Under the pieces are notes generated by a model. It had not been told where the DNA came from. It did not search any database and saw nothing but the letters and a program-made list of their open reading frames with translations. Both the position numbers and the translations under genes were made by a program. Shown here piece after piece: positions 1 to 64,000 of a stretch of DNA of 64,000 bases (the stretch's first letter is position 1; every line of letters begins with the position of its first letter). This DNA is from a bacterium (GTDB lineage: Bacteria > CAIWAD01): the NCBI GenBank assembly GCA_030429345.1, contig JAUIFJ010000014.1, forward strand, positions 1 to 64,000, read 5' to 3'.

Positions 1-2
1 GG

Positions 3-323
3 CTGGAGCTGGAACTGCACCGGGCAGCGCAGGACGAGCGCAGCGAGTTCCACTCATTCATCCTGGACTTCGAGGGCCGGGCGGCCGAGATGCCGAAATC
101 GGTCCAGATCATCCGGGCGTTGATCCGCCCGCTGATCACTGTGCTCGTGGTCTTCGGCTACCTGTGGGGCTTTCTGCACCCGCAGGACGGCTTCACTCCC
201 GACCAGATGGCCATGCTGCACACCTGGGGGCTGCTGATCCTCGGCTTCTGGTTCGGAGAACGGGCGCTGAAGAACCTGGGGGCCAACTTCAAGTTCCTTG
301 CGCCCAAGGGCCAGCAGGACTGA
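3..323 (+). CDS. Phage holin-like membrane protein, 5' truncated by the window
   Basis: The frame is already open at base 3, so the true start lies outside the window; 106 residues are visible. An acidic amphipathic stretch (SEFHSFILDFEGRAAE) is followed by the basic RALIRP, a hydrophobic segment (ITVLVVFGYLWGF), a short polar turn and a second hydrophobic segment (WGLLILGFWFG), with a lysine-bearing tail. This order fits the three-transmembrane holins of phages and gene transfer agents, which permeabilise the inner membrane to release the lysin. A lytic amidase lies 300 bases downstream, which supports a lysis cassette. The family call rests on layout, not on a catalytic motif, so another small phage membrane protein is possible. 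Confidence 0.6.
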   Translation: MELELHRAAQDERSEFHSFILDFEGRAAEMPKSVQIIRALIRPLITVLVVFGYLWGFLHPQDGFTPDQMAMLHTWGLLILGFWFGERALKNLGANFKFLAPKGQQD

Positions 324-424
324 GATTTGTGTAGCTATCAAAGCGTTTGAATGTCAACGGTATTCATCCGAAATCGCTTCAAAATGGCCGAATTCGTGTA
401 CCTATGCGCAGCTCAATCACTGAG

Positions 425-619
425 ATGGATCAGCCCATGTGTTACGGCCACGGCCGCCCATCACCCATGGTGCCGGCGGCGCCGCGGCTGATTCCAGGAC
501 CCGGGGGCATTCGCCTGGCGGAGTGGATCTACTGCCCCCTGTGTGGCCATGCCAGGCCAACAGGCAGGGTCCGCCGGCAGGACCGGGGCTACGAAGTCCG
601 CCGGCCCGCCCAGACCTAG
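425..619 (+). CDS. Small zinc-ribbon-like protein in the lysis cassette (tentative)
   Basis: A 64-residue reading frame lies between the holin fragment and the amidase and ends 11 bases before the amidase start. It has a CPLCGH knuckle preceded by WIY, a possible earlier CYGH pair, and an Arg-rich tail. Third codon positions are mostly G or C, as in real genes here. No clear ribosome binding site precedes ATG 425, and an upstream in-frame ATG at 347 exists. Small zinc-ribbon proteins are frequent in phage late regions. The function is unknown, and a chance frame cannot be excluded. Confidence 0.4.
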   Translation: MDQPMCYGHGRPSPMVPAAPRLIPGPGGIRLAEWIYCPLCGHARPTGRVRRQDRGYEVRRPAQT

Positions 620-630
620 AAAGGGGAACC

Positions 631-1122
631 ATGCGCGAGCGACCGCTGGACCGGATCGATGAACTGATCATCCACTGTTCGGACTCCCCCTACGGGGACG
701 TGGAGACCATCGACGGTTGGCACCAGGAGCGATTTAGAGAACCCTGCGGCTACCACTTTGTCATTTGTAACACCTACCCCACGCAGGCGGACTATGCGCG
801 CCGGTCACCCTGTCTTGAGTTCGATGGGATGATTCAGCACGGCCGGCCGCTGGACATAATGGGCACCCATGCCGGCCCTTTTACGGATGCGCAGGGTGAG
901 AGGCACCCGGGCCACAACTGGCGATCCGTCGGCATTTGCCTGATCGGCAAAAAGGTTTTCTCGGCAGCGCAGCTGCAGTCCCTGCAGAAAGTGGTTGCGG
1001 ATGTTCGGCAGAAGCTGGGCCGGACGGTCCCGATCGTGTGCCACCACCAGGTGAATCCGGGGAAGACTTGCCCCAACCTTTCCTGGCCGTTCTTGCACCA
1101 GCTACTGGACAAAGAGCTCTGA
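631..1122 (+). CDS. N-acetylmuramoyl-L-alanine amidase (PGRP/Amidase_2-type endolysin)
   Basis: This 163-residue protein carries the T7-lysozyme/PGRP amidase pattern. IIHCSDSP near residue 12 supplies the first zinc histidine, GYHFVI marks the central strand, HNWRSVGICLIG the conserved core, and HHQVNPGKTCPN near the C-terminus the second histidine and the cysteine ligand. Such enzymes cut the amide bond between muramic acid and L-alanine in peptidoglycan. There is no signal peptide, which fits a cytosolic phage lysin released by a holin; a holin-like gene lies just upstream. ATG 631 is chosen because AAAGGGGAA sits at normal spacing before it; longer upstream extensions lack a ribosome site and look non-coding. 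Confidence 0.88.
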   Translation: MRERPLDRIDELIIHCSDSPYGDVETIDGWHQERFREPCGYHFVICNTYPTQADYARRSPCLEFDGMIQHGRPLDIMGTHAGPFTDAQGERHPGHNWRSVGICLIGKKVFSAAQLQSLQKVVADVRQKLGRTVPIVCHHQVNPGKTCPNLSWPFLHQLLDKEL

Positions 1123-1285
1123 TTCACCTCTATCTGCCGGAGTGTGCATTGGTCCGTGAATTTCGGCAGATCCATTTCTATGGACTCGAACGTGAAACGA
1201 CGGTGGCCAAGGAGCCATCCGGGGTTTGCTCGTATGTGGTACTCAACGTGTACATGAAGGTCTCCATAGACTCTTGCATAGTGCT

Positions 1286-1322
1286 CAATAAAAACGGGAG
1301 CACCAAGTCTTGGCGCTCCCGT
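1286..1322 (-). terminator. Rho-independent terminator of the small minus-strand gene
   Basis: On the minus strand ACGGGAGC pairs with GCTCCCGT (1315-1322 with 1294-1301) around an inner CCAAG/CTTGG stem, and the hairpin is followed by a T-run (TTTTTATT). It lies 22 bases after the stop of the 1344-1562 gene. Confidence 0.85.
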
Positions 1323-1343
1323 ATTAAGAAGGCTGGATAATTT

Positions 1344-1562
1344 CTAACGCAGCTTCTGTTCCAGGCCACCCAACTGCTGGCCGTAGTTCTGTTGCATGCG
1401 ATTCACAGAATCATACATGCTATTCGGCAGCTGGTTGGACATCTTGAATTCATTGATCGAACCCGAAAGCTGGTTGTAAAAACCTTGAGTCGGATTGTCG
1501 AAAGTAGCGTCGTACTGATTCCGGATTTGGATGAACGGCTGGTCAAGATTCGGATTACGCAT
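1344..1562 (-). CDS. Hypothetical small Asn/Gln-rich protein
   Basis: A 72-residue protein starting MRNPNLDQPFIQIRNQ and ending GGLEQKLR. Asn, Gln, Ser and Met are abundant, there is no hydrophobic segment, and an amphipathic helical character is likely. The start at 1562 is chosen because GAGAAGGAGAAG lies just upstream; six residues of in-frame extension are possible but poorly supported. A strong terminator follows. Base composition is clearly lower in GC than in the neighbouring chromosome, and it lies between phage lysis genes and a tRNA, so it may be a prophage-borne cargo gene. I do not recognise the family. Confidence 0.65.
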   Translation of the reverse strand: MRNPNLDQPFIQIRNQYDATFDNPTQGFYNQLSGSINEFKMSNQLPNSMYDSVNRMQQNYGQQLGGLEQKLR

Positions 1563-1909
1563 GACACTTCTCCTTCTCAAATGGATTGTGGAACTGGGAC
1601 TAGAAGAAGTGTGAGAGCCGATCGGAAAACAAGAAGAAATTGCTGTTAAAAAGAAAACATTGTATCCGTTTGGTTCTTTCAGGCTCGGCTTGGTGCTAAA
1701 AGAGAACGCCCGGGAGACGTGGTGCCCGGGCGCTCAACATTGATCGGTTGCCGCGTGGGGACGCGGCGGTTTCAGGGAAAAGAGTAGCCTTGTGCAGGAA
1801 CACTTTCAACCGAATTCGGAACGACTTGGATTCCGTGCTGAACTAGCCCATCGTACTACCTGCTGGTCCAGCTGAGCCGGCAGTCCCACCCTATAGCTGT
1901 GTGTTGAAG

Positions 1910-1940
1910 GGGTCATCGTTGCGGGACGATGGCCCTTTCT
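1910..1940 (+). terminator. Terminator-like hairpin
   Basis: GGGTCATCGT (1910-1919) pairs with ACGATGGCCC (1926-1935) with one G-U pair and a six-base loop, followed by TTTCT. It could end rightward transcripts from the prophage side before the tRNA. Confidence 0.5.
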
Positions 1941-1965
1941 AGTGCTTAGTAATTTTGGTCGAGTC

Positions 1966-1985
1966 TATGGGACCGGTATGGGACC
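1966..1985. repeat. Direct repeat TATGGGACC, two copies, 11-base period
   Basis: TATGGGACC occurs at 1966-1974 and 1977-1985 between the phage-like genes and the 3' end of the CAU tRNA. Short direct repeats of this kind are common as integrase arm-type sites, but no integrase is visible in the window, so this is only a suggestion. Confidence 0.3.
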
Positions 1986-2033
1986 GACGACTTTTCCGCA
2001 ACTTAAAAACTCCGTAAGTCATTCTAAAACAAA

Positions 2034-2107
2034 TGGGCCCAGAGGGACTCGAACCCCCGACCTAGTGATTATGAGTCACCTGCTCTAACCAACTGAGCTA
2101 TAGGCCC
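2034..2107 (-). tRNA. tRNA with anticodon CAU (Ile2 or elongator Met)
   Basis: Read on the minus strand the cloverleaf is complete: acceptor GGGCCTA with TGGGCCC, D-loop with AGTTGGTTAGA, anticodon loop CTCATAA, and T-arm GGGGG-TTCGAGT-CCCTC. The CCA end is not encoded. The GACTCATAATC anticodon arm is typical of the lysidine-modified Ile2 tRNA, but Met cannot be excluded without checking the identity elements or TilS dependence. The 3' end points at the phage-like genes, the usual geometry for integration at a tRNA. Confidence 0.9.
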
Positions 2108-2114
2108 GATGGCT

Positions 2115-2241
2115 CGAAGGCGCTGCGCGCCTTCGGCCATCTCGGGAGTTTCGCTGCGCGAAACTCTCAAGGAATTTTTGAAACGATCTCGAAGGCGCTG
2201 TGCGCCTACGGGCATCTCGAGAGTTTTGCTGCGCAAAACTC
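2115..2241. repeat. Tandem duplication of a two-hairpin unit (75-bp period)
   Basis: Hairpins at 2115-2135 (arms CGAAGGCGC/GCGCCTTCG) and 2146-2166 (GAGTTTCG/CGAAACTC) are repeated at exactly 75 bases as 2190-2210 and 2221-2241, with compensating or near-compensating changes such as GAGTTTTG/CAAAACTC. The unit sits directly on the 5' side of the minus-strand tRNA and would be in its leader transcript. Confidence 0.75.
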
Positions 2242-2311
2242 CCGAGAAGTGCGCGATGCGTACTCGATGGCCCGATGCTCGCTGTCGGCGGCCGGGCCAA
2301 GGAGGGCCCTC

Positions 2312-2317
2312 AATATA
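2312..2317 (-). promoter_or_regulatory. Candidate -10 box for the tRNA transcript
   Basis: TATATT on the minus strand, followed six to seven bases later by a G-rich GAGGGCCC start region. No good -35 box is seen at 17 bases. If used, the primary transcript would include the duplicated hairpins before the tRNA. Confidence 0.3.
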
Positions 2318-2344
2318 GAAAGGCTTCGCCGCCTCCGCCGGGAA

Positions 2345-2384
2345 TGTGAAAAACCAAAGGAGCCCGTGCACGCACGGGCTCCTT
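2345..2384 (-). terminator. Terminator-like hairpin, minus strand
   Basis: AAGGAGCCCGTG pairs with CACGGGCTCCTT (2357-2368 and 2373-2384). On the minus strand it is followed by TTGGTTTTT. It would end a leftward transcript from the 2.4-2.9 kb gene-poor stretch or insulate the tRNA. Confidence 0.65.
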
Positions 2385-2556
2385 CGTGAACGAAAGGCAG
2401 TTGTCCCCCGCTGACAAGGCCGCTACTCCCCCGCGAAGGCACCCATAGAGTACGCCCTTCCGGGGCTGTCGAATGTGCCGTGAGGCGAGGGGGAATTGTG
2501 AAGGGGATCACAGCCCAGCTTTGTCGGACCCATTCGGGTTCTTGAAGGCTGCTCGA

Positions 2557-2620
2557 ATCGCTATCGGGATCGCTGCGCGCTCGCCTGTGTGCGCGCAGCG
2601 ATCCCGATGGCGATAGCGAT
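2557..2620. repeat. Long imperfect palindrome
   Basis: The left arm 2557-2580 (ATCGCTATCGGGATCG plus CTGCGCGC) is the reverse complement of the right arm 2591-2620 except for a six-base GGCGAT-like insertion. The loop is about ten bases. The stem could form an extended RNA hairpin or a DNA cruciform. Confidence 0.7.
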
Positions 2621-2834
2621 GGAAGAGAGATCCGCCCCCGGTGAGGAGTGAACCGGGGGCGGGATCGTTGTGTTGGGCAAGCATGGAAGTCGAAGGCTGT
2701 CGCCCTGGGAGCCGGGCCACTACCGGCCCCCTGGCGATGGTTATAGGGTAGCTCGATTCCGTGGGCTGCGGAGTGTCCCGAATGGTCATGCGGGTGTGAC
2801 GGTTCGCACAGCGGATACCGCTTGCCACCACGCC

Positions 2835-2979
2835 TGTCATCCCGCGGCTTGACCGCGGGATCCTTGTCCGCGTCGAAGACTGCAGTAGTCCCAGCTACGT
2901 TTTCCCATCGCGCTACCCCTGAGGACACTTCGGCCTGCGGCCCCCTCGAAGGATCCTGCGGTCAAGCCGCGGGATGACA
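2835..2979. mobile_element. MITE-like inverted-repeat element, copy 1 (145 bp)
   Basis: The element is bounded by TGTCATCCCGCGG and CCGCGGGATGACA, and each end is itself palindromic (CCGCGGcttgaCCGCGG type). The interior carries TTGTCCGCGTCG near the left end and CACTTCGGCCTGCGG near the right end. The 14.7-kb element carries both blocks in the opposite order and strand, so the two are inverted copies of one family. No coding capacity. Confidence 0.8.
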
Positions 2980-3440
2980 GCAATGGGTGGCGGACTCAAG
3001 GCCAAGCCGGGCTGGAACGAGAACTCCCCCACCGCACAGGCAGTGGGGGAGAAAAGGTGGGCGGGTACCCCCCCCAGGGACCCGCCCGGTGGCCACCTTC
3101 CGGTGACCGCATTTGGTTCCGTGCCCAGCGGGGCATTGCCCGGGAAGCACGGTTTCATCGCAAGCCTAGGCTACCCCCTGGTGTTCCGGACTTGAAATCC
3201 CGGGCTGTTGGCTTGCGGGTACAACAAGGCAGTCTTTGGTGGCCGGCGCGGTGGGGTTGGCCACACAAGCCGAGTGATGGTCGTCACAGGCTTCTCTTCG
3301 AGGGTGGCGGGAGCGAAAGAGTCCCTAAGGCTGAAAGCCTGTTTTCATTTGACTTGGATAGTTGCTGCGCTTTCCAGCTTTGCGATGGACACTAAGTGGC
3401 TATTGGGGCGAACAAGGTTAGGATCCTGTAAGAGCCGCGT

Positions 3441-3468
3441 TTGCGATTGTCGATTTTTCCTCTATTAT
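3441..3468 (+). promoter_or_regulatory. Candidate sigma70 promoter for the zinc-finger gene
   Basis: TTGCGA (3441-3446) and TATTAT (3463-3468) are separated by 16 bases, in a locally T-rich stretch. Transcription would start near 3475 and leave a roughly 250-nt GC-rich leader before the gene at 3727. Confidence 0.45.
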
Positions 3469-3726
3469 TGGGCGCCAAATGCGCCGGAAGGGATCCCGGA
3501 TCCCGAAGCACAGGATGGCCGCCCCCAAGGCAGGAAGGGGTGGAACAAGTCTTCAAGCGAATTGGTTGATACCTGACAACGAATCCTGAACTCATCCAGA
3601 AGTTGTAACGCCGTTTTCAACAGCGAGCGAGGCCTCTGAGCCCGGCGCGGGGATCGGATGTGCTTGTAGCAAATGGATAGGCAAGGTGGACCATCGGGCT
3701 CCGATGGTTCGAAGCAAGGAGAGAAC

Positions 3727-3939
3727 ATGAGCCACTCATGCTGTCACTGCGGGAGGGAGATCCGGAAGAAAGACACCAAGTACGAGTCCGTGCAACGCGG
3801 CATGGAAGGTGTCTACCATTGGAACTGCTTCATCAAGGTGACCAAGGAAGCGAATCGTGTCGGCAGCCTGAAGCTGGAAAACAACATCCAGTCCACCGGC
3901 AACCTGCACAACAACACTCCCATGGACATGTTCTCCTAG
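3727..3939 (+). CDS. Small zinc-binding protein (CxxC...HxxC)
   Basis: A 70-residue protein starting MSHSCCHCGREI. The cysteine pair CHC-G in the first ten residues and the later YHWNCF give a CxxC-Hx2C-type set of ligands, like a short LIM or treble-clef knuckle; the second half is polar, with many Asn and Thr, and ends NNTPMDMFS. ATG 3727 is preceded by AAGGAGAG, so the longer in-frame upstream reading is rejected. It is followed by a strong terminator-like hairpin that reaches into hpnC. The role is unknown; nucleic-acid or protein binding are both plausible. Confidence 0.75.
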   Translation: MSHSCCHCGREIRKKDTKYESVQRGMEGVYHWNCFIKVTKEANRVGSLKLENNIQSTGNLHNNTPMDMFS

Positions 3940-3946
3940 GACGCAG

Positions 3947-4891
3947 GTGACTTTCAAGTCCCTTCTTCCCAGGGAATTGCAGAGGCTGGAACCCGGCATC
4001 GGGGATCCAGCCTCTTCTTTTTCCCACTGTCGCGCTTTTCTCGCGCACTACGAGAATTTCACCGTCGGCAGCCGCTTCTTTCCGAAGCGCCTCCGTCCGG
4101 CCCTGGCGGCGATCTACGCCTTTGCCCGATTCAGCGACGATCTGGCGGATTGCCCCTTGCCCTCGGAAACAGGCCTGCCCGCCGAGCAGGGCCTGGCGCT
4201 GCGGCGCGCCGTGCTCGCCCGCTGGAGGGAATTGCTGGAAGGAGAAGGCGAGGAGCGTCATCCGATCCTCCATGCCCTGGCCATATCGCGGCGCGAACAG
4301 GATCTGCCGTTGTCCCTTTTCAGCGACCTGCTGACCGCCTTTGCCCGTGATCTGGAGCAGCAGCGCTGGCAGGATCGCGAAGAACTGCTGTCCTACTGCC
4401 GCTGCAGCGCGGATCCGGTGGGGCGCCTGATGCTGCGCCTCTTCGGTTTTCGCGATCCGGAGCTGGACGCGCTCAGCGACAGCATCTGCACGGCCCTGCA
4501 GCTGGTCAACTTCTGGCAGGATTTCAGCCGCGACCTGCCGGAGGGCCGGCTCTATGTCCCGCTGGCGGATTTGCGCCGCCACGGTCTGCCCAAAGAACCA
4601 GGCGCCTTCCAGCATGCCGGTCCCGCAGCTGCGCCTTTGCTGGAGGAGCTATTCGACTGGGCCGAGGAGCTCTTCGCCCGCGGCGAGTCCTTGCCCGGAC
4701 GGATTAGCGGCCGCCTGGCCTTCGAGGTGCGGCTGTTCATCGGCGGCGGACGGGCCGTCGCGGCCCGAGGCCGCGCGCTGGGAGTGGACATTTTGCGGGT
4801 ACGGCCCCATCTTTCCCGCTTGGGAAAACTGGCCGTCGGGGCAGGGGCCCTGCGAGCCGGCCTTTTCGCGTCCCGCGCGGAAAAAGGCTAG
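3947..4891 (+). CDS. hpnC: Squalene synthase-family protein HpnC
   Basis: HpnC acts in the three-enzyme bacterial route to squalene (HpnD makes presqualene diphosphate, HpnC turns it into hydroxysqualene, HpnE reduces it). The 314-residue frame shows HYENFTVGSRFFPKRLRP at the N-terminus, the first aspartate motif FARFSDDLAD near residue 63, and the second, QLVNFWQDFSRDLPEGR, near residue 188, both characteristic of trans-prenyl synthases of the squalene/phytoene family. The start is uncertain: GTG 3947 lies seven bases after the zinc-finger stop, and TTG 3977 lies just before a terminator hairpin. The conserved HCRAFLAHYENF must be translated, so the hairpin overlaps real coding sequence. hpnD follows after 39 bases. 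Confidence 0.9.
   Translation: MTFKSLLPRELQRLEPGIGDPASSFSHCRAFLAHYENFTVGSRFFPKRLRPALAAIYAFARFSDDLADCPLPSETGLPAEQGLALRRAVLARWRELLEGEGEERHPILHALAISRREQDLPLSLFSDLLTAFARDLEQQRWQDREELLSYCRCSADPVGRLMLRLFGFRDPELDALSDSICTALQLVNFWQDFSRDLPEGRLYVPLADLRRHGLPKEPGAFQHAGPAAAPLLEELFDWAEELFARGESLPGRISGRLAFEVRLFIGGGRAVAARGRALGVDILRVRPHLSRLGKLAVGAGALRAGLFASRAEKG
3981..4022 (+). terminator. Rho-independent terminator or attenuator overlapping the start of hpnC
   Basis: AGAGGCTGGA (3981-3990) pairs perfectly with TCCAGCCTCT (4006-4015), with an inner CCG/CGG stem, followed by TCTTTTT. It would end the zinc-finger transcript, yet its 3' arm and T-tract also encode conserved HpnC residues (SFSHCRAF). Confidence 0.8.
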
Positions 4892-4930
4892 GCAGGGGCA
4901 TTCGGCGGCCGGGCAAACAGGGGTCCGGAA

Positions 4931-5803
4931 GTGAACCAGGCACTGACAGCAGGCGCCGTAAGCCAGGCGCCCGACCTGCGCGAAGCCTATCGCGCCTGCA
5001 CGGCCTTTACCCGCGAACACGCCCGTCATTTCTACTACGCCTTCCTGATCCTCCCGCGCGCCAAGCAGCAGGCGATCCACGCCGTATACGCCTTCTGCCA
5101 GCGGGCCGACATGACCGTCGACCTGGCCGCGGATCCGCAAGAGAAGAGGCGTCGCCTGGCGGAGTTCCGCGCCCAGCTCGACAGCCTCGAGCAGAGCGCC
5201 GATCCGGTCCTGGTCGCCCTGCGCGATACGCTGCAGCGTTTCCCCATCCGCCGCGAGCTGCTCTACCAGCTGCTCGACGGCATGCAGATGGACCTGGAGT
5301 GTCACACCTATCCCGACTTCTCCAGCCTGCGCAATTACTGCTACCATGTCGCCTCCGTCGTCGGCCTGATGAGCATCGAGATCTTCGGCTACCGTGATCC
5401 ACGGGTGCGGGACTTCGCCGAGACCCTCGGCCTGGCGATGCAGCTGACCAACGTGGCCCGCGATGTCCGCGAGGATGCCGAGGAGGGCCGTGTATACCTT
5501 CCCGCCGACGAGCTTCAGCGGCATTCGCTGAGCGCGGAGGAGATCCGCCAGGGCAAGGATTCCAGCGAGTTCCGCCGCTTCATGCGCGCCTTCTGCGAGC
5601 GTTCGGACCGTTTGTACGACGAGGCCCTGGCGCTCCTGCCGGGAAGCGAGCGGCGCAACATGCGCCCGGCGCTGATCATGGCCAATCTCTACCGCAGGAT
5701 CCTGGTGGAGATCCGGCGCCGCGACTACGACGTGCAGGCCGGGAAGGTGCGCTACCCCGCCTGGCGCAAGCTGCTGATCACGGCGCGCACGCTCTTCGCG
5801 TGA
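4931..5803 (+). CDS. hpnD: Presqualene diphosphate synthase HpnD
   Basis: A 290-residue squalene/phytoene synthase family enzyme that condenses two farnesyl diphosphates to presqualene diphosphate. The first metal-binding region is DMTVD within FCQRADMTVDLA (a DxxxD form), and the second is NVARDVREDAEEGRVYLP, a textbook RDxxED signature. RHFYYAFLILPRAKQ at residues 33-48 is the conserved substrate helix. GTG 4931 is the likely start, since the upstream frame belongs to the intergenic gap. The stop overlaps the hpnE start by four bases (GTGA), indicating translational coupling in an hpnC-hpnD-hpnE operon. Confidence 0.93.
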   Translation: MNQALTAGAVSQAPDLREAYRACTAFTREHARHFYYAFLILPRAKQQAIHAVYAFCQRADMTVDLAADPQEKRRRLAEFRAQLDSLEQSADPVLVALRDTLQRFPIRRELLYQLLDGMQMDLECHTYPDFSSLRNYCYHVASVVGLMSIEIFGYRDPRVRDFAETLGLAMQLTNVARDVREDAEEGRVYLPADELQRHSLSAEEIRQGKDSSEFRRFMRAFCERSDRLYDEALALLPGSERRNMRPALIMANLYRRILVEIRRRDYDVQAGKVRYPAWRKLLITARTLFA

Positions 5804-7074
5804 CACGGGCCGATGTGCTCGTCGCCGGGGCCGGGCTTGCCGGCCTGGTCGCGGCCCGCGAACTGGCCCGGGCCGGTCGGCGCGTACTCCTGCTCGAGCG
5901 TCGCGCCCGGCCGGGAGGCAGCGCCTGCAGCCTGCCCTCGCCCATGGGGGAGGTGGACAACAGCTTCCACCTGATGCTGGGGTGCTACAAGGCCTGCCTG
6001 GATCTGTGTGACAAGCTTGGAAGCGCGGGACACCTGCTTCGCGCTCCGGCGGTCTACCCCTTGTCACACATGGGAAAGGCCGGAGGGGAGCTACGGCTGC
6101 ATCCCCTTGCCGGTCCCCTGGCACTTCCCTTCGCCCTGCCGGGCTGGAGCACCTATTCCCCGGCGGAGCGCCTGGGCCTGGCCCGGGACGGTCTGCGCCT
6201 GCTGAGGCATCCGCCACGCGCCGGGCAGACGGTCGGCGACTGGCTGGAGGACAAGGCGCAGGGGAAGTTGACCCGGCGGTTCTTCGACGAGTGGTCGCGG
6301 AGTGTCTTCAATGCGGAGGCGCAAGGCATGGACGCGCCGCTTTTCCTGCGCAGCCTGCGCACCATGTTCGCCTCCGCCCGCGCCGCGCAGCCGGTTCTTT
6401 GCCGGCGCCCCTTGAGAGAGGTCTTCCTGGATCCACTGCTCAGGGACATTCACGAGGCGGGCGGCGAAGTCCGCTTCGGCAGCGCCCTGAAGGCGATTCA
6501 GCGGGAAGGGCGAGGCTTTCGACTGGGAACAACGGAAGGCGATGTTGCCGCCAGCCGGCTTTTGCTTGCCCTGCCGCCGGAAGCGTTGCCGGCCCTGGCC
6601 GACGGCAGGCCCTGGCGCTCGGCGCTGCCGCCATTGCAACCGACGGGCGCGATCGTCACACTGCATGCCCGTCTACGTGGCTGGTCCGGGCAGCGATTCC
6701 TGCAGGGCTTCTTCGGCTCGCCCTGGCAATTCGCCTTTCGCACGCGGATCCAGCCGGTGGTGCAGGAAGTACAGCTCGTCGGCAGCGCCCTGGAGGGCAA
6801 CGACCGGGAGGCATGGCGCCGGAGCGCGCAGGACCTGTTCCGGCAGATGGGCTGGCAAGTGCTGGAGGAGCCCTGGCTGATCGCCCAGCAGCGGCCTTTT
6901 CCCTTGCAGAGCCCGGCCTTCCAGGCCTGCCGCCGGGGAGAAATCGAAGCAGAGCCCGGGCTGTGGCTGGCGGGCGCCTGGTGCGATCCGGACTTGCCGC
7001 TGACCCTGGAGGCGGCGGTCGGTAGCGGACAGCGGGCGGCCCGCAAGATGCTCGCCGATTCCGTCAGAGAATGA
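5800..7074 (+). CDS. hpnE: Hydroxysqualene dehydroxylase HpnE (FAD-dependent)
   Basis: A 424-residue flavoprotein with the N-terminal dinucleotide motif VLVAGAGLAGLVAAREL followed by LLERRARPGGSACS, as in phytoene-desaturase-type amine oxidases. GLWLAGAWCDPDLPLTLEAAV near the end is the C-terminal FAD-binding segment. HpnE removes the hydroxyl of hydroxysqualene to give squalene. The GTG start overlaps the hpnD stop. No squalene-hopene cyclase is in the window, so whether squalene goes to hopanoids, other triterpenes or stays as squalene is open. Confidence 0.93.
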   Translation: MTRADVLVAGAGLAGLVAARELARAGRRVLLLERRARPGGSACSLPSPMGEVDNSFHLMLGCYKACLDLCDKLGSAGHLLRAPAVYPLSHMGKAGGELRLHPLAGPLALPFALPGWSTYSPAERLGLARDGLRLLRHPPRAGQTVGDWLEDKAQGKLTRRFFDEWSRSVFNAEAQGMDAPLFLRSLRTMFASARAAQPVLCRRPLREVFLDPLLRDIHEAGGEVRFGSALKAIQREGRGFRLGTTEGDVAASRLLLALPPEALPALADGRPWRSALPPLQPTGAIVTLHARLRGWSGQRFLQGFFGSPWQFAFRTRIQPVVQEVQLVGSALEGNDREAWRRSAQDLFRQMGWQVLEEPWLIAQQRPFPLQSPAFQACRRGEIEAEPGLWLAGAWCDPDLPLTLEAAVGSGQRAARKMLADSVRE

Positions 7075-7182
7075 AACCGAGGCTCCGGGCCCCGGTCAAA
7101 GGGAAGCCTTGACGGAGACGGGGAGTCGCCGCGAGGCCGGCGGCGGGACACTCCCGGCCGTCGCGGGGAAGTAAAGGAGAAC

Positions 7183-8232
7183 ATGGTGAAGAGCCTGATG
7201 CAAGCCCTTCTGATTCTGGCTCTCTGCGCCAGCGCCTTCGCGGGATCCTTTCTGGGCGTGGTCCTGGATGACGACTCCGTCGAACTGGAGCGCTACGGCG
7301 AAGAGGGCCTCGGGGTTCGCGTTACACGAGTGGTGGACGAGTCCCCCGCCGAGGAGGCGGGCATGGAGCGCGGGGACATCCTGATGCTCTTCGAGGACAA
7401 GCCGGTCAGCGATGACGAGGACCTGGCCTTCTATCTGCGCAAATACGAACCGGGCAGCAAGGTCGAAATCATCGTCCTGCGGGACGGGGATCGCGAAACC
7501 CTGCGCGTGGAGCTGGCGGAGAAGGAAGAGCAGAAGTCCGTGCTCATCTGGCCCGGCAAGCAGAATGAAGAAGGCTTCCTGGGCGTGACGACCCAGGAGA
7601 TCAACGCCAACCTGCTGGAATTCTTCGGCGTCAAGGACGGCTACGGCGTGCTGGTCGACGGCGTGGTGCGCGGTTCGGCGGCGGAGCAGTACGGCATTCG
7701 CGTCGGCGACGTGATCGTCCGCATGCAGGGCAAGAACGTGGACAGCATCGGACGGCTGGGGCGCATTGCCCGCAGCTGCGAACCGGGCGAGACCATCGAG
7801 ATCCTGCTGGTGCGCGACCGCAAGGCCCGCACCCTGGAAGTTCAGATGGGCAGCCGGGATCGAGGCCAAGCGCCGGACGTGGAGTACTTCGGTCCCTGGC
7901 CGGAAGAGGAATCCCTGCATGCTTCCCTGGAAGCCGGCCGCATTGGCGCAGAGTGGGGCATGGACATTGCCGAAGCCACTTTGCAGGGCATGCGTGTCGG
8001 AGTCGAGCCCTGGCTGAGTCCGGAAGAAGCCGCGGAGCTGCGCGAAGACATGCGCGAGGCCGAAGAGGAACTGGAAGAAGCCCGGCGTGAACTGCGCGAA
8101 GAACTGGAAGAAGCCCGGCGCGAATACGACGAGGAGATGCGCGAAGCCAGGGAGGAAGCCCGCGAAGCGGCCCGCGAGGCGCGTCGGGAGCGGGCGCAGG
8201 CTTTCGTCTCCAGCGAAGAAGGCATCCACTAG
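7183..8232 (+). CDS. Secreted tandem-PDZ protein with C-terminal coiled coil
   Basis: A 349-residue protein with a signal peptide (MVKSLMQALLILALCASAFAG). PDZ domain 1 spans about residues 23-112 (GLGVRVTRVVDESPAEEAGMERGDILM), PDZ 2 about 130-222 (FLGVTTQEIN through YGIRVGDVIVRMQGKNV). Residues about 285-345 are an almost uninterrupted run of Glu, Arg and Ala heptads, a long charged coiled coil. No protease domain is present, so it is likely a periplasmic adaptor that binds C-termini or unfolded chains. ATG 7183 follows AAAGGAGAA. A TolC-like gene starts 31 bases downstream, so envelope-export scaffolding is an attractive but unproven link. Confidence 0.85.
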   Translation: MVKSLMQALLILALCASAFAGSFLGVVLDDDSVELERYGEEGLGVRVTRVVDESPAEEAGMERGDILMLFEDKPVSDDEDLAFYLRKYEPGSKVEIIVLRDGDRETLRVELAEKEEQKSVLIWPGKQNEEGFLGVTTQEINANLLEFFGVKDGYGVLVDGVVRGSAAEQYGIRVGDVIVRMQGKNVDSIGRLGRIARSCEPGETIEILLVRDRKARTLEVQMGSRDRGQAPDVEYFGPWPEEESLHASLEAGRIGAEWGMDIAEATLQGMRVGVEPWLSPEEAAELREDMREAEEELEEARRELREELEEARREYDEEMREAREEAREAAREARRERAQAFVSSEEGIH

Positions 8233-8263
8233 GCCAACAGTCCACAGCAGGAAGAACCCCCCA

Positions 8264-9598
8264 ATGAGATGGACCTGGATTCTGGCGCTGCTCGGCGTCA
8301 CCGGCAGTGCCCTGTCCGACAGCCTGGAAGAAGGGCGTCGCTATAGCTTTGACGAACTCTACGCCATTGGCCTGAAGCACAATCTGCAGGTGGAGACGGC
8401 GCGCATCGGCGTGGAGGGCCTGGACTGGGACCGCATGGAGGCCATCGGCACCTTCCTGCCCAGCCTCAGCCTGAGTACGGGCTTCAACCGCTCGGAACAG
8501 GAAATCGCCGACTACCAGGACGATGACGGCAGCATCGTCACTCTCCCCCAAAGCATCAAGACGGAGCAGGCCGGCAACAGCTGGTCCTTGAGCGCCAGCC
8601 AGGATCTCTTCAAGGGCTTCAAGACCTGGTCCGATTACCGCCAGGCCTCGCTGGTCCGCGATGAAGTACTGGCCGGCGAAGGACAGGCCGAGTTGCAGCT
8701 GCGTCATGACCTTCTGAAGCAGGCTCATTGGATCATCGCCAAGAGCGAACTGCTGGTCCGGGATCAGGAACTGCTCAAGCAGGTGGAAGAGCAGCACCGC
8801 CTGGCCACGGCGCGCTTCGAGGTCGGCGCCGTCACCGAACTGGATGTGCTGCAGACGGAGATCGACCTGGGCAACCAGCAGATCACGGTGGAACGATCGC
8901 AGCAGGACCTGGCCGAAGCCTGGGACGGCATGGCCGTCCTGCTGGGGCTTGAGCCGGGCGGCATGCCCGTGCTGGAAATGGACCTGGAGACCTTCGAACC
9001 CACCTGGCAGAGCGAGCGCCTGGTGGAAATGGCCGAAGAGACCCGCCCGGAAATCGCCACCGGCCGCCGCAACGTGGAAATCGCCCGTTGGGCCACCCGC
9101 AGTACGCGCTCGGCTTTCCTGCCCACCTTGAGCCTGGACTTCCAGTACTCGCGCTTTTCCAATCGCCAGGAATTCGGCGACCTGGATTTCTTCCCGGAAA
9201 ACAACAGCACCTGGATCGGCCTCAACGCCCGCCTGCCGCTCTTCACCGGTTTCGCGACCACCAATGCCTGGCAGCACAGCAAGGCCGACGAGCGCCGCCG
9301 CCAGATGGAGCTTGCCCAGGAACGGCGCGTGACCCGCGCGGCGATCATCGACGCCCTGCGGCGCCTGCGTTCGAGTTACGAGCAAAGCCGCCTGACCGCC
9401 AAGAACCGCGAACTGGCCGAGCGCAGCCTGGACATGGAACAGGAGCGCTACCGCCAGGGCCTGGCGACGCTGCTCAATGTGCAGAGCGCCCGCGCCACCT
9501 TCCGCGAGGCGGAGGCCGGGCACATTCAGCAGCAGCTCGATTTCCGCGACCGCCTGGCCGCGCTGGAATTGAGCATCGGGAGGAAACTGACGCCTTAG
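8264..9598 (+). CDS. TolC-family outer membrane efflux protein
   Basis: A 444-residue protein with signal peptide (MRWTWILALLGVTGSALS). It has the duplicated long-helix pattern of TolC/OEP proteins: YSFDELYAIGLKHNLQVETARIGVE at the start, LPSLSLSTGFNRSEQ, the mid-repeat VGAVTELDVLQTEIDLGNQQ, and the C-terminal equivalent QGLATLLNVQSARATFREAE. These proteins form trimeric outer membrane channels for efflux pumps or type I secretion. Start 8264 is chosen because it begins the signal peptide and follows AGGAAG; the upstream frame overlaps the PDZ gene. No inner-membrane pump component is adjacent. Confidence 0.92.
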   Translation: MRWTWILALLGVTGSALSDSLEEGRRYSFDELYAIGLKHNLQVETARIGVEGLDWDRMEAIGTFLPSLSLSTGFNRSEQEIADYQDDDGSIVTLPQSIKTEQAGNSWSLSASQDLFKGFKTWSDYRQASLVRDEVLAGEGQAELQLRHDLLKQAHWIIAKSELLVRDQELLKQVEEQHRLATARFEVGAVTELDVLQTEIDLGNQQITVERSQQDLAEAWDGMAVLLGLEPGGMPVLEMDLETFEPTWQSERLVEMAEETRPEIATGRRNVEIARWATRSTRSAFLPTLSLDFQYSRFSNRQEFGDLDFFPENNSTWIGLNARLPLFTGFATTNAWQHSKADERRRQMELAQERRVTRAAIIDALRRLRSSYEQSRLTAKNRELAERSLDMEQERYRQGLATLLNVQSARATFREAEAGHIQQQLDFRDRLAALELSIGRKLTP

Positions 9599-9664
9599 GG
9601 TTCTCACGCGGGTATGACCCGATGAGGGGCGACTGCGGATCGTAGAACCTCGCCGCGCTTCTCC

Positions 9665-9703
9665 TATATTCCCTTCATGATCACAGTGGACACAACCGCA
9701 TGA
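9665..9703 (+). promoter_or_regulatory. Candidate -10 box and 8-codon leader frame before tsaB
   Basis: TATATT (9665-9670) is followed after six bases by ATG 9677, which opens an 8-codon frame (MITVDTTA) whose TGA overlaps the tsaB ATG 9700 (ATGA). This would be a leaderless mini-frame coupled to tsaB. No good -35 box is seen. Confidence 0.35.
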
Positions 9704-10398
9704 TGCCTTCGCCGGACAAGCTGGCCCTGGTGCTGGACAGCTCCGGCCCGCAGGGAGGCGTGGCGCTCTATCGCGATGGCCTGCTCGAGGAGCGCGCCTG
9801 GGGCGAAGGGCGTCGCTCGGGCAGCCTGCTGCTTCCCGTGATCCACGAGCTGCTGCAGGCCGCCGGGCTGGAGGCGGCGGCAATCGAGCTGATCGTGATC
9901 GCCAACGGGCCCGGCTCCTTCACCGGCCTGCGCGTCGGCCTGGCCACCGCCAAGGGGCTGGCCTTCGCCCACGGCATTCCCATTGTCCCCCTTTCGACTC
10001 TCGACATCCTGGCCCAGCAGGCGCCTCTGCTCGACGGCAGCGTCGTCTCGCTGATGCCCGCCCGCAAGGGCGAGGTCTTTCGCGCCGAGTATCGCCGCCA
10101 GGACTTCTTCTGCCAGCGGCAGAGCGACTACGGCTGCCAGGTCGAAGAGGACCTGCTGGCAAGCCTGCCGCCGGAAACGCTGGTGATCGGTCCGCCCGTG
10201 GCCGGCCTGCGGCAGAAGGCGGTCCGGCTCGATCGCGGCATCCGCTTTGCCGATCCTCCCTGCAACCGGCTGAGCCTGGAATGGATGAACCGCATGGGGC
10301 AGGACCGCAGCCGGCTGGAAGGGGATGTGGACACGGCCAGCCTCGAGCCCTGGTACCTGCAGGAGTTTCAACCGACACGTGGAAAGATCCGCCTCTGA
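9700..10398 (+). CDS. tsaB: tRNA threonylcarbamoyladenosine biosynthesis protein TsaB
   Basis: A 232-residue ASKHA-fold protein, scaffold partner of TsaD in t6A modification of ANN-decoding tRNAs. ALVLDSSGPQGGVALY is the N-terminal beta-hairpin equivalent of the usual LAIDTS motif, and IANGPGSFTGLRVGLATAKGLA (given here only in part) near residues 67-86 is the family signature. Length is normal. The ATG is preceded by little Shine-Dalgarno sequence; an overlapping mini-frame may load ribosomes. The stop overlaps the cdaA start by one base, so the two are co-translated. Confidence 0.9.
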   Translation: MMPSPDKLALVLDSSGPQGGVALYRDGLLEERAWGEGRRSGSLLLPVIHELLQAAGLEAAAIELIVIANGPGSFTGLRVGLATAKGLAFAHGIPIVPLSTLDILAQQAPLLDGSVVSLMPARKGEVFRAEYRRQDFFCQRQSDYGCQVEEDLLASLPPETLVIGPPVAGLRQKAVRLDRGIRFADPPCNRLSLEWMNRMGQDRSRLEGDVDTASLEPWYLQEFQPTRGKIRL

Positions 10399-11165
10399 TG
10401 GCTGACGTCTGGGACATCATACAGATCGGCTGGCGCGACCTGGTGGACATCCTCCTGGTCAGCATCCTCTTCTACCAGGTCTACCGCATGATGCGCGGCA
10501 CGCGCGCCGTGCCGATGTTCGTCGGCATGATGCTGCTGTTCTTCGTATACATCGTCGTGCAGCTGCTCGAACTGACCCTGGTCTCGACCATCTTCCGCGA
10601 GTTCACCACGGTCTGGGCCGTGGCGATCGTGATCCTCTTCCAGCCCGAACTGCGCCGCTTCCTGATCCAGATGGGCAACAGCCCGATCTTCTCGCGCCTT
10701 TTCCAGATTCGTGCGACAGGCACCTACGAGATCCTGGCCGACGCGGCCCGCGATCTTTCGAAACGCCAGTACGGCGGCCTCTTCGTGCTCGTGCGCGAAG
10801 TGGGCCTGAAGAGCATCCAGGAGACCGGCGTGAGACTCAGCTCGGAGCTGACGAAGGAGACCCTGGTCACGATCTTCTTTCCGCGCACGCCCCTTCACGA
10901 CGGCGCCGTGCTCATCTCGGGGTCGATCATCCAGTCGGCGAAATGCCTGCTTCCGCTGTCCACCAATCCGGAGCTGGACGTGACCATGGGCACGCGCCAC
11001 CGCGCGGCGATCGGTGTCACGGAGGAGTCCGACGCCATCGTGCTCGTCGTTTCCGAGGAGAGCGGCGCGATCAGCATCGCCCAGGACGGCCGCCTGCAGA
11101 CCGTCGAGGACCCGGAGATGCTCGCCGATCTGCTCGAGGAGCGCATGAAGCAGAGGACGAGCTGA
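10398..11165 (+). CDS. cdaA: Diadenylate cyclase CdaA (c-di-AMP synthase)
   Basis: A 255-residue membrane-anchored DAC-domain enzyme that joins two ATP into cyclic di-AMP. Three N-terminal hydrophobic segments (residues about 12-75) precede the catalytic domain, with the motifs TPLHDGAVLI and GTRHRAAIGVTEESDA, which correspond to the DGA and RHR active-site motifs. c-di-AMP typically controls potassium and osmolyte transport and wall homeostasis. Start ATG 10398 overlaps the tsaB stop (TGATG). It is not next to a cdaR or glmM gene as in Firmicutes; the partner here is tsaB and a downstream MFS transporter. Confidence 0.95.
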   Translation: MADVWDIIQIGWRDLVDILLVSILFYQVYRMMRGTRAVPMFVGMMLLFFVYIVVQLLELTLVSTIFREFTTVWAVAIVILFQPELRRFLIQMGNSPIFSRLFQIRATGTYEILADAARDLSKRQYGGLFVLVREVGLKSIQETGVRLSSELTKETLVTIFFPRTPLHDGAVLISGSIIQSAKCLLPLSTNPELDVTMGTRHRAAIGVTEESDAIVLVVSEESGAISIAQDGRLQTVEDPEMLADLLEERMKQRTS

Positions 11166-11166
11166 G

Positions 11167-12543
11167 GTGGAGCAGGCCCGGTCCCCGGAGGCCGTGAGAC
11201 AGGACCCCGGTGGCCGCCTCTTCACGCGCCCGATGCTGGGCTGGATCCTCTACGATTTCGCCAACAGCGCCTACGCCGTCGTGATCCTTGCCGTGATCTT
11301 CAATGTCTGGTTCGCCAATGTGATCGCCGGCGGCGAGGCCGGCACGCGCTTCGAGCTCTTCGGCCGCGCCTTCCAGGTGCCGGGTGTCACGATCTTCAGC
11401 TTCGTCAATTCGGCGGCCCTGGTGCTGGTCGCCCTGGCGGCTCCCGTGCTCGGCGCCCTGGCCGATTATTCCGGCCGCAAACGGCGCTACCTGGCCTACG
11501 CCTGGCTGCTGGGAGCGCTCAGCACGGGCTGGCTGAGCTTCTTCAGCGGCCCGGAGGACCTGCTCTGGGTCGGGCTGCTCTTCGTGATCAGCAACCTGGG
11601 TTTTTCCGGCGGCAGCGTGTTCTATGACGCCTTCCTGCCGGAGGTCTGCGAGCCCGGCAGCGAGGGACGCGTCAGCGGTGCCGGCTACGCGGCGGGCTAC
11701 CTGGGCGGCGGACTGCTGCTGGTGGTGATCTTTGCCGTCAAGGGCATCTGGCCCGGCTTCGATTTCCGCTGGTCCTTTGCCATGACCTCGCTCTGGTGGC
11801 TGCTCTTCGCCCTGCCGACCTTCCTCTGGCTGCCGAAGCGGGAGCCGCGGCCCCAGCGTGCGGGAGAGCTGGGCGGCTACCTGAAGATCGGCTTCCGGCG
11901 CGTGGCGCGCAGCCTGAAACACATGAAGCGCCTGGCGACCCTTCGCTGGTTCCTGCTGGCCTACCTTGTATACGGCACCGGCATCGAGACCGTGATCCGC
12001 CTGACCTCGATCTTCGGCGCCGTGGAACTGGGCATGGAGCAGGAACAGCTGATCCTCTATTTCCTCGTGATCCAGGGAACGGCGCTGATCGGCGCCATGG
12101 TCTTCGGCTGGCTCGCCGACCGCGCCAGCAACCGCCGCGCGCTGGTGATCGCGCTGGTCGTCTGGGTCCTCGTGCTGGTCTGGGCCTGGTTCCTGGGCCT
12201 TTTCTTCAGCGAGATCCGCGAGTTCTGGCTGCTGGGCATGCTGGCCGGCACGGCCATGGGCGGCAGCCAGGGAGTTTCCCGCAGCCTGCAGGCCCTCATC
12301 CTGCCCGAAGGCATGGAGAGCGAGTTCTTCGGCTTCTTCACCCTGAGCGGGCGCATGGCCAACATCCTGGGCATGCTCAGCTTCGGCCTGATCACCTGGA
12401 TCACGGGCGACATGCGCACGGGCATTGTCAGCCTGCTGCTCTTCTTTGTCGCCGGCCTGCTGCTTCTCTTGCGGGTCCATGAAAAACGCGGTTCCGCGGA
12501 GGCGAAGCAGTTCCTCGCCGAACTGGAAGCGGACGCGGCCTGA
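11167..12543 (+). CDS. UMF1/Atg22-like MFS transporter
   Basis: A 458-residue, about 12-segment membrane protein. GWILYDFANSAYAVVILAVIF at the N-terminus is the hallmark of the UMF1 (Atg22-like) branch of the major facilitator superfamily, and LGALADYSGRKRRYLAY is the MFS loop 2-3 motif. TAMGGSQGVSRSLQALILP in the second half is also typical. Yeast Atg22 exports amino acids from the vacuole; the bacterial substrates are unknown. GTG 11167 follows the cdaA stop by one base, making a tsaB-cdaA-MFS operon. Confidence 0.87.
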   Translation: MEQARSPEAVRQDPGGRLFTRPMLGWILYDFANSAYAVVILAVIFNVWFANVIAGGEAGTRFELFGRAFQVPGVTIFSFVNSAALVLVALAAPVLGALADYSGRKRRYLAYAWLLGALSTGWLSFFSGPEDLLWVGLLFVISNLGFSGGSVFYDAFLPEVCEPGSEGRVSGAGYAAGYLGGGLLLVVIFAVKGIWPGFDFRWSFAMTSLWWLLFALPTFLWLPKREPRPQRAGELGGYLKIGFRRVARSLKHMKRLATLRWFLLAYLVYGTGIETVIRLTSIFGAVELGMEQEQLILYFLVIQGTALIGAMVFGWLADRASNRRALVIALVVWVLVLVWAWFLGLFFSEIREFWLLGMLAGTAMGGSQGVSRSLQALILPEGMESEFFGFFTLSGRMANILGMLSFGLITWITGDMRTGIVSLLLFFVAGLLLLLRVHEKRGSAEAKQFLAELEADAA

Positions 12544-12717
12544 TCCGCCGGACTTTGTTCATGGCCGCGCTTATCCTATCCTGCGGTGCGGAATCACAGC
12601 GACTTCCATCTATTCATCTGCACGACCCTTGGTCGCGCCTTCTTAGCCGCCAGGCGGCCCATTCTTTTCCTCGAGTCCGGCGGGGGGGACTGGACAGACC
12701 CCGGACCAGGAAACACC

Positions 12718-14160
12718 ATGACCCACACTACACGCGCTCCCCGCGAGCGCAAGGAATCAACTCCCTCTGCCCGTCCGGCCCGCCAGGCCGAGGGCGCCTT
12801 CACCCTGCTGCGGCCCGAGCTGCAGAAAGCCGTTCTTTCCCAGGGCTACCAGCGCCCGACGCCGATCCAGGAGCAGGCGATCCCGCCCCTGCTGGAAGGC
12901 CGGGACATGATCGGCATGGCCCAGACCGGCACCGGCAAGACCGCCGCCTTCTGCCTGCCCCTGCTGCAGCGCCTGGAGGAGGAGGACCAGCCCGCGCGCC
13001 CCTCGTCGCCGCAGGCGCTTGTGCTCGCTCCGACGCGGGAACTGGCCTCGCAGATCAACGAGAGCGTCCATGTCTACGGCCGCTACCTCCGCATCCGCCA
13101 TGCCGTGCTCTTCGGCGGCGTGAGCCAGCGGCCGCAGGAGGCGGCCCTGCTGCGCCGGCCGAAGATCCTCGTCGCCACTCCGGGGCGCCTGCTCGACCTG
13201 CTCAACCAGCGCCTGCTGCACCTGGATGATGTGCGCTACTTCGTGCTCGACGAGGTGGACCGCATGCTCGACATGGGCTTCATCCACGACATCCGCAAGG
13301 TCGTCGCGGCGATTCCAAGTGAGCGTCAGACGCTCTTCTTCAGCGCGACCCTGCCGCCGGCGCTGCTGCGCATGGCGCAGGGCCTGGTGAAGGACCCGGT
13401 CCAGGTGCAGATCGAGCCCGAGGCCCCCGCCGTCGAGCGCATCGACCAGAAGGTGCTCTTCGTGCGGAAGGAGGACAAGGTCCGCCTGCTGGTGGATGTA
13501 TTACAGGGCGAGGGCTATTCCAAGGCCATCGTCTTCACGCAGATGAAACACGTGGCCAACCGCGTCGTCAAGAAGCTGGCCGGCGCCGGCATCGAGGGCG
13601 CGGCGATCCACGGGAACAAGAGCCAGGGAGCGCGAACGCGGGCGCTGGACAGCTTCCGCTCCGGCAGCCTGCGCGTGCTCGTCGCCACCGACCTGGCGGC
13701 GCGAGGCCTCGACGTGGACGAGGTGACACATGTCATCAACTACGATCTGCCGGTGGAGGCGGAGACCTATGTGCACCGCATCGGCCGCACGGCCCGTGCC
13801 GGGGCCGACGGGGACGCGATCTCCTTCTGCTGCGAAGAGGACCACGAGCAGCTGCACGCCATCGAGAAGCTGCTCGGCAAGGCCGTGCCCCGCGAGCTGG
13901 AGCACGCCTTCCACAGCGAGGCCTGCGTCGCCCCGGCCTACACGCCCTCGGCCCGGAGCGGCCGAAGCGCCGGCGGAAACGCCCCTGCCGCCGGACGACC
14001 GCGGGGAAGCGGATCACGGGCCGGCGATTCCAGGGGCGGTGCATCACGCGGAGGCGATGACCGCGGAAAGGCCTCCGGCGCGGCCCGTTCCTCCAGTCGC
14101 CGACGCCGCGGCCGCCGCAGGCAGGGAGGAGGCGGAGGTGGAGCGGCTGGCCAGGCCTAG
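12718..14160 (+). CDS. DEAD-box family ATP-dependent RNA helicase (RhlE-like, DEVD variant)
   Basis: A 480-residue helicase with all the superfamily 2 motifs: Q motif YQRPTPIQEQ, Walker A AQTGTGKT, PTRELASQI, TPGRLLDLL, SAT, VFTQMKHV, TDLAARGLDV and HRIGRTARAG. Motif II reads DEVD instead of DEAD. The last 65 residues are an Arg/Gly/Ser-rich disordered tail ending in a poly-Gly run, which usually gives nonspecific RNA affinity. It unwinds short RNA duplexes in ribosome assembly or decay. ATG 12718 follows AGGAAA; the longer upstream frame starts within the likely leader. A candidate -10 (TATCCT) near 12577 would give a leader of about 130 nt. Confidence 0.92.
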   Translation: MTHTTRAPRERKESTPSARPARQAEGAFTLLRPELQKAVLSQGYQRPTPIQEQAIPPLLEGRDMIGMAQTGTGKTAAFCLPLLQRLEEEDQPARPSSPQALVLAPTRELASQINESVHVYGRYLRIRHAVLFGGVSQRPQEAALLRRPKILVATPGRLLDLLNQRLLHLDDVRYFVLDEVDRMLDMGFIHDIRKVVAAIPSERQTLFFSATLPPALLRMAQGLVKDPVQVQIEPEAPAVERIDQKVLFVRKEDKVRLLVDVLQGEGYSKAIVFTQMKHVANRVVKKLAGAGIEGAAIHGNKSQGARTRALDSFRSGSLRVLVATDLAARGLDVDEVTHVINYDLPVEAETYVHRIGRTARAGADGDAISFCCEEDHEQLHAIEKLLGKAVPRELEHAFHSEACVAPAYTPSARSGRSAGGNAPAAGRPRGSGSRAGDSRGGASRGGDDRGKASGAARSSSRRRRGRRRQGGGGGGAAGQA

Positions 14161-14258
14161 CCGGCAGAAGAACAATCTCGCGTCTGCGTTGATCCCTGCG
14201 GCAGGCGCGTAGCCGGCTGAGCGTGCATCCATCCCCGCTTGCCGAATTGGAGGTGCCC

Positions 14259-14642
14259 ATGCGTGTTACACCCCGAGAGACCGTGATCCTGGCCGATGAC
14301 GTCCCCTCGCTTGCCGACTGGTACCGGCGTGTCTTCGACATGCGGGTCAGCCGCGACTACAGCGAGGACTACCATTACATCAACCTGGACAACGACCAGG
14401 GACTGGCCCTCGGCATCGCCAGCGCCACGGAGATGGGCGTGAGCGCCGGGGAGCGTTCCAGCAACACGGTGCTGCTGCAGGTCCAGGTGGATGATGTCAA
14501 GGCCTTCTTCGCCCTGCTCGAGCAGGAAGGCGGCGCGGCCACCTTCGGCCCCTCCTTCGACGAGAAGCACGGCTTCTGGTACGGCGGATTCAACGACCCC
14601 GAGGGCAATCCCTGCTGGGTCGTGGATTCGAACTGCCCCTAG
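14259..14642 (+). CDS. VOC (glyoxalase/bleomycin-resistance-like) family protein
   Basis: A 127-residue single-unit VOC protein. The pattern of a short N-terminal strand (ETVILADDVPSLADWYRRVF), central VQVDDVKAFFALLEQEG and C-terminal GFNDPEGNPCWVVD matches the paired beta-alpha-beta-beta-beta modules of this fold, which dimerise to make the site. Conserved glutamate in DPEGN is present. The substrate cannot be told: members are lyases, dioxygenases or drug-binding proteins. ATG 14259 has GGAGG at ideal spacing. Confidence 0.82.
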   Translation: MRVTPRETVILADDVPSLADWYRRVFDMRVSRDYSEDYHYINLDNDQGLALGIASATEMGVSAGERSSNTVLLQVQVDDVKAFFALLEQEGGAATFGPSFDEKHGFWYGGFNDPEGNPCWVVDSNCP

Positions 14643-14664
14643 CGAAAAAGGCCCCGCCCACCTT

Positions 14665-14807
14665 TGTCATCCCGCGGCTTGACCGCGGGATCGGTATCAC
14701 CGCCGCAGGCCGAAGTGCTCCAGCGTGTCGTGATGTCCAAGGTGAGACGAAGAGCACTTCAGTCTGCGACGCGGACAAGGATCCCGCGGTCAAGCCGCGG
14801 GATGACA
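14665..14807. mobile_element. MITE-like inverted-repeat element, copy 2 (143 bp, inverted)
   Basis: Bounded by TGTCATCCCGCGG and CCGCGGGATGACA. Its interior has CCGCAGGCCGAAGTG near the left and CGACGCGGACAAGGATCC near the right, the reverse complements of the blocks in the 2.8-kb copy. The size is nearly the same. No coding capacity. It lies just after the VOC gene. Confidence 0.8.
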
Positions 14808-14879
14808 GCGGGGTGGCGGGATGACAGCGGGGTGACGGGATGATAGTGGGGTTGCGGGATGATTACGGGGTTGCGGGAT
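14799..14879. repeat. 19-bp tandem repeat, four full copies plus a partial
   Basis: Units at 14799-14817, 14818-14836, 14837-14855 and 14856-14874, consensus GGGATGACAGCGGGGTKGC, with a fifth partial copy. The first unit is the terminal sequence of the adjacent inverted-repeat element, so the array probably grew by slippage from its end. Units drift progressively away from the element. Confidence 0.85.
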
Positions 14880-14992
14880 GGGGGGCGTGGCCATGCGTTC
14901 CGTGTCCCTTGTAACACGGGATATGCCCAACACTGTTTCAAGAATATAGCCGCGGTCGTAAGCCCGCGGCGGATCAATGACCCGCGAGACCC

Positions 14993-15652
14993 CTATCGAT
15001 CCGGATCCCGCAATTCGTAATCCCCGTATACAATGTCGATCCGGCCCAGTCCTTCCTGCAGCTGCTTGCGGCGGCGCATGGGCATCTTCAGCTTCTCGTA
15101 GAAATCCTGCAGCTCCGTGTCGAGCTTCATGCGCATCTCGCTTCGCCTTGGCAGCCAGGCCTCCCCGTTGACCTGCGTATACTCCGTATCCATCATCAGG
15201 ACCGGCTCTCCGCGCAGGCTCAGGCTGAAATGCAGCGGGACCAGGCGTTCCTCGTCGACCCAGAACTCGGCCTCGGCCGTTTCCCCGCCTTCGCGATAGC
15301 TGCCGGCAAGGCGCGTGACGCCGGGCAGGCTGTCCAGGGGCGCCAGCAGCCGCGTGTCGGCCAGCCCCTCGAAGAGGCTGCGCGGGCTGAAGCTCACGCT
15401 GCGCTTCGGCAGCAGGGCGAAGCCCTTGGCCTTGTAGCGGAAGGAATCGGGCTGCATGAAATCCAGGCGGATTCGTTTGCCGCTGACCTTCATGCCCGGC
15501 ATGTCGATGGCGACGGTCATCTCGACGCGGTAATCGGGCACGCGGTCGAAGGCCGCCATCATGCGCGCGCGCAGGCTGTCTACCTCCCCGTCCGCGGAGG
15601 CCAGCAGCGGCAGCAGCAGGCAGGCGAGCATCCAGGAGAATCGCTGTCTCAC
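14993..15652 (-). CDS. Secreted LolA-like outer-membrane lipoprotein-sorting family protein
   Basis: A 219-residue protein with a hydrophobic N-terminal signal (SWMLACLLLPLLASA). The body reads as LolA/LppX-type half-barrel: VDSLRARMMAAFDRVPDYRVEMTVA, then KRIRLDFMQPDSFRYKAKGF, FWVDEERLVPLHFSL and MMDTEYTQVNGEAWLPRRSEM. Such domains carry lipids or lipoproteins across the periplasm. The GTG start at 15652 overlaps the stop of the ABC permease, so it is the third gene of an ATPase-permease-LolA-like operon, suggesting a shared lipid or lipoprotein transport task. Confidence 0.72.
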   Translation of the reverse strand: MRQRFSWMLACLLLPLLASADGEVDSLRARMMAAFDRVPDYRVEMTVAIDMPGMKVSGKRIRLDFMQPDSFRYKAKGFALLPKRSVSFSPRSLFEGLADTRLLAPLDSLPGVTRLAGSYREGGETAEAEFWVDEERLVPLHFSLSLRGEPVLMMDTEYTQVNGEAWLPRRSEMRMKLDTELQDFYEKLKMPMRRRKQLQEGLGRIDIVYGDYELRDPDR

Positions 15653-16497
15653 GTACGAATGTCCTTCCGTAGAAAAATGACCCAGGAAAGGCCGTTGAGC
15701 ACAAGAATGTAGCCCAGGTGCACGAGCAGGCTGTCGCGCACCAGGTCCATCGGCACCGGGTTCTCCAGGACCAGCGTCCACAGGTCGAAGTGGCTGGTGA
15801 AGAGCCAGGGCCGCAGCCAGTCGAAGCTGCTGATCGGCAGGCCGGAAATGGCCAGGCAGACAACGATCACCGCCATGGCCGCGATCACCGGCGTAAGCGA
15901 ATTCTCGGCGAGCACGCCGAAGAAGAAGGTCAGGGATGCCACGGTCATCATGGCCAGGGCACCCGTGGCCAGGGCCAGCAGCAGGCGGCCGAAGGCTTCC
16001 TGCTCGCCGAGCATGCTGATGCCGTAGCCGGTCAGGACCATCAGGTCGCCGCCTCCCATCAGCAGCTGCCCCAGCCCCAGCGCCAGCAGCCCCAGCAGGA
16101 AGACCAGGGCGATGGCGTAACACAGGCTGACCACGAGCTTGGCCGAGAGCACCAGGCCGCGTCCCGGGCGCCGGGACAAGGTGATACGCAGCGTTCCCGT
16201 CGCCGCCTCGCCGGCGACGGTGTCTCCGGCGACCAGTGTGACAAGCAACGGTACGTGCACCCAGAGGAAGTTGAGCACCAGGATCGTCGCCGTGTTGCCG
16301 TTCATCAGCGAACCGAGCACGAGGAACTGTTCGGAGAGTCCGCGGGCGAATTCCTTCTCGATGGCCTCTCCGCCCGTGGCAATGCCGATCATCACCACCG
16401 GGATCACCACCAGCACGGCCAGGAATCCGACGATCGCCCGGGGCTTGCGGAAGGTCTTGTGGAACTCGACCGCCAGCTGGAAGAGCCAGAGCTTCAT
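15649..16497 (-). CDS. ABC-2-type transporter permease
   Basis: A 282-residue membrane protein with about six hydrophobic segments: AIVGFLAVLVVIPVVMIGIA near the N-terminus, ILVLNFLWVHVPLLVTLVAG, LVVSLCYAIALVFLLGLLAL, and others. The segment VAGEAATGTLRITLSRRPGR is the conserved ABC-2 permease loop that couples to the ATPase. It starts inside the last bases of the ATPase gene (4-base overlap) and ends overlapping the LolA-like gene. The substrate is not evident. Confidence 0.88.
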   Translation of the reverse strand: MKLWLFQLAVEFHKTFRKPRAIVGFLAVLVVIPVVMIGIATGGEAIEKEFARGLSEQFLVLGSLMNGNTATILVLNFLWVHVPLLVTLVAGDTVAGEAATGTLRITLSRRPGRGLVLSAKLVVSLCYAIALVFLLGLLALGLGQLLMGGGDLMVLTGYGISMLGEQEAFGRLLLALATGALAMMTVASLTFFFGVLAENSLTPVIAAMAVIVVCLAISGLPISSFDWLRPWLFTSHFDLWTLVLENPVPMDLVRDSLLVHLGYILVLNGLSWVIFLRKDIRT

Positions 16498-17429
16498 CGG
16501 CCCATCTCCCCGCTTTCGGTTCGGTCGAGGAAGAGATCCTCCAGGCTGTCGGCGGCGCGGAACTCGGCCAGCGGAAAGCCCTCGCGAAAGAGCAGCTGCG
16601 GCAGTTCCGCCAGCTCGGGCGCCTGCCCGCGATGCACCTTCAGGAGCAGGCGCTCCTCCTGCCGATTGAGCACCTCCAGCCCCGGCCGGGCCCGCAGCCA
16701 GTCCGCGATCTCGCCGGCCCGCGCGCTGCGCACCTCGACCAGGCGGTAGGGCAGATGCTCGAAAAGGTCCTCCAGACGCCCCTCGGCCACCATGTGCCCC
16801 AGGTTGATGATCTGCACGCGGTCGGCCAGCAGTTCCACTTCGCGCAGGATGTGGCTGGAGAAGAGGACGGCCATGCCGCTTTCCTTGGCCAGGGAACGGA
16901 TGCCTTCCCGCATTTCCCGCATGCCGGCGGGGTCGAGGCCGGTGGTCGGTTCGTCCAGGATCAGCAGTTCGGGCTGGTGCAGAATGGCCTGGGCCAGGCC
17001 GAGACGCTGGCGCATGCCCTGGGAGAAGCCGCCGACCTTGTCCTTGCGGCGATCGTAGAGCCCGACCCAGCGCAGCACCTCCTCCAGCCGGCCGGGGTCC
17101 CGCACGCCCTGCATGCCGCCCAGCATGCGCAGGTTCTCCCAGGCGCTCAGGTGTTCGAAAAGCTCTGCGCCCTCGACCAGGGCGCCGACTCGCCCATAGA
17201 CGCTCCGCTTGCCCCCGGGGAAGTGCTGGTCGAGGATGCGGAAGCTGCCCGAGTCCGGAAAAACCAGCGAGAGCAGGATGCGGATCGTCGTCGACTTGCC
17301 CGCGCCATTGGCGCCCAGGAAGCCCAGGATCTCGCCGGCATGCAATTCGAAGCGGATGCCGTCGAGCACCTGGCGGCGGCCATAGCGCTTTCGCAGGGAA
17401 TCGACTTCGAGGATGGGAGTGCCGCTCAT
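16494..17429 (-). CDS. ABC transporter ATP-binding protein
   Basis: A 311-residue ATPase with Walker A GANGAGKST, the Q-loop region, signature SQGMRQRLGLAQA, Walker B LLILDEPTTGLD and the switch histidine in SSHIL. The extra C-terminal 90 residues (from LPYRLVEVRSA) are typical of ABC-2 ATPases. The start at 17429 is preferred over an in-frame upstream ATG at 17453 because CAAGGAGCCC sits directly before it. It forms an operon with the permease and the LolA-like protein. Confidence 0.92.
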   Translation of the reverse strand: MSGTPILEVDSLRKRYGRRQVLDGIRFELHAGEILGFLGANGAGKSTTIRILLSLVFPDSGSFRILDQHFPGGKRSVYGRVGALVEGAELFEHLSAWENLRMLGGMQGVRDPGRLEEVLRWVGLYDRRKDKVGGFSQGMRQRLGLAQAILHQPELLILDEPTTGLDPAGMREMREGIRSLAKESGMAVLFSSHILREVELLADRVQIINLGHMVAEGRLEDLFEHLPYRLVEVRSARAGEIADWLRARPGLEVLNRQEERLLLKVHRGQAPELAELPQLLFREGFPLAEFRAADSLEDLFLDRTESGEMGR

Positions 17430-17504
17430 CGGGCTCCTTGCGTCGGTGAACAAACCCAGAAGGTATGGAAGGCGGGGTGGAATGTTCCCGCAAGACGGAA
17501 GATC

Positions 17505-17533
17505 TTGACAATTCCCAACAGCCCTGCTATACT
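17505..17533 (+). promoter_or_regulatory. Sigma70 promoter of tRNA-Asn
   Basis: Perfect -35 TTGACA (17505-17510) and -10 TATACT (17528-17533) with a 17-base spacer, about 28 bases before the mature tRNA. Confidence 0.92.
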
Positions 17534-17560
17534 TTGCGCTCTTCCCTTGAAGGGAATCCT

Positions 17561-17632
17561 TCCTGAGTAGCTCAATGGTAGAGCGGGTGGCTGTTAACCA
17601 CTAGGTTGGGGGTTCAAATCCCTCCTCAGGAG
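17561..17632 (+). tRNA. tRNA-Asn (anticodon GUU)
   Basis: Acceptor TCCTGAG pairs with CTCAGGA; D-arm has AGCTCAATGGTAGAGC; anticodon loop CTGTTAA gives GUU; T-arm GGGGG-TTCAAAT-CCCTC. Discriminator G. CCA is not encoded. A consensus promoter and a strong terminator bracket it, so it is a single-gene transcript. Confidence 0.96.
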
Positions 17633-17638
17633 CTTGAA

Positions 17639-17667
17639 AGCCCCCGGTCTTGCCGGGGGCTTTTTCT
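17639..17667 (+). terminator. Rho-independent terminator of tRNA-Asn
   Basis: AGCCCCCGG (17639-17647) pairs with CCGGGGGCT (17653-17661) with a five-base loop and is followed by TTTTCTCTTT. Confidence 0.93.
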
Positions 17668-17735
17668 CTTTCTCCACATTTTCATGGTTGTTGTACTGGG
17701 TGCAGTCAATTCATCACCGATCCCCGGGAGCTTCC

Positions 17736-18182
17736 ATGCCTGATGCCTCAAGCCACATCCAGTCCCTGCTCGATCGCGAGGCCCGTGCCTGGCAGGCCGG
17801 CGACGCCGAGGCCATTGTCGATTTGTGTCACCCGGACATGCTCTGGCCGCTGACCGGCGGACCGATGAATCACGATCCCGCCACGTGGAGCCTGGCCTGG
17901 GGGCGCTTCGACCGGCAGCGCTGGACAGCTCTTTGGCAAGGGCTGTTCGACGGCTTCACCCTGGAACACAACCGCTGGAGCACGGTGAAGATCGAGCTCT
18001 CCGCCAAAGGAGACGCCGCCCTCGCCGTCGTCGACATCGATGCCCTCTGGCGCGAGCGGGATGGTGACGGCGTGCAACACTGGAAGGGGCTGGCCGCCAA
18101 GGGCTACAGCCTGTGTGGTGGAGAATGGAAGCTGATCCTCCAGCACGGGCTGCTGGAGTATCCGCCCGCTGGGCCTGCCTGA
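17736..18182 (+). CDS. NTF2-like (SnoaL/DUF4440-type) protein
   Basis: A 148-residue cytosolic protein. The N-terminal helix pair SLLDREARAWQAGDAEAIVDL followed by CHPDMLWPL is the classical opening of NTF2-like folds, and the later strands AALAVVDIDALWRERDG and EWKLILQHGLLEYPP complete the cone-shaped sheet. Members are enzymes, binding proteins or toxin-immunity factors; nothing here fixes the function. ATG 17736 follows GGGAG. It lies alone between tRNA-Asn and the MarR operon. Confidence 0.7.
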   Translation: MPDASSHIQSLLDREARAWQAGDAEAIVDLCHPDMLWPLTGGPMNHDPATWSLAWGRFDRQRWTALWQGLFDGFTLEHNRWSTVKIELSAKGDAALAVVDIDALWRERDGDGVQHWKGLAAKGYSLCGGEWKLILQHGLLEYPPAGPA

Positions 18183-18292
18183 TCCCCTTTCCCTTGTGTG
18201 GTCCACCAGTCGGCCCTCTGCGGGAATTTTCCATTCGCAGCAATAGGTTTGTCTATTCGAAGAGGGTAGAGCAATCGACCTAAGTGGTTGAA

Positions 18293-18335
18293 ATCCAGCC
18301 ACCAGTTGACATGGCTGGATCGAAAATTGTATTGT
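18293..18335 (+). promoter_or_regulatory. Promoter with overlapping operator for the MarR operon
   Basis: A perfect inverted repeat ATCCAGCCA (18293-18301) / TGGCTGGAT (18312-18320) embraces the -35 box TTGACA (18306-18311); a -10-like TATTGT follows at 18330-18335. A repressor bound here would block the polymerase, as in MarR autoregulation. The start site would be only a few bases before ATG 18346. Confidence 0.7.
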
Positions 18336-18345
18336 GTCGAATGCA

Positions 18346-18882
18346 ATGAAAAATTCCCCAATCAACCCGGATACTCCGGACCGCGTCCTGGTGGCGATCC
18401 GCCAGATCCACCGCGCCATCGACCTGCATTCCCGCAAGCTGATCCAGGAGCACGGCCTGACCGTGCCGCAGCTGCTCGTGCTCAAGGAAGCCCTGCGACA
18501 CCCGGGTTCGAGCGTCGGCCGCCTGGCCGAACGGGTCCAGCTGAGCCAGGGCACGGTGACACAGATCCTGACCCGCCTCGAACAGCGCGGCATGCTGCTG
18601 CGCACACGCAGCGACGAGGACCGGCGCCGCGTGGTGGTGACGGTCACGCCCCTGGGCGTTTCCGTGCTCGACCGCGCTCCCATGCCTCTGCATGACCGCT
18701 TCCTGCACTCCTTCGACAGCCTGGAGGAGTGGGAGCAGACCTTCCTGCTTTCGGCCCTGCAGCGTGTAGCGCGCATGATGGGCGCCGGCGGCATGGATGT
18801 CGCGCCCCTGCTGGCGCCGGGCGAGATTCGCGAACCGGGATCGACGGAGACCGAAGGAGAGGAAATCTGTGATGCAACCTGA
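18346..18882 (+). CDS. MarR-family transcriptional regulator
   Basis: A winged-helix regulator of 178 residues from ATG 18346 (GTG 18334 would add four but overlaps the -10 box). IRQIHRAIDLHSRKLIQEHGL is the dimer helix, SVGRLAERVQLSQGTVTQILTRLEQRGML the recognition helix, and RTRSDEDRRRVVVTVTPLG the beta wing with the conserved DxRxxxxxLT-like pattern. A perfect palindrome over the promoter is a likely operator. Its 3' end overlaps the GNAT gene, and the operon continues into a racemase and a sodium symporter, which are presumably its regulon. Confidence 0.9.
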   Translation: MKNSPINPDTPDRVLVAIRQIHRAIDLHSRKLIQEHGLTVPQLLVLKEALRHPGSSVGRLAERVQLSQGTVTQILTRLEQRGMLLRTRSDEDRRRVVVTVTPLGVSVLDRAPMPLHDRFLHSFDSLEEWEQTFLLSALQRVARMMGAGGMDVAPLLAPGEIREPGSTETEGEEICDAT

Positions 18883-19312
18883 ATTCTGCATCGTGCGCGG
18901 GAACGACGGATTCCCCGACTGGATCACGCGGGAGGAGGTCGTGCGCCTCTTCCACGAAACGATGAAACCCTACGAGGACACGCCGACGGATGTCGGCCGC
19001 GCCCTCGACTATGCCTTCTCGAAAGAGCGGGGCGGATTCCTGGCCCTCTGCCGCCTGGAAGACAAGTGGGCAGGCCAGCTGCTGATGCTCGACACGGGCA
19101 TGGGCGGCTACATTCCCGAACACATCCTGCTCTTCGTCACAGTCTCGCCGGAAATGCGCGGAAAGGGAATCGGCCGCAAGCTGATCGAGCACTGCATCGA
19201 TCTTTGCCCGGGCGACGTCAAGTTGCACGTGGAGTACGACAATCCGGCCAAGCGCCTCTATGAGCGGGTAGGCTTCACGACCGATTACGCGGAAATGAGG
19301 TTCAAGAAGTGA
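18872..19312 (+). CDS. GNAT-family N-acetyltransferase
   Basis: A 146-residue acetyltransferase. HILLFVTVSPEMRGKGIGRKLIEHC contains the acetyl-CoA-binding RGKGIG loop (here in a slightly shortened Q/RxxGxG/A form), and VEYDNPAKRLYERVGF is the typical C-terminal GNAT motif. It transfers an acetyl group to a small amine, amino acid or protein; the adjoining racemase and transporter suggest an amino acid. ATG 18872 has GGAGAGGAAA before it. It overlaps MarR by 11 bases and the racemase by 4. Confidence 0.87.
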   Translation: MQPEFCIVRGNDGFPDWITREEVVRLFHETMKPYEDTPTDVGRALDYAFSKERGGFLALCRLEDKWAGQLLMLDTGMGGYIPEHILLFVTVSPEMRGKGIGRKLIEHCIDLCPGDVKLHVEYDNPAKRLYERVGFTTDYAEMRFKK

Positions 19313-20478
19313 ATCGTCTCGTAATCGATCTGGACCGCATGCTGCACAACATCCAGACCGTCGACACCTGGATGAAGATGCATGACGCCTCGTGGACCTT
19401 CGTGACCAAGGCGCTCTGCGGACACGCCGAGACCCTGCGCGCCCTGCAGGCGCTGGGCGTACGCTCGATGGCCGATTCGCGCATCGAGAACCTGCAGGTC
19501 ATCGACCGCATGGCGGAGGATTTCGAGACCTGGTACCTGCGCCTGCCCAACCTCTCCGAACTGGAAACGATCCTCGCCCTTACGGACGTGAGCCTGAATT
19601 CCGAATTGCGGATTATTCGCGAGATCAACCGCGTCTCGGGCGAACTGGGAAAAACGCACCGCGTGATCATCATGATCGAGCTCGGGGACCTGCGCGAGGG
19701 CATCCTGCCCGGCAACCTGATCGAGTTCTATGACCAGATCTTCCGCCTGGAACACATCGAGGTCGTCGGCATCGGCGCCAATATCGGCTGCCTGGCGGGT
19801 GTCGTACCCAGCGTCGACCAGCTGATGCAGCTTGTGCTCTACAAGGAGCTGCTCGAGCTGAAGTTCAAGCGCGAACTGCCGATGATCTCCGCCGGATCTT
19901 CTTCCGTGCTGCCCATGCTCCTGGAGGGGCGTGTACCGAAATCGATCAATCATTTCCGCATCGGGGAAGCGGTCCTGCTGGGTACCGACCTGATCAACGG
20001 GGGCCTGCTCAAGGGTCTTCGGGACGATGTCTTCACGCTGGAGGCGGAAATCGTCGAGATCAAGGAGAAGAGCCTCATACCGCTGGGCGAGACGACCTCG
20101 ATGACGCCCTTCGAGGTACTCGACGAGTCCGACTACACCCCCGGCCAGCGAGGCTATCGGGCGATTATCACTGTAGGACAGCTGGACACGAACATCGCCG
20201 GACTGACCCCGGTCGATACGCGTTTCCAGATCGCCGGCGCGAGCAGCGATGTGGCGGTGGTCAACCTGGGAGACAACGACCGCCAGCTGCGCATCGGCGA
20301 TTCGATCCGCTTCCGTCCCGACTACGGGGCTCTGGTGCGCCTGATGATGGACCGCTACATCGAGAAGGTTGTCACACCGGAAATCCGCTCCTTCAGCCAG
20401 GGCCTGGCCCCCTCCGACGAAGTCGAAGTGCCGCCGGCCATCACCCCGCTGGACGAGCAGGGAAGCGAAGCCAGCTGA
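19309..20478 (+). CDS. PLP-dependent alanine/ornithine racemase-like protein
   Basis: A 389-residue fold-type III PLP enzyme. VIDLDRMLHNIQTV opens the TIM barrel, FVTKALCGH supplies the PLP-binding lysine, and ISAGSSSVLPM and FRIGEAVLLGTD are phosphate- and cofactor-contact regions. The C-terminal part is a beta domain (GYRAIITVGQLDTNIAGL). This is the group annotated as alanine/ornithine racemase-like (YhfX relatives), distinct from biosynthetic Alr. It likely interconverts L and D forms of an amino acid brought in by the symporter encoded next. The GTG start overlaps the GNAT stop, and its stop overlaps the symporter ATG. Confidence 0.83.
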   Translation: MNRLVIDLDRMLHNIQTVDTWMKMHDASWTFVTKALCGHAETLRALQALGVRSMADSRIENLQVIDRMAEDFETWYLRLPNLSELETILALTDVSLNSELRIIREINRVSGELGKTHRVIIMIELGDLREGILPGNLIEFYDQIFRLEHIEVVGIGANIGCLAGVVPSVDQLMQLVLYKELLELKFKRELPMISAGSSSVLPMLLEGRVPKSINHFRIGEAVLLGTDLINGGLLKGLRDDVFTLEAEIVEIKEKSLIPLGETTSMTPFEVLDESDYTPGQRGYRAIITVGQLDTNIAGLTPVDTRFQIAGASSDVAVVNLGDNDRQLRIGDSIRFRPDYGALVRLMMDRYIEKVVTPEIRSFSQGLAPSDEVEVPPAITPLDEQGSEAS

Positions 20479-21905
20479 TGTCGGAGAACACGATCCTCTG
20501 GGGCATCATCGTCGCCTACGTGTCCTTCATCTTCATCAAGGGCGTGCTGCAGAGCCGGCGCATCCACGACTCGGACGACTACCTCGTCGCCGGACGCAAC
20601 GTGGATTGGCTGCTGCTCTTCACGACCCTGGGCGCGACGGTGATCGGCGGAGGCTACTCGGTGGGCGCGGTCGGCCGCACCTACGACTGGGGCCTGCTGA
20701 TGGTGCTGGTCTCGGTCGGCGGGTACCTGCATTTCGTCTTTTCCGGACTGGTGGTCGCGCCGCAGTTCCGCGAGGCCGAGTTGTATACGGTGGCCGGCTG
20801 GTTCCGCGAGCGCTTCGACGAACGCAGCCGCTCCCTGGCCATGGTGCTCTCGATCATCTTCTCGGTCTTCATCGTCGCCGCGCAGATCGCCGCCATCGGC
20901 AGCGTGCTCGCATCGCTGCTGGGCGAGCACCTGCAGAACGAGAACCTGCTGACCTGGGCGATCCTGCTCGGCGGGCTGGTGGTCATCGTCTACAGCACGG
21001 CGGGCGGCCTGATGGCCGTGATCCATACGGATGTCTACCAGTTCGTCGTGCTGATCTTCGGCTTCCTGCTGACCCTGGCCTTCATCCTGCCCGACATGCT
21101 GTCTCACCTGCCGGAGGTGAAGGCCAGCCTGCCCGAGGAGTTCCTGATGCCGACGGGCGGCAAGGGCTGGCTGTTCCTGCTGACGACCTTCCTGGCCTTC
21201 CTGCTGGGGGAGACTTTCGCCCCGGGCTACGCCACACGCTATTGCATCGGCAAGGATGTGCGGGAGACGAAGAAGGGCATCGCCGGAGTGGGCCTCGCGC
21301 TCAGCCTGACCTTTCCCTTCATCATCCTGGTCATCGCCGTCTACGCGCGCTACCACTTTCCCGACATCGAGCCGCAATACGCCTTGTCGCACGTGATCTT
21401 CAACCTGCATAATCCCGTCATCGCCGGACTGATGATCGCCGCCCTGCTCAGCGCGGTAATGTCCTCGGCGGACTCGGGCCTCAACAGCTCGACGACGATC
21501 TTCTGCAAGGACCTTTTCGAGGACCAGTTGGGCCTGACCGGCTGGAGCGAAGAGAAGAAGCTGCGCGTGGCGCGACGGCTGACGCTGGTTCTGGGCAGCC
21601 TGTCCACGCTGATCGCCGTGCTCTGGCCGGACATCATCGACCTGCTGCTGTTCACCTATCACATCTGGGCTCCGGCGATCATCCTGCCGGTCGTGCTCGG
21701 TGCGCTCGATCGCCGCAAAAGGCCCGGACAGGACACGGCCATCTTCTGGACCATGCTGCTGTCCGTGCTTGCGACCCTGGTCTACCGCATGAGCGACGCG
21801 GCGGAGACCCTGGACCCGGCGGTCTTCGGGGTGCTGCTCTCGATCGCGATCTACCTGCCGCTGGCCGCCTTCCTCGGCCGATCCGCGAAAGGAGAGGCCT
21901 CCTAG
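20478..21905 (+). CDS. Sodium:solute symporter (SSS family)
   Basis: A 475-residue protein with about 13 hydrophobic segments. SDDYLVAGRNVDWLLLFTTLGATVIGGGY is the SSS N-terminal signature in shortened citation, TVAGWFRERFDERSR the cytoplasmic loop, and SAVMSSADSGLNSSTTIFCKDL the conserved sodium-site region of PutP-like transporters. It imports an organic solute with sodium; the translationally coupled racemase implies an amino acid. Start ATG 20478 (TGATG overlap). Last gene of the MarR-GNAT-racemase-transporter operon. Confidence 0.9.
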   Translation: MSENTILWGIIVAYVSFIFIKGVLQSRRIHDSDDYLVAGRNVDWLLLFTTLGATVIGGGYSVGAVGRTYDWGLLMVLVSVGGYLHFVFSGLVVAPQFREAELYTVAGWFRERFDERSRSLAMVLSIIFSVFIVAAQIAAIGSVLASLLGEHLQNENLLTWAILLGGLVVIVYSTAGGLMAVIHTDVYQFVVLIFGFLLTLAFILPDMLSHLPEVKASLPEEFLMPTGGKGWLFLLTTFLAFLLGETFAPGYATRYCIGKDVRETKKGIAGVGLALSLTFPFIILVIAVYARYHFPDIEPQYALSHVIFNLHNPVIAGLMIAALLSAVMSSADSGLNSSTTIFCKDLFEDQLGLTGWSEEKKLRVARRLTLVLGSLSTLIAVLWPDIIDLLLFTYHIWAPAIILPVVLGALDRRKRPGQDTAIFWTMLLSVLATLVYRMSDAAETLDPAVFGVLLSIAIYLPLAAFLGRSAKGEAS

Positions 21906-21906
21906 T

Positions 21907-23172
21907 CTAGGGGCGTGATCCATTCGCCTGCAGGCCCCTGACCTTCATCCGGGGGGCATGCTCTGCGCAGGAAGCGCCAGTCGGGCGAAGAAGAGTGGCG
22001 TGATCCATTCCGGAGCTGCGGATCTCGTGCTCCTCGACGCTTTGCCAGGGTAGATCCGGCCACCAGCGACTGATTGCCGGCGGGGCCAGGGGGTCGATGC
22101 TTTCGCCCGGGCGCGGAATCACCAGCGCCTGCCCGGCCTCCTCGCAGGCGGCGAGCAGGCGTTCGGCAGGCTCGATCCAGCTGTGCATCGCCAGGTCGAA
22201 AGTGGCCCAGTGCACGGGAATCAGGATCCCCCCCTTTGCCTGTCGTACGGCCTCGACGGCCTGCTCCGGCCCCAGGTGGACATCCGCCCAGAGCCGATGG
22301 TAGGCTCCGACCTCGACCAGGGTCGCGTCGAAGGGGCCCAGCTTCTCCCCGATCTCGCGGAAGCCGGGAAACATCGAGGTGTCGCCCGTGTAGTACAGGT
22401 TGTGCCGCGGGCCGCTCAGGGCGAAGCCGGTCCAGAGGGTCCGGTCGCGGTCGTGGATCACGACCGATCGGCCGGAAAAATGCCGCGCCGGCGTCGCGCG
22501 CACCCGCAGATCGTCCAGATCATGGTATTCCCACCAGTCCAGCTCGCGGATGCGCTCCCAGGAGATTCCCCAGTCGGCGAGAATCCGGCCGATCCCGAGA
22601 GGCACGATGTAGAAGAGATCCCGCCCGGCGAGCCTTTCGATCGTGGGCTTGTCGAGGTGGTCGTAGTGGTCATGGCTGATCAGGACGGCGTCTACATCCG
22701 GCAACTCGTCCAGGGGCAGGGGCGGCTGGAAAAAGCGCTTGGGCCCGGCGAAACGGAAGGGCGAGACGCGCTGCCCCCAGACCGGATCGATCAGGATCCG
22801 CTTGCCGTCGATCTCGACCAGCGTGGTCGAGTGGCCGAGCCATGTCACACGCAGCCCGCTTTCGGGAAGCGTGTCGAAGTCCCCGCCCTTTCGCTGCAGC
22901 ACGGGCAGGGCCTGTTGCGGCGTCGTGTGATCCCCGCCCTTGATCCACTCGATGGTCGTCTCGATGAAAGGCGGTTCCTCGTTGGGGAGGCTGTTGACGA
23001 ATTTCCCCTCGCGGTAGTTGGGCGAGGACTGGATGCGTTCCAGGCTTGCCTTCGTTCCGGCTTCTGTTTCCACGCGGTTCTCCCGGTTCATCCATCCTCC
23101 AGCGATCAGCAGCAGTCCCAGAACCAACGGGATTCCGAACTGCTTCCATCTTCTGTATAACCTTCGTGCCAT
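21907..23172 (-). CDS. Membrane-anchored MBL-fold hydrolase (NAPE-PLD/UlaG-like)
   Basis: A 421-residue protein with an N-terminal anchor (FGIPLVLGLLLIAGGW). The metallo-beta-lactamase core has WLGHSTTLVEIDGKRILIDPV, the metal motif SHDHYDH, RHFSGRS, YYTGDTSMF and PVHWATFDLAMH. This arrangement is that of the NAPE-PLD/RomA-like branch, which acts on phosphodiesters or lactones. A divergent TetR gene with two operator-like palindromes in the 105-base gap almost surely controls it. The start has no clear Shine-Dalgarno; MARRLYRRW fits an N-in anchor. Confidence 0.87.
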   Translation of the reverse strand: MARRLYRRWKQFGIPLVLGLLLIAGGWMNRENRVETEAGTKASLERIQSSPNYREGKFVNSLPNEEPPFIETTIEWIKGGDHTTPQQALPVLQRKGGDFDTLPESGLRVTWLGHSTTLVEIDGKRILIDPVWGQRVSPFRFAGPKRFFQPPLPLDELPDVDAVLISHDHYDHLDKPTIERLAGRDLFYIVPLGIGRILADWGISWERIRELDWWEYHDLDDLRVRATPARHFSGRSVVIHDRDRTLWTGFALSGPRHNLYYTGDTSMFPGFREIGEKLGPFDATLVEVGAYHRLWADVHLGPEQAVEAVRQAKGGILIPVHWATFDLAMHSWIEPAERLLAACEEAGQALVIPRPGESIDPLAPPAISRWWPDLPWQSVEEHEIRSSGMDHATLLRPTGASCAEHAPRMKVRGLQANGSRP

Positions 23173-23199
23173 TGGCTTGCGTTTCCCTGTTCAATCGAT

Positions 23200-23215
23200 T
23201 ACACTGCACAGTGTA
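23200..23215. promoter_or_regulatory. TetR-type operator 1
   Basis: Perfect 16-bp palindrome TACACTGCACAGTGTA between the divergent MBL and TetR genes, closer to the MBL start. Confidence 0.8.
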
Positions 23216-23245
23216 GTTTCACTGCTGAAGCGAGTCAAGAAAAAT

Positions 23246-23261
23246 TGCACTGCACGGTGTA
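23246..23261. promoter_or_regulatory. TetR-type operator 2
   Basis: TGCACTGCACGGTGTA matches operator 1 at 14 of 16 positions and lies 16 bases before the TetR start codon. The pair is 46 bases apart centre to centre. Confidence 0.78.
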
Positions 23262-23277
23262 GTTTTCGGAGAGCACG

Positions 23278-23880
23278 ATGTCTGCAAAGCCATCCTCGAC
23301 CTCCCGCAAGCGGGAAGACATACTGGATGCCGCGGTGGAAGCCTTCCAGCAGGATGGCTACGAGAAGACCAGCATGGACCGCATTGCCGATCTCGCCAAC
23401 GCTTCCAAACGTACGGTCTACAACCACTTCGACAGCAAGGCCGAGCTCTTCCAGCAGGTCTTGACGCGCCTTTTTGCCGAACTCAGCGTCTTGAAGGACA
23501 TTCCGTGGAACAGCGAGCTGCCGCTGGCGGAACAGCTGGAAGCCTTCGCCCGCGCCAAGCTGGCCATGCAAAGCAATCCTTCCTGGCTTCGCCTGTCCCG
23601 TGTCGCCTTCGCCGAGTTCATCCATCAGCCGGACCTGGCTCGCGAAACCATGGAACGGATTCACGAGCGGGAAGACAGCCTGGTGCAATGGTTGCGCGAA
23701 GCCCACAAGGCGGATGGTCTTCGTGTCCCGGACCCCGAGCTCAGCGCCCAGGTCTTCTGGGGCGCTGTCAGCGGCAGCGTGGTCTGGCCGGCGATCCTGG
23801 GGCAGGAGCTGCCGGAGCACCAGGTCGATCGACTGGTCGCGGCTCTCGTGGATACCTTCCTGCGCGCGCACCGGGCCTGA
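23278..23880 (+). CDS. TetR/AcrR-family transcriptional regulator (MBL-linked)
   Basis: A 200-residue repressor. The N-terminal HTH reads REDILDAAVEAFQQDGYEKTSMDRIADLANASKRTVYNHFDSKAEL (cited in pieces), with KRTVYNHF as recognition helix; the C-terminal ligand domain includes SQVFWGAVSGSVVW-like helices typical of the AefR/TetR_C group. It likely binds the two TACACTG palindromes just upstream, repressing itself and the divergent MBL hydrolase. ATG 23278 follows CGGAGAGC. The ligand is unknown. Confidence 0.92.
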   Translation: MSAKPSSTSRKREDILDAAVEAFQQDGYEKTSMDRIADLANASKRTVYNHFDSKAELFQQVLTRLFAELSVLKDIPWNSELPLAEQLEAFARAKLAMQSNPSWLRLSRVAFAEFIHQPDLARETMERIHEREDSLVQWLREAHKADGLRVPDPELSAQVFWGAVSGSVVWPAILGQELPEHQVDRLVAALVDTFLRAHRA

Positions 23881-23985
23881 ATTCCCCTGGATCGTCCGGA
23901 TGCCTTCATCTTGCGCTGCCCTTGGGCTTCGGCCTTGCTATCTTGTGTGCACCTGAACAGAACAAAACGAAATCTGGCGGACCCC

Positions 23986-25032
23986 ATGACGGCACCCCAG
24001 GCCGGCGAGACCGGCACTCCCGAACGCAAGCCGGTGATCCTTTCCGGCATCCAGCCCAGCGGCGATCTGATGATCGGCCATTACACCGGCGCGCTCCGCA
24101 ACTGGAAGAAGCTGCAGGAAAGCCACGAGTGCTTCTTCGCCCTCGTCAACCTGCACGCAATCACCGTATACCAGAAACCGGCGGAACTACGCCGAAGAAG
24201 TCTCGAGCTGCTGGCGCTCTACATGGCCTGCGGCATCGACCCTGAACGCTCGACGCTCTTCGTGCAGAGCCATGTGCCGCAGCATGCGGAGCTGGGCTGG
24301 ATCCTGAACTGTATTACGCCGATCGGACAGCTGCAGCGCATGACCCAGTTCAAGGACAAGTCGCGACGCAACGAGAAGAACATCAACGCCGGCCTGCTGA
24401 ACTACCCGGTGCTGATGGCTGCAGACATCCTGCTCTACCAGGCGGACTGTGTACCGGTCGGCGACGACCAGAAGCAGCACCTGGAGCTGACGCGGGACCT
24501 GGCGATCCGCTTCAACAGCATGTACTCCGAAACCTTCAAGGTGCCCGAGCCCTACATCGCGCCTCGCGAGGAGGGCGCGCGCATCATGAGCCTGCAGGAT
24601 CCGACGGCGAAGATGTCCAAGTCGGATCCCGACCGGAACGCAAGCCTGATGCTGCTCGACCCGCCGGATGTGATCCGCGCCAAGCTGCGTCGCGCCGTCA
24701 CCGACAGCGGCAGCAGCATCGCCTACGATCCCGACGAGCGCCCCGGCATCAGCAACCTGATGACGCTTTACCGCATCGTGACGGGCATCGGCTTCGAGGA
24801 ACAGGAAGAACGCTACTCGGGCCAGGGCTATGGACCCTACAAGAAGGACCTGGGCGAAGCCATCGTCGCCTTCCTGGAACCCGTGCAGGAGCGCTTCAAG
24901 GAGATCATCGGCGACCGCAAGGCCCTGGAGGAGATCCTCGATGCCGGCGCGGCAAAGGCTCGCGATCGGGCGCGTCGCACGCTGGACAAGGTCCACCGCA
25001 AGATCGGCCTGCTGGGCGGCCGGCGCTACTGA
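23986..25032 (+). CDS. trpS: Tryptophanyl-tRNA synthetase
   Basis: A 348-residue class I synthetase that charges tRNA-Trp. ILSGIQPSGDLMIGHYTGAL carries the HIGH-type motif, AADILLYQADCVPVGDDQKQH the tryptophan and dimer segment, and AKMSKSDPD the KMSKS loop. Length is normal for TrpRS. ATG 23986 is chosen because the preceding in-frame sequence is proline/leucine-rich intergenic DNA; a candidate -10 TATCTT lies at 23939-23944. Its stop overlaps the next gene (TGATG). Confidence 0.97.
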   Translation: MTAPQAGETGTPERKPVILSGIQPSGDLMIGHYTGALRNWKKLQESHECFFALVNLHAITVYQKPAELRRRSLELLALYMACGIDPERSTLFVQSHVPQHAELGWILNCITPIGQLQRMTQFKDKSRRNEKNINAGLLNYPVLMAADILLYQADCVPVGDDQKQHLELTRDLAIRFNSMYSETFKVPEPYIAPREEGARIMSLQDPTAKMSKSDPDRNASLMLLDPPDVIRAKLRRAVTDSGSSIAYDPDERPGISNLMTLYRIVTGIGFEEQEERYSGQGYGPYKKDLGEAIVAFLEPVQERFKEIIGDRKALEEILDAGAAKARDRARRTLDKVHRKIGLLGGRRY

Positions 25033-26165
25033 TGGGTTCCGCGGACCCGGGGTATACGGTTGTCATCGGCGCCGGAGCCTGCGGGCTGGCCGCAGCCATG
25101 GAACTGGCCGCGGAGACGGAGGTCCTGGTGCTGGAATCCGCCGACGGCATCGGCCGCGGAGCCTCCAGCCGCAACTCGGAAGTGCTGCACGCCGGCCTGT
25201 ACTACACGCCGGGATCCCTGAAGGCGCGGCTCTGCATCGAGGGCGCCCGCGTGATCCATCAGCTGGGTGCGGAGGGCAGGATCGGCATTGATGTCTGCGG
25301 CAAGGCCGTGATCGCGCTCGGGGAAGAGGAACTCCCCGCCCTGAAGGCCCTTCAGCGGAATGCCGAAGAGAATGGTGTCACGGATCTTCGCCTGCTGGAT
25401 GTGTCCGCCCTGCGGGAGCGTTTGCCGCGGATTCGTGCCGCCGCGGGCCTCTTCAGCCCCCGCACCGCCGTGCTGGACAGCCATTCCCTGCTCGAGCATT
25501 TTCGCCGCAGCGCGCTTTCCCGGGGTGCCGAGCTGCTGTTCCATCACCGTGTGACAGGTGTCGAGCGGCGCGGCGATTCCTGGCTGCTCCGCGGGCAGGG
25601 CCCGGAGGGCGCCTTCGAGCTGCCTGCTGCCGCTGTCGTCAACGCTGCCGGCTTGTATTCGGATCGATTGGCCGAAGCGGCCGGGCTGGACCTGGATCGG
25701 CATGACCTGCGCCTGCGCTGGAACCGCGGGGAGTATTTCGCGGCCGCGCGCTGGACCGCCGCCGATTTCGCCCACCTGGTCTATCCCATGCCTTCGGCCG
25801 ACGGGCACCTGGGAATCCACCTGACCCGTGATACAGGAGGAGGGATCCGCTTCGGCCCTTCCCTGGAGAAGTGGCCGGGCGAGGAGGACTATCGGCAGGA
25901 TCTGCGCCTGCGCCCGGCCTTCTGCCGGGACCTGGCGCGCTGGCTTCCGGATCTGCGCGAGGAGGACCTGCAGCCTGCCGGAACGGGCCTGCGCGCTCGT
26001 CTGATGCGCTTCGGCGCAGGGCGTCCGCGGGATTTCCACATTGCGGAAGAAAGCGAAGCGGGGCTGCCGCGTTGGATCAACCTGATCGGCATCGAGAGCC
26101 CCGGTCTGACCGCCTCGCCGGCGATCGGCCGAAGGGTGCGCGAACTATGGAAGACGACCGCGTGA
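25032..26165 (+). CDS. FAD-dependent oxidoreductase, L-2-hydroxyglutarate dehydrogenase-like
   Basis: A 377-residue DAO-type flavoprotein. VVIGAGACGLAAAMELA is the dinucleotide motif, followed by the group signature RNSEVLHAGLYYTPGSLKA, which is diagnostic of L2HGDH/LhgO-like enzymes. AAVVNAAGLYSDRLAEAAG is the second FAD contact. These oxidise L-2-hydroxyglutarate to 2-oxoglutarate as metabolite repair, passing electrons to quinone. ATG 25032 overlaps the trpS stop, so the two are co-translated, a pairing with no obvious metabolic logic. Confidence 0.87.
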   Translation: MGSADPGYTVVIGAGACGLAAAMELAAETEVLVLESADGIGRGASSRNSEVLHAGLYYTPGSLKARLCIEGARVIHQLGAEGRIGIDVCGKAVIALGEEELPALKALQRNAEENGVTDLRLLDVSALRERLPRIRAAAGLFSPRTAVLDSHSLLEHFRRSALSRGAELLFHHRVTGVERRGDSWLLRGQGPEGAFELPAAAVVNAAGLYSDRLAEAAGLDLDRHDLRLRWNRGEYFAAARWTAADFAHLVYPMPSADGHLGIHLTRDTGGGIRFGPSLEKWPGEEDYRQDLRLRPAFCRDLARWLPDLREEDLQPAGTGLRARLMRFGAGRPRDFHIAEESEAGLPRWINLIGIESPGLTASPAIGRRVRELWKTTA

Positions 26166-26199
26166 TGCAACACGCGGAGGATAGAGGAAAGGAAGCATC

Positions 26200-26535
26200 A
26201 TGTCGGAACTGAAAGCGGCCAGCTGCGAATCCCTGGCCGGACTGGTCGAAGTACAGACGGAAGCCGTTGTCAGCCGGACCCTGGTCAAGAACCCTGCGGG
26301 AACCGTGACTCTCTTCGCCTTTGATCGCGGGCAGGAACTGAGCGAGCACAGTGCGCCCTTCGACGCCCTGGTGCAGGTGCTGGACGGCGAAGCGACGATT
26401 CGCATTGCCGGGGAAGAACACCGGGTGAGCGCGGGCCAGGTGATCCTGATGCCGGCCAACGTGCCTCACGCCGTCCAGGCGCCTGTGGCATTCCGCATGC
26501 TGCTGACCATGCTCAAGCACAAGGTCCAGGCCTGA
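26200..26535 (+). CDS. Small cupin-domain protein
   Basis: A 111-residue single cupin. SEHSAPFDALVQVLDGEATIRIAG and AGQVILMPANVPHAVQA correspond to cupin motifs 1 and 2; the histidines of HSAPFDA and PHAV and the glutamate/aspartate between are candidate metal ligands. Such proteins bind metals or small molecules, or serve as isomerases. ATG 26200 has AGGAAAGGAAG before it, 34 bases after the oxidoreductase stop, so it is probably the third gene of that operon. Confidence 0.87.
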   Translation: MSELKAASCESLAGLVEVQTEAVVSRTLVKNPAGTVTLFAFDRGQELSEHSAPFDALVQVLDGEATIRIAGEEHRVSAGQVILMPANVPHAVQAPVAFRMLLTMLKHKVQA

Positions 26536-26547
26536 GGACAAAACCTC

Positions 26548-26655
26548 CCTTTGTACATATAGGGTTGAGAGTGTCTGGAATGCCGGAGTGATTGTTAGCG
26601 CTTTTTGTGGCAATAAAGCTGTGCACTGTGAGTAGGAGCGTGCACGGCTCGGCAC
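26548..26655 (-). repeat. Three-copy intergenic repeat, copy C (minus orientation)
   Basis: Read on the minus strand it contains GCACGCTCCTACTCACAGTG followed by CACAGCTTTATTGCC, nearly identical to the copies at 35.17 and 35.37 kb. GTGCAC at both ends of the loop forms a short hairpin with loop GCTCCTACTCACA. It lies downstream of both the cupin gene and the amylase gene. Confidence 0.85.
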
Positions 26656-26710
26656 CTCTGTCAACCGACAGCAGGGTTCACCCCCGCTCAATGTCACTAG
26701 TTCTCTCGTT

Positions 26711-28984
26711 CTAGTCCGCCGGAAGAGGGAGCACTCGTCCTTCCCAAGCCTCCAGTTTCAGATCGTGGCTGGCAAGACCCAGAGGCAGATCCACCCGGAT
26801 GGTGCGTGTCTCGCCGCTGCGATTCAGCGCGACCAGGCTGCGGCTGATCCTCCCGCTCGCGTTTTCCGCGCTCCGCAGCCAGGCCAGGCAATGGGACCCC
26901 CTGTATACGATCTCGAAATCCCCGCGCCGCAGTTCTGGCCGCTCCCGCCGCAGGCGGATCAGGTCGGCGATGTCCTCCTTGAGAGAGCGCTCCGCGGCAG
27001 TGACGTCCTTGCCGAAGCGCATCTTTCGCCGGTTGTCCGGGTCGCCTGCGCCGCTCATGCCGATCTCGTCCCCGTAGTACACGAAGGGGATGCCGGGGAT
27101 CGTCATCATGTAGGTCATGTAGAGGCGGATCTTGTCGTAGGTTTCCATGTGATCCACCACGTGGTGGTGGGCCCAGCCGACCTCTTCCGTGTCCACTCCG
27201 CTCAAGGGCATGTCGCCATCGGCGAAGACAGCGTAGCGCGCCTTGTCGTGGCTGTCCATCAGGTTGCCCATCAGGTGCAGACGACCGCAGACGGCCAGGT
27301 TCTGCTCCAGGGTCGCCGCCAGGTCCGAGAACGGACTGTCCGTGTCCAGGAACAGCGCTCGCGCCGGATGATAGAGGTTGAAGTTGAACTGGGCGTCCAT
27401 GGCCTCCGGCGAGACGTAGGACAGGATCAGCTCGTCGCTGCCGAAGGTCTCGCCGATCTGGTAGATCTGGCGATCGGCGAGTTCCGGATCCGTCCGTATA
27501 CGACGCGTCAGTTCGACCCAGAAGGGGCGCGGGACGTGCTTCACCGCATCGTGGCGGAAGCCGTCCAGGTCGAAGGTCTTCAGCCACCAGAGCGCATTGT
27601 CGCACATGGCGTCAACAACTTCCGGATTGGCAAAGTCCAGGTCCGGCAGAAAGGGCTCGAACCAGGTGCTCAGGCGGTACTCGTCCCACAGTCTCAGGTT
27701 GCGGCGGCCGTCTTCCAGTTCCAGCGCCGTGAACCAGTCCGGATGCTCGCTCGCCCAGGGGTGGTCCTGGTGGATGTGGTTGCTGACGAAATCCAGCAGC
27801 ACGCGCATGTCGCGGGCATGGGCCTCGGCAACGAGCTCCTTGAGCAGGGACTCGTCTCCGAAGCGCGGTTCGATGGCCCGATTGGCTACCGGCCAGTATC
27901 CGTGGTAGCCCGTGTAATACCTGAAGGGCTCCAGGTATTCCTGCCAGGCGCCCTCCGCCGCGTCGACCACGGGAAAGATCCACAGCGTGTTTACACCCAG
28001 ATCCTCGAAATAACCCTCGCGCAGCGCGTCGAGGATGCCCTGCAGGTCCCCGCCGTTCCAGTTGGCGGGGGGCAGGATCTCCGGGTGTTCCACCGGGTCG
28101 TTGTTGGCCGGATCCCCGTCGCGGAAACGATCCGGCATGACCGAATAGACGACGGCATCCTCCCAGCGGAAATCGTCGCCGAAAGTGATTCGCTGGAGTG
28201 CGGAGGCGCCAGAGCGTTGTGTGACAGCCACCAGGAGATCCTCCGCTTCGTCCAGCGGCAGTTCGACGATCAGGGTGCCCTTCTGCAGGATCATAGATTC
28301 ATCCGGAATGGCCCTTCGGCCCTGGACAGCGAGGATCTCGGCCTCCGCTTCCAGGTTCTCGACGGCGAAGCGCACCTGGCGCACCTCCTTCCACGCCGTC
28401 CAGCCCAGGCGACGTATCACAGGATTCCGTTCCTTTGGTCCCTCGACGATCACGAGGCTGTTGTGTCCGCCCAGCCCGTTGCCCACCGAGTCCGGGTTGG
28501 CCGGATCCAGTAATTCCCGCGTGTCCACCTTGAACAGGTATTCATGGCGACCGGGATCCAGGGCCACGGTGGCTTCGTATACGCCTGGCCGGGTCTCTTC
28601 GAGAGGATGCTGGGACCGGTTCCAGCTGTTGAAACTGCCGAAGACCGTCACACGAAGCCCGGGTAGCGTCTGCAGCCTGAATTCGACCGGCTGGCGGCTG
28701 CCGCCTTTCAGCAGGAAACTGCCGGCTGTCGTGTCGAGACGCTTCCAGCCGAAGCTGGTACTGCTTTGCAGGGTGAAACCGTCCTCGGACGGCATGCATT
28801 CCAGCCCGGCGGGGCACTCTTCCAGGCCAAGTGCTCCATGAAGCGGCAGGCCAAGGGTGGCCGTGTTGACTTCCAGCGGCGTACCGGCCTCCAGCCGCAG
28901 AATTTCGGGTCGTGCCAGGAGTGCGGCAGGCATCAACAGGATCACCAGCCACAGGTGGCCAGAGGGGAAAAGGCGGGTAGGCAT
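26711..28984 (-). CDS. Secreted GH13 alpha-amylase-family enzyme with N-terminal CBM48-like domain
   Basis: A 757-residue protein with signal peptide (LWLVILLMPAALLA). Residues about 108-185 form an E-set/CBM48-like starch-binding module (VFGSFNSWNRSQHPLEE, HEYLFKVDTRELLDP). The GH13 barrel follows with region I FVSNHIHQDHP, nucleophile region DGFRHDAVKHV, acid/base IGETFGSDE and region IV LMDSHDKARY, so all three catalytic carboxylates are present. It should act on alpha-1,4-glucans outside the cytoplasm, with neopullulanase/cyclomaltodextrinase-like features. No PNPF tail is present. It is divergent from the surface protein at 29251, and a copy of the three-copy repeat lies beyond its stop. 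Confidence 0.92.
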   Translation of the reverse strand: MPTRLFPSGHLWLVILLMPAALLARPEILRLEAGTPLEVNTATLGLPLHGALGLEECPAGLECMPSEDGFTLQSSTSFGWKRLDTTAGSFLLKGGSRQPVEFRLQTLPGLRVTVFGSFNSWNRSQHPLEETRPGVYEATVALDPGRHEYLFKVDTRELLDPANPDSVGNGLGGHNSLVIVEGPKERNPVIRRLGWTAWKEVRQVRFAVENLEAEAEILAVQGRRAIPDESMILQKGTLIVELPLDEAEDLLVAVTQRSGASALQRITFGDDFRWEDAVVYSVMPDRFRDGDPANNDPVEHPEILPPANWNGGDLQGILDALREGYFEDLGVNTLWIFPVVDAAEGAWQEYLEPFRYYTGYHGYWPVANRAIEPRFGDESLLKELVAEAHARDMRVLLDFVSNHIHQDHPWASEHPDWFTALELEDGRRNLRLWDEYRLSTWFEPFLPDLDFANPEVVDAMCDNALWWLKTFDLDGFRHDAVKHVPRPFWVELTRRIRTDPELADRQIYQIGETFGSDELILSYVSPEAMDAQFNFNLYHPARALFLDTDSPFSDLAATLEQNLAVCGRLHLMGNLMDSHDKARYAVFADGDMPLSGVDTEEVGWAHHHVVDHMETYDKIRLYMTYMMTIPGIPFVYYGDEIGMSGAGDPDNRRKMRFGKDVTAAERSLKEDIADLIRLRRERPELRRGDFEIVYRGSHCLAWLRSAENASGRISRSLVALNRSGETRTIRVDLPLGLASHDLKLEAWEGRVLPLPAD

Positions 28985-29250
28985 AGAAATTCCTTTCGGT
29001 TCCGTTCTGCCCGGTCAAAGTACCAAAGCGTTGCCCTTACCGTCTGAAATCCAGCACTTCCGCCCGATCCGATACAGGATCCCGTTTGCCATGACTGTTT
29101 TTTCAGTTCTTAGAACAGGTATTGTTTTTGCAAGAAATTGCATGTTCTCAGCCTTGGCTGCGTTCCGAAGCGGGTGCCCTGCCTGTTTCGTTGTGCCATG
29201 AAGACCTGTTACCTACACCCTAAACAAAGGAAGCTCTAAAGGAGACCTCC
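28985..29250. other. Divergent promoter region of the glycan genes
   Basis: 266 bases between the minus amylase and the plus surface protein. The centre (29090-29150) is AT-rich, with GTTTTTTCAG and TTGTTTTTGC runs and an imperfect TTCTTAGAA palindrome near 29108-29116. I could not assign clear -35/-10 pairs. Confidence 0.4.
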
Positions 29251-30267
29251 ATGCGTCTGATTCATCTCTTCGGATCCGCTGTCCTGCTGGGCGGCATGGC
29301 CCTGCAGGCCCAGGCCACCATCGGCTGGGGCAACATCCAGTGGCCTCCCGTCGGCAGCAACCAGCCGAGCAACGCGGACATCACCGTCTACAGCCAGGTC
29401 TGGAAGGCCGGTTGCACGGATACGGCCGGCCCCTGCACCGACATCGTCGGCACCCTCTACTACAAGAAGCCCAGCGATGGCGCATTCACCTCCGTGGCGA
29501 TGTCCTACAACACCGATTCCGGCTCGAACGACGAGAACATGGGCATGATCCCCATGGCCGCGTTGACCGAGGCCCAGGTGCAGTTCTACATCGAGTACCT
29601 GGACACGAGCGACAGCAGCCTGTATTACCCGGATGGCTACGATTCGACTTCGCCCGCGTTCTACAATGTCGTTCCGACCACTTCGGTCGATTTCACGCTG
29701 AGCGTGTGTGTCGACCTGAGCTGCGTCGGCGTCGGTGATCCGGGCATTGCCGGAACCTTCAACGGCTGGGGATTCACCGGACTGAACGCCACGGGCGATC
29801 CGGATGTATACTGCGGCGAGATCGTGATCCCCGCCGGCAGCTCTCCGGAACTGTACTTCAAGTTCCGCAACCCCGGCGTGGAAGACTGGGAAGGAATTGG
29901 AGACCGCCAGTACGTGATTGCCCAGAGCGCGACAGCCGGCAGCTACGATGCCTTCTGGAACAACGACGACAGTTGCCTGAGCGCGAATACGGAAGACCTG
30001 CCTGGCGCCTTCGCGCTGGGGTCGGCCTATCCCAATCCCTTCAATCCGAGCACATCGATCGATTTCTCGCTGGCCGAGACCGGCGAGGTCAGCCTGCGTG
30101 TGACGGACCTGCTGGGCCGCACCGTGTCGACCCTGGTCGAAGGCATGACCTCCGCCGGCGAACACAGTGTGACTTTCCATGCCGAGGGCCTGGGCAGCGG
30201 CGTCTACTTCTACACCCTGGAAGCCGCCGGCCAGTCGCAGACCCGCAAGCTGGTCCTGCTCAAGTAG
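29251..30267 (+). CDS. Secreted surface protein with starch-binding-like domain and FlgD-type sorting tail
   Basis: A 338-residue protein with signal peptide (IHLFGSAVLLGGMALQAQA). The first half is an Ig-like region (ITVYSQVWKAG to YYPDGYD). Residues about 160-215 resemble the E-set/CBM20-48 fold (GIAGTFNGWGFTGLNA, YCGEIVIPAGSSPELYFKF), with FNGW as in starch-binding modules. The C-terminal 80 residues, starting SAYPNPFNPSTSIDF and ending RKLVLLK, are a FlgD-Ig-like module used for surface sorting. It is divergent from the GH13 gene, so a starch-capture role is plausible. GGAGACCTCC precedes the start. Confidence 0.85.
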   Translation: MRLIHLFGSAVLLGGMALQAQATIGWGNIQWPPVGSNQPSNADITVYSQVWKAGCTDTAGPCTDIVGTLYYKKPSDGAFTSVAMSYNTDSGSNDENMGMIPMAALTEAQVQFYIEYLDTSDSSLYYPDGYDSTSPAFYNVVPTTSVDFTLSVCVDLSCVGVGDPGIAGTFNGWGFTGLNATGDPDVYCGEIVIPAGSSPELYFKFRNPGVEDWEGIGDRQYVIAQSATAGSYDAFWNNDDSCLSANTEDLPGAFALGSAYPNPFNPSTSIDFSLAETGEVSLRVTDLLGRTVSTLVEGMTSAGEHSVTFHAEGLGSGVYFYTLEAAGQSQTRKLVLLK

Positions 30268-30324
30268 TTCTTTCTTGAGGGCATTTCAGTCCTTTCGATT
30301 ACACTCCATCGAGGGTGAGGAACC

Positions 30325-30360
30325 GGGGTCGCTTCCGATCGAGGAAGCGGCCCCTCTTCG
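30325..30360 (+). terminator. Terminator-like hairpin after the surface protein
   Basis: GGGGTCGCTTCC (30325-30336) pairs with GGAAGCGGCCCC (30343-30354) with one G-T pair and loop GATCGA. The following TCTTCGCTCC is only moderately T-rich. Confidence 0.55.
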
Positions 30361-30396
30361 CTCCCCTCCCTGCACTCCGTTTGCCAGATTGCCGCC

Positions 30397-32637
30397 ATGT
30401 TGCACACCTTCCTTTTCCTGCTGCTTCTGCCTGCCACCCTGGTCGCCGACGAGAGCGCCCGCATCTACGACGACAGCCAGGTGGCCGAGGTTCATGTCAG
30501 CGTGGATCCGCTGGCCATGGAGTGGATGTACTCGAATCCCTTCAGCGATTCCCTCCACCTGGCATCCTACACCTTCCAGAACGCGACCATCGACACGCAG
30601 TTGACGCAGGTCGGATTCCGCCTGCGTGGAAACACCTCGCGCACCTCCGCGAAGAAGAGCTTCAAGCTGGACCTGAATCACTTCGTCGATGGCCGCGAAT
30701 GGCTCGACGTGGACAAGCTCAACCTGAACGGAGAACACAACGATCCGGCTGTTTCCCGAAGCAAGCTGGTCTGGGACCTCTATCAGCGTGTCACCTGGCT
30801 GGCTCCGCGCGCCTCCCACGCGGCGCTCCACGTCAACGACCTCTACATGGGGCTTTATGTCAACGTGGAACACATCGACAAGGACTTCCTCAACAAGCGG
30901 CCCCTCGACAGCTCGGGCAACCTCTGGAAGTGCCTCTGGCCCGCGGATCTGCGCTGGCGCGGGCCGGATCCGGAGAACTACAAGCACGTTTCCGGCGACC
31001 GGCGCGTCTACGAGCTGAAGTCCAACGAGGAGGCGGACGACTACTCCCAGCTGGTCCGGCTGATCCGGATTGCCGCGACCACTCCGGCCGATCGCATGCG
31101 CGACAGCCTGGAAGCCGTGATCCATATCGAGGATGTGGCGCGCTACTTCGCGCTGAATGTCCTGACGGGCAGCTGGGACAGCTACCGCTTCCTGCGCAAC
31201 AACTTTTATCTGTATCACGACCCCTCGGAGGATCGCTTCCGTCTCATTCCCTACGACATGGACAACGTACTCGGCATCGACTGGTTCAGCATCGACTGGA
31301 CAAGCACGGACCCCCTGGACTGGCCGCGGGCCGACGGGGACGATCGACCGCTCGCGGATGCCTTCCTCTCCGTGCCGGCTTTCCGCGACCTGTTCGTGTT
31401 GCATCTGGAACACTACGCCGATCGCCTGTTCGACGCTCTCGACTGGCAGCAGCGCTGCCAGCAGCTCTACGACCAACTCTGGCCCCACGCCCGCCCGGAC
31501 AGCTTCCGCACGATGGACTACGGCTTCGACAGTACGGATTTCGCCGATGCCTTCGGTCCCGGTCCGCACCAGCAGGATCATGTCACGCACGCCATGCGCG
31601 AGTTTCTCGCCCAGCGCCTGGCGGGCCTGGCGGAACAGCTCGAGTACAGCGACGGCGGCCCCGTGCTCTGGAATTCAGCCTGGGAGGTGACTGGGGGTGA
31701 GCTTTCATTCTCCGTTTCCGCCTGGTCGCACACGGGGATCGACTCCCTCGAGCTGGCTCTATCCCGCGAGGGCGAGGAGCTGGCCCGCCTGCGGCTGGAG
31801 GATCCCGGTCCGGCCCTGGACAACCTGGACTCGACCTGGCTGTATACGGGCCTGCTGGACCTGGAGGGGATCGGCGGCGAATGCCTGCTGCGACTCTCTG
31901 TGTACCGTCCCGACGGCGAGACCATGGAGTGGCCCGGAAGAGGACTTGCGCTTGCCCTGCCGTTGCATCATGCGCAGAACCTGCGTGTCACAGAGCTCAT
32001 GCCCCGCAACGATGCAACGATCGCCGATGGGCAGGGCGACTACGACGACTGGCTGGAGCTGGCCAACCTGGGCCCGGAAACGATTGCCCTTGCGGGTTTC
32101 GGCATGAGCGACAATCCGGATACCCCCTTCGAGTATGTGTTCCCCGACACGAGTCTTGCGCCCGGAGAACGCCTGCTGCTCTGGTGTGACAATGACGAGA
32201 CGGATCCCGGGCTGCATGCCCCCTTTGCCCTGTCGGGAAGCGGCGACGACATCGTGCTCAGTGACCCCTCCGGCGGGAGGCTGCAGCTGATCGAGTTCGG
32301 CTCCGTCGCCGTGGACCAGAGTCTTCATCTGCCCTGCGACGCTCAGGTGGACACGGAGGGGCAGCTCTTGGCCTTCGTGGTCAGCGAGGAGCCCACCCCT
32401 GGCGAGCCCAATGCCTGCCCTCCTCCGGCGGGACTCTGGGTCCGGCGCCAGGGAAACGACTTGTTGCTGGAGTGGGATCCCGGTCCGGCAACTCAATGGC
32501 AGGTCTTCTATATGGAACATCCCTGGGATTCCGAAGGCGAGGTCCTGGGAAACACCCTGGAGCCTTTCTTCCTTGTGGAAGGAGCGTTGCAGGCGGGCAG
32601 TCAAAGCGGTTGGTATCGCGTTGCGTTACTGTACTAG
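30397..32637 (+). CDS. Secreted CotH-kinase protein with lamin-tail domain
   Basis: A 746-residue protein with signal peptide (LHTFLFLLLLPATLVA). The CotH region (about residues 30-380) shows GFRLRGNTSRTSAKKSFKLDLN, LNLNGEHNDPAVSRSKL, YVNVEHIDKDFL and the metal motif RLIPYDMDNVLG. Residues about 527-650 are a lamin-tail/LTD module (LRVTELMPRND, DDWLELANLG, FALSGSGDDIVL). The last 85 residues (RRQGNDLLLEWDPG to WYRVALLY) resemble a fibronectin-III-like module also seen in the 38982 protease. CotH proteins are atypical protein kinases that phosphorylate coat or cellulosome-type proteins. It sits between glycan genes. Confidence 0.9.
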   Translation: MLHTFLFLLLLPATLVADESARIYDDSQVAEVHVSVDPLAMEWMYSNPFSDSLHLASYTFQNATIDTQLTQVGFRLRGNTSRTSAKKSFKLDLNHFVDGREWLDVDKLNLNGEHNDPAVSRSKLVWDLYQRVTWLAPRASHAALHVNDLYMGLYVNVEHIDKDFLNKRPLDSSGNLWKCLWPADLRWRGPDPENYKHVSGDRRVYELKSNEEADDYSQLVRLIRIAATTPADRMRDSLEAVIHIEDVARYFALNVLTGSWDSYRFLRNNFYLYHDPSEDRFRLIPYDMDNVLGIDWFSIDWTSTDPLDWPRADGDDRPLADAFLSVPAFRDLFVLHLEHYADRLFDALDWQQRCQQLYDQLWPHARPDSFRTMDYGFDSTDFADAFGPGPHQQDHVTHAMREFLAQRLAGLAEQLEYSDGGPVLWNSAWEVTGGELSFSVSAWSHTGIDSLELALSREGEELARLRLEDPGPALDNLDSTWLYTGLLDLEGIGGECLLRLSVYRPDGETMEWPGRGLALALPLHHAQNLRVTELMPRNDATIADGQGDYDDWLELANLGPETIALAGFGMSDNPDTPFEYVFPDTSLAPGERLLLWCDNDETDPGLHAPFALSGSGDDIVLSDPSGGRLQLIEFGSVAVDQSLHLPCDAQVDTEGQLLAFVVSEEPTPGEPNACPPPAGLWVRRQGNDLLLEWDPGPATQWQVFYMEHPWDSEGEVLGNTLEPFFLVEGALQAGSQSGWYRVALLY

Positions 32638-32703
32638 CTTGATCCGCGAGACTGCCAATCCGGCTGCGCGAGGCGCTTGTGTACTCGAGACGAAAGGAAA
32701 CCC

Positions 32704-34065
32704 ATGCGTACGACAATGGCTGCCGCCTTGCTGGCGGCGGGAGTGCTGCTGATGCCCGGTGATCCAGGCGCCTGGGAAAAGATTCCCGAAGACGTCCGGA
32801 TCCTCGAACAGGTCCCTCACCCCGATTGGTGCCACGACCTGAGTATCTATGAGGTCAACCTGCGGCAGTATACGCCCGAGGGCACCTTCGCCGCCTTTCG
32901 CGAGCACCTGCCCAGGTTGAAGGACATGGGCATCGGCATTCTCTGGTTCATGCCGATCCATCCTATCGGGGAGGAAAACCGCAAGGGCACACTGGGCAGC
33001 TATTACTCTGTCAAGGATTACCAGGCAGTCAATCCGGAACTGGGAACCTTCGAGGAGTTCCGCGAGCTGGTGCGCGAGATCCATGCCCTGGACATGTACG
33101 TGCTCATCGACTGGGTCGCCAACCACTGCGCCTGGGACAATGCCGTCGTCGAAGAACACCCGGACTGGATCACGCGGGACGAGAAGGGCCAGCCGCAGCC
33201 GCCTGTCGCCGACTGGCATGATGTCGTCGATTTCGACTACTCGCAGCCCGGGCTGCACGAGTGGATGACGCAGAACCTGGAGTTCTGGATCCGCGAGGCG
33301 GACATCGACGGCTACCGCTGCGACGTGGCCGGCATGGTGCCGACGGAGTTCTGGGATAGCGCGCGTCCCCGGTTGGAGGCCATCAAGCCGGTGTTCATGC
33401 TTGCCGAATGGGCGGACCCCCGCCTGCATCCCAGGGCCTTCAACATGAGTTACGGATGGGGAGTGCACCGGGCGATGAACGACATTGCCCAGGGAAAGCG
33501 CGCAGTGGCGGGCCTGGACGAGGAGCTGGCCCTGCTGGGCAAGTTCCCGCCGGAAGGCATTGTGATGCACTTTATCACCAACCACGACGAGAACTCCTGG
33601 AACGGCACGGTCTACGAGCGCATGGGAGCGGCGGCCGAGGCCTTCGCGGTCCTGAGCTATACGCTGCCCGGCATGCCTCTCGTCTACAGCGGGCAGGAAG
33701 CAGGCCTGGACAAGCGGCTTGAGTTCTTCGAGAAGGACCTGATCCCCTGGAAGCCCACTCCGTGGGAAGAGCTATTCACCGTGCTCAACACCCTGAAGAG
33801 GGAGCATGAAGCCCTGTGGCACGGAGGAAAGGGAGGGGAGTTGCAGAGGCTGGATGCGGAAGGCGAAACCGTCTATGCCTTCCAGAGGAGTTCGGGCAGC
33901 TCTCTTGTGCGTGTCACTTTGAACCTGGGAACAGAGGCGCAGGAGCCCCGCTTGCCGGGCCTTCCCGGGGGACGGCGCCTGGTCTTCAGCTCGGCGGGTG
34001 CAGAAGAGACCTCAACCAGCCTGCCCGCCTGGGGCTGGCGCGTGGAGGCCGTCCGCCTGCCTTGA
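32704..34065 (+). CDS. Secreted GH13 alpha-amylase-family enzyme (compact)
   Basis: A 453-residue enzyme with signal peptide (TTMAAALLAAGVLLMPGDPGA). Barrel motifs: LSIYEVNLRQYTPEGT, WFMPIHPIGEENRKGTLGS (cited in part), region I VANHCAWDN, nucleophile DGYRCDVAGMVP, acid/base LAEWADPRLH and region IV FITNHDENSW. The AEW form of region III and DGYRCDVA fit the intracellular/periplasmic alpha-amylase group of Bacteroidetes-type organisms. The short C-terminal beta domain ends GWRVEAVRLP. ATG 32704 follows AAAGGAAA. Its last 54 bases overlap the convergent DUF5677 gene. Confidence 0.92.
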   Translation: MRTTMAAALLAAGVLLMPGDPGAWEKIPEDVRILEQVPHPDWCHDLSIYEVNLRQYTPEGTFAAFREHLPRLKDMGIGILWFMPIHPIGEENRKGTLGSYYSVKDYQAVNPELGTFEEFRELVREIHALDMYVLIDWVANHCAWDNAVVEEHPDWITRDEKGQPQPPVADWHDVVDFDYSQPGLHEWMTQNLEFWIREADIDGYRCDVAGMVPTEFWDSARPRLEAIKPVFMLAEWADPRLHPRAFNMSYGWGVHRAMNDIAQGKRAVAGLDEELALLGKFPPEGIVMHFITNHDENSWNGTVYERMGAAAEAFAVLSYTLPGMPLVYSGQEAGLDKRLEFFEKDLIPWKPTPWEELFTVLNTLKREHEALWHGGKGGELQRLDAEGETVYAFQRSSGSSLVRVTLNLGTEAQEPRLPGLPGGRRLVFSSAGAEETSTSLPAWGWRVEAVRLP

Positions 34066-35043
34066 GGGTGTTTCCGTGCCAGGGCTGAACTGGCTTTCCT
34101 CGTGGAAGACGGATTCGATCTCGAGGATCGGCCCCCGGGACAATTCAGCGTAGAGAGGAAGCAGTTCGCGGCCGAACCAGTCCTCCAGCACAGGCTCCAT
34201 GTCCGGCATCCGCTTCGCTACATAGCACTGGAAGAGCTGGATCACCAGCCACAAGCTGTGCTGTGTGACAGGCTGAACGTTGTCCAGGGCTCGCAACTGG
34301 GTGATGTAGCGGGTGCCATCCCGCCCCTGCAGCTTTCCCTCGAAGACTTCCAGACCGTGCACGCTCGCGCTCCAGCGCCGGTAGAGAAAGTCGTAGAGGC
34401 CCGGAAGCCTGACCTGGGCCGCCAGGGTCTCCAGGTTTCGCGGACCGCCGAACATGGAATACCAGATGGGTGTGCGGTTCGTGCGCTTCCGCTGTTCGTG
34501 ATACTCCCGCTCCACTTCCTCCATTCCGGTATCCTGCAGCAGCGTGGCAAGCTGCTCTTCACGCAGGCGCAGCGCGGCGCCTTCGGGCAGGCGCAATCCG
34601 TGCAGGATCTTGTCTTTGCCCAGGCGGCGACGGAATTTCCGGCCGCGGGCACTCGTCGGATCCAGGCGACGCGTCATGTCGACTTCCCAGTGCAGATAGC
34701 CCGCCAGGAAACAGAGCGCGCGGCGATCGCTGTCCTCGTTCAGAATGTATTCGCAGGAAAGCAATGTCTCGAAGAGTCCGCGCAGCAGCATTTTCGTCGG
34801 TTCGACAGCGCCGATCCGGATCAGGCAGCGAATCGCATCGACGGTCTCGAGGGCGTGGCGGAACAGCAGAAGGAGGGGCACTTCGTGGATCTGACCGGTA
34901 CTGCGCGCCGCGCTCCAGAGCAGCAGGTGGCTTCCGAATGACACTGTCTCGCCGACACCCTCCGAAAGCCTGGCGAGAAGCTGGTCCAGTTCCCCACCAT
35001 GCGGGTGTGGGTTGAAGATTTCGGGTACTGGCGTCGTCGGCAT
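34012..35043 (-). CDS. DUF5677-family protein (possible HEPN-like fold)
   Basis: A 343-residue cytosolic, mainly helical protein. LLLFRHALETVDAIRCLIRIGAVEPTKMLLRGLFE is the typical long helical pair of DUF5677, and RRWSASVHGLEVFEG gives the conserved S-x2-VH pattern; the spacing R-x5-H is compatible with an HEPN-type RNase motif, which is inference. Family members are often in accessory or defence-rich regions. The last 17 codons overlap the tail of the amylase gene in the antisense direction. It lies just inside the right pair of three-copy repeats. Confidence 0.72.
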   Translation of the reverse strand: MPTTPVPEIFNPHPHGGELDQLLARLSEGVGETVSFGSHLLLWSAARSTGQIHEVPLLLLFRHALETVDAIRCLIRIGAVEPTKMLLRGLFETLLSCEYILNEDSDRRALCFLAGYLHWEVDMTRRLDPTSARGRKFRRRLGKDKILHGLRLPEGAALRLREEQLATLLQDTGMEEVEREYHEQRKRTNRTPIWYSMFGGPRNLETLAAQVRLPGLYDFLYRRWSASVHGLEVFEGKLQGRDGTRYITQLRALDNVQPVTQHSLWLVIQLFQCYVAKRMPDMEPVLEDWFGRELLPLYAELSRGPILEIESVFHEESQFSPGTETPSRQADGLHAPAPGGQAG

Positions 35044-35171
35044 GCGGATTCCTCGCTTGGATCTGCCATGTCCATCGGCAGTCGCCGGAAATCCTTCAGT
35101 TGTACGCCAAGCCTGACAAGAGTCAGGAAAACTGTGGGCTGGCGTGTAGGGGTGGTTTAGGGGTGGTATAG

Positions 35172-35290
35172 ATTGTGCACGCTCCTACTCACAGTGCACA
35201 GCTTTGATGCCAAAAAAGTCCCTAACACGCAATCTATGTATCTGGACAGGTACAAGCTTCCCGGCAGATTTTCCTGAGTGTCACCGCTGG
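35172..35290 (+). repeat. Three-copy intergenic repeat, copy A
   Basis: Begins TGTGCAC, then the shared core GCTCCTACTCACAGTGCACA and CAAAAAAGTCCCTAACAC; weaker similarity continues past CTGGACA to GAGTGTCACC. TGTGCAC/GTGCACA can form a seven-base stem around the conserved loop. Confidence 0.85.
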
Positions 35291-35372
35291 GCAACAGTTA
35301 CAGGAGACTGGAATCCCTTTTGGACCGGCAGATCTGGAAAGGCCAGGCGCTAGAGCTTCTGGAAAGGGAAGA

Positions 35373-35485
35373 TCTGCACGCTCCTACTCACAGTGCACAG
35401 CTTTATTGCCAAAAAAGTCCCTAACACTCCATCCACGAAACTGGACAAAATCCATGCTTCGGGCAGAATTGCCGGAGTGTCAACC
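35373..35485 (+). repeat. Three-copy intergenic repeat, copy B
   Basis: Direct repeat of copy A about 200 bases downstream with the same core and CAAAAAAGTCCCTAACAC, and a tail GCCGGAGTGTCAACC that matches the minus-strand context of copy C. The 35044-35514 gap otherwise holds no recognisable gene. Confidence 0.85.
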
Positions 35486-35514
35486 ACACGCGGCATCCGC
35501 GCAGGGCGGCCTGG

Positions 35515-36303
35515 CTACTCCCGCCGCAAGGCCTTCTGCCGCACCTGCATCTTCTCTTCGTCTTCCAGGCCGAAGTAGCCCTCTGCCAGGGCGCCTTCCC
35601 ATGCGCCGTACATGGGATTGGGCAGCATGACGAAGCGGCTGCCGAATTCCTGCTTCAGCTCATCGACCGCCTGGTTTCGTTCGACGGTGCCTCCCTCGAA
35701 GACCTCGGCGAAGTCCCCCAGGTTGTCGCCGGCCAGCAGGACGATGCGGTGTGTGTCACGGATCTGTTCGCGGCGCGGTTCCTTGTCGCTGGTGCCGGTA
35801 CGGAAGAGGCAGTGCTCCGCATCCGCCTGCGGAAAGCCGGCCTTTCGCAGGTTGTGTATGCTTTCCTCGAGGACAACCGCCTTGCGGTTGCTGACGTAAT
35901 ACACGGTGACACCCTGGCTGTCGGCCCAGTTCAGGAAGTCGAGCGCGCCGGGCATGGGGCGCGCCTTCGCTTCGCGGCACCACTCGAGCCAGCCGGTGGG
36001 ATAGGCCGTTCCATCCTCGATGCAGCGTGCCTGGAAGGGTGTGTTGTCGAGTACGGTCTCGTCCACGTCTACAACGACCGCTCTCTGCGGATCCTCCCCG
36101 CGCGCCAGGTCTTCCTCCAGGATGCGTCGCGCAAGGTTCCAGGCCTGGTAGCTCAGCGCGCGGGCTTCGGCGCTTTTCTGCTGCCACACGGTCGCCAGCA
36201 CCATCTGCTGGTTGATCTGTGTATGCTCCCCGGCCAGTGCCACCGTCGGAAGCTGCAGTCCGAAGAGGAAGGACAGCAGAAAAAGGCTGCAGAGGGACTT
36301 CAT
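35515..36303 (-). CDS. Secreted class C-type acid phosphatase (HAD, e(P4)-like)
   Basis: A 262-residue protein with signal peptide (LFLLSFLFGLQLPTVALA). VVVDVDETVLDNTPFQARC contains the HAD nucleophile motif in the DVDET form of the class B/C acid phosphatases, YYVSNRKAVVLEESIHNL is motif II, and RIVLLAGDNLGDFAEVF supplies the acidic motif. It resembles lipoprotein e(P4)/OlpA-type nucleotidases, which remove phosphate from nucleotides or NMN in the periplasm. No lipobox cysteine is visible, so it is probably soluble. Monocistronic; GGAGT precedes the ATG. Confidence 0.9.
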   Translation of the reverse strand: MKSLCSLFLLSFLFGLQLPTVALAGEHTQINQQMVLATVWQQKSAEARALSYQAWNLARRILEEDLARGEDPQRAVVVDVDETVLDNTPFQARCIEDGTAYPTGWLEWCREAKARPMPGALDFLNWADSQGVTVYYVSNRKAVVLEESIHNLRKAGFPQADAEHCLFRTGTSDKEPRREQIRDTHRIVLLAGDNLGDFAEVFEGGTVERNQAVDELKQEFGSRFVMLPNPMYGAWEGALAEGYFGLEDEEKMQVRQKALRRE

Positions 36304-36482
36304 GGAGGACTCCTTTCTGTGGATTTGCCGATTCGCCGGCCTGCCGAAGCGAAGAAAGTAGGACTTCTGTCACAAGAGCCAAGCTGCGGAGTACCCGGCC
36401 TGACTGGATTCGCTTTGGCGAATTCCCTACCATGACAGACGAGTGCGTCCTCTCGCTGCCGGAACCTGCATTGTCGGGATGA

Positions 36483-36950
36483 ATGTGTATGACAAGGATC
36501 GAAGAAGACACTCTGCGAGCCATTCTTCCCAGGGCGGGGTATCGTTTGCAACGACAGTTGCTTGGAATGGCCCTCGCCCTGGCCTTCCTGCTCCTTCTGT
36601 TCGAAGTCTGCTTTCCTGGACTCAGGCTCGCAATACATGGAGCTGCTCTTGTGCTACTTTTTGGTGTAATCCATGGAGTGCGAGCGCTGCTCTGGCCACG
36701 CAACCGCATGCTGGTGATCGAGGGCGATAGCGTCTGGCTCGCCCCCCGCGAGGAGACGACACGAAACATCGATCAGCTGGACCCGGATCGCAAACGGCCG
36801 TCCTGGATCGAGGCCCTGATCTGGATCCGTCAGTACACGGACAAGGATGGATCAATCCTCTTCGAGATTCCGCGGGCCGACTTTTCAGGCCGCCAGATCC
36901 GGCAGTTCGAGGCCCATCTCAGGCGGAAGCGCAGACTGGAAAAGGGATAG
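36483..36950 (+). CDS. Two-segment membrane protein with C-terminal PH-like domain (1)
   Basis: A 155-residue protein: residues 25-70 hold two hydrophobic segments (LLGMALALAFLLLLFEVCF and AIHGAALVLLFGVIHGV), followed by a soluble part with short strands, ending ILFEIPRADFSGRQIRQFEAHLR. This ending resembles the conserved IP-x-F-x2-x-Q-F pattern of YcxB/bacterial-PH-like domains, a tentative link. The start may instead be ATG 36489. It is followed 52 bases later by a similarly built protein. Function unknown. Confidence 0.65.
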   Translation: MCMTRIEEDTLRAILPRAGYRLQRQLLGMALALAFLLLLFEVCFPGLRLAIHGAALVLLFGVIHGVRALLWPRNRMLVIEGDSVWLAPREETTRNIDQLDPDRKRPSWIEALIWIRQYTDKDGSILFEIPRADFSGRQIRQFEAHLRRKRRLEKG

Positions 36951-37002
36951 CGGATTTTAGCAATGAAACAATCCATGAATCTCTGCGGAAAGGGAGTGTG
37001 AC

Positions 37003-37488
37003 ATGAGTTTCCAGCGCGCAGACCTGAGGATCAAGCGCCGGCCGGGCCATGTGTTCCTGACGAATCTGCTGATGTACCTGATGCTGCTGCCATTCTACCT
37101 GCTTTTTCTGTACTGGCTTGAAGCGGATCGTAGCCAGTTCTGGATGTTACCGACTGTCATCTTCCTGGTTGTCATTCCCATGACCGTGTTTCAAACGCGC
37201 AGGACCTGCATTCGCACTCGTAAAGGCAGAGTCTGGGTGGATCCCTTTGTATCGAAGTCCGCCGAGATCATGTCTCTGGAAATTCCCGATTCGCCGAAGA
37301 GGTTCTATTGGCGACAGATCTTCGGAAAGCCGGGGCAGGTTGTAAACAGCAAAGGTCGAAGCCATTTTCTTGTGAGTCGATTTATTTTTAGCAAGGACCA
37401 GATCGAAGAGATGAACACCTATCTGCGCGAGTACCAGCAGGCGGTTCGGGCGGCCCGCGCACTTCACTCTGGAGGGAATCATGTCTGA
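37003..37488 (+). CDS. Two-segment membrane protein with C-terminal PH-like domain (2)
   Basis: A 161-residue protein with segments FLTNLLMYLMLLPFYLLFLYW and FWMLPTVIFLVVIPMTVF and a soluble tail ending SRFIFSKDQIEEMNTYLREY. The plan matches the preceding gene, so they look like diverged tandem paralogues. AAAGGGAGTG precedes ATG 37003. Its last eight bases overlap the aldehyde dehydrogenase start. Function unknown. Confidence 0.68.
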   Translation: MSFQRADLRIKRRPGHVFLTNLLMYLMLLPFYLLFLYWLEADRSQFWMLPTVIFLVVIPMTVFQTRRTCIRTRKGRVWVDPFVSKSAEIMSLEIPDSPKRFYWRQIFGKPGQVVNSKGRSHFLVSRFIFSKDQIEEMNTYLREYQQAVRAARALHSGGNHV

Positions 37489-38881
37489 CATAGAGCTGGC
37501 CATCCGCTCGCCCTGGAGGGGGGAGCCGCTGGACATACTGCCGCTGATGACCTGGAAGGAACTGGATGCTCTTCTGGAACGGGCGGCGCTCCTCGCCCGC
37601 CGGCCGGAGGAAGCCCTGCCGACGGATGAGCGTATACGCATCCTGGAAGGTTGCCTGGAGCAGGTCGTGAGACGCCGGGAGGAGTTCGCCCTGACCGCTG
37701 CCCGCGAAGGCGGCAAACCCCTGGCCGACAGCAACGTCGAGCTGGATCGCGCGGCCGAGGGCATTCGCATGGCCATTGCCGTACTCAAGACCCATGAAGG
37801 CCGTGTGCTCCCGATGGGCTTCAACGCCGCAAGCCGGGGCCGCCTGGCCTATACACAGCGCGAGCCCCTGGGCCCCGTGCTGGCGATCAGCGCTTTCAAC
37901 CATCCCTTCAACCTGATCGTGCACCAGGCGATCACGGCCGTCGCCGCCGGATGTCCCGTGCTGGTCAAGCCGGCGCTGGTCACGCCGCTTTCCTGTCGCA
38001 ACCTGTTGCAGTGCCTCTACGACGCCGGCCTTCCCGGCGAGTGGTGCAGCATGATCTTCTGCGAGGACGAATTGACCGCGCGCCTGGCCGCCGATCCGCG
38101 CCTGGCCTTCGTCAGCTTCATCGGCAGCGCCGAGGTGGGCTGGAAACTGCGTTCGCGCCTGGCGCCCGGCGCGGCCTGCGTGCTGGAGCACGGGGGAGCG
38201 GCTCCCGTCTTGCTGGCCGAGGACGCGGATCTCGAGGCCGCGATTGCCCCGCTGGTCAAGGGAGCCATGTATCACGCCGGCCAGGTCTGCGTCAGCGTGC
38301 AGCGGGTCTTTGCGCCAAAGGCTCAGGCGAAAGATGTCGCCGGTCGCCTGGCCGAGGCGGCGAAGGGCCTGCGCGTCGGGGATCCGGCCTTGGCAGGGAC
38401 GGAGGTAGGACCGCTGATCCGCCGCAGCGCCCACGAGCGCGTTTCCGCCTGGGTCGAGGAGGCCCGCGCCGGCGGGGCCGCCGTGCTCTGCGGCGGCAGC
38501 TCGATCGACGAGGACTGCTACGCGCCGACCGTGTTGCTGGATCCGCCCGCCGATTCGGCGGTGATGCGGAAGGAGATCTTCGGGCCGGTAGTCTGTGTGA
38601 CATCCTTTGACAGCCTGGAAGAGGCGGTCGGTCGTGCCAACGAACTGCCTCTCGCTTTCCAGGCGGCCGCATTCACACAGTCTCTGGACACGGCCCTCTT
38701 CCTGCAGCGCAGGCTGCGCGCCAACGCCGTGATGATCAACGACCACACGGCCTTCCGCGTGGACTGGATGCCCTTCGGTGGTTCCGAACACGCAGGCCTC
38801 GGCATGGGCGGCATTGCCGAAGCCATGCGCGACATGAGCCGCGAGAAGCTGGTCGTCTGGAAGAGTCCCTCGATTCCGTGA
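37481..38881 (+). CDS. Aldehyde dehydrogenase family protein
   Basis: A 466-residue NAD(P)-dependent dehydrogenase. ISAFNHPFNLIVHQ gives the catalytic asparagine, VLVKPA the cofactor lysine, FIGSAEVGW the Rossmann loop, CVLEHGGAAP the general-base glutamate, and HAGQVCVSVQR the nucleophilic cysteine. EIFGPVV and MPFGGSEHAGLG are the standard C-terminal motifs. The EHGG form (rather than ELGG) recalls the lactaldehyde/phosphonoacetaldehyde dehydrogenase branch. Translationally coupled to an unrelated-looking membrane protein upstream; a terminator follows. Confidence 0.93.
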   Translation: MSDIELAIRSPWRGEPLDILPLMTWKELDALLERAALLARRPEEALPTDERIRILEGCLEQVVRRREEFALTAAREGGKPLADSNVELDRAAEGIRMAIAVLKTHEGRVLPMGFNAASRGRLAYTQREPLGPVLAISAFNHPFNLIVHQAITAVAAGCPVLVKPALVTPLSCRNLLQCLYDAGLPGEWCSMIFCEDELTARLAADPRLAFVSFIGSAEVGWKLRSRLAPGAACVLEHGGAAPVLLAEDADLEAAIAPLVKGAMYHAGQVCVSVQRVFAPKAQAKDVAGRLAEAAKGLRVGDPALAGTEVGPLIRRSAHERVSAWVEEARAGGAAVLCGGSSIDEDCYAPTVLLDPPADSAVMRKEIFGPVVCVTSFDSLEEAVGRANELPLAFQAAAFTQSLDTALFLQRRLRANAVMINDHTAFRVDWMPFGGSEHAGLGMGGIAEAMRDMSREKLVVWKSPSIP

Positions 38882-38927
38882 GGCAAGGTGCCGCTCTCCG
38901 GATGCGCGCCTGCATGAATGGACGGAG

Positions 38928-38966
38928 AAAAGGGGATCCCGCACCTGCCGGATCCCCTTTTTGTGT
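38928..38966 (+). terminator. Rho-independent terminator after aldehyde dehydrogenase
   Basis: AAAAGGGGATCC (38928-38939) pairs with GGATCCCCTTTT (38950-38961) around CGCACCTGCC; the T-run continues. It can also act on the opposite strand, ending the convergent protease transcript. Confidence 0.9.
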
Positions 38967-38981
38967 TTCCTGGGTCGTGGC

Positions 38982-41477
38982 TCAGGGACGCAACTCTTCC
39001 GCCGTGATTCCTTCGCTCGCTGCCAGCGGCGGTTCCCCATTCCCCGACAAGCCACGGAAGAAGGCCCTGCTGCCAAGGAGCTGGAAGCCGCGGATCACGC
39101 GGAAGCTGTCCCCCTGCGATACGCCGAGCGTCTGCCAGGGACCCTGCGGATCCGTGCTCCATTCCAGCAGGGTCCAGTCCGCTCCGGCTCCGGGCTGCCA
39201 GGAAAGCAGCAGGTCATTGCCCACGCGCCGGGGCTGCAGCAGGACAGGCGGCTGGGCTTCGGCGCCCTCTTCCGGGTCCACGCCCGTGATGCGCAGGTCG
39301 TCGATGTTCCAGCCGCAGAACTGCCAGCTGCCATCCGTGGGGCCAATGCCGAAGCCGACGCGGAAGGCCGGATTGTCGTCGGCCCATTGGCTCACATCCA
39401 GTTCGATCTCCTCCCAGGCGCCGCCGTCCAGGGTGCCTTCGTTGGTCCAGATCGTGTGCCACTGCAGGCCGTCGAATACCTCGATGTAGCCTTCGTCGTA
39501 CTGGTGCTGCTCCAGCCCCAGCCAGCGCTGGAAGACAAGCCGCGTCTGGATCCGGTCCGACAGGTCGATCTGCGGCGAGCGCGCCCAGCGGGTCAGCGAA
39601 ATGCTGTTCTCGTAGTCCCCGCCGATCTGGTAGCCCAGGATGCCGTTGTCCTCTCCGGGGCTGGTGTCCTCGGCGGGATCCTCCTCGCCGTACTGGCCGC
39701 CGCCCGCCTGGGCCGGGCCGATCTCCCACCCCGTGTCGAGCTCCCAGCCGGAGTCGGCGGAGAAGTCGTCTACGAAGAGTTCCTGCCAGTGGCCCAGCAG
39801 CAGTTCGAATTCGCGTGTCACGGCATAGCCGCCATCGGCCGCCAGGCTCAGGCTTAGGACCACGCTTTCCCCGGCGACGGCCTCCGCGTCGATGGTGATA
39901 CTGAAGCCGATCGTGCTCCACCCGTCATTCTGGTAGGCGATGTTCGGCCAGCTGCCGACGTTCTCGCTGGCGCTGATCCATGGATTATCGCTGGAAAGGG
40001 TTCCTGTGATCCCCGTGGCGTCGAGGCCGCTGTTGCGCAGCAGGATCTCGATCGGCAGGCTGGCGCCGGGGATCGGCCAGGCCTCCGGCTCGGCGGCGCG
40101 CCAGTCGGCAACCAGCAGGTTGGGCATGTCGCCCGGTCCGGTTCCCAGCCCGTCGAGGAATTCTTCGCCGGTTCCGATCGGATCCAGCCAGTCCACCAGG
40201 CGTGAGGACGCGTTCGAGCCGGCATCCCAGCTCATGCTGAATTTGCCGTAATAATCGTTGACGTTGTTCGAGCAGTTGGCCTCTCCGCCGTGCAGCTGTC
40301 CGACAATGCGGTGTTCCGGATTGTAGAGCGGCGACCCCGAACTGCCGCCCTCCGTCGTGCCGTCTTCCCAGTCGGCCACCCGCCAGTGCGAATTGCCCCC
40401 CGAGAAATAGCCGGAGCTGATCAGCGCGTCCTCGTCGAAGGAGATCTTCTTGATGTCGCCGCTCGGGTGATGGATGCCCACCGCGCCGGGAGCGGGAATG
40501 TCGCGCGCGTCCCAGCCGGAATAGGTCACCTCGTAGGACGGCGGAATGTCTTCCGTCAGTTCCAGCAGGGCGAAGTCGGAGGCGTCGCGGCTGGCCCGCA
40601 GGATGGCGCCCTGCACCGAATCCGTCGTCGGGCCGTTCTGGTTGGCGCAGCCGGGGCTCTCGTAGTTGAAGATGAAGACCCAGCTTGTCTCACCGCCCAG
40701 GCAGTGGTTGGCTGTCAGGAAGTACTGTGTCGCGTCGTGCGCCGTGTTGTTGATCAGCGCCCCGCTGCAGATGCGGAATCCGCCGCCGGTGGTGATCATG
40801 GCCACGCTGCGGCTCTCGCCCTGCCAGTCTTCCCCTTCCGGACAATTGACATTGTTGTTGCATCCGCCCGAATCCCCGTAGTCGCGGGCCTCGTCGAGCG
40901 CCAGGTCGAAGATGTCGCGGTAGCCGTGAATCACGCGGCGAATCCGGAAGTCGCATGAGGCGGGGCTTATCGCCGTGCGCAGTTCGAGCACGCAGCCTTC
41001 GCCGGGCACGGGCTGTGTGGCAAAGATGCCGTCGGCCCTGTTGTTGTGCTCGCCGAAAGCGCCGATCACGAAGCCGTTGTCCGGATTGTATACGAACAGC
41101 GTCGTCTTCGCGGGCAGGGCGAAGTCCTCGAAGACCAGGTTGGTGCTCAGCGCACCGGGGCACTCCAGGGCCAGGCGCCAGAGCTGCTGGCCGTCGGGCA
41201 GCGTTTCCCATTGCCCGTGGGTCGAGGGACGGATGTCCGTCTCGAAGGGAGCGCCGAAACGCAGGGGAACATCTTTCCCTTCGAGGGCGTCTTCCGCCAG
41301 CAGTTGCTGATGATCGACCGCGGGAAAGGAAAGCGTGGCCGGGGCAGGGCCCAGGCTGGAACGGGCATCAAGACCCAGGGGTTCTCCCTCGAGGGAGAGC
41401 TGCGCCTGCAGCGGCACGGCGATGGAGAACAGGAGGAGCATGCCGGCAAGGGGCCGGACAGGAAAAATGGCTTGCAT
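38982..41477 (-). CDS. Secreted trypsin-like (lysyl-endopeptidase-type) serine protease
   Basis: An 831-residue protein with signal peptide (LAGMLLLFSIAVPLQAQ). After an N-terminal Ig-like region the S1 domain shows CSGALINNTAHDATQYFLTANHC (His; cited in part), SDFALLELTED (Asp) and TEGGSSGSPLYN (Ser), the Lys-C-like arrangement. Residues about 565-745 are a MAM/jelly-roll-like module (FVDDFSADSGWELDTGWE, RLVFQRWLG, NIDDLRITGVDP). The C-terminus (RRVGNDLLLSWQPG to AFFRGLSG) shares its pattern with the CotH protein rather than the PNPF tail. GGACCTTCC-type context precedes the start; a TetR gene is divergent. Confidence 0.92.
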   Translation of the reverse strand: MQAIFPVRPLAGMLLLFSIAVPLQAQLSLEGEPLGLDARSSLGPAPATLSFPAVDHQQLLAEDALEGKDVPLRFGAPFETDIRPSTHGQWETLPDGQQLWRLALECPGALSTNLVFEDFALPAKTTLFVYNPDNGFVIGAFGEHNNRADGIFATQPVPGEGCVLELRTAISPASCDFRIRRVIHGYRDIFDLALDEARDYGDSGGCNNNVNCPEGEDWQGESRSVAMITTGGGFRICSGALINNTAHDATQYFLTANHCLGGETSWVFIFNYESPGCANQNGPTTDSVQGAILRASRDASDFALLELTEDIPPSYEVTYSGWDARDIPAPGAVGIHHPSGDIKKISFDEDALISSGYFSGGNSHWRVADWEDGTTEGGSSGSPLYNPEHRIVGQLHGGEANCSNNVNDYYGKFSMSWDAGSNASSRLVDWLDPIGTGEEFLDGLGTGPGDMPNLLVADWRAAEPEAWPIPGASLPIEILLRNSGLDATGITGTLSSDNPWISASENVGSWPNIAYQNDGWSTIGFSITIDAEAVAGESVVLSLSLAADGGYAVTREFELLLGHWQELFVDDFSADSGWELDTGWEIGPAQAGGGQYGEEDPAEDTSPGEDNGILGYQIGGDYENSISLTRWARSPQIDLSDRIQTRLVFQRWLGLEQHQYDEGYIEVFDGLQWHTIWTNEGTLDGGAWEEIELDVSQWADDNPAFRVGFGIGPTDGSWQFCGWNIDDLRITGVDPEEGAEAQPPVLLQPRRVGNDLLLSWQPGAGADWTLLEWSTDPQGPWQTLGVSQGDSFRVIRGFQLLGSRAFFRGLSGNGEPPLAASEGITAEELRP

Positions 41478-41605
41478 GGAAGGTCCTCAGATTTGCGACA
41501 GGACAGTTCCGGCAAAGTGGCATTTCGCACTGCCGCTGCAAAGATGGCCGGGTGCAAGTGTCCAGGCCGCATTGCCTCTTGCCTGTAGAAAACTTCATGC
41601 TGCCC

Positions 41606-41634
41606 TTGACAAACTGACCGCCGGTCAGTACTCT
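41606..41634 (+). promoter_or_regulatory. Promoter of the TetR-TonB operon
   Basis: TTGACA (41606-41611) and TACTCT (41629-41634) with a 17-base spacer that is almost entirely filled by operator 1. Confidence 0.65.
41613..41629. promoter_or_regulatory. TetR-type operator 1 (TonB operon)
   Basis: Perfect 17-bp palindrome ACTGACCGCCGGTCAGT located between the -35 and -10 boxes. Confidence 0.85.
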
Positions 41635-41647
41635 TGGCACATGCAAA

Positions 41648-41662
41648 ATGACCGTCGGTCAT
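41648..41662. promoter_or_regulatory. TetR-type operator 2 (TonB operon)
   Basis: ATGACCGTCGGTCAT, a perfect 15-bp palindrome sharing TGACCG-n-CGGTCA with operator 1, centred 34 bases downstream of it. Confidence 0.85.
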
Positions 41663-41686
41663 CAAATGAACTGGAGTCACTCGGTC

Positions 41687-42355
41687 ATGACCCTCAATGA
41701 ACGGCGAGACCGCGAGAAGCAGCAGCGACGCAAGGCCATTCTCGAGCAGGCGCGACGCCTCTTTCTGCAGAAGGGCTATGCGGCCGTCAGCCAGGACGAA
41801 CTGGCGACGGCCTGCGAACTGGCGAAAGGCACTCTCTACCTCTACTTCCCCGGAAAGGCCGCCCTGCTGGGTGCTCTCTGCCGGGAAGCGCACCAGGAGA
41901 TGAGCGCGGATTTCCGGCGGGTCGCCACTTCCGATGGGCCCCCCGGCAAACGGCTGAACGGAGTCGGCCTTGCGTTCGTCGACTGGTTTCGCAGGCACCG
42001 CGAAACCATGCCCTTGCTGGAGTATTCCGGGCGCGAGGATGTGCGTGCCGCCCTGCCGGATGCTCTGCGTCAGGAACTGGAAACGGACGAGTTCGAGCCG
42101 ATCCGCATTATGAGCGGACTGATTGCCGAATGCCGCGAGGCAGGCTATCTGAAAAAGCAGGTCGAACCCATGGAACTGGCCTGCCTGCTTGCGGGATCAT
42201 CGATGGGCCTGGTGCGCATGGCCATGAGTTGCGGCGAGCTGCTTCCCGGATCGCCGGGGGACTTCATTCGCAAGGGCTGGGCCCTGGTGCTGGACGGCCT
42301 GGTCGAGGGCGGCCTGGAGGCGGAGCATCTGCTGTCTCCCGAAATGGATCACTAG
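41687..42355 (+). CDS. TetR/AcrR-family transcriptional regulator (TonB-linked)
   Basis: A 222-residue regulator. REKQQRRKAILEQARRLFLQ leads into the HTH with YAAVSQDELATACELAKGTL and recognition helix GTLYLYFPGKAAL. The rest is a helical ligand domain. ATG 41687 is preferred (GGAG at 41672-41675); an in-frame ATG at 41666 overlaps the operator zone. Two TGACCG palindromes in the promoter are its probable sites, so it likely represses itself and the TonB receptor four bases downstream, and perhaps the divergent protease. Confidence 0.9.
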   Translation: MTLNERRDREKQQRRKAILEQARRLFLQKGYAAVSQDELATACELAKGTLYLYFPGKAALLGALCREAHQEMSADFRRVATSDGPPGKRLNGVGLAFVDWFRRHRETMPLLEYSGREDVRAALPDALRQELETDEFEPIRIMSGLIAECREAGYLKKQVEPMELACLLAGSSMGLVRMAMSCGELLPGSPGDFIRKGWALVLDGLVEGGLEAEHLLSPEMDH

Positions 42356-42359
42356 GAGA

Positions 42360-44636
42360 ATGAGAATGCTGAAGCCGATCGCATGGTTGGTCCTGCTGTT
42401 GCCGCTGGTGTTGCAGGGCGCGGAGTACGAACTGACCGGTGTCCTGCAGGGACAGGTGCTGGACAAGGAAAGCGGCGAGACCCTGGAGGGCTGCAACCTG
42501 CAGCTGCTGGACAGCCGGCTGGGCGCGGCGAGCGACCTGGATGGCCGCTTCCGCATCGAGGCGGTGAAGGTCGGCGTGCACAACCTGCGGGTCAGCCGGC
42601 TGGGCTACGAGACGAGAGTGGTCACCGACCTGGTCGTCACGCCGCGTCACAGCGACGAGGTGGTGATCGAGCTTGCGCCGGGCGCCATGGAACTGGGAGA
42701 GATTGTCGTACGGCCGGACTATTTCAGCGTGCGCGACGAGGGCGGGGCGCCGGCGGTGAGATACAACCGCGAGGAGATCCGCCGGGCGCCGGGCTCCGCG
42801 GAGGATGTGAGCCGCCTGCTGCATGTCCATCCCGCCGTGGCCATGGGGCAGGACGACCAGCGCAATGACCTTGTCGTACGCGGCGGGAATCCCATCGAGA
42901 ACCTGCTGACCGTCGACGGGCATCCGGTGCAGAACCTTTCGCACTTCAGCAACCAGGGCTCGACGGGCGGCCCGGTAAGCATCCTCCAGGCGGACTTCAT
43001 TGACGATGTGCGCTTCGTGCCGGGCAGTTTCGACTCCCGTTTCGGCAATCGCCTCAGTTCGGTGATGGATGTCCGCATGAGGCGCGGCAGCGATGGCTGC
43101 ATGAGAGGGGAACTCTACAGCAGCATGGCGGGAATCGGATTCCAGGCAGAAGGCCCGCTGGGGAAGAAGGGCAGCTTCCTGCTCGGCGGCAGGCGTAGTT
43201 ATCTGGAATTGATGGTGGATCAGCTCAACCTGGCCAACGCCCCGGTCATGGCCGACCTGAACGGAAAGGTCTCCTTTCATCCGGGTCCAAGGGATCGCGT
43301 CGATGTGCTGCTGCTGGGCAGCAGCAGCCGAATGCTGCAGAGCGCCGTGGACGACGCCGACCAGGGAGTCAACTTCGATACACGGGTCAAGAACTCGATG
43401 AGCGGGCTGAGCTGGAGGCATTTCCGCAAGGACGGCAGCTCCCTGACCACCCGTGTCACATTGAACAACCAGCTCTTCGACGAGACCTTCAGCTGGTACG
43501 ACAGCACGGAGCGCAGCGATCACAGTGCAAGGGAGAACACGCTGACCCTGCAGAGCGAGTGGAGCCGCCGCTTCGGGGCTTCCCTGTGGACGATCGGCGC
43601 CGGAGCGGAGCGGCTGGACAGCCACCATGATGTCACACTGGAGAGCTGGACCACCGTCTTCGGCGAGCCGATTCCTCCGGCGCGCGTCGAACTGGACCTG
43701 GACAAGGTGCGCAGCTTCGGTTTTCTCAACCTTGTGCACGAGACGGGCTTCGGCCTGCAGCTCACGGCCGGCATGCGCGTGGATCACGACGACTGGTTCG
43801 GCACGACGGATCTGCAGCCGCGCGTGGCCCTGCGCCAGCAGCTGTTCCGCGACTGGGCGATCACGGGAAGCGCCGGCGAGTACGCGCAGACGATTCCCGC
43901 CGGCTGGGCCGCCCAGGACGAGCGCAACCGGAACGCGGAGAGCATGAAGGTGAGACAGGGACAGCTGGGATTCGAGTGGCGCCCCGCCGACGCCTGGCTG
44001 CTCAGCCTGGACGGCTTCCACCGCAGCTACCGGGACATGCCCTACAGCCGCCAGCAGCCCTGGCTGCCCCTCGCCGCCGCAGGCAGCTATTTCGGCTACC
44101 GCGACCTGGGCCTGATCCTCAGCGGCGGAGAAGGGCGCGCCTATGGGCTGGAATTCCTTGCGCAGAAGAAGTTGAGTGGCAAGACCTACGGCACCTTCAG
44201 CTATGCCTGGTCGCTCAACCGCTACCGCACTCCGCTGGGCGAGTGGGAGACCGGTCCTTTCGACCGCCGGCACATGGCGACCGTGATCCTGGGCTGGCTG
44301 CCCAGCAATCGCCTGGAGCTGAGCATGAAGTACGCCATTTCGGGCGGCGCCCCGACCACGCCGATCAACGAGACCGCCAGCGCCATTGCCGGCCGCAGCC
44401 GCTACGACATCGCCCGGTTCAACGAAGACCGGCTGCCGGTGTATCACCGCCTCGACCTGCGCGCGGACTGGCGCTTCCACTTCCGCACCCTTGACCTGGT
44501 GACCTTCCTGGACCTGCAGAACGCCTACAACCAGAAGAATGTCACCAGCCGCTACTGGTCGGTGGAGGACCAGCAGGTCAAGGAGCAGATCGGCTGGGAG
44601 GTCATGCCCGTTGGGGGTGTGAGACTCGAATTCTGA
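42360..44636 (+). CDS. TonB-dependent receptor with N-terminal carboxypeptidase-regulatory-like domain
   Basis: A 758-residue outer membrane transporter. After a signal peptide (IAWLVLLLPLVLQGA) residues about 25-105 are a CarboxypepD_reg-like Ig domain (GQVLDKESGETLEGCNLQLL, RLGYETRVV). The plug domain follows with VVRPDYFSVRDEG, DLVVRGGNPIENLLTVDGHP and SILQADFIDDVRFVPGSF, then a long beta-barrel ending GWEVMPVGGVRLEF with terminal Phe as usual. It imports an unknown ligand using TonB energy. It is co-transcribed with the TetR regulator, and followed by a terminator. Confidence 0.93.
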   Translation: MRMLKPIAWLVLLLPLVLQGAEYELTGVLQGQVLDKESGETLEGCNLQLLDSRLGAASDLDGRFRIEAVKVGVHNLRVSRLGYETRVVTDLVVTPRHSDEVVIELAPGAMELGEIVVRPDYFSVRDEGGAPAVRYNREEIRRAPGSAEDVSRLLHVHPAVAMGQDDQRNDLVVRGGNPIENLLTVDGHPVQNLSHFSNQGSTGGPVSILQADFIDDVRFVPGSFDSRFGNRLSSVMDVRMRRGSDGCMRGELYSSMAGIGFQAEGPLGKKGSFLLGGRRSYLELMVDQLNLANAPVMADLNGKVSFHPGPRDRVDVLLLGSSSRMLQSAVDDADQGVNFDTRVKNSMSGLSWRHFRKDGSSLTTRVTLNNQLFDETFSWYDSTERSDHSARENTLTLQSEWSRRFGASLWTIGAGAERLDSHHDVTLESWTTVFGEPIPPARVELDLDKVRSFGFLNLVHETGFGLQLTAGMRVDHDDWFGTTDLQPRVALRQQLFRDWAITGSAGEYAQTIPAGWAAQDERNRNAESMKVRQGQLGFEWRPADAWLLSLDGFHRSYRDMPYSRQQPWLPLAAAGSYFGYRDLGLILSGGEGRAYGLEFLAQKKLSGKTYGTFSYAWSLNRYRTPLGEWETGPFDRRHMATVILGWLPSNRLELSMKYAISGGAPTTPINETASAIAGRSRYDIARFNEDRLPVYHRLDLRADWRFHFRTLDLVTFLDLQNAYNQKNVTSRYWSVEDQQVKEQIGWEVMPVGGVRLEF

Positions 44637-44671
44637 GGCGGGATAAGCTGGAAACGTAGACGGAAATAGGA

Positions 44672-44702
44672 AAACGGGGATCGCATGCGATCCCCGTTTC
44701 TT
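44672..44702 (+). terminator. Rho-independent terminator after the TonB receptor
   Basis: AAACGGGGATCGCA pairs with TGCGATCCCCGTTT (44672-44685 with 44686-44699), an extended near-perfect stem, followed by CTTCATT. It would also work on the minus strand for the small basic gene. Confidence 0.88.
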
Positions 44703-44757
44703 CATTGGCTTCCATCGGCACAGGGATCCGGAATCCGCTGTGCGGCGGACCGCAGTC

Positions 44758-44862
44758 CTAGCGGCTGCGCTTCTTCTTCGAAGAAGGAGGGGTCTTGCCG
44801 CCGGCGGGCTTGGGGGCCGGGGTGGGCTTGGGGCTCTTCTTCGCGGTGATCGACTTGCTCAT
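44758..44862 (-). CDS. Very small basic Lys/Pro-rich protein (tentative)
   Basis: A 34-residue frame, MSKSITAKKSPKPTPAPKPA then GGKTPPSSKKKRSR, with about one third Lys/Arg and many Pro, like the tail of histone-H1-like proteins. AAAGGATG precedes the ATG, and a hairpin (GCCCGTT/AACGGGC) lies further upstream. No hydrophobic core is possible, so it would be a disordered nucleic-acid-binding peptide. A longer upstream in-frame extension exists but has no start context. The 44863-45222 gap beyond it shows nothing else recognisable. Confidence 0.45.
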   Translation of the reverse strand: MSKSITAKKSPKPTPAPKPAGGKTPPSSKKKRSR

Positions 44863-45222
44863 CGATGCATCCTTTCCATTGCCCGTTGTTGAACGGGCGA
44901 TGTCTGCTCTGTACCGACTTCCGCAAGCTATGTCGACCCACCTTCTGGCGAGCCGCAAGACTGCCGCGAAAACCGGCGCAGGCTGATTCGTGGGCTCCGC
45001 TAGCGCTGCATATGTCACTCAGCGGCTCCCACTCGAATCGGGCGGCAAAGGAGGAATTACGCGGGGATTCCTGCAAGAGAATTCTGAGGTATTTTCGCAG
45101 GCTCTGCAGGCCAGCCGATCTCACGGCCGCCGGGCCGGGCTACGCCAGATGCCGTATGGATCCTGACTGCCCAACCACCGATACTCGTGGTTCCGGAACC
45201 CACACCGAACCCGAGGAGAACC

Positions 45223-47367
45223 ATGAGATTTCCGATCCTTCTTCCCCTGTTGCTCGCGGCTCCGCTCCAGGCGGCCATGGAGCTGAATCCCGGCCCCTGT
45301 GACACGGAGTTCGGCGACCTGCTGCAGCTTCCTTCCGGCCTGCTGATCGCGGGCAATCTGGGCGGATTGTTCCTCTCGGAGGACCAGGGGGCCAGTTGGC
45401 GCTACGCGGATCTCGGGCTTCATGATGATCCCAATGCGGCGATCCAGCCGCGCTTCGACGCGGCCGAGCGCAGCGACGGCAGCCTGGTGCTGGTGATGGA
45501 ATACGCTTACCTGGCCAACGCCGACCGGACCGTCTTCACCCGCCTGCCGAACAGCTGGCCCTGGGCGCTCGAATCCATCGAGGCCTCCGGGGACACGCTG
45601 GTCGCGGCCAGCTCAGACCAGATCTTCCGCAGCATCGACTCGGGCGCCAGCTGGGAGATGGTCTGGGACGAGAGCATCCTGTGGGATCACATTCACAGCC
45701 TGCATCTGCATCCGACGGACGGCACCTTCGTGGCGCACCTGGAACGCTCGGGCGGCACCTGGCTGATCGTCTCCGAGGACGGAGGGGCGACCTGGGAGGT
45801 CCGGCAGATCCAGGGAGTCAGCGGGACGATCTTCGGCATCGGCTTTGCCGACGATGGTCGCCTGTGGTTCGGCAACGACTGGCAGAACGAGGCACACCTT
45901 CGTGTGACAGATGACCTGGGCGCGAGCAACCAGATCCTCCACAGCGCGCCGATTCTAGGAGGGCTGGCGGTCGGACCTGCGGGGCGCCTGGCTATGACGA
46001 CGAACTCGCAGATACTCCTCTCCACCGACGAAGGCGAGTCCTTCGAGCTGCTCGATACACCCTTCTCCTTTGCCACGCCCCTCTGCTTTACTCAGGAAGG
46101 AACCCTGCTGGCCGGGACCGACGAGGCCATGTACTACAGCACGGACGACGGAGCCGGCTGGTCGGGAGTCGGCGAGGGCTTCTGGTCCCTCTACATGCTG
46201 GACGCGGACGTGGGGCCGGACGGGGTCTCGTGGATCCTCGGCAGCCGTGCGCTCTGGCAGGACAACGGCGAGGGCTCCTGGGAGTCCGTAACCCTGCCCG
46301 GCGACGAGGACAGCTACTTCCAGCGACTGCGCATCACGGAATCGGGCCGCCTGCTGCTCTTCGGCCGGCAGAGCCAGGGACCGGCGCTGTGCTACACCAG
46401 CATGAATGGCGGCGGCAGCTGGGAAAGCGCCTTGGGCCTGGGTGAAACAACGAGCTGGGGTGATTTCACCTCCATCAGCGAGAGCGGCGACTGGATCTGG
46501 GCCGGACATGAGACCCTGGGCGTGTTCCGCTCCGGGGATGACGGACAGAGCTGGGAATCGGTCAACGCCACGGCAAACGGCCGCCTGGCCCTGGGCGGGG
46601 CGACGCTTTTCCTCAGCGGGCCGGAAGGGGCGAAGTTCTCCGTGGACGAAGGCGCCAGCTGGAGCGCCTTGCCGGGCATCAGCACCGGCGGGTTCGGCGC
46701 GGCCAATCCGCAGAGCGGCGCTTTCGTGATTCCCTACTGGGCCGACCTGATGCGAACCCCGGACAACGGCGAGACCTGGACCGACATCCGCTCCAATGCG
46801 GAAGCCGGCCTGGTGGATGCGACACTGGCCGAGTTCGGTCCGATGCTGTATACGCCGGAAGGCGAACTCCTGCTCAGCGTCCAGGCGACGAACAACCTGA
46901 GCTATCGCCGGGAAACACGGCTGCTGAGTTCGCTGGATGACGGAGACAACTTCACGGATGTCACGGAGGAAAGCTGGCTGCGACGCGCCGTGATCGGGCA
47001 CCTGAAGGCTAGCGCGGAAGGCATGGCGATCGCCTGCACCAACATGGGCCTGTTCGGCAACGGCTACGAGCCCTTCGTGGAGCTGGCGGAGCACACGCTG
47101 CCGCAGGGCCTGCTGCTGGAAGCCAGTTTCCCGAACCCCTTCAATCCGGCAACGGTGATCCCCTTCCACCTGCCCACGGCGATGGATGCGAGGCTGGATG
47201 TCTACAATCTGCGGGGAGCGCGCGTGGCGCGCCTGGCCGACGGCTTCCTGCTGGCGGGCAGGCACCAGGTGGACTTCCACGCCGCGGGGCTGGCCAGCGG
47301 GGTCTACGTATACCGTCTGGAAGCCGGGGGCCACAGCCTGCAGCGCAGCCTGTTGCTGCTCAAGTAG
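45223..47367 (+). CDS. Secreted BNR/sialidase-like beta-propeller protein with FlgD-type sorting tail
   Basis: A 714-residue protein with signal peptide (FPILLPLLLAAPLQA). At least seven BNR-type motifs of S-x-D-x-G-x-x-W form recur (SEDQGASW, SIDSGASW, SEDGGATW, STDEGESF, STDDGAGW, SGDDGQSW, SVDEGASW), giving a multi-bladed propeller. The last 85 residues start EASFPNPFNPATVIPF and end QRSLLLLK, the surface-sorting module. Catalytic residues of true sialidases are not evident, so it is more likely an adhesin or sensor than an enzyme. GAGGAGAACC precedes ATG 45223. Its 3' end overlaps the convergent nucleotidyltransferase by eight bases. Confidence 0.87.
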   Translation: MRFPILLPLLLAAPLQAAMELNPGPCDTEFGDLLQLPSGLLIAGNLGGLFLSEDQGASWRYADLGLHDDPNAAIQPRFDAAERSDGSLVLVMEYAYLANADRTVFTRLPNSWPWALESIEASGDTLVAASSDQIFRSIDSGASWEMVWDESILWDHIHSLHLHPTDGTFVAHLERSGGTWLIVSEDGGATWEVRQIQGVSGTIFGIGFADDGRLWFGNDWQNEAHLRVTDDLGASNQILHSAPILGGLAVGPAGRLAMTTNSQILLSTDEGESFELLDTPFSFATPLCFTQEGTLLAGTDEAMYYSTDDGAGWSGVGEGFWSLYMLDADVGPDGVSWILGSRALWQDNGEGSWESVTLPGDEDSYFQRLRITESGRLLLFGRQSQGPALCYTSMNGGGSWESALGLGETTSWGDFTSISESGDWIWAGHETLGVFRSGDDGQSWESVNATANGRLALGGATLFLSGPEGAKFSVDEGASWSALPGISTGGFGAANPQSGAFVIPYWADLMRTPDNGETWTDIRSNAEAGLVDATLAEFGPMLYTPEGELLLSVQATNNLSYRRETRLLSSLDDGDNFTDVTEESWLRRAVIGHLKASAEGMAIACTNMGLFGNGYEPFVELAEHTLPQGLLLEASFPNPFNPATVIPFHLPTAMDARLDVYNLRGARVARLADGFLLAGRHQVDFHAAGLASGVYVYRLEAGGHSLQRSLLLLK

Positions 47368-48199
47368 CCAGGCGGGCGCGCAGGGCCTCCAGCTCGATCT
47401 CGGGAAAGCGCGGCGCGACCAGCTCCAGGCTTTCGCGGACCAGCGCTTTCAGTTCGGGCAGGGCCTGTTCCCGTGGAGACCGGAAGAGGCCGTTCAGCCT
47501 GTTCGCCAGGTCCCGGGGCGTGTGTTCCATGAGCCCGATGTGGCGGGTGGTCCGCTTGAACTGGAAGCGGCACCAGTAGAGCCGGTTGAGCCCGGAAAGA
47601 ATGGCTACGATCTTGTAGGCCGCCTCCGCGAGTTCCTGGTTGTACCACAACTCGGCGTCCCGCGTGCGGAAGTGCTCTTCCAGCCGCCAGAGGGGGAAGA
47701 AGCCCAGGTTGCCGCGGATCATCTTCAGCGACAGGTCGCGCGGATAGGCGGCAATGCGCTCCTGCCAGGCCTTCATCTGCTTCTCGCCGTGCAGGGCGAT
47801 GCAGTTCAGGGTGCCTTCCATCGCCTTCTGGGCCGGGCTTTCGATGTCGTGTTCCAGCAGTACGGCGTCGATCGTCTGTTCCCAGGCGGCACAAGCCGTG
47901 TGACCGATCTGGATCTCGCGTCCGCCCAGGTCCCAGGCCTGGGCGAAACTGCCCTGCGAGCGTTCTCCCAGGGTCCACTTGATCTCCCCGCCGCCCAGCT
48001 CCGAACGCAGCCCGTCCAGCAGTTCGTCGGAGGGGAGCTCCCCCTCGTAGTAGGCCGTCATGTCCACGTCGGACTGATCATCCGTGATGCCCTTCGCCGT
48101 GGACCCCGTGACCATCACGCAGCTGCAGCCGGGCAGAGCCGCCAGTTTTCCGCCTGCTTTCCGCGCCAGTTCCATGCAGTCCTGCTTGTTGTCGCTCAT
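47360..48199 (-). CDS. Nucleotidyltransferase-fold protein
   Basis: A 279-residue protein of the polymerase-beta superfamily. VMVTGSTAKGITDDQSDVDMTAYY carries the GS-x10-DxD metal site (cited as GSTAKG and SDVDM). The C-terminal half is helical with a conserved-looking LWRLEEHFRTRDAELWYNQE stretch, like kanamycin-nucleotidyltransferase or DUF4037-type enzymes. It may adenylylate an antibiotic, tRNA or protein. The ATG overlaps the stop of an ArsR-type regulator by four bases, so both are made together and the regulator may sense the same substrate. Confidence 0.78.
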   Translation of the reverse strand: MSDNKQDCMELARKAGGKLAALPGCSCVMVTGSTAKGITDDQSDVDMTAYYEGELPSDELLDGLRSELGGGEIKWTLGERSQGSFAQAWDLGGREIQIGHTACAAWEQTIDAVLLEHDIESPAQKAMEGTLNCIALHGEKQMKAWQERIAAYPRDLSLKMIRGNLGFFPLWRLEEHFRTRDAELWYNQELAEAAYKIVAILSGLNRLYWCRFQFKRTTRHIGLMEHTPRDLANRLNGLFRSPREQALPELKALVRESLELVAPRFPEIELEALRARLAT

Positions 48200-48765
48200 T
48201 CCGCCTCCCGCGTCTGGTTGAGGATCAGGGTGAAATCACAGCTCAGGGAGTCTTCGTCTTCGCGCCGGTAGTCCTCCCGGTTCAATCGCGTGATCAGCTC
48301 CAGCAGTTCCGTGCGCAGCCGGTGCAAGGCGACTTCCGTGAGACGCAGGCGCTTGCGTGTGAATACCGGACGTTCCGCCTCCCCCGACGCGCTGTCCTGC
48401 AGGCTGCGCAGCAGGCTTTCCCGGCTGTCCTCGATCATGCCTGAGAAAAGGGCCGCCGTGTCCTCGTCGGGAAGCGCATCTCCGGCCAGGGGATTGGCCA
48501 GGCGGAAGCGACGAGCGCTGACCTGGTAGAGTTTCTCCACCAGGTGGCCCTCCCTGCGCTCCTCCACGACTCGAATCAACTGCTGATCCAGCAGGCGCTT
48601 CACATGGTAGTGCAGCTTGGGGGCCGGGAGTCCCAGTGTGCCCGCCACCTCCTTTACGCTGGCTGGCGTCTGAAGCAATTGCAGAATTTTCAATCGCATA
48701 GGCTCCGAGAAGACGCGCAGCGCCTCTGGATCCCGGATCCACAGTTCATCTGCTGGACCTGGCAT
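48196..48765 (-). CDS. ArsR-type winged-helix transcriptional regulator
   Basis: A 189-residue protein. RVFSEPMRLKILQLLQTPASVKEVAGTLG and KLHYHVKRLLDQQLIRVVEE form the HTH_20/ArsR winged helix, with LHYHVKRL as recognition helix. The remaining 100 residues are helical and charged and may bind a ligand or partner. No cysteine metal site of the classical ArsR type is present. AAGGGAG precedes the ATG. An AT-rich dyad directly upstream is a likely operator, and the downstream nucleotidyltransferase is co-expressed. Confidence 0.85.
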   Translation of the reverse strand: MPGPADELWIRDPEALRVFSEPMRLKILQLLQTPASVKEVAGTLGLPAPKLHYHVKRLLDQQLIRVVEERREGHLVEKLYQVSARRFRLANPLAGDALPDEDTAALFSGMIEDSRESLLRSLQDSASGEAERPVFTRKRLRLTEVALHRLRTELLELITRLNREDYRREDEDSLSCDFTLILNQTREAE

Positions 48766-48786
48766 GGTGCACTCCCTTTATTCAAA

Positions 48787-48812
48787 AAATCTTAAATGAC
48801 TAAATATGATTT
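48787..48812. promoter_or_regulatory. AT-rich dyad upstream of the ArsR-type gene
   Basis: AAATC at 48787-48791 and GATTT at 48808-48812 bracket a strongly AT-rich 26-bp stretch in an otherwise GC-rich genome. It lies 22 bases before the ArsR start codon and probably holds both the -10 box and the repressor site. Confidence 0.5.
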
Positions 48813-48918
48813 GAGGATTAAGGAGTCAAGCTCGAAGCCGCAAGAGTGTTCATCCTCTATCTGCGCATTCGACAAGCCTTGCTAGCTTGCGGCGGGTTCC
48901 GATGAACCAAAGGGACAA

Positions 48919-50151
48919 ATGATGCTGCATCGCCTATTCCCCTGGCTGGTCCTGCTGGCCCTGTCTTCCGGCTGTGATCTGGAATCGCTGGATCCAGGCG
49001 GCGGGGATCCGCCGGAAACTCCCGACCCTCCAAGCTTCGTCAGCGGCTACTGGAACCATGAATGCGACAGCAACGGGCAGGCGACCCATGCCCAGGAGAG
49101 CTATCGCCTGCAGTTCAGTGTGACACGCCCCGACGGCTCCGCGGCGCGCAACGCCAGGGTGCTGCTGTATACGGGCAGCGGATCCGCCCTCTGCTGGGCG
49201 CAGGAGACCGGCTACGCCCCGGCCTTCCACTGGCTGCAGGAACAGGACCTGCAGCCCCTGGAGTCGCGAATGGAGCACAAAGGGGATCGGCGCGTCGCGG
49301 AGGATACGCCGGTCGACCTGCAGCTGGGCGAAGCCGCCGACGCCCTGTTGCCGCGGGAAGGCGGTGTGATCCGCAGCATTGCCGGCGACGATCCGCTGCT
49401 GCACAGCGATTGCCGACAGGCGGCTCCGGGCGAGCTTTTCGAAGAGCTGCAGCAGCAGTCCCTGGACTGGTTCCTGCTGCGAGCCGAAGGGCGGGGATTG
49501 AGCAGCGGCAGCCATCCGAAGGAGGCCTTCGTGCGCGCCGGCGCTGCCGGGGAGGCGGACTTCCTGGCCTTCTGCACCAGCCACTTCGGCTACACGGACG
49601 ACGACACGCTTTCCTATTGTTTCGAGGAGCTGCCCGCCGGGACCCAGCCCGCCCTGCTGCCGCGCGTTCGTATACGCGATTTCCGCGAGGGGCCGGGCAT
49701 TTTCGACTGGCGCTTCGTGCTCAGCTGGGAGCAGAGTCCCTTGGACCTGGACCTGCATCTGTGGACCCCGCCCATCGACGGTCAGGCGCATCATGTGTAT
49801 TACGGAAATCGGGGCAGCCTGGACCGGACGCCCTGGTGCCAGCTCGGCGAGGACGCCACGGATGCCGGCGGCGCCGAAGTGCTGACGATTGCCGATGCCC
49901 GGCCCGGCGAGTACCGGCTGATGGTCACCGACTATTCGGGCGCCGGCGGGCTGTCCGCCAGCGGCGCCCTCCTGGAGGTATACCGCCATGGCGCGCTGCA
50001 GCAGGATCTGGCCGTCCCGCCCGGGGAGAGCGGCTCCAACCGCTGGTGGTTCGTCGGCACGATCACGGACTCCGTCTTCACCGAGATCGGCGAATTCCGC
50101 GACCAGGGAGGAGCTCCGCCAGTGGATGCCCTTCCGGCAAAGCAGCGCTAG
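48919..50151 (+). CDS. Lipoprotein with DUF2135/YfaP-like domain
   Basis: A 410-residue protein with signal peptide and lipobox LALSSGC, so it should be lipid-anchored. Residues about 30-240 contain several cysteines (CDSNG, LCW, SDCRQ, FCTSHF, SYCFEE) that may pair in the periplasm. Residues about 265-400 match the DUF2135 pattern: FVLSWEQSPLDLDLHLWTP, VYYGNRGSLDR and GEYRLMVTDYSGAG. DUF2135 domains are Ig-like modules found with von Willebrand-type surface proteins. ATG 48919 is used after AAAGGGAC; ATG 48922 is equally possible. The next gene is another large surface protein. Confidence 0.78.
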   Translation: MMLHRLFPWLVLLALSSGCDLESLDPGGGDPPETPDPPSFVSGYWNHECDSNGQATHAQESYRLQFSVTRPDGSAARNARVLLYTGSGSALCWAQETGYAPAFHWLQEQDLQPLESRMEHKGDRRVAEDTPVDLQLGEAADALLPREGGVIRSIAGDDPLLHSDCRQAAPGELFEELQQQSLDWFLLRAEGRGLSSGSHPKEAFVRAGAAGEADFLAFCTSHFGYTDDDTLSYCFEELPAGTQPALLPRVRIRDFREGPGIFDWRFVLSWEQSPLDLDLHLWTPPIDGQAHHVYYGNRGSLDRTPWCQLGEDATDAGGAEVLTIADARPGEYRLMVTDYSGAGGLSASGALLEVYRHGALQQDLAVPPGESGSNRWWFVGTITDSVFTEIGEFRDQGGAPPVDALPAKQR

Positions 50152-50187
50152 GAGGGCTTTTCGACTGCCGCAGCCGCTTGTTTTTCC

Positions 50188-50193
50188 TATCAT
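50188..50193 (+). promoter_or_regulatory. Candidate -10 box for a leaderless transcript
   Basis: TATCAT ends six bases before ATG 50200, the spacing expected if transcription starts at the A of the start codon. No Shine-Dalgarno sequence is seen before this ATG. A convincing -35 is missing. Confidence 0.35.
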
Positions 50194-50199
50194 TGCAGC

Positions 50200-53100
50200 A
50201 TGAGCCTGCGGTGCTCCATTTTACGGCCGCTTTGCCCGGTCCTCTTCTTCTGGCTGTTTGTCGGCGTCCTTCGGGCGGATCCGGCCCGCCAGCTCTTTCC
50301 CCCTGCCTGGCTGGACGCGGACCCCCCCCGTCCCTCATCCACCCGTGATACCCAGATCCTCGCGCGCTGGGGAGAGGGGCGCTGTGATCTGCTGGCCAGC
50401 GACAGTCTCTACGCCTGCCTGCGCAATGGCAGCCTGCTCCAGATCCACGACATCCGCTTTGCCCTGCCGGATCCCTCGAACCTGCTCTGGCAGGGGGCCT
50501 TTCCGGTGGAGGAGGCGAGCCAGATCCTGCTGCTGGATCACCGCTTGTGGATCGCCGCGGGCCCCGAAGGGCTGGTTCACCTGGATCCGGCGGATCCGCA
50601 GGATGTGGAACACATCGATCTCGAGGCCTGGCGGCTTTTCGTCTGCCAGCAGCTGCTGGGCGTGCTCGATCCTGCCGGCCTGACCCTGCTCGACCCGAGT
50701 GACACGACGGATCCGGAATTCGTCGGCGAACTGGACCTCTTCCAGAGCCACTATGATGCTGCCTGCGATGGCCGCTGGCTCTACCTGGCGGCGGGTTCCT
50801 TCGATCTACGGATCATCGATCTGGTAAACCCCGCAACACCCTTCGTCGTGCGCAGCCAGGCATTTCCGGGCGGCCTGTATACGCTCGGGCTGGGCGACAG
50901 CCTGCTCTTCGCCAGCAGTTCCAGCCAGGTCACCGGCATCCTGGGGCTGGACCGTTCGCGGCCGGATTCCCTGAGCCTGCTGGGCAACACGAGCTTCGGC
51001 ATCGCCCAGGACCTGGTTGTTCTCGAACAGTCGCTGCTGGCGGCCGGTGGGAGCGACGGCCTGAGTCACATTCCGCTGGATGCCGCGGGAGCACCCCTGG
51101 CCGCGGAAGACCTTGCCGTCGACGAGGGAGCCTGGCGCATCACGGGGATTCCGGGCAACCGCCTGCTGGGCGGCATGGATCACGGCCTGCGGAGCTGGCA
51201 GGCCCTGGCGCCGCCCTTCGCGCCTCAGCATCTGCAGACCCTGCAGACCGGAGGCAGGCCGCTGGCGGCCGGGGATTTGGGCGAATACAGCTGGCTGCTG
51301 GACGAAGTCTACGGCCTGCGCCTCCTGCAGCAACAGGGGACGGACCTGCGCAGCCTTTCCGTCTACGGACAAGGGGGGGACTGGCTGGGTGCCCGCATGC
51401 GCCTGGGCGAAGTGGTGCTCTATGGGGAAGAAGGCCTGGTCCGCCTGCGGGAAACGGCAGGTGCCTGGGAGGAGTTCGCCGTCTACGAGAGCGACTCTCC
51501 CGTGGGAAACCTGGCCGTGCTGGGCGCGGATCTCGTCCTCGAGAATACGGAGGGCACCCTGTTCCTGCTGCGTCCCGAGGCCGACGGCGGCTTCGCCCTC
51601 TTGCAGTCCCTTCCTCGAGAGGACACGGCCGAAGCATTGCTGGGCGGGGAGACCAGCCTCTGGCGCGTCGCTGCAGGCGAATTGCAGGTCTTCGCCCTTG
51701 AATCGGAGACCCTGGCGCTTTCACAGGCGCTTCCGCTCCCCGACTACCAGGACCTGACTCGCAACGGCAACACGCTCTTCCTGCAGCAGGCCAACGGCGT
51801 CCAACAGGTATACCGTGTCACGGAGGGCGATCTTCTGCCGCACCTGGAGCAGCCGACCATCGCGCCGGCGGGTCCGGCCCTGGCGGATGGCGCCTTCCTG
51901 CATGTCGCCGATGACCTGGGCGTGTATACGCTGCGCTGGCTCGAGGGCCTGCCGGGCCCCCTGTCGCCGCTATCCGGCAGCGCGGGCTTCCTGCCCCTGG
52001 CGAGCACCGGCAGGCATCTCTACCTGGCCAGCCCTGCCCGCGGCCTGCTGCTGGCCGAGAACCTGGAGGCCAACCGGGCTCCCGTGATCCAGGCGCCGGC
52101 GACGCTTGTCCTGGCGGAGGACAGCCTGTCGATGTGGAACACGGCGGGCTGGGCCTCGGACCCGGAGGGCCATGCCTGGAGCCTGGAGGTCCTTCCGCAT
52201 GCGTGGATCACGGCAGAGACCTCTGCAGGCCAGCTGCTGCTGCAGGCACACGAGGACCGCTGGGGAAGCGGCGAGCTGTGGCTTGCCGTGAACGACTGGG
52301 AGCCGGACGGGCGCCGGCTGCAGGCCCTGGTCGTCCAGGTGCAGCCGAGAGCGGACGCCCCCCGCCCCGTAGAGCCCCTGCCGGAGATTTCGCTGCTGGA
52401 GGATGCCGACCCCCTGTCCCTGGCGCTGGATTCCCTGTTCACGGATGTGGATGGCGAGCCTTTGGTGTACGAGGCTCTCATTCCGGCCGCGCTGGATCTG
52501 GAGATCTCCGATGGCACGGGACTGCTGTCAGTGGCGCCCGACAGCAACGGCGTCTACACGCTGGAGCTCATCGCGCGGGATCCTGGCGGCCTCGAGGCCC
52601 AGGCAGGAATCCAGGTCTTTGTCGAGGCGGTGCCCGATTGTCCTCGTCTGCTGGCCGGCAGCGCGGAGGGCAGCGAGGACCAGGAGCTGGTGCTGCCGGC
52701 CTTCGGGCAACGGCTGAGCGATGCGGATGGAGAGATTCCCTGGCTCTGCTCGCTGCGGGATACGAGTGGAATCGAACTGGCGTGGAACCTGGCGGCGGAC
52801 ACGCTGCGCCTGCAGCCTCCGGCAGACGCCAACGGCGCCTTGCCGCTGCTGGCCTGCATCGACGATGGTCTGTGCCAGGTCACGGACACCCTGTGGCTCG
52901 ACCTGCAGGCGGTCAACGACTGTCCGCAGCCCTGCAGGCGCCAGCCGCGTTTGAGCACCGTCGAGGACACCCTGCTTCCGCGGGACATGCTGCATGAGTT
53001 CGCCCGCAGCGCGGGCTGTGATGCAGATGGGGATTCCCTGCAGGTCCTGCAGCTGGAGCCCCTGGGCCCCGGTTTCGACTGGGTGCAGCTGGAGGGCGCC

Positions 53101-53805
53101 TGGTTCCTGCAGCCTCCGGACAACTTCAACGGCAGCACCCTGCTTTTCGCGCGGCTCTCCGACGACCAGTGCGAGCTGGAGCTGGAACTGGGGCTGGACT
53201 ACCGCCCGAGGGCGGACTCGCTACAGGTGGAGTACTTGGTTCCCTGCGGGCGGGTAGACGCATACGAGGCCATCGACAGCCTGGCTGTGCGGCTGTATCA
53301 CCCGGACCGCGACGAGGCGCTGGTGCGTTGGGTGCGCAACGGCGCGATCCTCTGCGAGCAGCAGGTCGAGGGCCTGCGCCAGGGCTGGGTCCATGTGCCG
53401 CTATGCCTGATCGCGCCCTTCTCCGGGTCCGAGATGCTGCACGCGGAGATCCTGCAGGACGGCGTGATCCACAACGAGAACGGCCAGGACTGCCAGTGGC
53501 TGCTGCCCCTGGTGGGGGTGGAGGAAGAGCCGGCTCTGCCTGGGCGACTGGTTCTTGCCGCCCCCTTTCCGAATCCCTTCAATCCGCGGCTGCAGCTGCG
53601 TTTCGGCCTGCCCCGGCCGGAGCTGGTGTGTCTGCAGGTCTACAATCTGCTGGGGGAGCGGGTCGCGGAGATCGAGAACGGCCTGCTGGAAGCGGGCTGG
53701 CACACGCGAAGCTGGCATGCTGCGGGCCTGGCCGGCGGACTGTACCTGGTTCGGCTGCAGGCCGGAGAGGAGCGGGAAGTCCGCCGCGTGCTTCTGCTGG
53801 AATAG
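50200..53805 (+). CDS. Large secreted protein: propeller-like repeats, Ig/cadherin-like domains, FlgD-type sorting tail
   Basis: A 1201-residue protein with signal peptide (LCPVLFFWLFVGVLRA). Residues about 40-620 hold LVIVD-like repeats (LRIIDLVNPATPFVV, GLTLLDPSDTTDPEFV) that probably form one or two propellers. Residues about 628-1000 contain tandem Ig/cadherin-like modules with the recurrent xx-I-x-L-x-ED opening (VLAEDSLSMWN, SLLEDADPL, STVEDTLLP). The end, AAPFPNPFNPRLQLRF to RRVLLLE, is the surface-sorting module. No catalytic motif is visible, so adhesion or scaffold roles are likely. It is convergent with the cytochrome gene, eight bases apart. Confidence 0.85.
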   Translation: MSLRCSILRPLCPVLFFWLFVGVLRADPARQLFPPAWLDADPPRPSSTRDTQILARWGEGRCDLLASDSLYACLRNGSLLQIHDIRFALPDPSNLLWQGAFPVEEASQILLLDHRLWIAAGPEGLVHLDPADPQDVEHIDLEAWRLFVCQQLLGVLDPAGLTLLDPSDTTDPEFVGELDLFQSHYDAACDGRWLYLAAGSFDLRIIDLVNPATPFVVRSQAFPGGLYTLGLGDSLLFASSSSQVTGILGLDRSRPDSLSLLGNTSFGIAQDLVVLEQSLLAAGGSDGLSHIPLDAAGAPLAAEDLAVDEGAWRITGIPGNRLLGGMDHGLRSWQALAPPFAPQHLQTLQTGGRPLAAGDLGEYSWLLDEVYGLRLLQQQGTDLRSLSVYGQGGDWLGARMRLGEVVLYGEEGLVRLRETAGAWEEFAVYESDSPVGNLAVLGADLVLENTEGTLFLLRPEADGGFALLQSLPREDTAEALLGGETSLWRVAAGELQVFALESETLALSQALPLPDYQDLTRNGNTLFLQQANGVQQVYRVTEGDLLPHLEQPTIAPAGPALADGAFLHVADDLGVYTLRWLEGLPGPLSPLSGSAGFLPLASTGRHLYLASPARGLLLAENLEANRAPVIQAPATLVLAEDSLSMWNTAGWASDPEGHAWSLEVLPHAWITAETSAGQLLLQAHEDRWGSGELWLAVNDWEPDGRRLQALVVQVQPRADAPRPVEPLPEISLLEDADPLSLALDSLFTDVDGEPLVYEALIPAALDLEISDGTGLLSVAPDSNGVYTLELIARDPGGLEAQAGIQVFVEAVPDCPRLLAGSAEGSEDQELVLPAFGQRLSDADGEIPWLCSLRDTSGIELAWNLAADTLRLQPPADANGALPLLACIDDGLCQVTDTLWLDLQAVNDCPQPCRRQPRLSTVEDTLLPRDMLHEFARSAGCDADGDSLQVLQLEPLGPGFDWVQLEGAWFLQPPDNFNGSTLLFARLSDDQCELELELGLDYRPRADSLQVEYLVPCGRVDAYEAIDSLAVRLYHPDRDEALVRWVRNGAILCEQQVEGLRQGWVHVPLCLIAPFSGSEMLHAEILQDGVIHNENGQDCQWLLPLVGVEEEPALPGRLVLAAPFPNPFNPRLQLRFGLPRPELVCLQVYNLLGERVAEIENGLLEAGWHTRSWHAAGLAGGLYLVRLQAGEEREVRRVLLLE

Positions 53806-53812
53806 GACGGTT

Positions 53813-55714
53813 CTAGCGCAGGAGCGTGACGCGCCGGCTGACCTGTTCGCCGCCGGCCAGGGCCTGCAGCATGTAGACGCCGCTGGCCAGTTCCGCCTCC
53901 CCGTCCTGCAGCAGCAGTTCATGCCTTCCCGCCGGCAAGGGACCCTCATGGAGCACACGCGCCAGCTGTCCCTGCAGGTTGAAGAGGCGCACACTGACCG
54001 GTCCCGCCGCCGGCAACTGCAGCCGGAACACGAGACGGCTGTTGAAGGGGTTCGGCCGCAGGGCCTCCAGGCGCAGCCCGGAAGGGTGCCATTCCTTTTC
54101 GCCGATGGAGGTCCGCTGCCACTCGGCGCGCCTCATCTCGACGGGATCGTTGCCCTGTGCGTCATAGTAGTCCAGGAAGGCCTGGATGCTCTCCGCCTCG
54201 AAACCCTCCAGGTGCGAGACCAGTGCCGGCGTCAGGCTCCGGTAGAGCAGGCGCGCTTCCACCCGTTGTGTCACGCCGGGCAGCTGTACGTGCAGGCGAT
54301 CCCTGCCGCCGCCCTCGGCGCCGAACTCGTCGCGGTTGAAATCCGGATCCTGCAGGGCCTGGCCGAAGATGGCCGTGTGCTCGTAGTCCGCATGACTTGC
54401 CAGGAAGCCCGCGGGTGGAATGCGGTTGTCTTTCAGGTAGACCGCGCCGCTGTGCAGGCTCTGTGTCACCTGCCCCTGGGCATCCCCCATGATCGCCTCG
54501 TAGACGGCGACATCCCCCTCCTCGAGAAGCCAGTCGTGGTGAGGCTCGTAGCCCTCGTCCAGCCCGACAATCTGCCCCTGCGCATCCAGCGCTCCGGACT
54601 CGAAGACCAGCTCGCCGCCTTCGCCCCAGGCGCGAAGGTGCAGCCAGATGCGCCGCATCGGAATGCCGGTCGGCACCTTGTGTCCGCAGGCGTTGAACAG
54701 GTCCAGGTGCAGGTGCAGGAAATCGCCCGCCTCTTCCAGCTCGCCTTCCAGGCTGATCGCGCTGTGCAGCATCTCGCGGGTCCACTGGATGGTGCGGTCG
54801 AAGTCCTCGTCCGTGGCATAGGAGCCGATGCTCTCGCGGTGATCGCGCAGCAGTTCCAGCATCCACGCGTTGCCGCCGACGAACTGGTGGATCCAGAAGG
54901 GCTCCCGGGGGTTCCAGTAGTTGAGCGGCATGCGCGAGATGTCGTGCGGCATCAGCGAGGTCGGCATGTGGCAGTCCTGGCACTGCGTGTCCGTGCCGGG
55001 ATACTCGCTGTTTCTCCACTCCAGGTAGGGGGTCTGCTCCGGGAAGCGGGCGATCACGGCGCCGGTCTCGTCGTAGGTGTCGGTGAACAGCGTGTGACAG
55101 GTCGCGCAGAGCGCGCTGTCGTCCACGTGGGGCGAATGCACGGGCATGAAGCCCACATCCTGCTGCATCACGCGGGCCAGGGGGTTGGGGTAGGGACCGT
55201 AGACCAGGTGTTCGTCGTTGATCAGGAAGCCGCCGTTGAAGCTCTCGTCCTGGCCCAAGTTGTCCGGAAGGATCTGGTGACACACCGTGCAGCTGACGCC
55301 GTCGGTGCCCACCCAGTGCTCATCGAGCATCTCCATGCGCACGTAGCCCGTCGTATCCGCGTGGAACTCCTCGTGCAGCATGGGCGCGTGACACCGAATG
55401 CAGCTGTCCTCGATCTCCTCGAGCCGGGTCGGATGGGCCAGGCCCTCGGCGGCCACCATGGCACGCCACAACGGGTCCATCGACGAATGGGCCATCAGCG
55501 AGGACTGCCAGGTGCTGCCCGGGGAGATCTCCTGGCCGTCCTGGATCATGTGGTTCCCGTGCAGTGTGTTCTGCTGCGTCTGGTGGCAGAAGGCGCACAT
55601 GCCGCTTCCCGCGAAGCTCTCCGTGACGCCGAAAGGAAGGGTGAACTGGGCGAGTGCCAGTGCGGGAGCGATCAGCTGAAGAACAAGCAGCGCCGCAGAG
55701 AACCGCGCGTTCAT
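53813..55714 (-). CDS. Secreted pentaheme cytochrome c-type protein with FlgD-type sorting tail
   Basis: A 633-residue protein with signal peptide (AALLVLQLIAPALALAQ). Five CxxCH sites are present: CAFCH, CIRCH, CTVCH, CATCH and CQDCH, all in the first 260 residues, with extra histidines (HGNHM, HSPH, MPHD) as distal ligands. The middle region, LHLHLDLFNACGHKVPTGIP, is typical of cytochrome c554/multiheme families. The last 80 residues (LEALRPNPFNSRLVFRL to SRRVTLLR) are a FlgD-like sorting module. This predicts a cytochrome displayed outside the outer membrane. ATG 55714 overlaps the panD stop by four bases. Confidence 0.9.
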   Translation of the reverse strand: MNARFSAALLVLQLIAPALALAQFTLPFGVTESFAGSGMCAFCHQTQQNTLHGNHMIQDGQEISPGSTWQSSLMAHSSMDPLWRAMVAAEGLAHPTRLEEIEDSCIRCHAPMLHEEFHADTTGYVRMEMLDEHWVGTDGVSCTVCHQILPDNLGQDESFNGGFLINDEHLVYGPYPNPLARVMQQDVGFMPVHSPHVDDSALCATCHTLFTDTYDETGAVIARFPEQTPYLEWRNSEYPGTDTQCQDCHMPTSLMPHDISRMPLNYWNPREPFWIHQFVGGNAWMLELLRDHRESIGSYATDEDFDRTIQWTREMLHSAISLEGELEEAGDFLHLHLDLFNACGHKVPTGIPMRRIWLHLRAWGEGGELVFESGALDAQGQIVGLDEGYEPHHDWLLEEGDVAVYEAIMGDAQGQVTQSLHSGAVYLKDNRIPPAGFLASHADYEHTAIFGQALQDPDFNRDEFGAEGGGRDRLHVQLPGVTQRVEARLLYRSLTPALVSHLEGFEAESIQAFLDYYDAQGNDPVEMRRAEWQRTSIGEKEWHPSGLRLEALRPNPFNSRLVFRLQLPAAGPVSVRLFNLQGQLARVLHEGPLPAGRHELLLQDGEAELASGVYMLQALAGGEQVSRRVTLLR

Positions 55715-56076
55715 GCACCGAGCTCGGCGAAGCATTCTTTCTCGCTGACGGATTCGTTGCGGCTGTTGAGGAAGAGGAGAGTGGGCTCGATCTCGCCCTG
55801 GGTCTGCACGTACTGGACCAGCACGATGCGATCGCCGACTTCGCAGAGCCGGGCCGAGGGACCCTTGACCTGGACCTCGCCGGGTCCGCCGTAGAGCACA
55901 TAAGTCGTGTAGCGGGCGCCGCTGTTGAAATTGTAGATCTCGACCACATCGTACTGGCGCAGGCCGGCCTGATCGCAGAGTTCGCGCGGCAGGACGATCG
56001 AGCCCGAATAATAGAGCTCTTTCTGGGTGACGCTGAGACCGTGAAGCTTGGTCTTCAGTACTTGGCGGCTTTCCAT
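55711..56076 (-). CDS. panD: Aspartate 1-decarboxylase PanD
   Basis: A 121-residue pyruvoyl enzyme that makes beta-alanine for pantothenate and CoA. KTKLHGLSVTQKELYYSGSI contains the Gly-Ser self-cleavage site (serine becomes the pyruvoyl group) and the active-site lysine. NFNSGARYTTYVLYGG holds the conserved Arg, Thr and Tyr, and CEVGDRIVLVQYVQ the C-terminal strand. Start 56076 is used because MESRQVLKTKLHG aligns with the usual N-terminus; a longer frame upstream adds 31 residues of no similarity. It is directly coupled to a multiheme cytochrome gene, an unusual partner. Confidence 0.9.
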   Translation of the reverse strand: MESRQVLKTKLHGLSVTQKELYYSGSIVLPRELCDQAGLRQYDVVEIYNFNSGARYTTYVLYGGPGEVQVKGPSARLCEVGDRIVLVQYVQTQGEIEPTLLFLNSRNESVSEKECFAELGA

Positions 56077-56293
56077 GCGGCGAATCCTGGTTGATCTCGA
56101 GTGAACCCGTCTTATTAGCAAATTCCTTTCGCAGCTCAAACACGCCGTTTTTGTTTGCCTTCCGCACAAAGTCCCGCTCTGTCAAAGCCCGAGTTGGTTC
56201 CCCCCTTGTCATTTCACTAACATTTGCGCCGTTTGCCGCATGCGCGGCGGACCTACGAGTCTGAATCAGCAGAAAACATAGACGAGGAGAACC

Positions 56294-57103
56294 ATGAAGC
56301 GTATCCTGATGACCGTTCTTGCACTGACCTGCCTGAGTCTGGGCACCAACGCCGAGGACAAGGCCTGGAGCAATACCGCCGACCTGAGCATGACCATGAC
56401 CAGCGGCAACTCTGAAACCGAGAATCTTTCCCTGAGCAACAAGTACAAGCGCAAGTGGGATAAGATCGAATTGAGCTTTCTGGCCAAAGCTGTTCGGGCG
56501 GAGGCGACGAAAACCGTCTATGCGAATGTCAATGGCTCCTTGATGGAGACCAGCTCTACGGAGCCCACCGCGGAAAGCTACCAGTTGGGGCTGAAGACGA
56601 AGGGCAAGCTGATCGGCGATTTCCAGTGGTACCTGAATACGGGCTGGTTCCAGGACGAGCTGGCCGGTATCGATACGCGAATCAATATCGGTGGCGGTTT
56701 CGGATACACGCTCATCGACAATGACAGCCACAAACTGGCTTCCGAGTTCGGTTTCGAATTCACGGATGAGACTCCGGTGATCGGCGAGAGCGACTCCTTC
56801 GGCAGCCTGCGAGGCTTCCTGGATTATGAGCGGCCGCTCAGCCAATCCGCGAAGTTCACGGCGGATGCGGAGATTCTGTCCAACATGGACAACAGCGACG
56901 ACTTGAGGTCCAACCTGAATTTCGGGCTGACCTCGAACATCAATACGATGCTGGCTCTCAAGCTGGGCTACAGCATCAAGTATGATGGCGATCCGATCAA
57001 GGAAGAGCTCAGCGACGCGAACAACGCCGCCGCGCCGGTTGTGATCCGCGAATACGACAAGACGGACACGGTTCTTTCCATGTCCCTCGTCCTGAACATG
57101 TAA
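56294..57103 (+). CDS. DUF481 (YdiY-like) outer membrane beta-barrel protein
   Basis: A 269-residue protein with signal peptide (MKRILMTVLALTCLSLGTNA). It begins WSNTADLSMTMTSGNSETENLSLSNKYK (cited in part), the typical DUF481 opening with the GNS-x-T motif, and continues with alternating strands of a small barrel to LSMSLVLNM. Such proteins sit in the outer membrane; function is poorly known, with salt-stress induction reported for YdiY relatives. GAGGAGAACC precedes the ATG. It is 48 bases before an MscS channel, which fits an osmotic theme. Confidence 0.87.
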   Translation: MKRILMTVLALTCLSLGTNAEDKAWSNTADLSMTMTSGNSETENLSLSNKYKRKWDKIELSFLAKAVRAEATKTVYANVNGSLMETSSTEPTAESYQLGLKTKGKLIGDFQWYLNTGWFQDELAGIDTRINIGGGFGYTLIDNDSHKLASEFGFEFTDETPVIGESDSFGSLRGFLDYERPLSQSAKFTADAEILSNMDNSDDLRSNLNFGLTSNINTMLALKLGYSIKYDGDPIKEELSDANNAAAPVVIREYDKTDTVLSMSLVLNM

Positions 57104-57151
57104 TTACGCTCTCCGCTCCGGCGGAAGCAGCACAGCATCGATGAGGAAGAA

Positions 57152-57976
57152 ATGACAGAGAAAATCAACGAACTGATCCCCCTGCTGACCGAGTACGGCA
57201 TTCGCGTGCTCGGCGTGATCCTGCTGCTGATCGTGGCCAAGATGGTCGCCGGCTGGACGAAGAACGTCGCCTACAAGTCCTTCAGCAAGGGCAACCTGGA
57301 CGAGACCCTGTCCATGTTCCTGGCGAAAATGCTGGGCAACCTTGTGCTGCTCGTCGCTGTGCTGGCCGTGCTTGGCATCTTCGGCATTCAGACCACCAGC
57401 TTCGCCGCCGTGATCGCCGCTGCCGGTCTTGCCGTCGGTCTGGCCTTCCAGGGGACTCTGGGCAATTTCGCCGCCGGCATCATGCTGCTGGTCTTCCGTC
57501 CCTTCAAGGTCGGCGATGTGGTCAGTGTCTCGGGCACGACGGGCAAGGTCGTCGAGATCGGTCTCTTCGTGACCAGCTTCGATACGCCCGACAATCGCCG
57601 CATCATCATGGGCAACGGCAGCATCGCCGGCAGCACCATCGAGAACATCACCTTCCACGACACGCGCCGTGTCGATGTGGCCGTCGGAGTGGAGTACGGC
57701 GCGGACCTGAAGCAGGTGCGCGAGGTGCTCGAGACACTGGTCAAGGACGTGGCCGAGAGCAAGGGCCTGACGGATCCCGCTCCCGTGGTCTATCACACGG
57801 AGCTGGCGGACAGCTCGGTCAACTACGCCCTGCGCGTCTGGGCCAAAACGCCCGATTACTGGGCCGTGCGCGAAATGCTGACCACCGAAGTCAAGCTGCG
57901 CCTCGACGCCGCCGGCATCGGCATTCCCTTCCCGCAGCTCGACCTGCACGTGGTGGAGAATGTCAGCGCTTCCTAG
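57152..57976 (+). CDS. MscS-family mechanosensitive ion channel
   Basis: A 274-residue channel. Three N-terminal hydrophobic segments end in the pore helix TSFAAVIAAAGLAVGLAFQGTLGNFAAGIM (cited in part), with the Gly/Ala packing of E. coli MscS TM3. FRPFKVGDVVSVSGTTGKVVEIGLF is the beta domain, and PNGS-equivalent IMGNGSIAGSTIENIT the signature loop. It opens on membrane tension to release solutes. ATG 57152 follows GAGGAAGAA. A terminator-like hairpin follows the stop. Confidence 0.95.
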   Translation: MTEKINELIPLLTEYGIRVLGVILLLIVAKMVAGWTKNVAYKSFSKGNLDETLSMFLAKMLGNLVLLVAVLAVLGIFGIQTTSFAAVIAAAGLAVGLAFQGTLGNFAAGIMLLVFRPFKVGDVVSVSGTTGKVVEIGLFVTSFDTPDNRRIIMGNGSIAGSTIENITFHDTRRVDVAVGVEYGADLKQVREVLETLVKDVAESKGLTDPAPVVYHTELADSSVNYALRVWAKTPDYWAVREMLTTEVKLRLDAAGIGIPFPQLDLHVVENVSAS

Positions 57977-58000
57977 CGCCTGGACAGATCGCCTGTATCG

Positions 58001-58036
58001 GGCCGGTATCCGAAAGGGTACCGGCCTTTCTCTTTT
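58001..58036 (+). terminator. Rho-independent terminator after mscS
   Basis: GGCCGGTATCC (58001-58011) pairs with GGGTACCGGCC (58016-58026) with one mismatch-like wobble and loop GAAA, followed by TTTCTCTTTT. Confidence 0.9.
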
Positions 58037-58108
58037 CATACATTCGAGGGCGTCGTTTCCCGGAGGACCGATCACGGCGCTCCGCCGCAAGCCGAATCGA
58101 GGCCGACT

Positions 58109-59158
58109 CTGACACACGCCGAACTGCTCGACACGCTCGCAGAAGTAAAGTTCTTCCCCCGGGGGGCGGAGCTGGAGCCCCTGTCGCCGGGCGGAGGAAG
58201 CCGGCGCTACTACCGCCTGCGGGGATCCGGCGAAGCGCGCCTGCTTTGCCTGCAGCCCAGCCCGCAGCATGCCGGCGGCCCGCTGGACGAGAACCGCAGC
58301 TTCCTCTACATGGCCCGCCTGCTCGAAGAGCGCCTTGACTGTGCTCCGCGCGTCTACGCCCACCGCTTCTTCGGCAAGACCGGCGGCCCCGGAGCCTTCC
58401 TGCTGGAGGACCTGGGGAGTACCGACCTGCGAGCGCTTGTGCGACAGACGCCCCACGAGGACGGCCTGCTCGACCTGGGGCGGCAGGCGGTCGAGCTGCT
58501 GCTGCGCCTGCAGCAGGAACTGGCCCCGCCCGTCTTCGACGCGGCGCGCTGCCATTCCCGTGCCTGGGATGCCGGCCTGCTGCTCGAGGAGGAATCCGGT
58601 CCCTGGCGCGAAGCGCTGCTCAAGGATCGCCTGGCCCTGGACCTGGATCACGAGACCCTGCGCAGGGAGTGCGAGGACCTGGCTCGCCGCAGCGATCGCC
58701 TGCCCCGGAAGCATTTCATCCACCGCGATTTCCAGTCCAGCAATCTCATGCATCGGGACGGGCGATTCTGCCTGATCGACTTCCAGGGCGCAAGGCTCGG
58801 CCCCTTGTGCTACGATCTCTGCAGCCTGGTCTACGATCCCTACACGGCCCTGCCGCCGGAGGTGCGGCTGGGCATGATCGAGGAATACCAGGAACTTGGC
58901 GCCGCCTTCCACGGTCTGAGCCTGGAGGAACTGCAGGCCCAGTGCGCCCTTGTGGGCAGCCAGCGGCTGATGCAGGCCCAGGCGGCCTACCTGCGCATTC
59001 ATGCCGCGCAGGGCGATCCCGCCTGGCTGTCCTACCTGCGCCCGGCCGCGTCGGCCCTGCGCCAGCTCTGCGAGCACGAAGTCATGCAGGACTATCCCGT
59101 GCTGGGCGAGGCGGCCTGGCAGGCCTGGGATCATCTGAACCGCGGGGTGGGCCTGTGA
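58109..59158 (+). CDS. AmgK-like anomeric amino-sugar kinase (APH/COG3178-type phosphotransferase)
   Basis: The protein kinase-like APH fold is clear: the N-terminal ATP-loop LEPLSPGGGSRRYYRLRG, GAFLLEDLGSTDL as hinge, HRDFQSSNLMHRDG as catalytic loop and LIDFQGARLGPLCYDLCSLV as metal-binding motif. The DFQGARxGPxxYDLxSL form is diagnostic of the COG3178 family, which includes AmgK, the kinase that makes MurNAc/GlcNAc 1-phosphate in wall recycling. The start is uncertain: sequence similarity requires translation from at least base 58140, no ATG/GTG/TTG fits, and CTG 58109 is the best candidate; ATG 58310 would cut off the ATP loop. Its stop overlaps murG (GTGA). Confidence 0.82.
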   Translation: MTHAELLDTLAEVKFFPRGAELEPLSPGGGSRRYYRLRGSGEARLLCLQPSPQHAGGPLDENRSFLYMARLLEERLDCAPRVYAHRFFGKTGGPGAFLLEDLGSTDLRALVRQTPHEDGLLDLGRQAVELLLRLQQELAPPVFDAARCHSRAWDAGLLLEEESGPWREALLKDRLALDLDHETLRRECEDLARRSDRLPRKHFIHRDFQSSNLMHRDGRFCLIDFQGARLGPLCYDLCSLVYDPYTALPPEVRLGMIEEYQELGAAFHGLSLEELQAQCALVGSQRLMQAQAAYLRIHAAQGDPAWLSYLRPAASALRQLCEHEVMQDYPVLGEAAWQAWDHLNRGVGL

Positions 59159-61143
59159 AGGTCTGTCTGACAGGCGGCGGCACCGCGGGCCATGTATACC
59201 CCGGCCTGGCCGTGGCGCGCGAGCTGGCGAAGGACCCGGACTGCCGCCTGCTCTACATTGGCACACGCGGCCGCAGCGAAGAGCTGATCCTGGCCCGCGA
59301 GGAGGAGGTCAGCGGCAAGGGCCGGATCCCGATCCGTTTCGCCGCCAGTCGCGGCTTCCCGGGGCTTTCGCCCCTGCCCTTGCTGGCTTTCGCCTGCGTG
59401 CTCGGACTCGGTGTGATCCAGGCGGCGCTGCACCTGCTGCGCTTCCGGCCCGACCTGCTGATCGCCTGCGGCGGCTATGCGAGCGCCCCCGCCGTCTTCG
59501 CCGCCTGGGGCCTGCGGCGCATCGGACTTTTGCGGACGCGCATCCTGCTGCACGAGCAGAATGCGCTGCCCGGCCTGATGAACCGCGTCTCCGCCCGCCT
59601 GGCGGATGTCTGCGCGCTGACCTTCGCCGAGAGCGCGCGCGGCCTGCGCACACGCCGCTGCTGTCACACGGGCTACCCCGTCCGCCCGGACCTGGACCGC
59701 CTGCCGGATGCCGCGGACTCGCGCAAGGCCTTCGGCCTGCCGGCAGAGGGGCCGCTGCTGCTGGTCTTCGGCGGATCCCAGGGCGCGCGCAGTCTCAACC
59801 GCGCGCTCTACGCCCTGCTGCCCGAGCTGCTGAACAGGGGCGTTTCCGTGCTGCACGCCTACGGCAGCGCCTCCGGGAAGGAGTATCACGCGGGCAGGGA
59901 GCACGAGGTGGCGCTGGCGGGGCTTCGGCAGAAGCTGCCGGAGGAGGCGCTGGCGATGTATCACGCCGAGCCCTTCTTTTTCGATATGCCCGCGGCCTAT
60001 GCCGCCGCCGACCTCTGCCTGGCCCGCGCCGGCGCGGGGACGATCTTCGAGCTGCTGAGCGCGGGCAAGCCGGCCGTGCTGGTGCCCAAGATGGGCCTTC
60101 CCGGCGACCACCAGGTCTGCAACGCGCGCATCGTCGAGGAGCACGGCGCGGCTGCGATCGTTCTCGAGGAGCCCTTGCCCTCCGCGGAAGGCCTGCGGGC
60201 CAGCCTGTCCCCGGATCGCCTGCGCGAGGCCCTGCTGCCCCTGCTCGAATCCGCGGGTCGCCGACAGGGACTGCAGGAAGAGGCCGACAGCCTGAGGCGA
60301 GCCGGCGCCCTGCAGCGCCTGGTGTCCCTGTCACACGATCTGGCGGCCCGGCGGGAACCGAATTGCGATGAGCCGCGTGTTGCAATGGAGAATGGTCCCA
60401 CCCTGGAGCACATGACCTGCCAGGCCCTGCTGGCCCGGGTGGAGAAGGGCGAGACCTTCAGCGGGGCCGACCGGCGCTACCTGGCCTACCGCTGCGGAGC
60501 GGCTTTGGTTGCCGGGCACTGGCTGACGCGGAACTGCGGGGTCAAGCTGGCCGGCGCCCTGGGCGATCCCGCCTTCGCGCCGCTGGTCTGCAGCCTCCTG
60601 CGCCAGGCGCCCAGGCCGGGACGGCTGCGCCGGCTCTTCGGCGAGAAGGAGGGGCCGCAGGGCTTCGTGAGACGGAACGCGGCGCAGAGCCTCAAGAGAA
60701 TGGGAGCGCGGGACGCTGAAAGCCTGGCCCTGCTGCGCGAGCTGCTGCGTGATTCCTACTGGGAGGCGCGTGTCGCCGCCCTGCAGGCCCTGACGGAATT
60801 GTTGCCAGCAGGCACGGAGCTGAAGGAAGAGGAGCTGCGCCTCCTGCGCCGCGAGGCCAACTTCGAGGAGCGTGTCGCCCTGCTCGAGTATTACGGGAAG
60901 CATGGAGACCCCGCGCGCTGGCGCGAGTCGCTGCTGCCGGGACTGGAAGATGTCAACAGCCGCGTGCGCGAGGCGGCGATCAGCGTGCTGGCGGGCATGA
61001 TCGATTCCGGCCGCCTGGCGGTCTGCGAGGAGATCCGCGCCCTGCAGCGGACGATCATGCTGACCTCGACCCGCTTCCACCCGGTCTTTCCGCTCAAGCA
61101 GCGCATGCGTGAACTGTCCAGCCGTCTACGGGAGGATGCCTGA
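59155..61143 (+). CDS. murG: MurG (lipid II synthase) fused to a C-terminal HEAT-repeat-like domain
   Basis: One uninterrupted 662-residue frame. Residues 1 to about 395 are MurG, which adds GlcNAc to lipid I: GGGTAGHVYPGLA, ACGGYASAPA, HEQNALPGLMNR, VFGGSQGARSLN and the UDP-GlcNAc site RAGAGTIFELLSAGKPAVLVP with GDHQVCNA. Residues about 410-662 are an all-helical region with HEAT/armadillo-like units (VRRNAAQSLKRMGARDAESL, WEARVAALQALTELL, VNSRVREAAISVLAGMI). Standard MurG ends near residue 360. GTG 59155 overlaps the AmgK-like stop; the stop overlaps mraY (TGATG). An internal ATG (residue 411) could give a separate HEAT protein. Confidence 0.9.
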   Translation: MKVCLTGGGTAGHVYPGLAVARELAKDPDCRLLYIGTRGRSEELILAREEEVSGKGRIPIRFAASRGFPGLSPLPLLAFACVLGLGVIQAALHLLRFRPDLLIACGGYASAPAVFAAWGLRRIGLLRTRILLHEQNALPGLMNRVSARLADVCALTFAESARGLRTRRCCHTGYPVRPDLDRLPDAADSRKAFGLPAEGPLLLVFGGSQGARSLNRALYALLPELLNRGVSVLHAYGSASGKEYHAGREHEVALAGLRQKLPEEALAMYHAEPFFFDMPAAYAAADLCLARAGAGTIFELLSAGKPAVLVPKMGLPGDHQVCNARIVEEHGAAAIVLEEPLPSAEGLRASLSPDRLREALLPLLESAGRRQGLQEEADSLRRAGALQRLVSLSHDLAARREPNCDEPRVAMENGPTLEHMTCQALLARVEKGETFSGADRRYLAYRCGAALVAGHWLTRNCGVKLAGALGDPAFAPLVCSLLRQAPRPGRLRRLFGEKEGPQGFVRRNAAQSLKRMGARDAESLALLRELLRDSYWEARVAALQALTELLPAGTELKEEELRLLRREANFEERVALLEYYGKHGDPARWRESLLPGLEDVNSRVREAAISVLAGMIDSGRLAVCEEIRALQRTIMLTSTRFHPVFPLKQRMRELSSRLREDA

Positions 61144-62249
61144 TGCTGAAACTGCTCGCCGGCTGGCTGCGGCAGGAACTGGAAGGCCCGGGCTGGCTGC
61201 GCCTTTTCGACTACCTGTCCGTGCGCACCATGATGGCCGCGCTGACCACCTTCCTGCTCAGCCTGCTCCTGGGACGACTTGTGATCCGCTGGCTGCACCG
61301 GAAGGGCTTTCGTGATACGGTGGATGACTACGGCGTGATCGACGTGGGCAACAAGCGCGGCACCCCGACCATGGGCGGCCTGATCATCCTGGGCGCTTCC
61401 GTCATCGGCTACCTGCTCTGGTTCCAGGCGGACAGCCCCTACGCCTGGGCCGGCCTCTCGGCCCTGCTCTGGTTCGGCCTGCTGGGCTTCATCGACGATT
61501 TCCGCAAGGTGCGCGGAGGCAGCGGGCAGGCCGGCCTCAGCCAGGGGACCAAGCTCCTTTTGCAGACTCTTTTCGCCACGGCCTTCGCCGTCTGGGTGCT
61601 GAGCGCCGCCTCGCCGCTTCCCGAGCCGGTACAGACCCAGTTGTTCCTGCCCTTCCTCAAGGAGCCGGTGGCGGACCTGGGCTGGTTCTACGGGGTCTTC
61701 ATCGTCTTCGTGATCCTTGCCGTCTCCAACAGCGTCAACTTCGCCGACGGCATGGATGGCCTGGCGACGGTGCCGGCGGCGGTCGTGCTCATGGTCTACG
61801 CGGTGCTGGCCTATGTGATCGGCAACGAGATCTACAGCGGCTATCTGAACTTCGACTATGTGGCCGGCACCGGCGAGTTCGCCGTGCTCTGCGGAGCGGT
61901 GATCGGCGCCTGCCTGGGCTTTCTGTGGTACAATTTCTTCCCGGCCCAGGTCTTCATGGGCGACACGGGCAGCATGGCGCTCGGCGGGCTGCTCGCCGTG
62001 CTGGCGGTGATGCTGAAGCAGGAATTCCTCTTCGTGATCGCCGGCGGGGTCTTCGTGGTCGAGGGCGCCAGCGTGCTGATCCAGGAGAAGATCGGCATCC
62101 GGCTGCTGGGCCGCAGGATCTTCTTCCGCGCGCCGATCCATCACAGTTTCCAGCACCGCGGAGTGGCGGAAACAAAGGTCGTGATCCGTTTCTGGATCGT
62201 GGCCATGCTGCTGGGCTTCATCGCGCTCCTGTCGCTCAAGTTCCGCTAG
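61143..62249 (+). CDS. mraY: Phospho-N-acetylmuramoyl-pentapeptide transferase MraY
   Basis: A 368-residue integral membrane enzyme that joins UDP-MurNAc-pentapeptide to undecaprenyl phosphate, giving lipid I. About ten hydrophobic segments are present. Signatures: KRGTPTMGGLIIL, the DDFRK aspartates, NSVNFADGMDGLA, VFMGDTGSMALGG and APIHHSFQHRGVAETKVVIR (20 residues cited). Start ATG 61143 overlaps the MurG-HEAT stop. Gene order murG before mraY, without the usual murF, murD or ftsW between, is a rearranged dcw cluster. Confidence 0.96.
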   Translation: MLKLLAGWLRQELEGPGWLRLFDYLSVRTMMAALTTFLLSLLLGRLVIRWLHRKGFRDTVDDYGVIDVGNKRGTPTMGGLIILGASVIGYLLWFQADSPYAWAGLSALLWFGLLGFIDDFRKVRGGSGQAGLSQGTKLLLQTLFATAFAVWVLSAASPLPEPVQTQLFLPFLKEPVADLGWFYGVFIVFVILAVSNSVNFADGMDGLATVPAAVVLMVYAVLAYVIGNEIYSGYLNFDYVAGTGEFAVLCGAVIGACLGFLWYNFFPAQVFMGDTGSMALGGLLAVLAVMLKQEFLFVIAGGVFVVEGASVLIQEKIGIRLLGRRIFFRAPIHHSFQHRGVAETKVVIRFWIVAMLLGFIALLSLKFR

Positions 62250-62253
62250 CCGC

Positions 62254-63165
62254 ATGAAGGGACCAGAGACGAAGGCCCCCTGCAGCGGCATCCTTCTCTG
62301 CGCCGGGGAAGGGCGACGCCTGCGGCCGCTGACCCTGGTGCGGCCCAAGCCCCTGGTGCCGCTGCACGGCATTCCCCTGGCCGAGTTCGGCCTGCGCTTC
62401 CTGCTGGAAGCCGGGTGCGACCCGATCGCGATCAACGGCTGGCACCTGGCGGAGCAGATTGAGGCCTGGGTGGAGGAGCTGCGCCGGCGCTACCCCGAGC
62501 GCCGCTTTCTCTTCTTCCGGGAGGAGCGGCTGCTCGGCACGGGGGGAAGCCTGCAACAGATGCTGCCGCGGCTGCCTGCCGGGCCGGTGCTGGTACAGAA
62601 CGGCGATGTGCTCCACGACGCGGATCCGGCCCTGTTGTTGAAGGATCTGCCGCAGGAGGAGATCCGCCTGCTGTCGACGTCTGGCCCACCTGTGCTGGAA
62701 GGACGGGAGGGGCAGGTCCTCAGCCTTCGGGATCCGGCGCGTTCGAACCGGGGCTTCGCCGGCGTGCACGCCATCGGGGCCGAGGCGCGCAAGGCCTTGC
62801 TGGACGATGGTCCGGCGGATGTGGTCGAGCGCTGGCAGGCCTTCATCGCGCTGAATGGTGCTCCCCGGCTGGGCGCCACCCTGCACGATGGGTTCTGGAA
62901 GGACATCGGCCGGCTGGCCGAGTACCTGCCCTTTCATTGGGAGCTGGCGCGGGATCCGGCGTATCTTGCCCTGTGCCGGCGGCTGGATCTGCATGCCGAT
63001 GTGGACCCCGAGAGGAAGGTCTCTCCGGCGGCGGCCCGCCTGGGCGAGGGCAGCCGGGAAGCGGTGCTCTGGCATCACGAGGGCTGGCCGGGCCGGGTTC
63101 GCCGAGCGATCCTTTGCCGTCCAGGCGGCGGAAACGGAAATCTGGAAGGAGAAATCCTGCTTTGA
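62254..63165 (+). CDS. MurU-like sugar-1-phosphate nucleotidyltransferase
   Basis: A 303-residue Rossmann nucleotidyltransferase. LCAGEGRRLRPLTLVRPKPL is the G-x-G-x-R-x2-P-x-T nucleotide site with the following PKPL, LVQNGDVLHDADP gives the metal aspartate, and NRGFAGVHAIG and GFWKDIGRLAEYL the sugar pocket. With an AmgK-like kinase in the same operon it is best read as MurU, which makes UDP-MurNAc from MurNAc-1-phosphate; a generic NDP-sugar pyrophosphorylase is the alternative. ATG 62254 is four bases after mraY. It is about 80 residues longer than compact MurU forms. Confidence 0.8.
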   Translation: MKGPETKAPCSGILLCAGEGRRLRPLTLVRPKPLVPLHGIPLAEFGLRFLLEAGCDPIAINGWHLAEQIEAWVEELRRRYPERRFLFFREERLLGTGGSLQQMLPRLPAGPVLVQNGDVLHDADPALLLKDLPQEEIRLLSTSGPPVLEGREGQVLSLRDPARSNRGFAGVHAIGAEARKALLDDGPADVVERWQAFIALNGAPRLGATLHDGFWKDIGRLAEYLPFHWELARDPAYLALCRRLDLHADVDPERKVSPAAARLGEGSREAVLWHHEGWPGRVRRAILCRPGGGNGNLEGEILL

Positions 63166-63980
63166 AGCTTCGCAAACGTTGGCTCCTGTTGCTGGCACTG
63201 ATCCTCCTGGCCACCTGGACCGTCTATCCCTGGATCCGCTCGGGATCCGCCGAGGGCGATCAGGAACTGGTCATCGCCTCCTGGAACCTGATGGCGCTGA
63301 ACAAGTACGGCGCGCAGGGCATCGACGGCCTGAGCGAACTGCGCCCCTGGGAGCCGGATGTGGTCTGCCTGCAGGAGTTTCCCTTCCGCCGGGGAGAGCT
63401 GCAGGCGGAAATCCTCTTCCAGATGGGCCTGGTGCACCGCAAGGACGCTCCCTACGCCGGCCAGCAAGGCAGCGGGCTGAGCGTCTTTTCCCGCTATCCC
63501 GTGCTGTCGCACGAAATCCAGCCCCTGCCGCCCTTCCAGGAAAACCGCGTGGCCAGCCTTGTGGAACTTGAAGTCGCAGGGCGCAGTTTCTGGTTGACGA
63601 CGGTCCATTTTCCCAACTCGGACATTCATGAACTCGGCATCCGCCGGACCATGAAGCAGGAAATCCTGGGACCGACCATGAGGCTGGAACAGGCCGAGGC
63701 GCTCGGGCAGTGGCTGCAGGCCTGGGAGGGACGCCCACTGGCAATTGCCGGAGATTTCAATACGTTCCCTTTTTCCGCCGCCTGGCGTGAACTGTGCCGC
63801 AACTTCTACGACGCCTTCCCCATTGGCAGCTTCTTCTCGGGGACCTATCAGGGCAGGTATGACATCGAGGCCAAGATTGACCATGTCTTTCTCTCCGACG
63901 AAGTGGACATCCTGGAAAGCCACATCCCCCGTATTCCCGGGTCGGACCATTGGCCAGTGGTGGTGCGGGTCCGTTTCTAG
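63162..63980 (+). CDS. Membrane-anchored endonuclease/exonuclease/phosphatase (EEP) fold protein
   Basis: A 272-residue protein with an N-terminal anchor (WLLLLALILLATWTVYPWI). EEP motifs: IASWNLMALN, DVVCLQEFPFRRG (Glu metal ligand), SGLSVFSRYPV, TTVHFPNS, AIAGDFNTFPFSAAW and PGSDHWPVVVRV (terminal His-Asp/His pair). The family covers DNases, sphingomyelinases and phosphatases; facing the periplasm it may cleave a phosphodiester or polyprenyl/lipid phosphate. TTG 63162 is the start: AAGGAG lies nine bases upstream and TTGA overlaps the MurU-like stop. It closes the wall operon within the window. Confidence 0.86.
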   Translation: MKLRKRWLLLLALILLATWTVYPWIRSGSAEGDQELVIASWNLMALNKYGAQGIDGLSELRPWEPDVVCLQEFPFRRGELQAEILFQMGLVHRKDAPYAGQQGSGLSVFSRYPVLSHEIQPLPPFQENRVASLVELEVAGRSFWLTTVHFPNSDIHELGIRRTMKQEILGPTMRLEQAEALGQWLQAWEGRPLAIAGDFNTFPFSAAWRELCRNFYDAFPIGSFFSGTYQGRYDIEAKIDHVFLSDEVDILESHIPRIPGSDHWPVVVRVRF

Positions 63981-64000
63981 CCTGCTGCTTCTGCTGCTGG

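Follow-up and report, generated by a model that had tools for sequence, protein, structure and literature searches.

The locus described here raises the question of why a MurG protein should carry a long tail of HEAT repeats, and which partner such a tail might serve. It lies in a window of 64,000 nucleotides from an uncultured bacterium, the whole stretch of DNA that was analysed. Positions 59155-61143 (+) form one open frame of 662 codons, which encodes a complete GT28 MurG followed by a HEAT solenoid (Table 1). The sequence-only reading had described an in-frame fusion in which MurG extends to about residue 395 and is followed by about 250 residues of repeats; these boundaries were correct, and the fusion was borne out by the single frame, by Pfam, by an AlphaFold2 model and by homologues in sister genomes. 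Its GTG start shares bases with the stop of the gene before it (GTGA), and its final TGA overlaps the ATG of mraY (TGATG). Because of these overlaps at both junctions, the kinase, MurG-HEAT and mraY genes look translationally coupled.

Table 1. Positions of features in the window and of the MurG-MurJ-HEAT polypeptides at other loci
Feature	Position	Strand	Basis or remark
Phosphotransferase (APH fold, weakly AmgK-like), upstream neighbour; start uncertain	58019..59158	+	PF01636, E 1.4e-21
MurG catalytic domain (GT28, residues 1-397)	59155..60345	+	PF03033/PF04101, Foldseek, kept residues
Linker (residues 398-420)	60346..60414	+	Low model confidence; varies among relatives
HEAT-repeat domain (residues 421-635), about five repeats	60415..61059	+	Pfam, model helices, family alignment
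Family motif GF(I/V)RRN (residues 503-508)	60661..60678	+	At least 90% conserved across lineages
Family motif D-x-Y-W-E (residues 533-537)	60751..60765	+	At least 90% conserved
C-terminal signature TSxxFxPxFPLK (residues 637-648)	61063..61098	+	Fused and most free-standing members
mraY of the HEAT-linked clade; start shares one base with the MurG-HEAT stop	61143..62249	+	TIGR00445; sole PF00953 gene; tree
Sugar nucleotidyltransferase (weakly MurU-like), downstream of mraY	62254..63165	+	PF00483/PF12804
MurG-MurJ-HEAT polypeptide	L097:7034-10981	-	Three genera, one family
MurG-MurJ-HEAT polypeptide	L117:about 3933-7868	-	Three genera, one family
MurG-MurJ-HEAT polypeptide	L118:about 2868-6800	+	Three genera, one family

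The source genome is a draft of 92 contigs, which could speak for an assembly artefact or a missed frameshift. We give this explanation practically no credence: homologous fusions were found in the three sister genomes, in at least 20 surveyed genomes, and in the closed genomes G437 and G438, which belong to another phylum, and the closed-genome homologues already refute it. That the frame is open by chance, or that a frameshift near position 60360 was missed, was ruled out by the full-length fused homologues (47-50% identity) present in 3/3 sister genomes. The suggested short form starting at an internal ATG (residue 411, nt 60385) found no support. The methionine is absent from the two sister sequences aligned at this position, and no ribosome-binding site is evident in the local sequence. 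On the opposite strand of the window, positions 57104-59266 (-) hold an open frame of 720 codons that runs antisense to the genes for the MscS-like channel and the kinase; the high G+C content very likely accounts for it.

The MurG part is complete, as had been claimed from its motifs. Pfam placed Glyco_transf_28 at residues 3-151 and Glyco_tran_28_C at residues 202-349, both above cut-off, and the GT28 scores (78.9 bits for PF03033 and 89.2 bits for PF04101) are likewise over cut-off. The residues aligned to E. coli T15, H18, E125, N127, S191, R260, E268, Q288 and N291, which we take to be the catalytic and UDP-GlcNAc residues, are all kept. An AlphaFold2 model built from 14 sequences (pLDDT 86.9, pTM 0.84) shows a confident MurG fold and helices 422-634 that form a repeat domain, joined by a linker with a pLDDT of about 64-66 that falls below 50 at residues 410-413; the best Foldseek matches of the model were the solved MurG structures 1f0k, 1nlm and 3s2u. 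The TIGR01133 equivalog cut-off was not reached (204.2 bits vs 250.25), and other fused members scored 187-234 bits. As judged from its sequence, MurG-HEAT would belong to a divergent subfamily with the function of MurG and not be a TIGR01133 equivalog. The genome, which is 98% complete, holds a single PF04101 gene and a single PF00953 gene, both at this locus. Since the only PF04101 gene of the genome has kept its active-site residues, MurG-HEAT is very probably the working MurG of the cell despite the shortfall in TIGR01133 score.

The tail was recognized by Pfam as HEAT (PF02985, 35.9 bits vs 23.5) and as HEAT_2 (PF13646, 36.5 bits vs 27.7), and when searched alone it matched HEAT_2 with an E value of 2.3e-11. 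When 386 genomes were searched with a profile of the tail, strong matches (E below 1e-13) were obtained in 29 genomes of 17 families, and generic HEAT proteins stood clearly apart at E values of about 5e-11 and weaker. The members share the motifs GF(I/V)RRN, DxYWEVR, NFE and the C-terminal TSxxFxPxFPLK, the last of which has low model confidence in AlphaFold2. Scanning named genome contigs yielded further members, under the labels Delongbacteria, Acidobacteria/Thermoanaerobaculia, CSSED10-310, UBP11 and Planctomycetota. In the literature searched, mainly open papers, no earlier description was found that combines HEAT repeats with MurG or MraY. The tail represents a distinct, widespread and apparently undescribed family. 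In 20 of the 29 strong-match genomes the HEAT unit is joined in frame to MurG; far from being unique, the fusion defines a MurG subfamily spread over many families and several phyla. Open frames of 770-940 amino acids at three plain MurGs (G027, G028 and G052) matched MurG in MurG residues only and were not counted as fusions.

The most constant feature of the family is its position. In 27/29 strong-match genomes the HEAT unit lies directly upstream of mraY. Besides the 20 fusions, murG, HEAT and mraY are three adjacent genes in two genomes (G058 and G332), and in five others (G046, G323, G191, G222 and G080) HEAT is followed by mraY with murG elsewhere; of the remaining two, G004 is cut by a contig end and begins inside HEAT, and G252 had no frame check. 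In G046 mraY is missing from the dcw cluster, which runs murF-murD, and is found elsewhere behind a free-standing HEAT (L154 = G046:C2:132000-146000; L039). In one family of a further phylum (f268) nearly all members are fused, and most other families of that phylum have no fusion. Genomes with plain MurG have the usual order mraY-murD-ftsW-murG-murC, and no match to the HEAT family was found near plain mraY or murG in about 29 loci. The MraY of the window scored 306.4 bits with TIGR00445 (cut-off 192.05) and 24.8 bits with the MraY signature MraY_sig1 (PF10555, cut-off 20.1), and has clade-typical residues, e.g. R20, F297, G318 and R329 in window numbering. Gene linkage alone can reflect co-regulation instead of contact.

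The phylogenies of the two enzymes were compared with the distribution of HEAT. In the MurG tree 31 HEAT-fused or HEAT-adjacent sequences were split from 26 plain ones with 100/100 support, and in the MraY tree 39 sequences from HEAT genomes were split from 24 plain ones, also with 100/100 support. The 39 include G431, whose contig ends just before mraY so that the HEAT unit is unseen, and whose sister genomes are fused. Five long-branch rows, the very divergent PF00953-like L209, L211 and L212 as well as L145 and L083, were excluded from the final MraY tree, as their inclusion lowered the support for the split to 81/84; the split itself was recovered also in their presence. In the five lineages with free-standing HEAT the MurGs fall in the plain clade and the MraYs in the HEAT clade. 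The unlinked MraYs of G084 (G084:C9 / L095) and G354 (G354:C99 / L102), two genomes in which MurG is fused to HEAT, also fall in the HEAT clade, and in the same phyla genomes that lack HEAT have plain MraYs. Because the clade match with MraY persists alongside an ordinary MurG and alongside an unlinked mraY, HEAT follows MraY, not MurG. Pairwise-distance correlations (HEAT-MraY 0.58, HEAT-MurG 0.51, MraY-MurG 0.24), a crude measure in which the pairs are not independent, are only suggestive of ties of HEAT to both enzymes.

Taking into account that HEAT is nearly always just before mraY and always occurs with one branch of MraY, it probably connects consecutive steps of wall building physically. 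HEAT repeats as a class have a wide variety of binding partners. The explanation that we consider somewhat better than even is that HEAT is a cytoplasmic adaptor which holds MurG, sometimes together with MurJ, at MraY for the handing over of lipid I and lipid II. The HEAT domain would bind the cytoplasmic side of one MraY subfamily; in most lineages its covalent joining to MurG would keep MurG at the point of lipid I release by MraY; in one family the lipid II flippase MurJ, part of the same polypeptide, would be carried along as well; and where HEAT is a separate subunit, MurG would dock to it non-covalently. What we infer from the genomic evidence is that HEAT binds MraY, that it tethers MurG and that substrate transfer may gain from this. 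In E. coli, MurG and MraY can be cross-linked in one complex (PMC2170320), and native mass spectrometry showed that lipids pass in order between MraY, MurG and MurJ (PMC9046198); this order of reactions gives a HEAT tether an obvious use.

That HEAT tracks MraY over MurG, including five lineages with an ordinary, unlinked MurG, would also be expected if HEAT were a regulatory or stabilising subunit of MraY, such as an activity switch, an assembly factor or a ligand sensor, and the fusion to MurG reflected co-regulation only, with no tethering for transfer. A dedicated protein activator has a parallel in SpoVK of B. subtilis, reported to be an activator of MurG (PMC10659427). We regard a purely regulatory role as the less probable explanation, with perhaps one chance in a handful, as it leaves the covalent joining to MurG, and in one family to both MurG and MurJ, unexplained.

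The connection with MurJ is direct in family f233, where three genomes of three genera (G318, G388 and G389) encode one polypeptide of about 1,320 residues, MurG-MurJ-HEAT, followed by mraY. The order within this chain is MurG, about 150 residues without Pfam match, MurJ and HEAT; in the G318 protein, MurJ occupies residues 536-1033 and scored 304.9 bits with TIGR01695 (cut-off 235.55). In G285, G404 and G152 murG-HEAT is directly preceded by murJ. MurJ is believed to have both of its termini in the cytoplasm, which fits with a cytoplasmic HEAT domain. The wider proposal, that one MraY clade obligately works with a HEAT adaptor joining MraY, MurG and MurJ in a lipid II assembly line, in some bacteria through fusion of MurG, MurJ and HEAT in a single chain, with direct passage of lipid I and lipid II from synthesis to flipping, is less likely than not, and we put it forward only tentatively.

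It had been suggested that the tail is a docking platform for the divisome, MreB or recycling partners, or a sensor of a ligand. The platform itself is likely, and the partner to which the genomic evidence points is MraY (in some lineages MurJ), not the divisome, MreB or a sensed ligand; this assignment is based on the position of HEAT before mraY in 27/29 genomes and on its tracking of the MraY clade with ordinary MurG. Cytoskeletal or scaffold proteins are frequent partners of HEAT platforms, and docking of MurG or MraY onto another machine (the MreB/RodZ elongation complex, the divisome or amino-sugar recycling enzymes) would agree with the AmgK/MurU-like genes that flank the locus in the family of the window and with the co-precipitation of MurG, MraY and MreB in E. 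coli (PMC2170320). We think it rather unlikely, however, as the neighbours annotated at the loci checked included no mre, rod or fts gene, recycling-type genes turned up in no class other than that of the window, and the constant neighbour is mraY. The murG and mraY genes of the window lie outside the dcw cluster, between the kinase and the nucleotidyltransferase genes, with murE and murD on contig C44. The nucleotidyltransferase is kept in 4/4 relatives of the class (G001-G004) and the kinase in the three of the family (G001-G003). The two could be an amino-sugar kinase/uridylyltransferase recycling pair, with scores far below the curated NCBIfam cut-offs for AmgK and MurU (47.1 of 550 and 76.7 of 250 bits). 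In G080 (CSSED10-310) a beta-N-acetylglucosaminidase gene (PF07555; L101:7053-8297, -) is found directly upstream of the free-standing HEAT-mraY pair.

A match between clades could also arise without any interaction, by transfer of the operon, if a HEAT gene with no role in lipid II synthesis had been trapped in an ancient mraY-murG operon and was later spread or inherited with it. Such neutral hitchhiking seems improbable: the HEAT motifs are kept across deep divergence, the linkage persists in free-standing as well as fused forms, and HEAT stays fused to MurG even where mraY has moved away.

MraY, MurG and MurJ carry out near-universal steps of bacterial wall synthesis, of which the MurG step is the last cytoplasmic one, and MraY is a target of antibiotics. 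There is continuing debate over how lipid I reaches MurG from MraY and how lipid II reaches MurJ from MurG. With these enzymes joined by a conserved covalent link, channelling can be tested directly, and the fusion offers a natural construct for solving the complex. The adaptor explanation would also suggest a likely function for a HEAT family whose members otherwise carry no more than a generic HEAT-repeat annotation. The chemistry of these steps is known; new is a conserved and apparently undescribed linking domain.

Compared with canonical MurG (E. coli, 1f0k/1nlm; TIGR01133), the MurG of the window has the same two-domain GT28 fold and the same catalytic residues and is likewise the sole MurG of its genome, but it belongs to a separate clade (100/100), carries a 250-residue HEAT extension and is encoded outside the dcw cluster. 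Similarly, the MraY of the window passes TIGR00445 and MraY_sig1 like canonical MraY encoded in the dcw cluster, but is in a separate clade (100/100), behind a HEAT unit and outside dcw. By profile, the tail is of the same short-HEAT-repeat class as the PBS-lyase-like HEAT proteins (CpcE, E. coli YibA and the artificial alphaRep); these have no glycosyltransferase, whereas the family linked to MurG and MraY has its own motifs GFxRRN, DxYWEVR and TSxxFxPxFPLK. The scaffold for cytoplasmic Mur enzymes described for Bordetella MurG is likewise a multi-enzyme assembly around MurG, but it was proposed from MurG oligomers and Mur ligases, and not as a HEAT adaptor tied to MraY (PMC6420597). The closest parallel is the MurG-MraY-MreB complex of E. 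coli, which likewise associates the successive enzymes of lipid I and lipid II synthesis (PMC2170320); the association is physical there and one that we infer here, and whereas the E. coli complex is non-covalent, here a dedicated HEAT domain is joined with MurG, and sometimes with MurJ, in one chain.
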